From a virus, in IMG/VR virus record IMGVR_UViG_3300036393_000034, positions 1 to 25,205 of that record: a DNA stretch of 25,205 bases, one strand, 5' to 3'. The notes under the pieces are model-generated. The model did no database searches and had not been told where the DNA came from. It worked only from the letters and a program-made list of their open reading frames with translations. Below are positions 1-25,205 of this stretch, piece after piece. Each line of letters starts with the position of its first letter. The stretch's first letter is position 1. The translations under genes were made by a program, and so were the position numbers.

Positions 1-1572
1 ATGCCAGCGACGACCAGCGCGAGAGCAGCGAACAGCGCGACGAAGGGAGCGACAAGTAGCGCGAAGCGCCCCGATGCCCTGCGCGTTGCGCTGCACCCAA
101 AACAGTGGGTGGCGCTGCTCTCGCCGGCGACCGAGATCCTCTATGGCGGCGCGGCAGGTGGCGGCAAATCGCATCTGATGCGGCAGGCGGCGATCAGCTG
201 GTGTGCGGAAATTGCCGGCCTGCAGGTCTATCTGTTCCGCCGCATCCGCGAGGATTTGAGCAAGAACCACATGGAAGGCCCGTCGGGCTTTCGCGCCCTG
301 CTGGCCGGCTGGGTGGAGTGCGGCTTCGTCGTGATCGTCGAGGACGAGATCCGCTTCTGGAACGGCTCGAAGATCTATCTCTGCCACTGCAAGGACGAGA
401 AGGACCGCTTCAAGTACCAGGGCGCCGAGATGCACGTGCTGCTGATCGACGAGCTGACCCATTTCACCGAGGTGATCTACCGGTTCCTGCGCAACCGCGT
501 GCGGATGACCGGCATTGCGGTGCCGGAAAAATATCGCGGGCGGTTTCCCCGCATCCTCTGTGGCGCCAACCCCGGCGGCGTGGGGCACCAGTTCGTCAAG
601 ACGACCTTCATCGATGCGGCGCCGCCGCTCGACATCCACCGCACCAGCGCGACGGAAGGCGGCATGCGGCGCCAGTTCATCCCGGCGCGGCTCGAGGACA
701 ACCCCACGCTGACGACGGACGACCCGACCTATGAGGCGCGGCTCGAGGGGCTGGGGAGCGCGGCCCTGGTGCGCGCCATGCGGCATGGCGACTGGGACAT
801 TATCGATGGCGCCTTCTTCGATTGCTGGCAGACGCACCTGCATGTCATCGAGCCCTTCGCCATCCCCGAGGACTGGGCGAAATTCCGCTCCGGCGACTGG
901 GGCAGCGCCCGGCCGTTCTCGTTCGGCTGGTGGGCGATCGTCGGCGACGACGCCAGGCACCCGGCGACGGGTGTGCTGTTGCCGCGCGGCGCGCTGATCC
1001 GCTACCGCGAATGGTATGGGTGCGAACCCGGCAAACCCAACAAGGGGCTGAAGCTCACCGCCGAGCAGGTCGGCAAGGGCCTCGCGCAGCGCGAGACCGA
1101 AACCGTGGGGCTGGGGGTGCTCGACCCGGCGGCCTTTGCCGAGGATGGCGGCCCCTCGATTGCGAGCCGCATTACCCTGGGCTCGGGCGACAAGCGGATC
1201 TTCTTTCGCGGCGCCGACAACAAGCGCGTGTCGCAGCGCGGCGCCATGGGCGGCTGGGACATGCTGCGCCAGCGCTTCGTCGGCACCACGCTCGATGAAG
1301 ACGGCAAACCAAGCCCCGAGGGGCGGCCGATGATCTATTGCTTTTCCACCTGCCGCGACTCGATCCGCACCATCCCGATGCTGCAGCACGACCAGGCACG
1401 GCCCGAAGATCTCGATACCGACATGGAAGACCATGCCGCCGACGACTGGCGCTATGCCGCGATGTCGCGCCCCTGGGTGCGGACGAAGCCGGTGGCTGAG
1501 CCGGGGAAGGCGCGTTCGGGGTACCGGGCTGCGACGGGTGGCACCGGGCCGGGTGACTGGCAGAGTTATTGA
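1..1572 (+). CDS. terL: Phage terminase large subunit (ATPase-nuclease)
   Basis: This protein powers DNA packaging into the prohead and cuts the concatemer. The N-terminal ATPase shows a Q-motif-like LHPKQW (about 31-36), a Walker A GGAAGGGKS (49-57), a Walker B MHVLLIDE (144-151) and a coupling-type motif ILCGANP (185-191). The C-terminal RNase H-like nuclease has candidate acidic residues in SGDWG (D299), LDPAAF (D375) and DHAADDWRY (477-485). All key residues are present and 523 aa is normal for the family. The first ~28 residues are an Ala/Ser/Thr-rich tail of low complexity. The window begins at the start codon, so no upstream ribosome site or small terminase can be seen. The portal gene follows after a 277-bp gap filled by a palindromic element. 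The family assignment is strong; the mode of packaging (pac or cos) cannot be told. Confidence 0.95.
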   Translation: MPATTSARAANSATKGATSSAKRPDALRVALHPKQWVALLSPATEILYGGAAGGGKSHLMRQAAISWCAEIAGLQVYLFRRIREDLSKNHMEGPSGFRALLAGWVECGFVVIVEDEIRFWNGSKIYLCHCKDEKDRFKYQGAEMHVLLIDELTHFTEVIYRFLRNRVRMTGIAVPEKYRGRFPRILCGANPGGVGHQFVKTTFIDAAPPLDIHRTSATEGGMRRQFIPARLEDNPTLTTDDPTYEARLEGLGSAALVRAMRHGDWDIIDGAFFDCWQTHLHVIEPFAIPEDWAKFRSGDWGSARPFSFGWWAIVGDDARHPATGVLLPRGALIRYREWYGCEPGKPNKGLKLTAEQVGKGLAQRETETVGLGVLDPAAFAEDGGPSIASRITLGSGDKRIFFRGADNKRVSQRGAMGGWDMLRQRFVGTTLDEDGKPSPEGRPMIYCFSTCRDSIRTIPMLQHDQARPEDLDTDMEDHAADDWRYAAMSRPWVRTKPVAEPGKARSGYRAATGGTGPGDWQSY

Positions 1573-1617
1573 GGTCCACTATTTGGCTGGCCCCGCGATC
1601 CGTCGGCATGGGCACCT

Positions 1618-1800
1618 CTTCCCTTCTCCCCTCAGGGGAGAAGGTGGCTGGCGGACGATGGCGAAGCCATCGCCGCGGGCCGGTTGAGGGGTGAAGCGGC
1701 GCAACACGCGCTCGCTGAGAGGCTGAACCCCTCACCCTAGCTCCGCTACGGACCTAGCGGTCCTAGCTGCACTACCCTCTCCCCTCAGGGGAGAGGGGCC
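1618..1800. repeat. Palindromic intergenic element (copy 1, inverted relative to the copy at 7180-7340)
   Basis: The gap between terminase and portal is filled by an element with two strong end hairpins, each with a 10-bp stem and TCA loop: CCTTCTCCCC/GGGGAGAAGG (1622-1644) and CCCTCTCCCC/GGGGAGAGGG (1775-1797). Smaller internal hairpins are CGATGGC-GAA-GCCATCG (1656-1672) and GGACC-TAGC-GGTCC. Its reverse complement aligns along nearly its whole length with 7180-7340. Similar GC-rich palindromes are widespread in alphaproteobacterial chromosomes, and this one is probably host-derived. The hairpins lack a following T-run, so a terminator role is not shown, though attenuation or mRNA protection is possible. 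Confidence 0.85.
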
Positions 1801-1849
1801 CGACTGCGCCATCGGCGTCGTCTGAACGTGACGTGATCCAGGAGTTCCG

Positions 1850-3802
1850 ATGAGCGATTTCGCCAATGCACCGGCTGCCGCCTCCCCTGCCCCGGCCACC
1901 GTGCCGGGTCGGTCGCTGGCGCGGTTGAAGCAGGATTACCTGAGCTACCTCGACGGCAAGCGCGAGGAGATCGACGAGCAGCAGGAAGCGCGGCGCTATT
2001 ATCATGGCGCGCACTGGACGGCGAAACAGATCAAGACGCTGAACCAGCGCAAACAGCCGGTCGTCACCTACAACCGCCTGGCGCGGAAGATCAACGCCGT
2101 GGTCGGATTGCTCGAGCGGCAGCGCCAGGACCCCAAGGGCTATGCCCGCACGCCGCGCCACGAGGATGGGGCGGAGGTGGCGACCGCGGTGCTGCGCTAT
2201 GTGCTCGATGAGCAGCGTTGGCAGGAGAAATCGCCGATCGCTGCGCTCAACGGCGCGGTCGACGGCATTGGCGGGCTCGAGCTGACACTGGAAGCCGGCG
2301 ACCGCGGCGATACCGAAATCGGCTTCGAAGTCGTCGACCCTGCAGGGTTCTTTTACGACCCGACCTCGACCCGCGCCGATTTCTCCGATGCGGGCTATAT
2401 GGGGATCGGCAAATGGGCCGATGCCAGCGAGCTGCTTGCGGCGTTCCCTGATAAGGAGCGCGAGATCGAGGCCTCGGTGGACCTGGGCTCCGAGCTCACC
2501 AGCAACCCCGACAGCGACGATAACTGGGTGATGGGCGACGAACACCACCGCCGTGTCAGGGTGATCGACCACTGGTACAGGCGCGGCAACCAGTGGTGCT
2601 TTGCCATCTATACCGGCGCCGCCATCCTCGCCGAAGGCGAGAGTTATCTGCGCGATGAGAAACGCCGGACGCTCTGCAAGTATGTGATGTTCTCGGCCAA
2701 TGTCGACCACGACGGCGACCGCTACGGCTTCTTCCGCAACATGAAATCGGCGCAGGACGAGATCAACCAGCGGCGCTCGAAGGGGCTGCACACCAGCCAG
2801 TCGCGCCGCATCGTCATCCGCGACGGCCAGGGGCTGGAACCGGAAAAGATCCGCGCCGAACTGGCCCGCCCCGATGGCGTGGTGGTGGTGCCGGTGGGCG
2901 CCGAACTGCCGCAATTCGACGATGCGGCGCGCGGCGCCGAGCTCAGCGCCAATCTCGGTTTCCTCGAGGAAGCCAAGCAGGAGATCGAAAATTATGGCTT
3001 CAACCCGGCGCTGATCGGCTCGGGCATCCAGGACATGTCGGGCCGCGCCATCGCGCTGCAGCAGCAGGCGGGCGTTGCCGAACTCGGCCCGTATCTCCTC
3101 GGCTATCGCGGCTGGAAGCAGCGGGTCTATCGCGCCATCTGGAATGCGGTGCAGAGCCTCTGGACCGCCGAGCGCTGGATCCGCGTCACCGATGACGAGG
3201 GGTTGGGCAATTGGCTCGCCGTCAACCGGCTGGCCATCGACCCCACGACGGGTATCCCCACCATCACCAACGCGCTCGGTTCGCTCGATGTCGACATCAT
3301 CCTCGACGAGGGGCCGGACACCGTGACCATGCAGGCCGACACCAACGAGTCGGTGCGCCAGGCGCTGGCCGCGGTCGGCCCGCTGCTGCAGCCGGCAGTG
3401 GCCGCGGCGGCGCTGGAAGTGCTGATCGAAACCTCCTCGATGCCGGCCTCGGCCAAGAAGAAGTTCCGCGATGCGACGCGGCAGAAGCCGCAGCCGCCCA
3501 ACCCGCTGGAGCAGCAGGCCGCCATGCTGCAGCAGCAGGCGGCGATGCTGGAGCTGCAAGGCAAGGGGCTGCGCAATCGCAAGACCGAGGCCGAGACGGC
3601 AAAGCTGATGGCCGAAGCCCAGGATATCGGCGCCGAACGGGCGGCCGAAGGGCTGGAGCAGCGGATCGATGCAGTGGAGCGGCAGGACGAACTGCTGGCC
3701 CGCCGCGAGGAACAGGATGCCTGGCGCACCAACCGGCAGCTGGAGCTGGCGGGACGGGCGTTGCAGTTGCGGGCGGCTCAGGTGCGGGCCACAGACGACT
3801 GA
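1850..3802 (+). CDS. Phage portal protein, P22 type
   Basis: This is the dodecameric portal through which DNA enters and leaves the capsid, and the docking site for terminase and the head-tail adaptor. The N-terminal half has the run of features usual in P22-like portals: a YYHGAHW segment, then TYNRLARKINAVVG, then ERQRQDPKGYARTP, and later a VDPAGFFYDP motif. The last ~90 residues are Gln/Glu/Ala/Arg-rich and predicted helical or coiled coil, matching the position of the extended C-terminal barrel of P22 portals. At 650 aa it is slightly shorter than P22 gp1. The ATG follows a CAGGAG ribosome site. A 595-aa open frame on the opposite strand is a high-GC shadow. Confidence in the family is high. 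Confidence 0.92.
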   Translation: MSDFANAPAAASPAPATVPGRSLARLKQDYLSYLDGKREEIDEQQEARRYYHGAHWTAKQIKTLNQRKQPVVTYNRLARKINAVVGLLERQRQDPKGYARTPRHEDGAEVATAVLRYVLDEQRWQEKSPIAALNGAVDGIGGLELTLEAGDRGDTEIGFEVVDPAGFFYDPTSTRADFSDAGYMGIGKWADASELLAAFPDKEREIEASVDLGSELTSNPDSDDNWVMGDEHHRRVRVIDHWYRRGNQWCFAIYTGAAILAEGESYLRDEKRRTLCKYVMFSANVDHDGDRYGFFRNMKSAQDEINQRRSKGLHTSQSRRIVIRDGQGLEPEKIRAELARPDGVVVVPVGAELPQFDDAARGAELSANLGFLEEAKQEIENYGFNPALIGSGIQDMSGRAIALQQQAGVAELGPYLLGYRGWKQRVYRAIWNAVQSLWTAERWIRVTDDEGLGNWLAVNRLAIDPTTGIPTITNALGSLDVDIILDEGPDTVTMQADTNESVRQALAAVGPLLQPAVAAAALEVLIETSSMPASAKKKFRDATRQKPQPPNPLEQQAAMLQQQAAMLELQGKGLRNRKTEAETAKLMAEAQDIGAERAAEGLEQRIDAVERQDELLARREEQDAWRTNRQLELAGRALQLRAAQVRATDD

Positions 3803-3842
3803 GAGACGGCTTCAGTTGGGCGCGACTCTTCGCTGACAACCC

Positions 3843-3995
3843 GGTGCGCTTGGCGCCCCTCACCCTGACCCTCTCCCCAGAGGGGCGAGGGGACGATAGA
3901 CGCGCCGGCAGTGCCACAACGCCCCCTCGCCCCTTCTAGCGGACGCAAGAGCGTCCGCGGGGGAGAGGGCTGGGGTGAGGGGCGCCAAGCGCACC
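3843..3995. repeat. Palindromic element with perfect 23-bp terminal inverted repeats
   Basis: The 330-bp gap between portal and scaffold holds a 153-bp element. Its two ends (3843-3865 and 3973-3995) are exact reverse complements over 23 bp, beginning GGTGCGCTTGG. Inside is a perfect 8-bp stem with a 4-base loop, GCGGACGC-AAGA-GCGTCCGC (3939-3958), and a further CCCTCTCCCC/GGGGCGAGGGG-like pairing. It has no coding capacity. No convincing target-site duplication flanks it. The structure fits a miniature inverted-repeat or REP-like element; it differs in sequence from the elements at 1618-1800 and 6192-6319. The rest of the gap (3996-4132) shows nothing recognisable beyond a GGGAGACACG ribosome site before 4133. 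Confidence 0.85.
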
Positions 3996-4132
3996 ACCCC
4001 ACCCCACCAAACAGTTTCCGTCCGCGCCACGATACGGCGCATGGGCTGCCGGCGCCCTCTGGCCGGTTTCGCTGCACTCTCCGCGACAGTGAGGGTCACG
4101 CCAATCGGACGCGATAGTCCGGGAGACACGAG

Positions 4133-4897
4133 ATGAACGACACTGAAACGGTCGACGATACCGCCTTGTTCAATGCCACCGTCACGGGCGAGGCGCCCGT
4201 GGCCGAAGCAGAACCGGTCGTCGCGCCGGCCGAACCGCGGCCCGAACCGGCCATTCCCCCGGCCCGGCTTCGTGAGGAAGCCGATGCAAGGCGGGCGGCG
4301 GAGCGGGATCGGGATGAGCTGAAGCATCGGCTCAGCCGGCTCGAGGCGCAGCTGCAGCCGCAGCACCAGGCGGCCCGGCCGCCGGAATTCTGGGACAACC
4401 CGGATGAATGGGGCCGATCGCTGGTGACCCCGATCCACGAGCAGCTGTTCCAGCAGCGGCAGGGCGTCTCCCGCCTCCTGGCGGAAGAAAAGCATGGGGC
4501 GGACAATGTGCGGGCGGCCTACAACGCGCTTGGGCAGGCCATGCAGGCCGACCCGGCGGTGCAGACCGACTACCTCCGCATCATGCGCTCGAACCACCCC
4601 TATGGCGAGCTCGTCGCCTGGCACAAGAAGCGCCAGGCGTTCGATGAGATCGGCAGCGACCCCGCTGCCTATCGCAACCGCGTGCTCGACGAGGCGATGC
4701 GGGACCCCGAAGTCCAGCAGCGTTTCCTCGCCCAGCTGCGCGGCGCCGCCCAGCCCAATATCGAGGCCCCCCGTCGTTCAGCCGTGCCGCACATCCCCTC
4801 GCTGCAAGGCATCGGCACTGCCGCCGGCCCCGCATCCGCGGCCGGCGACCCCACCGATGCCGAGCTGTTCTCGGCAACCACCCGCCGGCGGCGCTGA
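4133..4897 (+). CDS. Scaffold-like head morphogenesis protein
   Basis: A 254-aa acidic, Glu/Ala/Pro-rich protein between portal and coat, where P22-like phages encode scaffolding protein. Residues 1-45 are an acidic Ala/Pro/Glu tail. They are followed by a charged helix (LREEADARRAAERDRDELK, likely coiled coil) and a helical middle with a PPEFWDNPDEW segment. The C-terminus ends in a basic TTRRRR, reminiscent of the basic coat-binding helix at the end of P22 scaffold. No enzymatic motif is visible. The assignment rests on position, charge pattern and helical character rather than on recognised homology. It could instead be a head protein of unknown role. The start has a GGGAGA ribosome site. 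Confidence 0.65.
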   Translation: MNDTETVDDTALFNATVTGEAPVAEAEPVVAPAEPRPEPAIPPARLREEADARRAAERDRDELKHRLSRLEAQLQPQHQAARPPEFWDNPDEWGRSLVTPIHEQLFQQRQGVSRLLAEEKHGADNVRAAYNALGQAMQADPAVQTDYLRIMRSNHPYGELVAWHKKRQAFDEIGSDPAAYRNRVLDEAMRDPEVQQRFLAQLRGAAQPNIEAPRRSAVPHIPSLQGIGTAAGPASAAGDPTDAELFSATTRRRR

Positions 4898-4935
4898 AGG
4901 CGCTGTAACCGGCTGAGCATCAGGACCATCAAGCA

Positions 4936-6138
4936 ATGGCTCTTTCTCCCAACCACCCCAATAATGAAGTGATCAAGTTCCGCCAGGATGTCGCCTACGA
5001 CTTCCTGCGCTCGTCGCGCTTCGACGCCTATATGGGCGACGATTCCACCTCGGTGATCGTGCGCATGTCGGACCTCGAAGCCGACGGCAAGGAGATCCGC
5101 GTGCCGCTCGTCACCCAGCTTTCGGGCGATGGCGTCGGCGCCGGCACCTTGCGCGGCAACGAAGAGCAGATCGACAGCTACGGCATGCCGCTCTGGGCCG
5201 ACTGGGCCCGAAACGCGGTGGCCAACAACCGGGCGCAGAACAAGGAATCTTCGTTCTCGGTGCGCTCGACGGCCCGGAGCCTCCTGCGTGGCTGGTCGAA
5301 GCGGATCGTCCGCGACGACCTGGTCGATGCGCTGCTGTCGATCCCCACCTCGGCAATGCAGGCCGGCCGCTTCGGCAATCCGGGCAACCGGGTCAACGGC
5401 ATCAAGTGGTCGGCGGCCACCGCCGGCAACAAGAATGCCTGGGTCACCGCCAACCCCGACCGCGTGGTGTTCGGCTCGGCGCTCTCCAACTACTCGACCA
5501 CCTTCGCGACCGCCGTGGGAAATGTCGACTCCGCCAACGACAAGATGTCTGCGGCGGTCGGGAGCCTGTTGAAGGACCAGGCCAAGCAGACCGGCGTCGA
5601 CCCCAACAACCCCGGCGTCTACAACGGCCGGCCCAAGATCAGCCCCTATATGGAAGCCGAGGGCGACCAGGAATGGTTCGTCTGCTTCCTCGGCGCCCGC
5701 GGTTTCCGCGACCTGAAGGCCGATCCGGTGATGACTGCCGCCAACCGCGACGCCCGCAACCGCGAGGGGGGCGACCCGACCAAGACCAACCCGCTCTTTA
5801 CCGGCGGGGCGCTGGTCTATGACGGGGTGATCTATGTCGAGATCCCCGAGATCACCCAGCGCCTGCTGCTGAAGGGCGCCGGCGCCGCGGGGATCGATGT
5901 CGAGCCGGTGTTCCTCTGCGGCCAGGGCGCTCTCGCCTACGCGCTCGGCCAGATGCCGCGCCCCACCACGCTCGAGGACGGCGACTACGACTTCGTCACC
6001 GGCATGGGCATCGAAGCCCAGTATGGGGTGGGCAAGATCGCCAAGGCCCCGCTGGCGGCGGGTGCCTCGGCGACCATCGGCAGCCTCGTCGACTGGGGCA
6101 TGGTGACCGGGTTCGTCGCGGGGGTGGGGAATAGCTAA
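4936..6138 (+). CDS. Major capsid protein, N4-gp56 / P22-like coat family
   Basis: The main shell subunit. The 400-aa protein has the typical layout of this coat group: an N-terminal EVIKFRQDVAYDFLRSSRF segment, then the conserved IRVPLVTQLSGDG and GNEEQIDSYGMPLWADW region. A middle domain follows with KDQAKQTGVDPNNP and an EWFVCFLGARGFRDL strand, and a C-terminal part carries a LCGQGALAYALGQMP motif. Length and position directly after the scaffold-like gene support this. The ATG is preceded by CAGGA about 10 bases upstream, a modest ribosome site for such a highly made protein. The next gene is 257 bp away across a palindromic element. Confidence 0.9.
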   Translation: MALSPNHPNNEVIKFRQDVAYDFLRSSRFDAYMGDDSTSVIVRMSDLEADGKEIRVPLVTQLSGDGVGAGTLRGNEEQIDSYGMPLWADWARNAVANNRAQNKESSFSVRSTARSLLRGWSKRIVRDDLVDALLSIPTSAMQAGRFGNPGNRVNGIKWSAATAGNKNAWVTANPDRVVFGSALSNYSTTFATAVGNVDSANDKMSAAVGSLLKDQAKQTGVDPNNPGVYNGRPKISPYMEAEGDQEWFVCFLGARGFRDLKADPVMTAANRDARNREGGDPTKTNPLFTGGALVYDGVIYVEIPEITQRLLLKGAGAAGIDVEPVFLCGQGALAYALGQMPRPTTLEDGDYDFVTGMGIEAQYGVGKIAKAPLAAGASATIGSLVDWGMVTGFVAGVGNS

Positions 6139-6191
6139 GCCCACAGGCGGTGCAATGATCGCGTCGGTCGGTGCACATTTGCATAGCCGGC

Positions 6192-6319
6192 GCGGGCTGC
6201 CCCCCACCCCTGTCCCCTCCCCCCAAAAGTGAGGGGAGGGAGACCCTCTCACTGACATCGAGACTATCGTCTCCCTCCCCCTGTTGAGGGGGAGGGGACA
6301 GGGGTGGGGGTCAGCCCGC
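6192..6319. repeat. Palindromic element with 31-bp inverted repeats
   Basis: This 128-bp element lies in the gap after the coat gene. The left end (6192-6222) and right end (6289-6319) are reverse complements over 31 bp with one mismatch, containing CACCCCTGTCCCCTCCCC and its complement. A folded transcript would form a very stable stem between the coat gene and the decoration-like gene. There is no coding capacity. It belongs to the same general class as the other gap elements here but is a distinct sequence family. Confidence 0.85.
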
Positions 6320-6395
6320 ACCGGCGGTGAACATGTTCCCCCGACCTGCCCTGCCCCACATTTCCATTCCCCCATTCCAAAAAAGGAGATCGGCC

Positions 6396-6818
6396 ATGGC
6401 TGATCGTAATGCCTACAGCCAGCCGCAGGTTGGCAACCAGGGCTTTGCCCGGACCATGAAGTGCCTCGGCGCCGATGTGGCGCTGCTCGCCGGCGACCTT
6501 GCACTCAACAAGACCGTCGGCCTCTTCGTCGTGCCGCGCGGCTTCGTGCTCACCGGGCTCTCGGTGGTGGTGCCCGACCTCGACAGCAACGGTTCGCCCC
6601 TCCTCGCCTTCGCCATTGGCGACGCGGGCGACGATGACCGCTTCATCGCCACCGGCGCCACCACCGGCCAGGCCGGCGGCACCAATACGACGCTGGCGGC
6701 GACGGGCCTCAACTACGAGTTCACCGCCGACACCGAGATCGCCTGGAAGACCACCGCCGCGGCCGCCACGGCCGTCGCCGGCACCATCCAGCCGCGCTTT
6801 TTCGGCTACATGAAGTAG
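6396..6818 (+). CDS. Probable capsid decoration or head-completion protein
   Basis: A 140-aa, beta-rich, acidic protein directly downstream of the coat gene. It contains a hydrophobic VPRGFVLTGLSVVVPDLD stretch and an Asp/Gly-rich AIGDAGDDDRF segment, followed by many Thr/Ala residues. The ATG at 6396 is chosen over the upstream ATG at 6327 because an excellent AAAAAAGGAGAT ribosome site lies about 7 bases before it. The longer version would begin inside the palindromic element. Small soluble beta proteins at this spot are often decoration proteins, but no specific family was recognised. Confidence 0.7.
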   Translation: MADRNAYSQPQVGNQGFARTMKCLGADVALLAGDLALNKTVGLFVVPRGFVLTGLSVVVPDLDSNGSPLLAFAIGDAGDDDRFIATGATTGQAGGTNTTLAATGLNYEFTADTEIAWKTTAAAATAVAGTIQPRFFGYMK

Positions 6819-6826
6819 GCCCCGCG

Positions 6827-7174
6827 ATGGCGACGGTCACCTACCATGCGCCTCAGGGCGACAGCGAAGTGGTGAGCCTTCAGGGGCTCCGCTTCTTCGA
6901 TGGCGAGCCGCGCGAGCTCGACGATGCCGAGCACCCGGCGCTGCTCGCCAAGCTGGCAACCAACCCGCATTTCGCGCTCGAGGGTGCGGTGCTCACCGTG
7001 CTCGATGAAACCGATCCGCCGGCGATCGGCCTTCGCGCCATCCATAATGGCGGCGGGCGGTTCATCATCGTCCGCGGCGACCGCGACCAGAAGGTGAAGG
7101 ACGGCCTCAACAAGGCCGAAGCCCACGCCTTCAACGCCCTCTCCGAAGCGGAGAAGCAGGCGTTTGTGGGTTAG
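6827..7174 (+). CDS. Small phage structural-region protein, unknown function
   Basis: A 115-aa protein starting 9 bases after the previous stop, so part of the same transcript. It begins with a beta-rich segment (MATVTYHAPQGDSEVVSLQG), then a helical LLAKLATNPHF segment, and ends with a Lys/Ala/Glu-rich helix (NALSEAEKQAF). I do not recognise a family. Position between the decoration-like gene and the gp4-like adaptor suggests a head or head-tail junction role. The next gap holds a palindromic repeat. Confidence 0.7.
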   Translation: MATVTYHAPQGDSEVVSLQGLRFFDGEPRELDDAEHPALLAKLATNPHFALEGAVLTVLDETDPPAIGLRAIHNGGGRFIIVRGDRDQKVKDGLNKAEAHAFNALSEAEKQAFVG

Positions 7175-7179
7175 GCCCC

Positions 7180-7340
7180 TCGCCCCTCTCCCCTGAGGGG
7201 AGAGGGTAGCGCAGCTAGGACCGCCAGGTCCGTAGCGGAACTCGGGTGAGGGGTTCAGCTTCTCAGCAAGCGCGAATGGCGACGCCTCACCCCTCATCCG
7301 GCGCTACGCGCCACCTTCTCCCCTGAGGGGAGAAGGGACC
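7180..7340. repeat. Palindromic intergenic element (copy 2)
   Basis: The same element as at 1618-1800 but in the opposite orientation. The end hairpins CCCTCTCCCC-TGA-GGGGAGAGGG (7184-7206) and CCTTCTCCCC-TGA-GGGGAGAAGG (7314-7336) and the internal GGACC-GCCA-GGTCC hairpin all correspond. Where a base differs in the small hairpin, the two arms still pair. The two copies lie ~5.4 kb apart in inverted orientation, so recombination between them could in principle flip the terminase-to-coat segment. Confidence 0.85.
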
Positions 7341-7388
7341 AAGAGCCGCCGGCTCAGAGGCCAACCTTCACTTGCCCAGGAGCCCCCC

Positions 7389-7727
7389 ATGCCCAAAACC
7401 CGTCACGACCTTGTCAACCGCGCGCTGGCCGAACTCGGCGTGGTCGGCGCCGGGCAGACGGCTGCCGCCGAGGATTTCGATGAGATCGACAAGGCCGTCG
7501 CCCCTGTGATGAGCGACCTCGCGACCCGCGATATCTGGGTGTGGGGCGACCCCGATGCCTATGACGACGATGCCTTCGACCACCTCGCGGTGCTGCTCGC
7601 CAATGCCCGGGCCCGCGCCTTCGGCCTGGCTCCCGACGAGCAGAAGCGGCTCCTCGCCGAACAACGGCTGCGTGGCCTGAAGCCGACGATCCTCTCCGGC
7701 CGCACCCAGGAAATCGAGTATTTCTGA
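7389..7727 (+). CDS. Head-tail adaptor, P22 gp4-like
   Basis: A 112-aa helical protein that probably binds the portal ring after packaging and begins the tail. It resembles P22 gp4 in its start (TRHDLVNRALAELGVVG), followed by a D-rich loop, an AVAPVMSDLATRDIWVWG segment and the DHLAVLLANARARAFG helix. It is shorter than gp4 (about 166 aa) because the C-terminal tail is reduced. Its stop codon overlaps an ATG (TGATG at 7725-7729) that was the start of a gp10-like gene. That gene is now cut after about nine codons by cassette A, and its intact copy sits at 10558. Moderate-to-good confidence from sequence pattern and gene order. Confidence 0.75.
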   Translation: MPKTRHDLVNRALAELGVVGAGQTAAAEDFDEIDKAVAPVMSDLATRDIWVWGDPDAYDDDAFDHLAVLLANARARAFGLAPDEQKRLLAEQRLRGLKPTILSGRTQEIEYF

Positions 7728-7753
7728 TGCCCCCGATCAGCTGGCCTACCGGC
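7712..7753. repeat. 42-bp direct repeat, left copy (gp4 3' end + gp10 5' end)
   Basis: This stretch holds the last codons of the gp4-like gene (ending EYF-stop) and the first nine codons of a gp10-like gene (MPPISWPTG). It recurs at 10543-10584 with a single T/C difference. The two copies bracket cassette A exactly. The left copy ends where sequence from the gp7-like gene begins, sharing CCGGC at the joint. Confidence 0.95.
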
Positions 7754-7867
7754 CAGAGGCGCCATGCTCGGTGCGCTGGGCATCGCCGGCCGCGCCTTGG
7801 CGGCTTCGGCGGTAGCTCTGCCACCCCCACCACCCGCGTGCCCGCAAAGCCTCCAGGGAGTCCGAAG
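7754..7867 (+). pseudogene. Relic of the 3' end of the gp7-like gene (paralogue of 12360-13055)
   Basis: From about 7754 the sequence aligns with 12909-13065, the end of the gp7-like gene and the leader of the small cassette-B gene. Shared blocks include GGCGCCATGCTC, GCGCTGGGC and GGCATCGCCGGC. Read in the gp7-like frame it gives GAMLGALGIAGRAL, matching GAMLDALGSIVGIAGQAF. After that it decays, with deletions of the glycine-rich tail, and the original stop is lost. It has no start and is not a functional gene. It shows that cassette A came from a cassette-B-like locus. Confidence 0.8.
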
Positions 7868-8320
7868 ATGGCACTGACCTATCCCGAATACGCCACCCCA
7901 CAGCCATCGCAGACCAGGCTCACCGACCTGCTCGACCTGTGGGACCAGGGCGTCGCGCAGGGCAAGGCCGATCGCTACGAGCGCGAAGCGCCGCGGCAAT
8001 TCGCGAACGCGGCCGCGCCGCTGTCGGAGTACGGCCTGACGACGCCACCCGACCAGTTGCGGGCCCTGTTCGCCAACCCCGAGACGCGTCCGTTCGCCGT
8101 GCAGATGGTGCAGGAGGCAACGGCCCGGCGCGCTGCTGCCAACGATCCAATCAGGCAGTTGCGGCTGAGGAAAGCACAGTGGGACTTGGCCCAGTCGCAG
8201 CTCGGTTCGGCCCAACCTGCTCCTGCTTCCACCGGGGGCGACGCGCCTCCTGCCGGCTGGCAGGACTCTCCAGAGGTCTGGAGCTACCTGACGCCTGAGG
8301 AGCGTGCCCTATGGAACTGA
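7868..8320 (+). CDS. Small conserved cassette protein A (paralogue of 13066-13554)
   Basis: A 150-aa protein about three-quarters identical, by hand alignment over its first ~104 residues, to the protein at 13066-13554. Shared runs include LTDLLDLW, QGVAQGKADRYEREAP and PPDQLRALFANPETR. The last ~45 residues are unrelated (a PAPASTGGDAPP linker then SPEVWSYLTPEERALW here). The ATG at 7868 follows AGGGAG at good spacing and matches the start of the paralogue. The frame is open back to the gp10 stub at 7727, so a 197-aa chimera is possible but unlikely. It overlaps the next gene by 10 bp. Function unknown; in the P22 order this is the slot of small ejection or ejection-chaperone proteins. Confidence 0.75.
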   Translation: MALTYPEYATPQPSQTRLTDLLDLWDQGVAQGKADRYEREAPRQFANAAAPLSEYGLTTPPDQLRALFANPETRPFAVQMVQEATARRAAANDPIRQLRLRKAQWDLAQSQLGSAQPAPASTGGDAPPAGWQDSPEVWSYLTPEERALWN

Positions 8321-9969
8321 CAATCGAACAACAGAAGGAGCTCGCTCTTGCCAGCGCTCGCAAGCGGCTGGTGGAAGCAGGAGCTTCGGCGGTCGGCAAC
8401 ACCAGGCAGGGCCAGCAGTTGGCCGACGGCGGTCCAGCCACGGCAGCAGGTCCTTCGCCCACATTTCTTGGGCAGCCGCTCACCTTTCAAGGAAAGCCGA
8501 TCCCCGCCAACTGGCTTGCTGATCCCGAGAACATGAAGCAGCTGATGGCGCCGTACTCATTGGCGAACCAGCCCTCGCTTAGTGAGGTGTTGGACGCGTT
8601 TCAGACGGGCGCGCATAATGGGATGACGTGGGGTTTCGGCGACGAGATCCAGGCCGGCCTCGAGACGCCCTTTCGCACGGCCGGGCAGGCGATCAACGGG
8701 GACCTGGTTGACCTCGGAAAGGCCTACGGCGCGGGCCTCGAAGAAACCCGCGCGCATATGGATGAGCGGACCAGCAAGGCGCCGGCGGCCGCATTCGTCG
8801 GAGAGCTTGTTGGAGGCCTCGTGTCTGGCAGCACCTTGGCCAAGGGAACGGAGATGGCCCTGAAAGCAGGGGTGCCCCTGCTCGAAGCAATCATGCGCGG
8901 GGGGATAGAGGGGGGCATCTACGGCGGTATCAGCGGGTTCGGAAACAGCCGGTCGGAGGACCTGTTGGGTCGTCTTGGGGATGCCTACATGGGGGCGCTG
9001 TGGGGCGTTGGTACCGGCGCGGCGATGACTGGCGGCGGAGCTGTGGCGAGCGGGGCCGGCAAGAGGCTGCCCGTTCAAACGGTCGAAGAGCTGAACGCGG
9101 CGGCACTCGCGAAGTATGCACAAGCCGGGGCCGCTGGCGTTAAGGCGTCCAAGCCACAGACCGCAACCCTCGCGACCTCCATCAGCGACATCGCGACGTC
9201 CAATGGGCTCGTCTCGCGTAGTGGCAAGCTGGACACCTCGAATCTCCGTATTCTTAACCTTATCAAGTCATTCGACGAGTTTGCGGGGCGCAAGATGAAC
9301 GTGCCCCAGATGCTGGCTCTGCGGGTAAAGCTCACCGACATGGCGAAAAGCAGCGAGCCCGCCGAACGGCGGATCGCCATGCAGATGCTCGAGGAGTTCG
9401 ACAGGTTCACGGACGAACTGGCGCCGACGCTGAAGGCAGGCAACGCACTTAGTCACAGTGCCACGAAGGGCGATCTCATCGAGAGCGCTATTGAACGTGC
9501 CCGCGTCAATGCTCGCGGACGCACTGGCTCGGAGTTCGAAAAGGCCCTGCGCACCGAGTTCGAGACCCTGCAGCATCAGATCATCAAGGGGGAGCTTAAG
9601 GGACTGACCGCGACCGAGATCGATGCGATCAACAAGGTTGCCGATGGCACGCCCTTGGCGAATGCCCTGCGTGGCATTGGGCAGCTCGCTCCACCAGGCG
9701 CAGTCCCCACCATGGCTCTCGGCATGGTTGCACAAGAACCCAAGCTTGGCGGATTAGCTGCCCTCGCGCTGGGCACGGCGGGGGTTGGAAGTCGCGTTGC
9801 CGCAAACACCCTGACCAAGAACGCCGCTGAATCGGCAGCCTTGATCGCACGGAACGGCGGCGTGGCCGTGCCGCGCAAGCAACTCACTGCAGAGGAATTA
9901 GCATTGATCGCGTGGCTGCGACGAGGGGCAAGTCTAGAAGCGGGTCAATTGCCTCTGGAGGTGCCATAG
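8311..9969 (+). CDS. Large ejection-type internal virion protein A
   Basis: A 552-aa protein starting inside the stop of the small cassette gene, after a GAGGAG ribosome site. The N-terminal part includes GMTWGFGDEIQAGLETP (about 104-120), a motif I associate with large phage internal proteins. Residues ~158-250 are glycine-rich amphipathic and membrane-active-looking helices (GELVGGLVSG, GGIEGGIYGGISGFG, GALWGVGTGAAMTGGG). A charged helical middle follows (LALRVKLTDMAKSS). Near the C-terminus are AINKVADGTPLANALRGIGQLAP and an Ala/Gly-rich segment. This architecture fits proteins injected into the envelope to help DNA cross, such as P22 gp16/gp20. Base composition looks less GC-rich than the head genes, suggesting separate acquisition. 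The role is inferred from architecture and position. Confidence 0.65.
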   Translation: MELTIEQQKELALASARKRLVEAGASAVGNTRQGQQLADGGPATAAGPSPTFLGQPLTFQGKPIPANWLADPENMKQLMAPYSLANQPSLSEVLDAFQTGAHNGMTWGFGDEIQAGLETPFRTAGQAINGDLVDLGKAYGAGLEETRAHMDERTSKAPAAAFVGELVGGLVSGSTLAKGTEMALKAGVPLLEAIMRGGIEGGIYGGISGFGNSRSEDLLGRLGDAYMGALWGVGTGAAMTGGGAVASGAGKRLPVQTVEELNAAALAKYAQAGAAGVKASKPQTATLATSISDIATSNGLVSRSGKLDTSNLRILNLIKSFDEFAGRKMNVPQMLALRVKLTDMAKSSEPAERRIAMQMLEEFDRFTDELAPTLKAGNALSHSATKGDLIESAIERARVNARGRTGSEFEKALRTEFETLQHQIIKGELKGLTATEIDAINKVADGTPLANALRGIGQLAPPGAVPTMALGMVAQEPKLGGLAALALGTAGVGSRVAANTLTKNAAESAALIARNGGVAVPRKQLTAEELALIAWLRRGASLEAGQLPLEVP

Positions 9970-10034
9970 GCCCGCGATGCGATCCGCCAGAGATCCGGCC
10001 ACCAGCGACGGTCGCGTCTTTTGACGTGATCGAG

Positions 10035-10265
10035 TTACTTGGGCGGCCATAGGTGCCACCAATCAGGCCACACCTTGCAAAGGGCGTAAAATGCGATCAA
10101 GGCGATGACCACCAGGACCCATCGGATGTACCGTAATTCGGACAGCACCGCCCCCGTGTTTCGCAACATGACGGCGCGCGTCTTTTCATCCTCGGACATG
10201 CGCTCATAGAACTCTCTTTCGCGTATGAGCTCGTCTTTGCGGGATATCACGGGGGACACATCCAT
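10035..10265 (-). CDS. Small single-helix membrane protein (minus-strand moron-like gene)
   Basis: A 76-aa protein with a charged N-terminal half (KDELIREREFYERMSEDEKTR, helical) and one clear transmembrane helix near the C-terminus (WVLVVIALIAFYALCKVW), ending in WWHLWPPK. It faces against the virion genes, just after the large ejection gene of cassette A. Cassette B also has minus-strand small membrane genes at the matching position. No strong ribosome site is seen; ACAAT directly precedes the ATG. Small reverse-strand membrane genes in phages are often lysogenic-conversion or superinfection-exclusion genes, but that is only a context inference. Confidence 0.6.
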   Translation of the reverse strand: MDVSPVISRKDELIREREFYERMSEDEKTRAVMLRNTGAVLSELRYIRWVLVVIALIAFYALCKVWPDWWHLWPPK

Positions 10266-10388
10266 ATTGTAGCCATCGGCAATATGAACACAGGCCCTTG
10301 GCGCCGCAAGATGCTCGCGGTCTCGCTTACTGCCAGGCTTCTATCTACCCCCTGGTGACACACCGATCCTCACCTCCGACAGCCTTCC

Positions 10389-10530
10389 CAAGCAGCCATC
10401 TGCGTGCCCAGTTTCGTCGCCGGCGACACAGCCACCTCGACGCTGTAGGTGACCGATGCAGATGGGCCCACCAAGCGTGGCGCAGTCGATGCCCGCCGAA
10501 GCGCGCAGCATGCCGTCGGTGACTCCCCTC
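10389..10530 (+). pseudogene. Relic of the 5' end of the tail-collar gene (paralogue of 16826-17821)
   Basis: This segment aligns with the first ~140 bp of the tail-collar gene at 16826. Matching blocks include GCAGCCATCTG, CGTGCCCA, GCCACCTCGACGC and AGCGTGGCGCA. The start codon is gone (CAAGCAGCC against CATGGCAGCC). In the original frame it reads AAIC...GDTATSTL and hits a TAG at 10446-10448. It is a dead fragment joined at its right end to the direct repeat at 10543. The rest of the 10266-10557 gap holds no convincing gene. Confidence 0.8.
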
Positions 10531-10542
10531 CAACCCAACACC

Positions 10543-10584
10543 AATCGAGTACTTCTGATGCCCCCGATCAGCTGGCCTACCGGC
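10543..10584. repeat. 42-bp direct repeat, right copy (gp4 tail + gp10 start)
   Basis: This is the second copy of the repeat at 7712-7753, with one base different (TAC for TAT in the former gp4 tail). Here the gp4 tail is only a relic of about five codons fused to decayed tail-collar sequence, while the gp10 start continues into the intact gene. The old TGATG overlap is kept, but no gp4 frame reaches it. Confidence 0.95.
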
Positions 10585-11976
10585 ACTGCGCCGGGCGTGA
10601 ACCCTACCGAAACCGGCGGACGGCTGATCAATGCCATCGCCGAGCGGGCCCCAACGGGGTCGCGCAGCGAGATTGTCTGGCGTCGCGTCGCCGGGCTAAT
10701 TGCCCGCTTCACCACCATTGAGACCGCCATTCGCGGCGCGCTGCTGGTCGGCTCGGTGCTCTATGTGGTTTCCGGCAACCGGGTCTATTCGATCACCTCG
10801 AGCTATGTGGTCACCGAGCTCACCGGCACGGTGGGCGGCGCCGGCCCCGTCACCATGGCGCGCAACATGAAGGCGCCGGTGCCCGACGTGCTGATTGTCC
10901 ACTCCTCGGGCATGTCGCAGATCAACATCTCCGGCGCCTCTGTCGCCGTGTTCAGCGATGGCGACCTGCCCTCGGTCAACTCGATCTGTTGGGTCGACGG
11001 CTATTTCATCGTCACCGCCGAGAACGGCCTCGCCTACCAGTCGGGGCTCAACGACACGACGTTCGCCTCGGTCGACCGCACCACGGCCGAGGCCGACCCC
11101 GACGGGCTCTACCGCGCCATCGCCTCGGGCAGCGACCTGATCCTGATGGGCACCGCTTCGCTCGAATTCTACGCCAATGCCGGCAACCCTACCGGCTTCG
11201 CCTTCAACCGCTCGGTGGTGGTGCCGATCGGGCTCAAGGCCCCCTATGCGGTGGCCGGGTTCGAGCCGGGCTTTGCCGATACGGTGATCTTCGTTGCCAA
11301 CGACAACACGGTGAGACGGCTCCAGGGCTATGAGCCGGCGCCGATTTCGGGGCCCGACCTCAACCGGCTGATCGAGGCGGTGACCAACCCCGCCGAGCTC
11401 GTCGCCTGGGTCTACCAGGCGGCCGGGCACGCCTATTGGGTGCTGAGCGGGCCGGGCTGGACCTGGGTCTACGACGTTTCGACCGGCAGCTGGCACGAGC
11501 GCCAGAGCTATGGTTTTCCCGATTGGCGCTGCCGCTTCGGCGTCGCCGCCTGGAGCAAGTGGTTCACCTTCGACCTCGAAAGCGGCACGGCGTTCGAGCT
11601 GAACTCGACCGCCCGCCGCGACGGCGCGCGCCCGCTGGTCTGGACGCTCCGCTCCAACCAGGCGCACCGCTTTCCCGGCCGCGCCGTGATCCACAAGGCG
11701 AGCTTCGATTTCGAAACCGGCATCGGCCTCGACGCCGGCATTTCGCCGATCGAAACCGACCCGGTGGTGCGGATCCGCTGGTCCGACGATGGCGGCCGCA
11801 ACTGGGGCAATCCGCTGACCCGGAAGCTCGGCACGCAAGGCGAGGACCTGCCCATCGACATCAACAATGCCGGCCTCACCAGCCGCAAGGGCCGGATCTG
11901 GGAGATGAGCATTTCCGACCCCATCGAGATCGCGTTCTTCGGTGGCGCCATGGATATCGAGGAGCGCGCCGCGTGA
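10558..11976 (+). CDS. Tail hub / packaged-DNA stabilisation protein, P22 gp10-like
   Basis: A 472-aa protein, the same size class as P22 gp10, which closes the DNA-filled head and links the gp4 ring to the rest of the tail. It is beta-rich throughout, with features seen in this family: an NPTETGGRLINAIAE start, VLYVVSGNRVYSI, SDLILMGTASLEFYAN, a TVIFVANDNTVRRL segment, and a C-terminal VRIRWSDDGGRNW followed by IWEMSISDPIEIAFFGG. The start at 10558 is chosen because it matches the gp10 stub beside gp4 at 7727. The frame is open upstream to an ATG at 10456 with AGGTGA before it, so a 34-residue extension through relic sequence is possible. The stop overlaps the next GTG start (GTGA). Confidence 0.78.
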   Translation: MPPISWPTGTAPGVNPTETGGRLINAIAERAPTGSRSEIVWRRVAGLIARFTTIETAIRGALLVGSVLYVVSGNRVYSITSSYVVTELTGTVGGAGPVTMARNMKAPVPDVLIVHSSGMSQINISGASVAVFSDGDLPSVNSICWVDGYFIVTAENGLAYQSGLNDTTFASVDRTTAEADPDGLYRAIASGSDLILMGTASLEFYANAGNPTGFAFNRSVVVPIGLKAPYAVAGFEPGFADTVIFVANDNTVRRLQGYEPAPISGPDLNRLIEAVTNPAELVAWVYQAAGHAYWVLSGPGWTWVYDVSTGSWHERQSYGFPDWRCRFGVAAWSKWFTFDLESGTAFELNSTARRDGARPLVWTLRSNQAHRFPGRAVIHKASFDFETGIGLDAGISPIETDPVVRIRWSDDGGRNWGNPLTRKLGTQGEDLPIDINNAGLTSRKGRIWEMSISDPIEIAFFGGAMDIEERAA

Positions 11977-12350
11977 GCACCTCGGACAGCCTCAGGCCGA
12001 TCCCGCATCCGAGCGCCCGGCTGGTCGGTGCCGACGGGGCGATCACAAAACCCTGGTACGACTGGCTGAACCAGCTGGCGGAAAAGCTCGCCGAGCTGAC
12101 CCCGCTCGAAGGCGCCGCAACCTACGATCCGCCGAGCCTCGCCGATGGCGCCGGCACCACGACGACCGTGACCGTCCCCGGCGCGGCGCTCGGCGATTTC
12201 GCGATGGCGGCGTTCTCGCTGCCGACAGCCGGCATCACCATCACCGCCTGGGTGAGCGCCCAGAACATTGTTTCCGTCCGCTTCCAGAACGAGAGCGGCG
12301 GCCCCCTCGACATCGCCGGCGGCAGGCTCGCCGCGCGCGTGCAGAAATAG
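11973..12350 (+). CDS. Small tail-region protein, unknown function
   Basis: A 125-aa protein starting with GTG that overlaps the gp10-like stop by four bases (GTGA), indicating translational coupling. The N-terminal half has an ITKPWYDWLNQLAEKL segment, a pattern common in small phage tail-adaptor proteins. The C-terminal half is a predicted beta sandwich (TVTVPGAALGDFAMAAF, ITAWVSAQNIVSVRFQN). Such beta domains occur in virion proteins that pack against tail or fibre. It occupies the slot where P22 has its tail needle, but shows no needle-like coiled coil. Confidence 0.65.
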   Translation: MSTSDSLRPIPHPSARLVGADGAITKPWYDWLNQLAEKLAELTPLEGAATYDPPSLADGAGTTTTVTVPGAALGDFAMAAFSLPTAGITITAWVSAQNIVSVRFQNESGGPLDIAGGRLAARVQK

Positions 12351-12359
12351 GAGCCTCAT

Positions 12360-13055
12360 ATGGCAGATCTTTTCGAAACCATCGGCGACTGGCTGGGGCT
12401 CAACAAGGGCAAGGCCACGCAGAAGGCGGCCGAGCAGAACCGCGGCGTCATCGACCAGCTGGCCAAGACCGGCCGGCCGATCATCGAGGGCATCCAGGGC
12501 GTCACCGGCGACTATCTCGATCTGGGCAAACTCGGCGCCGATCGCTATGCCGACGCCATGGGGCTCAACGGCCCCGACGGCTATGCCCGGGCCGAGGCGG
12601 CGTTCCGCGCCGGGCCGGGCTACCAGTTCGCCCTCGACCAGGGGCTTGATGCGGTGGCCCGCAAAGGCTCGGCGATGGGTCGGCTCGATTCAGGCAATAC
12701 CGATCTCGACCTCATGCGCTACGCCACCGGCTATGCCGACCAGGCCTGGGGCAACTGGATGAACGGGCTGAGCGGCTACAACAATATGTACGGCCAGGGC
12801 GTCGGCAACGACGTCGCCGCCCGCGGCCTCGGCCTCGATTTCGAGAGCGGCCTGGCCTCCAGCTACATGGGCGCCAACAACCAGGTCGCCGCCGGCAAGG
12901 AAGCCGGCCAGGGCGCCATGCTCGACGCGCTGGGCTCGATCGTCGGCATCGCCGGCCAGGCGTTCGGCGGCGGCGCCTTCGGCGGCTATGGCGGGTTCAA
13001 GGGCGGCGGCGGCATGGGGCCGAACACGCTCAACGGCACAGTCACCCAGCGATAG
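12360..13055 (+). CDS. DNA ejection protein, P22 gp7-like slot
   Basis: A 231-aa protein close in size to P22 gp7 and in the matching gene position. It starts with a helix (MADLFETIGDWLGLNKGKA), continues with a helical middle, and carries the motif FRAGPGYQFALDQGLDAVAR (about 81-100), which I associate with podophage internal/DNA-transfer proteins. After GNTDLDLMRYATGYADQAW comes a glycine-rich, weakly hydrophobic C-terminus (GIAGQAFGGGAFGGYGGF), suited to membrane insertion during injection. The ribosome site is AGGAG. Its last ~150 bp exist as a decayed copy at 7754-7867. The role is inferred from motif and position. Confidence 0.7.
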   Translation: MADLFETIGDWLGLNKGKATQKAAEQNRGVIDQLAKTGRPIIEGIQGVTGDYLDLGKLGADRYADAMGLNGPDGYARAEAAFRAGPGYQFALDQGLDAVARKGSAMGRLDSGNTDLDLMRYATGYADQAWGNWMNGLSGYNNMYGQGVGNDVAARGLGLDFESGLASSYMGANNQVAAGKEAGQGAMLDALGSIVGIAGQAFGGGAFGGYGGFKGGGGMGPNTLNGTVTQR

Positions 13056-13065
13056 GAGCCCGCAG

Positions 13066-13554
13066 ATGGCACTGAACTACCCCGACTACGTCGTCCCGCA
13101 GCCTTCGCCGACCAAGCTCACCGACCTGCTCGACCTGTGGAACCAGGGCGTCGCCCAAGGCAAAGCCGATCGTTACGAGCGCGAAGCGCCGCAGCAATTC
13201 GCTCAGGCTGCCGCCCCGCTGTCGCAATTCGGGCTAACGATGCCGCCCGATCAGCTGCGCGCGTTGTTCGCTAACCCGGAGACGCGGGCATTTGCGTGGC
13301 AGCAGATGCAAGAGGCATCACAGCGCCGGGCCGAAGCCTACGATCCGTTACGCCAGCTGCAACTCAAGCAGGCGCACTATGGCGCGGCCGGGGAGCCGCA
13401 ACCCGCGGCAACAACCGCTCTCTACCCCCCCATCCCTGCACCGCGCGAAGCGCGACCGACGCCACGCCCGCGACCCGGCATCGGCGCGATCGAAGGCGGC
13501 TACCGTTTCACCGGCGGTGATCCGTCCAACTCTGCCAACTGGGAGAAACTCTGA
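13066..13554 (+). CDS. Small conserved cassette protein B (paralogue of 7868-8320)
   Basis: A 162-aa protein with an N-terminal ~104-residue domain shared with the cassette A protein (LTDLLDLWNQGVAQGKADRY, PPDQLRALFANPETR). It then diverges into a Pro/Arg-rich linker and a short tail ending in NSANWEKL. The ATG follows AGGAG. Its stop codon overlaps the next start (TGATG at 13552-13556), so the two proteins are probably made in ratio. A conserved N-terminal domain with swapped tails, each paired with a different large protein, suggests that the tail contacts its own large partner. Function unknown; ejection accessory by context. Confidence 0.72.
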   Translation: MALNYPDYVVPQPSPTKLTDLLDLWNQGVAQGKADRYEREAPQQFAQAAAPLSQFGLTMPPDQLRALFANPETRAFAWQQMQEASQRRAEAYDPLRQLQLKQAHYGAAGEPQPAATTALYPPIPAPREARPTPRPRPGIGAIEGGYRFTGGDPSNSANWEKL

Positions 13555-15602
13555 TGGCCGGTCCCTGGGAGAACTATGCGCCAAGCACCGCGACCGGCCC
13601 TTGGGCCGTGCCACCAGCGGGGTTGGAACCCGGTACGCGCGCATATGCAGACTGGGCTCTCCAACAAGCCATGGCCGGAAAGATCCTGCCGAAGGTGAGT
13701 GAGACTCCCCCGGCTTGGGAAGCACCCTGGGTCACACCAGGCGTGGGGGAACCAGGAATTCCTATCATCTCCGACATTACCCGGTCCCTGTATCCTTTCG
13801 AACGAAACTTGGAGACCAGCGAATATAGGCTTGCTGTTCCGAAGATCGCTCCCGCGACGATTGAAAGCGTGGTCGACGCAGCGACCCTTACTCGCGACAT
13901 AGCGGCTGGCGCCTATAATACGGAACTCGACTCTGGCCGCCTCAATCTGACTCCCGAGCTGGTCGGACGCATCTTGAACCTCTCCTCGTTTGGCATCACC
14001 GGCGCGATGCCCAAGCTTGGCCCTGGCGGGATCACTCGAGTGGGTCGGGAGGCTGCGACCAAGGAAGCCGATGGCTTCGGGATTCCTCTCACTTCCGGAC
14101 AGGCGTCAGCCGACCTGCACAAGTTGCGTGCCGAAGAGCTAATGCGTCAGGATGGATCTTCGGCCCAGCCCATCATACGTACGTTCGACGACCGACAGAG
14201 TGAGGCAATCGGCAACGCGGCGGGCGCACTGGGCAAGGAGCTCGGCGGCACGGTCGACGATCTGACCGGCACCCTGACCAGCGGACTGCAAAAGAAGATA
14301 AAGCTGGCACAAAAGCGAGCCGACGCGCTGTTCCGGTTTGCACGGGATGGGAACCTAACGATCGAGCCCACAGCGGCAAAAGCACTCCCTGGCTTCGTCC
14401 AGCAACGCCTGGCCGGCATGATTGTGAATCACGAGCTCACGCCAATGGCGACCGCCGCATGGAGGGAGATCCAAGACGCTGGCCTCGCCGCTGACCGTGG
14501 GCCCCTCTCGTGGAGGGAACTCGATGAGCTGCGAGTCAAGCTGGCCAAGCTTTCTGCAACCGACGACTACGATATCGCCGCCACGCAGGGTGTGCAGGAC
14601 GCTTTCGACGGCTGGTTGGACGACTTGGTCGATCAGCAACTGTTCAGCGGGGACGAGGAAGCACTGCAGGCGCTCAAGGCCGCCCGAGCCAAGTCGGTCC
14701 AGTACCTCGGTGTCACTAAACCGAAGAAGGGCGATGCTGCCGGGGCAGTCATCGCCAAGATGCAGCAGGGCGACGCTACTGCCGAACAAATCGCAAACTG
14801 GCTCTACGGCGCTGACGTGGTGTCACCTAGCCTTGCCGCGACGGACGTCGCCAAGCGCCTAAAGGGCCTCTTCGGCCCATCGAGTAACCAGTGGAAAGCC
14901 ATTCGTGCCTCAGCTTGGAGTAAGTTGATCAACGACCCCGCAACAGGTGAGATACGCCCCACAGCGGCCCTAGCGAAGCGGATCGACGAGTTCGTCAACC
15001 AAGGGGATACCTCATTGGCAGGCACGCTGTTCTCCGAGAACGAGCGCAACCGGATGAAGGCGCTCTCGGCCGTTATCAAGAGGACGATCTTGCCCATCGA
15101 TGCAAAGAACCCATCGCGCCCACTGTTGGGGCTCGGCGACGCCGCCAATGACGTACTAGTGGCAATATTGAGCGGCGCAGTGGGACTGAAGCTCGGGGGT
15201 GAGCTACCGGGAGTACTAGCCGCAACCGCAGTTCCCGTCTTCCGCAGAGCCATGCGCGAGGCCGAGGCAAGAGCGGCGATCGCTAACAAGCCCCCCCTGG
15301 ATGCCCTACCCTACGCTCCCAGCCTCACCGCCCGGATCGCAGCCATGACAGCGAACGACGACAGCGACATGGACCTGCGTGCACTGAGCCAGCAGCTCGC
15401 CCAGGGCAACAAGCCCCCCGGGGTCAACGACGACCTAGCCAACATTCTAGAAACTACGGGTCTGAGACCTGGCTCGACGGACCTTTCGGGGGTCGACCCT
15501 GCGACGCGTCCTCGGCCGTTCCTGCCTTTGGGAATGCGGAATCTGCTCCGGGAGGAACCGGTAACACTATCGGCACCGCCCCTGTTTCAGTTGCACGCTT
15601 GA
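13554..15602 (+). CDS. Large ejection-type internal virion protein B
   Basis: A 682-aa mostly helical protein coupled to the preceding gene. It has a Trp/Pro-rich N-terminus, the motif GFGIPLTSGQASADLHKLRAEE (about 174-195) that I associate with phage internal virion proteins, long charged helices (LSWRELDELRVKLAKLS), and near the C-terminus a hydrophobic LVAILSGAVGLKLGGELPG segment. The class resembles the cassette A large protein, yet little direct sequence similarity is visible between the two. Codon use is less GC-biased than in the head genes. Its last 149 bp overlap, tail to tail, the minus-strand gene ending at 15454. Role inferred: an envelope-crossing ejection protein like P22 gp16/gp20. 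Confidence 0.65.
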   Translation: MAGPWENYAPSTATGPWAVPPAGLEPGTRAYADWALQQAMAGKILPKVSETPPAWEAPWVTPGVGEPGIPIISDITRSLYPFERNLETSEYRLAVPKIAPATIESVVDAATLTRDIAAGAYNTELDSGRLNLTPELVGRILNLSSFGITGAMPKLGPGGITRVGREAATKEADGFGIPLTSGQASADLHKLRAEELMRQDGSSAQPIIRTFDDRQSEAIGNAAGALGKELGGTVDDLTGTLTSGLQKKIKLAQKRADALFRFARDGNLTIEPTAAKALPGFVQQRLAGMIVNHELTPMATAAWREIQDAGLAADRGPLSWRELDELRVKLAKLSATDDYDIAATQGVQDAFDGWLDDLVDQQLFSGDEEALQALKAARAKSVQYLGVTKPKKGDAAGAVIAKMQQGDATAEQIANWLYGADVVSPSLAATDVAKRLKGLFGPSSNQWKAIRASAWSKLINDPATGEIRPTAALAKRIDEFVNQGDTSLAGTLFSENERNRMKALSAVIKRTILPIDAKNPSRPLLGLGDAANDVLVAILSGAVGLKLGGELPGVLAATAVPVFRRAMREAEARAAIANKPPLDALPYAPSLTARIAAMTANDDSDMDLRALSQQLAQGNKPPGVNDDLANILETTGLRPGSTDLSGVDPATRPRPFLPLGMRNLLREEPVTLSAPPLFQLHA

Positions 15603-15834
15603 TCCGCGTTCCATCCCAGGCCTCGTGCACGATCACCAAGACGAGCCCTGGGACAAACGCGATGCCCCAGACCATCCACCACGGCATCCACGGAAAGGCC
15701 AGAAAGAGGATCGCAACGACGAGTGCCGTCAGTATCCCGAGCGGCGTCGCGAGCTTCACGAGCCCGCTCATATCGCGCAGCAGGAAACTACCTTTTCGTC
15801 GGTACTCGTTCGGTTCAAGGTCCAGATCAGGCAT
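15454..15834 (-). CDS. Two-helix membrane protein (minus-strand moron)
   Basis: A 126-aa protein with two adjacent transmembrane segments (TPLGILTALVVAILFLAF and WWMVWGIAFVPGLVLVIV) and a Pro/Ser/Gly-rich C-terminal tail. I place the start at 15834 because that ATG overlaps the stop of the upstream minus-strand gene (TGATG), a typical coupling; an ATG ten codons earlier (15864) is also in frame. The C-terminal ~50 codons lie antisense to the end of the large ejection gene. No family recognised. It probably acts together with the gene at 15834-16229. Confidence 0.6.
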   Translation of the reverse strand: MPDLDLEPNEYRRKGSFLLRDMSGLVKLATPLGILTALVVAILFLAFPWMPWWMVWGIAFVPGLVLVIVHEAWDGTRIKRATETGAVPIVLPVPPGADSAFPKAGTAEDASQGRPPKGPSSQVSDP

Positions 15835-16229
15835 CAGATCACCGAGAAAAAGCGAACCAGGCACCAGATGAGCACCGCAGCCGACACAAAGGCCGCGAAC
15901 AGGCCCTGCATGGCGCTGTGAAACTCTTTCGAGGTCTGTCGCTCTCGCACCTCGAGTTCTTCAATAGCCTTTTCTTTCCACTTTGGATCGAGAAGCCGCC
16001 GCATCTCGGTTCTGCTTCTGAAGATCTCCTGCTTCAACTGGTCGAACTTTGCGCTGGTGGCTCGTCCCGTCAAATCGATCCCAACGTAAAGCACTCCGGC
16101 GAGGGTGACGATCATCACCTCGGTACGATCGGTCACCCGCCCGAGCACGTACCAAACAACGCCAAGCTGCGCCAAACTGGCCGCGATGGTAAAAAGGTAC
16201 GAGGTAACCAAGCGCAACGTACGCAACAT
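15834..16229 (-). CDS. Three-helix membrane protein with charged loop (minus-strand moron)
   Basis: A 131-aa protein with likely transmembrane segments SYLFTIAASLAQLGVVWYVL, VMIVTLAGVLYVGIDL and GLFAAFVSAAVLIWCLVRFF. Between the second and third lies a highly charged ~45-residue helix rich in Lys, Arg and Glu. The ATG at 16229 is preceded by GAGGGAAGG; an ATG 28 codons upstream gives a less likely extension. It is translationally coupled to the gene at 15454-15834. The pair's arrangement fits a small inner-membrane complex. Superinfection exclusion or another host-envelope effect is possible, but there is no homology to prove it. Confidence 0.62.
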   Translation of the reverse strand: MLRTLRLVTSYLFTIAASLAQLGVVWYVLGRVTDRTEVMIVTLAGVLYVGIDLTGRATSAKFDQLKQEIFRSRTEMRRLLDPKWKEKAIEELEVRERQTSKEFHSAMQGLFAAFVSAAVLIWCLVRFFSVI

Positions 16230-16391
16230 ACGGCCTTCCCTCACGCCAATATCGCGCGAACATAGTTGCGAAAGGCTTTGCTGGGAAGCCGGGCGGTCGT
16301 GCCCGCCAACCACGCAAACTCCCTTGAAGCGGGCTCACAAAATCTCACGAATACCGTCAGCTTTTGGACGATCAGGCATCAGGAGAACTTC

Positions 16392-16601
16392 ATGATGGAA
16401 GCAACAGTTAAGAAGCACACGGTCACAGATGAGTTGTTCGATGCAACCATCGCGGTTCTGCCCAGTGTGCTTCATCGCTACCTAGGGAGCGAAGAAACTG
16501 TCCCGAAACTTCGTGATGATGGCAAGGGCATGTCGCGAACTCTCGCTCCCGGCGTCGCTCATGTCCTGGTAACTCCCGGCGATAGCGAGTTGATCGGCTA
16601 G
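16392..16601 (+). pseudogene. Possible truncated plus-strand gene
   Basis: A 69-aa frame starting MMEATVKKHTVTDELFDATI, with an AGGAGA ribosome site well placed before the start. The first ~33 residues look protein-like (FDATIAVLPSVLHRYLGS). The rest lies antisense to the C-terminus of the minus-strand gene at 16482-16748 and looks like shadow sequence. It may be the head of a gene whose remainder was replaced when the minus-strand genes arrived, or simply a chance frame. Confidence 0.35.
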
Positions 16602-16748
16602 CTCGAAAGCACTCTCCACAGTCTTTCGATCGCTCGCCTTCAACGTGGCGAGCAGACCAACAAGCAGCCAGTGTGTCGCAAAGATGTGCCCCCTGAGCGC
16701 GGATATCTCCGCCTTTAGGACGGCAATCTCGTCGGCCTCGTCTTCCAT
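16482..16748 (-). CDS. Small helical protein with one hydrophobic segment (minus strand)
   Basis: An 88-aa protein beginning MEDEADEIAVLKAEISALRG (acidic, coiled-coil-like). It then has a moderately hydrophobic segment THWLLVGLLATLKA and a helical C-terminus ending RDSFFAP. The ATG at 16748 is preferred over 16772 because GGAGG lies about 7 bases before it. It is the first of three minus-strand genes in the island between the ejection and fibre genes. It is separated from the next by ~250 bp, so it may have its own promoter, though no clear promoter was seen. Function not recognised. Confidence 0.55.
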   Translation of the reverse strand: MEDEADEIAVLKAEISALRGHIFATHWLLVGLLATLKASDRKTVESAFELADQLAIAGSYQDMSDAGSESSRHALAIITKFRDSFFAP

Positions 16749-16825
16749 CTGAGTCCTCCAAACCCGCAGCATTCAATGCACGGGCGACTGAGACGCGTCT
16801 ATCCCCCTCCCCCGGAGACTTCCCC

Positions 16826-17821
16826 ATGGCAGCCATCTGGCCTGGCTCGCGCGTGCCCAATTTCGGCGTCGGCGACCGACTCTCTTTCTACGATACCGCC
16901 ACCTCGACGCCGCAGGTGGTTTATGCCGATGGCGCGCTGAGCGTGGCGCATGATCAGCCGATCCTCGCCGATGCGCGCGGCATGTTTCCGGTGATCTACC
17001 TGAGCCCGGCGCCGGGCAGCTATCGGCAGAAACTCACCGACGCCAACGGCGTCCTGATCTTCGACGACGACGATATCGACGTGCCGCAATCGGCCGATTA
17101 CGAGCCGCCCGACCCCGGCGTCACCGACCCCACGCTGCTCGTCAGCACCGGCATGCGCATCGGCTATTATGGCACCGCGGCGCCGGCCGGCTGGGTGCGC
17201 TGCAACGGCCGCAGCCTCGGCTCGGCCGCCTCGGGCGCCAGCGAGCGCGCCAATGCCGATTGCCAGGCGCTGTTCCTCCACCTGTGGACGGCCGACGCGA
17301 CGCTCACCGTCAGCGGCGGCCGCGGCGCTTCGGCGGCGGGCGACTGGGCCGCCAACAAGACCATCGCCCTGCCCGACTATCGCGACCGCATCGCCATCGG
17401 GCTTGGCGCCATGGGCAATACCGATGCCAACCGCATCCCCGATACGCTGATCGATGGCGGGGAGAACAACACCACGCTCGGCGCCACGGTGGGCGCGGCG
17501 ACCCACACGCTCACCGCCGGCCAGATGCCGGCGCACCTGCACGCCAAGGGCACGCTGAAAATGCCCAACCACGGGCACCCTACCCGGATGAACCCGGCCG
17601 CCAATGTCGACAGCGACACCTATGGCGGCATCGTGGTGCGCGGCCTCAGCGGCCCGCAGAACAAGGTGGCCTGGACCGGCGCGCCCGAGGATCTGCTGGG
17701 CCGGCAGGTGGGCGGCTCGGGCGCCATGGATCTCGATGGCGACATGGCCAATGCCGGTAGTGGCGAGGCGCACCCCAACATCCAGCCCTCGACCTATGAA
17801 CTCGTGATCATCAAACTCTGA
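16826..17821 (+). CDS. Tail fibre protein with tail-collar domain
   Basis: A 331-aa fibre or collar protein. The first ~95 residues (IWPGSRVPNFGVGDRLSFYD, then YADGALSVAHDQPILADARG) form a module often seen at the base of podophage fibres. Residues ~105-331 match the phage tail-collar pattern: GMRIGYYGTAAPAGWVRCNG, then IALPDYRDRIAIGLG, then LTAGQMPAHLH, and a final NIQPSTYELVIIKL. It likely joins the tail to distal receptor-binding parts. The ATG follows GGAGA. The 5' end of this gene exists as a dead copy at 10389-10530. Confidence 0.82.
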   Translation: MAAIWPGSRVPNFGVGDRLSFYDTATSTPQVVYADGALSVAHDQPILADARGMFPVIYLSPAPGSYRQKLTDANGVLIFDDDDIDVPQSADYEPPDPGVTDPTLLVSTGMRIGYYGTAAPAGWVRCNGRSLGSAASGASERANADCQALFLHLWTADATLTVSGGRGASAAGDWAANKTIALPDYRDRIAIGLGAMGNTDANRIPDTLIDGGENNTTLGATVGAATHTLTAGQMPAHLHAKGTLKMPNHGHPTRMNPAANVDSDTYGGIVVRGLSGPQNKVAWTGAPEDLLGRQVGGSGAMDLDGDMANAGSGEAHPNIQPSTYELVIIKL

Positions 17822-17829
17822 GGTCCGGC

Positions 17830-18168
17830 ATGTACGAGCTGCAGTTCTTTGCCACCGACGATGCCGACTGGGCGCAGCGGGTGGACCTGATCGACGACGC
17901 CACCAACCTGCCGCTGGCGACAGCCGGCGTGCTGTTCGAGCTCGAGGTGAGCGAAGCCGGCGCACGGCGGCTGTTCGCCTCGACCGCTGACAACAGCATC
18001 GAGATCCCCGAGCCGGGCACCATCCAGTGGCGCTTCAGCGTGCCTGAGCTTGGGGCGCTCGATATCCGCAACAGCTATCGGGTCGGCTGCCGGATGACCA
18101 ACGGCACCGGCACGACGCAGCTGTTCACCGGCACGCTGGCCTTTGTCGGAGGCGGGTTCGGCAGATGA
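17830..18168 (+). CDS. Small beta-rich tail-region protein
   Basis: A 112-aa protein between two fibre genes, starting 8 bases after the previous stop and overlapping the next start by four bases (ATGA). It is predicted beta-rich: YELQFFATDDADWAQRVDLID, VLFELEVSEAG, SIEIPEPGTIQWRFSVPELG, ending in a glycine-rich VGGGFGR. The pattern of a domain describing a strand-rich 'input' with Asp/Asn turns is common in small baseplate or fibre adaptor proteins. Family not certain. Strict coupling with both neighbours says it is part of the fibre assembly. Confidence 0.68.
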   Translation: MYELQFFATDDADWAQRVDLIDDATNLPLATAGVLFELEVSEAGARRLFASTADNSIEIPEPGTIQWRFSVPELGALDIRNSYRVGCRMTNGTGTTQLFTGTLAFVGGGFGR

Positions 18169-19739
18169 GCGACACCATCACCCCACGGCTGAGGATCAAG
18201 GCGCAGCCCGAATTCACGGTGCGCGCCAAGCCGGTGCCGCCGCCAAAAGTGCGGCTGCGCGTCACCCCGGCGCTGCTGCCGATGGAGATCGAACTCCGGA
18301 ACACCGGCACCATGGTGCAGTGGCGCTATCTCGGGCAGAACTGGCAGGATCTGATCGCCATCGACGACCTCGATACCACGGTGACGGTCGGCACCGTCAC
18401 CACGCTGCCGCCGGGCTCCCCAGCAGCGGTGGTCAATGTCGGCACCAGCAAGGACATGGTGCTGAACTTTTCCATCCCCGCGGGCATCCAGGGCATCCAG
18501 GGCAACGCTGCGACCATCGCGGTGGGGACGGTGACCACGGTCAGCCCGGCGACGCCCGCCGCGGTGAGCAACGCCGGCACCGCCAACGATGCGGTGTTCA
18601 ACTTCGCCATCCCGCAAGGCGCCGCCGCGACGCTCGCCGTAGGCACGGTAACGACGCTGACGCCGGGCAGCGCCGCCACCGTCACCAACGTCGGCACCTC
18701 CGGCGCCGCGGTGCTGAACTTCGGCATCCCGCGCGGCGCGCCCGGCATCCTGGCCTCCGTCGTGGCCGGAGCGAATGTGACGGTGGATAGCACCGACCCG
18801 GCCAACCCGGTGATCGCCGCCGCCGGCAGCGTAGCCGGGCCGGCGAGCGCCGTGGACAACCGCGTTGCGCTGTTCAGCGGCACCACCGGCAAGCTGATCA
18901 AGGACAGTGGCGTCATCCTCGGCGATTCCGCCGCGAGGAACGTGGGTACGACGGCCGGTACGATTGCGGCGGGAGATGACGGACGCTTCAACACCGTGCC
19001 GAACGACTACGTCACCAACGCCAAGCTCGCCAATATGGCGAATGCCACCGTGAAGGGCCGCAACACCGCCGGCGCCGGCGACCCTGAAGACGTGACCATG
19101 GCGCAGTTGAAGGTGCTCCTGGCACTGGCGGCCACCGACATTGTCTCGGGCACGTTCGCCGATGCCAGGATGCCTACGCGGCTGGGGACGGCAGGCAAGG
19201 CGATCACCGATTGGAACACCGCCGTCGAGAACGGCTACTACATTGCCGACAACGCCACCAACGCGCCGACTAATGCGGGATCGGGTGATTGGTACATGGG
19301 CCATATCGTGGCCCTCGCGGGCAACTACCTGCACCAATACCTGTTTCAGCTTTTCGACGGCAAAGCCTACCGGCGGTGGAACCTCAACGGCACCTGGAGC
19401 GCCTGGCTGCGGCTGCGCCCCGAGGGGTATCTGAGCGCCCGCGCCGTTGCCGGAACGACTGACACGCTCGTTTATGGCGACATGGGCGGTGTCGTAGAGT
19501 TCCAAAATGGGTCGGCGACCACGTGCACGGTGCCGCCCAACTCCTCGGTACCCTACCCCGTCGACACTATTATCAACCTCATGCAGTACGGCGCCGGGCA
19601 GGTGTCGATCGCCGCCGGAGCTGGTGTGACTGTCAGGTCGGAAAGCTCGAAGCTGAAACTGCGCGTTCAGTATTCGGCCGCGTCCCTGCGTAAGCGCGCC
19701 ACCGACGAATGGTGGTTGTTCGGAGACATCACGACATGA
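18165..19739 (+). CDS. Tail fibre with three beta repeats and a pyocin-knob-like end
   Basis: A 524-aa fibre protein. The N-terminus is basic and Pro/Lys-rich (AKPVPPPKVRLRV), then comes a typical attachment motif QWRYLGQNWQDLIAIDDL (about 52-69). Residues ~74-191 hold three degenerate repeats of ~40 aa, with VGTVTT at 75, 120 and 159 and each ending in LNFxIPxG or FNFAIPQG. Short collagen-like GIQGIQG lies between the first and second. The C-terminal half includes NATNAPTNAGSGDWYMGHIV and FDGKAYRRWNLNGTWSAW, a pyocin-knob-like pattern used in receptor binding. It overlaps the previous gene by ATGA and the next by ATGA. Confidence 0.8.
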   Translation: MSDTITPRLRIKAQPEFTVRAKPVPPPKVRLRVTPALLPMEIELRNTGTMVQWRYLGQNWQDLIAIDDLDTTVTVGTVTTLPPGSPAAVVNVGTSKDMVLNFSIPAGIQGIQGNAATIAVGTVTTVSPATPAAVSNAGTANDAVFNFAIPQGAAATLAVGTVTTLTPGSAATVTNVGTSGAAVLNFGIPRGAPGILASVVAGANVTVDSTDPANPVIAAAGSVAGPASAVDNRVALFSGTTGKLIKDSGVILGDSAARNVGTTAGTIAAGDDGRFNTVPNDYVTNAKLANMANATVKGRNTAGAGDPEDVTMAQLKVLLALAATDIVSGTFADARMPTRLGTAGKAITDWNTAVENGYYIADNATNAPTNAGSGDWYMGHIVALAGNYLHQYLFQLFDGKAYRRWNLNGTWSAWLRLRPEGYLSARAVAGTTDTLVYGDMGGVVEFQNGSATTCTVPPNSSVPYPVDTIINLMQYGAGQVSIAAGAGVTVRSESSKLKLRVQYSAASLRKRATDEWWLFGDITT

Positions 19740-20389
19740 CGATCCCGATCGGCATGTTTCTCGGCCCAAAGGTCGAGCCGCGGGGCGCTGATTGTACGAT
19801 GCTCTGCCATTTCGACGGTGCGAACGGTTCCACCGTGTTCAACGACGAGACCAGCCTGCAAACATGGAACGCGGGCGGCAATGCGAGGATTAGCACTGGC
19901 GCCGGCAAGTTCGGCGGCTCGTCACTTTACCTGGATGGGGCGGGGGACTTCATGATCCCGACCGGCTCACCAGTTGGGTTGTCATTTGGGACGGGCGACT
20001 ACACCATAGATTTCTGGTTCAACGGCGACCCCGGCATGAACGGGCTGACGTGGGATAGCCGCTCCAGCAGTTCGACCACCGGGCGGCTCTTGTTCGGCAT
20101 CTCGTTGGCCGGCATCGGCACAAGCGGCGCATTGTCCTCGGGCGTCTGGTATCACTATGCTCGCACCCGCTCGAGCGGCACTCGCCGCGAGTTCGTGAAC
20201 GGAGCCCTTGTTTCTAGCAGCTCTGAGACCGCCAACTACGGACTAGGCAGCAATCGGCCGGCTATCGGCGCCGACGGAAATGGCCTCGGTACGTCCTTCT
20301 ACAAGGGCTACCTAGACGAATATCACGTCCAGAAGGGCACCGCCCGCTGGACGTCGAGTTTTAGCCCGCCGGGCGCCCCCTACGCATAG
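19736..20389 (+). CDS. LamG / concanavalin-like putative receptor-binding protein
   Basis: A 217-aa protein with a LamG-like jelly-roll pattern: MLCHFDGANGSTVFNDE, GAGKFGGSSLYLDGAGD, then FGTGDYTIDFWFN, a VWYHYARTRSSGTRREFVNG strand pair and a final GYLDEYHVQKGTARW. Such domains bind sugars, and at the end of a fibre operon the likely target is a surface polysaccharide of the host. The ATG at 19736 overlaps the stop of the fibre gene (ATGA), so it is preferred over the upstream in-frame GTG at 19709. Composition is slightly less GC-rich than the head genes, as is usual for exchangeable receptor-binding genes. Confidence 0.75.
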   Translation: MTIPIGMFLGPKVEPRGADCTMLCHFDGANGSTVFNDETSLQTWNAGGNARISTGAGKFGGSSLYLDGAGDFMIPTGSPVGLSFGTGDYTIDFWFNGDPGMNGLTWDSRSSSSTTGRLLFGISLAGIGTSGALSSGVWYHYARTRSSGTRREFVNGALVSSSSETANYGLGSNRPAIGADGNGLGTSFYKGYLDEYHVQKGTARWTSSFSPPGAPYA

Positions 20390-20399
20390 GAGCATCTAA

Positions 20400-20651
20400 A
20401 TGCGTTTCCTCGACCCTGAAATTGCAGCTGTTCTGGACGTTAGGGGCGCGACACCCGAAGAGAAGGACGCACTGCTTGGCTTCATATTGAACCAGGCCGC
20501 GAGTGCCCGCGGCCGAGTAGCCGGCTTGCGTGGCAGTGCATCAGATCTCAACCGTCAGGCCGACGAGGCCGAAGCCCAAGCCGCGTCGCTCGAGGCAATG
20601 GTGGAGAAGTTTACGAATGAGGTGCCTGACGAAATCTTGGAAGGGCACTGA
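20400..20651 (+). CDS. Small coiled-coil protein, possible fibre accessory
   Basis: An 83-aa acidic helical protein (PEEKDALLGFILNQAASARG, then LNRQADEAEAQAASLEAMVEKF). It starts 10 bases after the LamG-like gene behind AGGAG. The second half is a plausible coiled coil. It may be a fibre chaperone or trimerisation aid, but nothing in the sequence proves this. Its last 41 bp overlap the end of the convergent minus-strand gene. Confidence 0.6.
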   Translation: MRFLDPEIAAVLDVRGATPEEKDALLGFILNQAASARGRVAGLRGSASDLNRQADEAEAQAASLEAMVEKFTNEVPDEILEGH

Positions 20652-21249
20652 GCGGACGCCTGAAGTAGCGCCGAAACTGCGCGCCGGCCCGAACCAACCG
20701 CGGGACCGTGAAAGGGCGTAGAATATCGTCCCATGCTCCGTTGTTTCCGCGCCAGTCGCCTTGCAAGGCACCGGCCTCTGGCTCGACCAGAAAGTGAAAC
20801 GTGCCTTTCGGGTTGAAGCGCCTAAGGGCCTCGCGCAACGCGGGAACATCCACTGGATAGGGCGCGCCGTGATTTGGTGCCACTACGACTAGGACAGGAT
20901 GCCGGTCGCGCAGAATCTTACGCAACTTGCCACAAAGATAGTCATGGCGCTTTCGCGCGCGCTCATAGTGCAAATGGATAGTTTCGTTTGTAACGCCGCT
21001 TGGAAACTCGTGCATGTGAGTAGTTCCAAGGGTCCGGTGAGCCACGTGACCCCGACCCGGATCGACGAACAGGTCGGCCTGCTCGAACATTCCTCGAAAA
21101 TCATTTTCTAGGTAGGCGATTACGGTCGCGACCGGCGTCTCTTGCCAATCGAAAACACCGCTGGGACTTGCAGCGCGAAACACGCGCTTCAATTGATACT
21201 TGACGCGGCACTGCAGGCCAAAGCTTATCGCATAGTGAACGGTTGGCAT
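20611..21249 (-). CDS. DUF1796 putative papain-like cysteine peptidase
   Basis: A 212-aa protein that starts with the family's hallmark VHYAISFGLQCRVKYQLK, then GVFDWQETPVATVIAYLENDF. Later blocks are HMHEFPSGVTNETIHLHYERARKRHDYL and VLVVVAPNHGAPYPVDVPALREAL. The Cys in GLQCR, the His residues in ETIHLH/KRHDYL and the Asn/Asp in the last block are candidates for the triad predicted for this family; no activity is proven. DUF1796 genes often sit beside glycosyltransferases, as here. ATG 21249 is chosen because the domain begins at once; a GTG at 21342 would add 31 residues with no better ribosome site. The gene looks less GC-rich than the neighbouring kelch-GT gene, hinting at a different origin. 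Confidence 0.75.
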   Translation of the reverse strand: MPTVHYAISFGLQCRVKYQLKRVFRAASPSGVFDWQETPVATVIAYLENDFRGMFEQADLFVDPGRGHVAHRTLGTTHMHEFPSGVTNETIHLHYERARKRHDYLCGKLRKILRDRHPVLVVVAPNHGAPYPVDVPALREALRRFNPKGTFHFLVEPEAGALQGDWRGNNGAWDDILRPFTVPRLVRAGAQFRRYFRRPLSALPRFRQAPHS

Positions 21250-21519
21250 GGGCAAACGATAGCTCACGGCGCCATGCTCAACAACGGGTCGCCGTGCTCG
21301 GGGCCCCCTATAGGAAACAGCTATGACCTCGGATGGCTGCACAAGCTCATGGCATCCGCCAGCGGCCGATTGGCCATTAGTGACTTCATTGATATTCGAA
21401 GTCCATCTCGGATGGTCGTTGATTGTCAGTCACGGCAGCGCTAGTCGGATGACCAACACCAGAGCTCGCTCCCTGGCAAGCGTCCTGACCTTGAGAAGCC
21501 GAACCAATCAGGAGGTGCA
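21250..21519. other. 270-bp gap between two minus-strand cargo genes
   Basis: There is no gene here beyond the possible GTG-start extension (to 21342) of the DUF1796 gene. No clear hairpin terminator or promoter was seen. The gap suggests that the DUF1796 gene need not be cotranscribed with the kelch-GT gene. Confidence 0.5.
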
Positions 21520-23802
21520 TCACCAGATCACCTCAAGCGCCTCGGCCAGATCACTCAGCAACTTGCCCTGCCGGAAGCGCAACAGGGCACTGTCGTGCCC
21601 TGCCTTGCCCAGCCGATCGGCAAGCTGTCGGTCGCGCACCAGAGTCTCCACCTGCCCCTGCAGCACTTCCTGGCCCACCTCCCCTGTCGGGTAAAGATAA
21701 CCGGTAACCCCGTCCTCGATGATCTCCGCCGTGCCACCGGCTGACGTGCCCAGCACCGGCAGGCCGAAGGCCATGGCCTCGGTGGTCACTCGGCCGAAGG
21801 CCTCGCCCCTGCCTTGTGCCGCACCCTGCGAGTTCATGACGAAGGCATCGCTCGCGAGGTAGAACGACGCGATCGCCGACTGCTGCACATAGGTTCGGGC
21901 CGGAGACAGCACGGCCCGCTCGTCTTCGGTCAGTTCCTTGAGAAGGGCTGAGCGGTCGGGGCGACCATGCATCCCGACGATCAACAACTTGATCGGGAGT
22001 TTGCGCGCCGCCGCCAGCCGGGCGATCGAGCCGATGAGCATTCGTTGCCCCTTTCTCGGCTCGAAGCTACCCACACAAAGCAGGACGAAATCATCCTTCG
22101 ACACACCAAGCCGGCTGCGAATGTCGTCGCGGCCGAGAACGACCGGACGTTGCCTGCGGGCTTGCGGTCTGGCCGGAAAGGGCAGCGAGGCGCGATCCGT
22201 CTGCTCGATGAAGCCATCGCTCAGCGGCGGATGCATGACGTGAACCCTGGGCGGCAGCGCTGCGGCGGCCTGCCAGGCGGAGCGCGCCGCGGCGCTGTCG
22301 AAGATCGCCAGGGCCGCCAGGTGCAGCAGCTCGGCGGCGTGCGAGAACATCTCGACATCGATCTCGTGTACCCACCAGACCAGACGCTGCCCCACAAAGG
22401 GATTGCTGGCCAGGCACCGACGCACCCAGGTGGCGGTCAGATCGCTTGCCGTATTGGCGATGACGGCGTCGGAGGCAACCGCGACGGCAATGGCATTTTC
22501 GATGGGGATCAGGGGCACGCCGAACTGACAGGCCAGATTCCAGCCCTTCACGTCGTCCGCTGCCGTCGCGAGGCGGACCGTGGCGCCGCACTCCATCAGG
22601 GCCTGCGCGGTTTCCAGCAACAGCAGTGGCGCCCCGCTGCGCGACAGATCATGCGAAACCAGCAGGATCTTCCTGCCGGCATAGCCCGCACTGTCGCGAA
22701 CCCGCGGCGCCGACGCCTTCGGCAGGGTCGTCTTCAGTGTTTCCCGGGTGATCTCGTCCGGCCTGTCACCATCCGGCCGGCTGCCACGTTGACCGGCGAC
22801 GACGAACAGGCGATCGCCGAGCCGGCCGGCGACCGGGATCTTGAGGGTGTACGGCAGCTGGCCCAGTATCGACCACCGATCCGCCACCGGATCGTAGGCT
22901 TGTATCGCGCCGGTCAGCCGCTGGTAGAATTCGTCCGGATCCTTGTAGACCTGCCCGCCAATCAGCAGGATGCGGCCGTCGACCACCACCGTCGAGGAGT
23001 CGCAGTGCGATACGGCGATGGGAACGTCCGCCACGCTGCTCCAATCGCCCGAAGGATCGGACAGCTGGAAGGCCGATGAGAGGTAGATCTCCGGTGTTCG
23101 CCCCGTGCAGGTGCATTGGGGATCGCCTGCGATCGGCTGGAAATCGCCCTGCTGACCGCCGAACACGTAGAGAGTATCGCCTACGACAGCGCTCGATCGG
23201 TGCATCCCGGCTACCGGAATGGGCTGCTCGGCCCGCCAGCTTGCCTCATCGGGGCGCCCCTCCGACACCGCAAGGCTCCAATGGTCGGCCCTTGCCGTCC
23301 AACGATCTTCGTCCGCGCCACCGACGACGTGCAGGCGCCCGCGCCAATACTGCATTGTGGCCGCGTAGCGAGGGGCCGGCACTGGAGGCAGCTCGCGCCA
23401 GCGATCCTCGCGGGTATCGTAGGAAAGCACGTTCGATACCGCGGGGCCGCACTGCGGCCCGAGCTGTCCTGATGCGAAGTAGATATGGCGGTGCCCATCC
23501 GAAGCGACCGCACAGTGAGAATGCGCCAGTCCGGCAGGGGTAGCTATGCGGCCAACCCAGCGTTCCCTGCGCATGTCGAACACGAAGATCTCTTCGTTCG
23601 TCGCGTCCAGCGATTTGTAGCCGCAGGCAACGTAGAGCAAGTCTCCGATCTGGGCGCCGCCGGCGTCCAGCAGCGGTTCGGGGCACGGCGCGGCGTTCGT
23701 CCATTCCAGTCCATCCCGCGGCGCCCTCCGCCTGAGCCACCATGCCTCGGCCTCGCGCCCCCATCGCCTGGGGTTCTTCAGCCACGCAGAAACCCGGACC
23801 AT
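21520..23802 (-). CDS. Fusion of kelch beta-propeller and GT4-family glycosyltransferase
   Basis: A 760-aa two-part protein. Residues ~45-345 hold six kelch-like blades with LYVACG (56), IYFASG (107), LHVVGG (157), LYVFGG (211), ILLIGG (278) and LFVVAG (332), each followed by a Trp-containing segment such as REDRW or VADRW. Residues ~375-760 are a GT-B fold glycosyltransferase: GRKILLVSHDLSRSGAPLLL (376-395), a WWVHE motif (476-480), donor-side LLCVGSFEPRKGQ (574-586), and the GT4 E-x7-E signature EAFGRVTTE (667-675) with AGGTAEII. No signal peptide or membrane helix is evident, so action is probably cytoplasmic or peripheral at the inner membrane. The ATG has GGGAGA before it. The substrate is unknown; the propeller may bind an acceptor or partner. 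It lies against the phage genes, as conversion cargo would. Confidence 0.85.
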   Translation of the reverse strand: MVRVSAWLKNPRRWGREAEAWWLRRRAPRDGLEWTNAAPCPEPLLDAGGAQIGDLLYVACGYKSLDATNEEIFVFDMRRERWVGRIATPAGLAHSHCAVASDGHRHIYFASGQLGPQCGPAVSNVLSYDTREDRWRELPPVPAPRYAATMQYWRGRLHVVGGADEDRWTARADHWSLAVSEGRPDEASWRAEQPIPVAGMHRSSAVVGDTLYVFGGQQGDFQPIAGDPQCTCTGRTPEIYLSSAFQLSDPSGDWSSVADVPIAVSHCDSSTVVVDGRILLIGGQVYKDPDEFYQRLTGAIQAYDPVADRWSILGQLPYTLKIPVAGRLGDRLFVVAGQRGSRPDGDRPDEITRETLKTTLPKASAPRVRDSAGYAGRKILLVSHDLSRSGAPLLLLETAQALMECGATVRLATAADDVKGWNLACQFGVPLIPIENAIAVAVASDAVIANTASDLTATWVRRCLASNPFVGQRLVWWVHEIDVEMFSHAAELLHLAALAIFDSAAARSAWQAAAALPPRVHVMHPPLSDGFIEQTDRASLPFPARPQARRQRPVVLGRDDIRSRLGVSKDDFVLLCVGSFEPRKGQRMLIGSIARLAAARKLPIKLLIVGMHGRPDRSALLKELTEDERAVLSPARTYVQQSAIASFYLASDAFVMNSQGAAQGRGEAFGRVTTEAMAFGLPVLGTSAGGTAEIIEDGVTGYLYPTGEVGQEVLQGQVETLVRDRQLADRLGKAGHDSALLRFRQGKLLSDLAEALEVIW

Positions 23803-24081
23803 GCTGTCTCCCGGTCAGAAGCGGCACGGTACCGCCCGGCAGGAACCATAGCGCGCCATCAGATGATCGACCATCGCAGGTGCCTGCTCCCTTGTCCCGA
23901 CACTGTCGCGGGCTCGATCACCCGCAACATTTCGATAGGAACGGTCGCCGGCGGCCCCCTGAGTTCGCCGGGGCGATCGCGCCGGCCGACGGCAGCAGCC
24001 GATCGGTGTTCGCTTTCATGATCTTCCAGGCCGACTAGTCGCGCCGCAGGCTGCGGCGCCTCCTCAACATCGGAGACCCTC
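23803..24081. other. 279-bp divergent intergenic region
   Basis: It separates the minus-strand kelch-GT gene from the plus-strand lysis genes, so it should hold a promoter for each side, but no convincing -35/-10 pair was found. The short minus-strand frames in it (for example MLRVIEPATVSGQ near 23930) are not credible genes. A 9-bp inverted repeat lies at 24041-24059. Confidence 0.5.
24041..24059. repeat. Short perfect inverted repeat before the endolysin gene
   Basis: GCGCCGCAG-G-CTGCGGCGC can form a tight hairpin (7-8 bp stem in practice). It lies 23 bases before the endolysin start and has no T-run after it on either strand. It may be a regulatory or mRNA structure, or chance in GC-rich DNA. 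Confidence 0.45.
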
Positions 24082-24801
24082 ATGGACCCCAACGTGCCCC
24101 GCGGCGCGGCGATGCTGCTCGATTTCATTGCCGGGCTCGAAACCAACCGGCCGGGCGAGGCCGGCTACCAGGCCATCATCGGCTATCGCAACGAGAAGCC
24201 CGGCACGCTGCCGAGGCCGATTACCGGGATGTCGCTCGAGGAGCTGCTGGCCGAGCAGAAGCGCTGGGTGAAGAACCTCAAGGCGCCGAGCGGCGCCGCC
24301 GGGCGCTACCAGATCATCCGGCCGACCCTGCTCAGCCTCATTGCCGAACTCGGGCTGCCGCTATCGGCGACCTTTACTCCCGAACTGCAGGATCGCCTCG
24401 GGTTCGCCCTGCTGAAACGCCGCGGCTGGAACCAGTTCGCCGCCAGAACCCTGTCGCTGCGTGACTTCGGCAATCGCCTGGCGCGCGAATGGGCGAGTGT
24501 TCCGGTACTGAGCCGGCAGCAGGGGGCACATCGCACCGTCGAGCGCGGCGAAAGCTACTATGCCGGCGACGGCATCAACGCCTCGCTGGCCCGGGCCTCG
24601 GAAGCCGAAGCCGCGCTGGCCGAAGTGCTGAGGGCCCTGTCCCCGCCGGCGCCGACCCCTGGCCCTGTCCCCGCCCCTGCTCCCGCGCAACCCCAGCCCG
24701 GCCTGCCCGCCCGACGCGGCTGGCTCGGCTGGACCATCCTCGCGCTGCTCATTGCCGCGGGCCTCGTCACCGCCGCCTTCACCCTCCCGCTTCCGTTCTG
24801 A
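24082..24801 (+). CDS. Endolysin, lambda R-like (GH104-type) fold with C-terminal membrane anchor
   Basis: A 239-aa cell-wall lytic enzyme. Residues ~10-150 follow the lambda R endolysin pattern: LLDFIAGLE with the likely catalytic Glu20, GYQAIIGY, SGAAGRYQIIRPTLL with GRYQ at 74-77, FTPELQDRLGFALLKRRG, and REWASVP. Lambda R is a lytic transglycosylase that cuts MurNAc-GlcNAc bonds. Unlike lambda R, it continues into a Pro/Ala linker (~188-210) and a single hydrophobic helix (GWLGWTILALLIAAGLVTAAF, 213-233) ending four to six residues before the C-terminus. There is no N-terminal signal or SAR helix. This suggests a tail-anchored enzyme. The ATG follows GGAGA. The holin-like gene follows after 11 bases. 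Confidence 0.78.
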   Translation: MDPNVPRGAAMLLDFIAGLETNRPGEAGYQAIIGYRNEKPGTLPRPITGMSLEELLAEQKRWVKNLKAPSGAAGRYQIIRPTLLSLIAELGLPLSATFTPELQDRLGFALLKRRGWNQFAARTLSLRDFGNRLAREWASVPVLSRQQGAHRTVERGESYYAGDGINASLARASEAEAALAEVLRALSPPAPTPGPVPAPAPAQPQPGLPARRGWLGWTILALLIAAGLVTAAFTLPLPF

Positions 24802-24812
24802 GGACACCCGAA

Positions 24813-25205
24813 ATGACCGCCTTCCTGTCTTCCATCACCACCCAGTGGTGGCTCCGTCGCCTGTGGGATTGGGGCGGCCAGTTGTCCGGCTGGCTGGGCG
24901 GCCTGCTGGCCCTCTATGGCCTGATGCCGGCCGACATGCAGCACACCCTCCTCGCCATTCTCGGTGGCCGGTGGGGCGAGATCAGCCTCGCTTCGGCCGG
25001 CGGCTTCCTCGTCTGGGCCATCACCCAGTGGCGCTCCTACGTCGCGACGGTGAAGCCGCAGATCGTCACCAAGGCCGGCAAGCGGGCGGAGCTGCGCGAG
25101 CTGCCCCGCGGCACCGTCAGCGCCGTCGAGGAATTCGCCCACACCGCCATCCTCAAGCGCGGCGAGACCCTGGTCGAAAAACTCCTCAGACTGGGGAGGC
25201 CGTGA
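24813..25205 (+). CDS. Holin-like membrane protein
   Basis: A 130-aa protein with a Trp-rich N-terminus (TTQWWLRRLWDWGG), a first hydrophobic stretch (LSGWLGGLLALYGLM) and a second (SLASAGGFLVWAITQW). A charged, basic C-terminal ~55 residues follows (KAGKRAELREL, LVEKLLRLGRP). Two membrane segments, size and position beside the endolysin gene fit a holin, which forms lethal inner-membrane lesions at a set time. The GAGGA ribosome site sits at the endolysin stop (TGAGGA). No Rz/Rz1 spanin pair is visible in the window. Family-level homology was not recognised, so the call rests on topology and context. Confidence 0.62.
   Translation: MTAFLSSITTQWWLRRLWDWGGQLSGWLGGLLALYGLMPADMQHTLLAILGGRWGEISLASAGGFLVWAITQWRSYVATVKPQIVTKAGKRAELRELPRGTVSAVEEFAHTAILKRGETLVEKLLRLGRP

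Follow-up and report, generated by a model that had tools for sequence, protein, structure and literature searches.

A gene joining a six-bladed kelch propeller to a GT4-type GT-B glycosyltransferase was found in the window (the whole stretch of DNA analysed, an IMG/VR record of 25,205 bases), whose carrier is a podovirus-like provirus of Devosia, a soil bacterium. The best explanation, to which we give a probability of about one half, is that the gene encodes a cargo enzyme whose propeller docks the acceptor and which changes the surface polysaccharide of the host, and hence binding by the tip protein of the element or by phages. Its nature as glycan-modifying cargo is well supported; we infer that the propeller is the acceptor dock, that a surface glycan is the target and that adsorption changes. 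The first base of the record belongs to the ATG of the terminase large subunit gene (terL) and the last to a stop codon, and the record was probably trimmed at gene boundaries. Its main features are:

1..1572, (+) strand: terminase large subunit, terL (PHROG terminase)
4936..6138, (+) strand: major capsid protein (30-35% identical to the capsid proteins annotated in cyanophages Pam1, Pam5 and Pan3)
18165..19739, (+) strand: fibre protein, upstream of the tip gene (PHROG tail/structural matches)
19736..20389, (+) strand: LamG tip protein, exchanged between elements (Laminin_G_3, 4.5e-11; tip comparison)
20611..21342, (-) strand: DUF1796-like gene, directly downstream of the fusion gene (weak family match, Pfam E 0.014, below cut-off)
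21520..23802, (-) strand: kelch-GT4 fusion gene, 760 residues (open reading frame and translation; Pfam)
21523..22680, (-) strand: GT-B glycosyltransferase of GT4 type, residues 375-760 (Glyco_trans_4_5 and Glycos_transf_1; relatives Alr3699, BshA and WaaG in the PDB)
21778..21804, (-) strand: E667-x7-E675 motif (invariant in alignments A1 and A2)
22783..23706, (-) strand: six-bladed kelch propeller, residues ~33-340 (Pfam kelch models; fold match Z 30-32)
24082..24801, (+) strand: endolysin (phrog_90 lysis, 2.4e-26)
24813..25205, (+) strand: holin-like gene at the end of the record (assigned by position and sequence)

Elsewhere in the window, two similar proteins (positions 7868-8320 and 13066-13554, starting MALTYPEY and MALNYPDY) apparently represent a duplicated module. 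Small open reading frames, some with hydrophobic starts, lie amid the structural genes at 15834-16748 on the (-) strand, and similar ones occur in other elements. A pattern scan with positions 8311-9966 returned one locus only.

The fusion gene is a single intact frame with an ATG start, and a purine-rich ribosome site lies immediately 5' of it in the window and in its relatives; no promoter was recognised by a consensus scan. Three kelch models of Pfam match above their curated cut-offs (Kelch_6, 8.8e-21; Kelch_1, 3.7e-17; Kelch_2, 1e-12), and the repeated motifs close a six-bladed beta-propeller. The earlier note had placed six blades by GG-type motifs; the positions are right, but a literal GG is present in only three of the six (CGY 60-62, SGQ 111-113, GGA 161-163, GGQ 215-217, GGQ 282-284, AGQ 336-338). 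A match to the NanM/YjhT type was weak (1.5e-11) and below the cut-off in both Pfam and NCBIfam. In the predicted structure (mean pLDDT 69.4) the propeller is confident and the glycosyltransferase half moderate. On searching with the model, the kelch part matched six-bladed kelch domains with Z 30-32 over 258-291 residues (rmsd 1.9-2.9); the whole-model search was filled by kelch chains, and these fold matches thus concern the propeller and not the other half. By hydropathy, no transmembrane helix was seen in the fusion protein or its slot neighbours (highest 19-residue hydropathy 1.7).

The C-terminal half matches Glyco_trans_4_5 (1.3e-21, residues 376-513) and Glycos_transf_1 (3.7e-28, residues 558-735), both above the curated cut-offs; the latter scores 98.7 bits against a cut-off of 26.4. 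Residues E667 and E675, together with K584 of the K-G-Q region, are conserved without exception in the aligned relatives, the most distant of which have 45% identity, in agreement with the full GT-B enzyme with an E-x7-E signature described earlier. From its domains and motif, this half is predicted to act as a retaining GT-B glycosyltransferase of the GT4 type. Among the related models and structures are enzymes of envelope polysaccharides, namely Alr3699 (PDB 4xso), the EpsE and HpsO models and WaaG. A role in defence was considered and dropped: neither the fusion protein nor the DUF1796-like protein nor the neighbour in locus L021 had a match in PADLOC, and a weaker GT4-conflict match overlaps the ordinary glycosyltransferase domain.

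Copies of the fusion gene with 81-95% identity were found in four viral contigs, and two Devosia genomes carry it as well (MAG-137, 96%; Root413D1, 81%). Besides the copy of the window, five distinct ones (81-96%) stand at the same place. Loci L005 and L007 have identical sequences, and L004 hardly differs from them; the loci therefore outnumber the independent copies. From the matches in Devosia genomes, Devosia is the inferred host both of the window and of L002-L004. The fusion is rare by our estimate, and the earlier claim that it is unusual agrees with the genome sampling: it was present in 1 of 385 alphaproteobacterial and 1 of 395 Rhodobacteraceae genomes, in each case the genome taken as the centre of the sample, these figures being estimates since scoring in the two large samples was limited to two candidates per genome; within the genus Devosia it was present in 2 of 19 genomes. 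Against phage records the protein gave only single-domain matches of at most 36% identity.

No copy has a broken frame, and between diverged copies the dN/dS of the whole gene is 0.15-0.18 (kelch part 0.11-0.14, glycosyltransferase part 0.18-0.21). Hence, the gene is not a chance product, and both halves are under purifying selection; in close pairs of copies the ratio is higher (0.19-0.33). In comparisons of the window with L002 and L006 the glycosyltransferase half is more diverged than the propeller, a hint that the 3' part of the gene has recombined.

In the window the fusion gene lies between the LamG tip gene (19736-20389) and the endolysin and holin-like genes (24082-25205), and the reverse-strand site between fibre/tip and lysis genes given in the earlier note is confirmed by the gene calls with Pfam and PHROG. 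This slot is variable and its glycosyltransferases are exchanged. In the window it holds the fusion and DUF1796-like genes, in L021, L002 and L006 the fusion gene and a 271-residue gene, and in L023 and L007 the fusion gene and two genes with weak matches of glycosyltransferase type or to DUF1647, with DXD-type glycosyltransferase-like sequence noted for L023. Genome G012 has a GT2 gene and a DXD-type glycosyltransferase-like gene there, and G015 a GT2 gene; no glycosyltransferase gene occupies the slot in G010, G917, G918 or G920. Among these slot neighbours only the GT2 match of the G012 gene, which shares 80% identity with the G015 gene, exceeds the Pfam cut-off. The 271-residue neighbour (L021 and L006) was tried as a glycosyltransferase and rejected, as there was no Pfam or NCBIfam match, the relatives were unannotated and a single-sequence model reached a pLDDT of 32. 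The low GC3 (0.60) of the DUF1796-like gene suggests a recent arrival; its homologues lie just beyond the holin end of the element in G015 (joined L032-L034, 7713-8339) and G012 (joined L035-L037, 36683-37213).

The LamG tips share 29-52% identity where copies align. Between the window and L021 the tip has 32% identity and the fusion protein 95%, and the fusion and lysis genes of the window are nearly unchanged with respect to L021 and L002 (dS 0.04-0.08), with the tip and the neighbouring enzyme both replaced. The double replacement is suggestive, though seen in one comparison only. The fusion and endolysin genes of the window differ from those of Root413D1 with a dS of ~0.55-0.62, the head genes with one of 0.17-0.38, and this end of the element therefore has its own history. 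The pairing of tip and glycosyltransferase is not obligatory, because in some elements, such as L131, a LamG tip occurs with no glycosyltransferase. In L022 (~8976-9285) a remnant copy of the endolysin gene, 77% identical over 318 bases, lies beside the fusion gene, and in L003 and L022 the fibre and tip genes are missing beside such a remnant. A common insertion route does not follow from this, as the window gave no match and L023 only one of 44 bases.

The elements of G012 and G015 extend from a small-terminase (TerS)-like frame to the holin-like genes and have host-type genes on both sides. No integrase, repressor or replication genes were recognised in them, nor an integrase or repressor in their flanks. 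A fuller relative in G920 (a 62-kb contig, L133-L136) has helicase-, primase-, repressor- and serine recombinase-like genes, named from the sequence by eye, and a TerS of 134 residues with a helix-turn-helix-like start, also by eye. The corresponding frames of the Devosia elements, whose loci are L032-L034 in G015, L035-L037 in G012, L019 and L007 in G006, and L038 and L137 in G010, encode 96-101 residues, overlap terL or lie just before it and, by eye, lack such a start:

joined L032-L034, 33930-34235, (-) strand: TerS-like frame
joined L035-L037, 11351-11656, (+) strand: TerS-like frame
L019, 6838-7128, (-) strand: TerS-like frame
L038, 10351-10656, (+) strand: TerS-like frame

The small-terminase-like protein thus seems to be without its DNA-binding part. 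The neighbourhood on the terL side is common to G006, G010, G012 and G015, with local rearrangement, and that on the holin side is common to G006 and G010 and, separately, to G012 and G015. The dS values of element and flanks (~0.15-0.62 and 0.1-0.57 for G006/G010; 0.04-0.8, with one small protein at 1.4, and 0.2-0.57 for G012/G015) overlap over wide ranges, which fits vertical inheritance and is no proof of it. In MAG-137 the neighbourhood genes are present and the element is not beside them on the contig examined; an empty site was sought through a flank gene, and the neighbourhoods of the genomes were too different to show one. The capsid gene of G012 is split by a frameshift (L036 ~4844-6042; G012 C1:814844-816042), either by decay or by an assembly error. 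The carrier would appear to fit the picture of an ordinary temperate phage less well than was assumed and to resemble a gene transfer agent. A bolder reading, somewhat unlikely in our view, is that of a domesticated podovirus-like gene transfer agent of Devosia in which a cassette of tip and glycosyltransferase turns over at one end; the particle-encoding element would then also encode enzymes, the kelch enzyme among them, that shape the surface glycan recognised by those particles.

According to the preferred explanation, the product would be a soluble, cytoplasmic glycosyltransferase of GT4 type, encoded as cargo in the variable slot of the Devosia provirus-like element. The gene is probably transcribed on its own, because its orientation is opposite to that of the late genes. 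The propeller may dock the acceptor, either a glycan precursor or a protein, onto which the GT-B half would move the sugar from a nucleotide sugar. The most likely effect would be an altered surface polysaccharide of the host, which could change binding by the exchangeable LamG tip of the element itself or by other phages. Points against this explanation are the chromosomal orthologues, the tip without a glycosyltransferase in L131, the failure to recognise a promoter and the moderate model of the glycosyltransferase half.

The orthologues (two, 45-48% identity) are chromosomal genes of Rhodobacteraceae with no phage genes nearby, and because they exist, the enzyme does not need a phage. The one in Celeribacter is next to a cluster of flagellar genes and the second has ordinary chromosomal genes around it, a placement which, like the seemingly vertical inheritance of the element, would suit a host gene for surface-glycan or flagellar glycosylation, captured and kept for the benefit of the host with no effect on phage adsorption. 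This is somewhat unlikely, as the same slot beside the tip genes is repeatedly filled by different glycosyltransferases. Alternatively, the enzyme could glycosylate the particle proteins of the element itself (LamG tip or fibres), with the propeller binding the virion protein as acceptor. In its favour, the Devosia loci have the gene close to those for tip and fibres, and the top fold matches take in kelch structures determined with a peptide bound (Keap1, KLHL3); in a mycobacteriophage study (PMC11256854), capsid glycosylation is deduced from two phage glycosyltransferases. This target is nonetheless improbable, given that the gene is transcribed against the late genes, that the orthologues lack any phage and that window and L021 share only 32% identity in the tip, with the enzyme still at 95%.

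The full proposal of the earlier note was lysogenic conversion with self-exclusion of sister phages. In Kapi1, glycan modification by a prophage goes with an O-antigen receptor (PMC8787464), and this precedent, as well as the position of the cargo beside receptor-binding genes, makes a receptor change with exclusion plausible. Yet the Devosia elements have no integrase, repressor or replication genes, no active sister phage is evident, and the fuller relative in G920 has no glycosyltransferase in the slot; the proposal as a whole is distinctly unlikely. What survives of the conversion gene is a non-structural cargo in a provirus slot that elsewhere holds other glycosyltransferases; against it stand the missing genes, a chromosomal neighbourhood shared by four genomes, the occurrence of the gene as an ordinary chromosomal one in the two Rhodobacteraceae and the absence of the gtr membrane layout. 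A decaying prophage remnant with the gene heading for loss is very unlikely: the frameshifted capsid gene of G012 and the loss of fibre and tip genes beside the endolysin remnant in L003 and L022 would fit, but the copies, even diverged ones, keep the frame intact and have a low dN/dS, which opposes it.

Phage-carried glycosyltransferases and glycan modification are already known, for example from Kapi1 (PMC8787464). A kelch-GT4 fusion in an exchangeable slot beside a tip gene was not found in a limited literature search, and, as far as the searches go, both the kelch fusion and its occurrence in a slot where glycosyltransferases vary are new. If the propeller picks the acceptor, the protein would offer a tractable model of how a soluble glycosyltransferase selects its acceptor; should the carrier be a gene transfer agent, particle tip and recipient glycan would be linked in one element.

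The gtrABC seroconversion module has a membrane-embedded transferase with a flippase and GtrB beside it. The fusion gene is like such modules in being a phage-carried, glycan-modifying enzyme as cargo, but its product is a soluble GT-B protein with a kelch domain and no transmembrane segment, and no gtr cluster (flippase, GtrB) was present among the called neighbour genes. With Alr3699 (PDB 4xso), EpsE, HpsO and WaaG it shares the GT-B family and the E-x7-E region, but it scores far below the cut-offs of the named families (EpsE, 66 bits against 400) and has a fused propeller. Keap1, KLHL3, NS1-BP and the designed SAKe propellers have the same six-bladed kelch fold (Z 30-32), but at 18-23% identity, and in the window protein it is fused to an enzyme. 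NanM/YjhT, an N-acetylneuraminate epimerase, is likewise a bacterial kelch carbohydrate protein, its match to the fusion being weak and below cut-off. As for the carrier, it recalls RcGTA and BaGTA (features from PMC11841831) in combining structural and lysis genes with no recognised integrase or replication gene; vertical inheritance and a TerS-like protein that lacks its DNA-binding part would be further likenesses, at which the Devosia elements hint. It differs from both in its podovirus-like module and its variable glycosyltransferase cargo.
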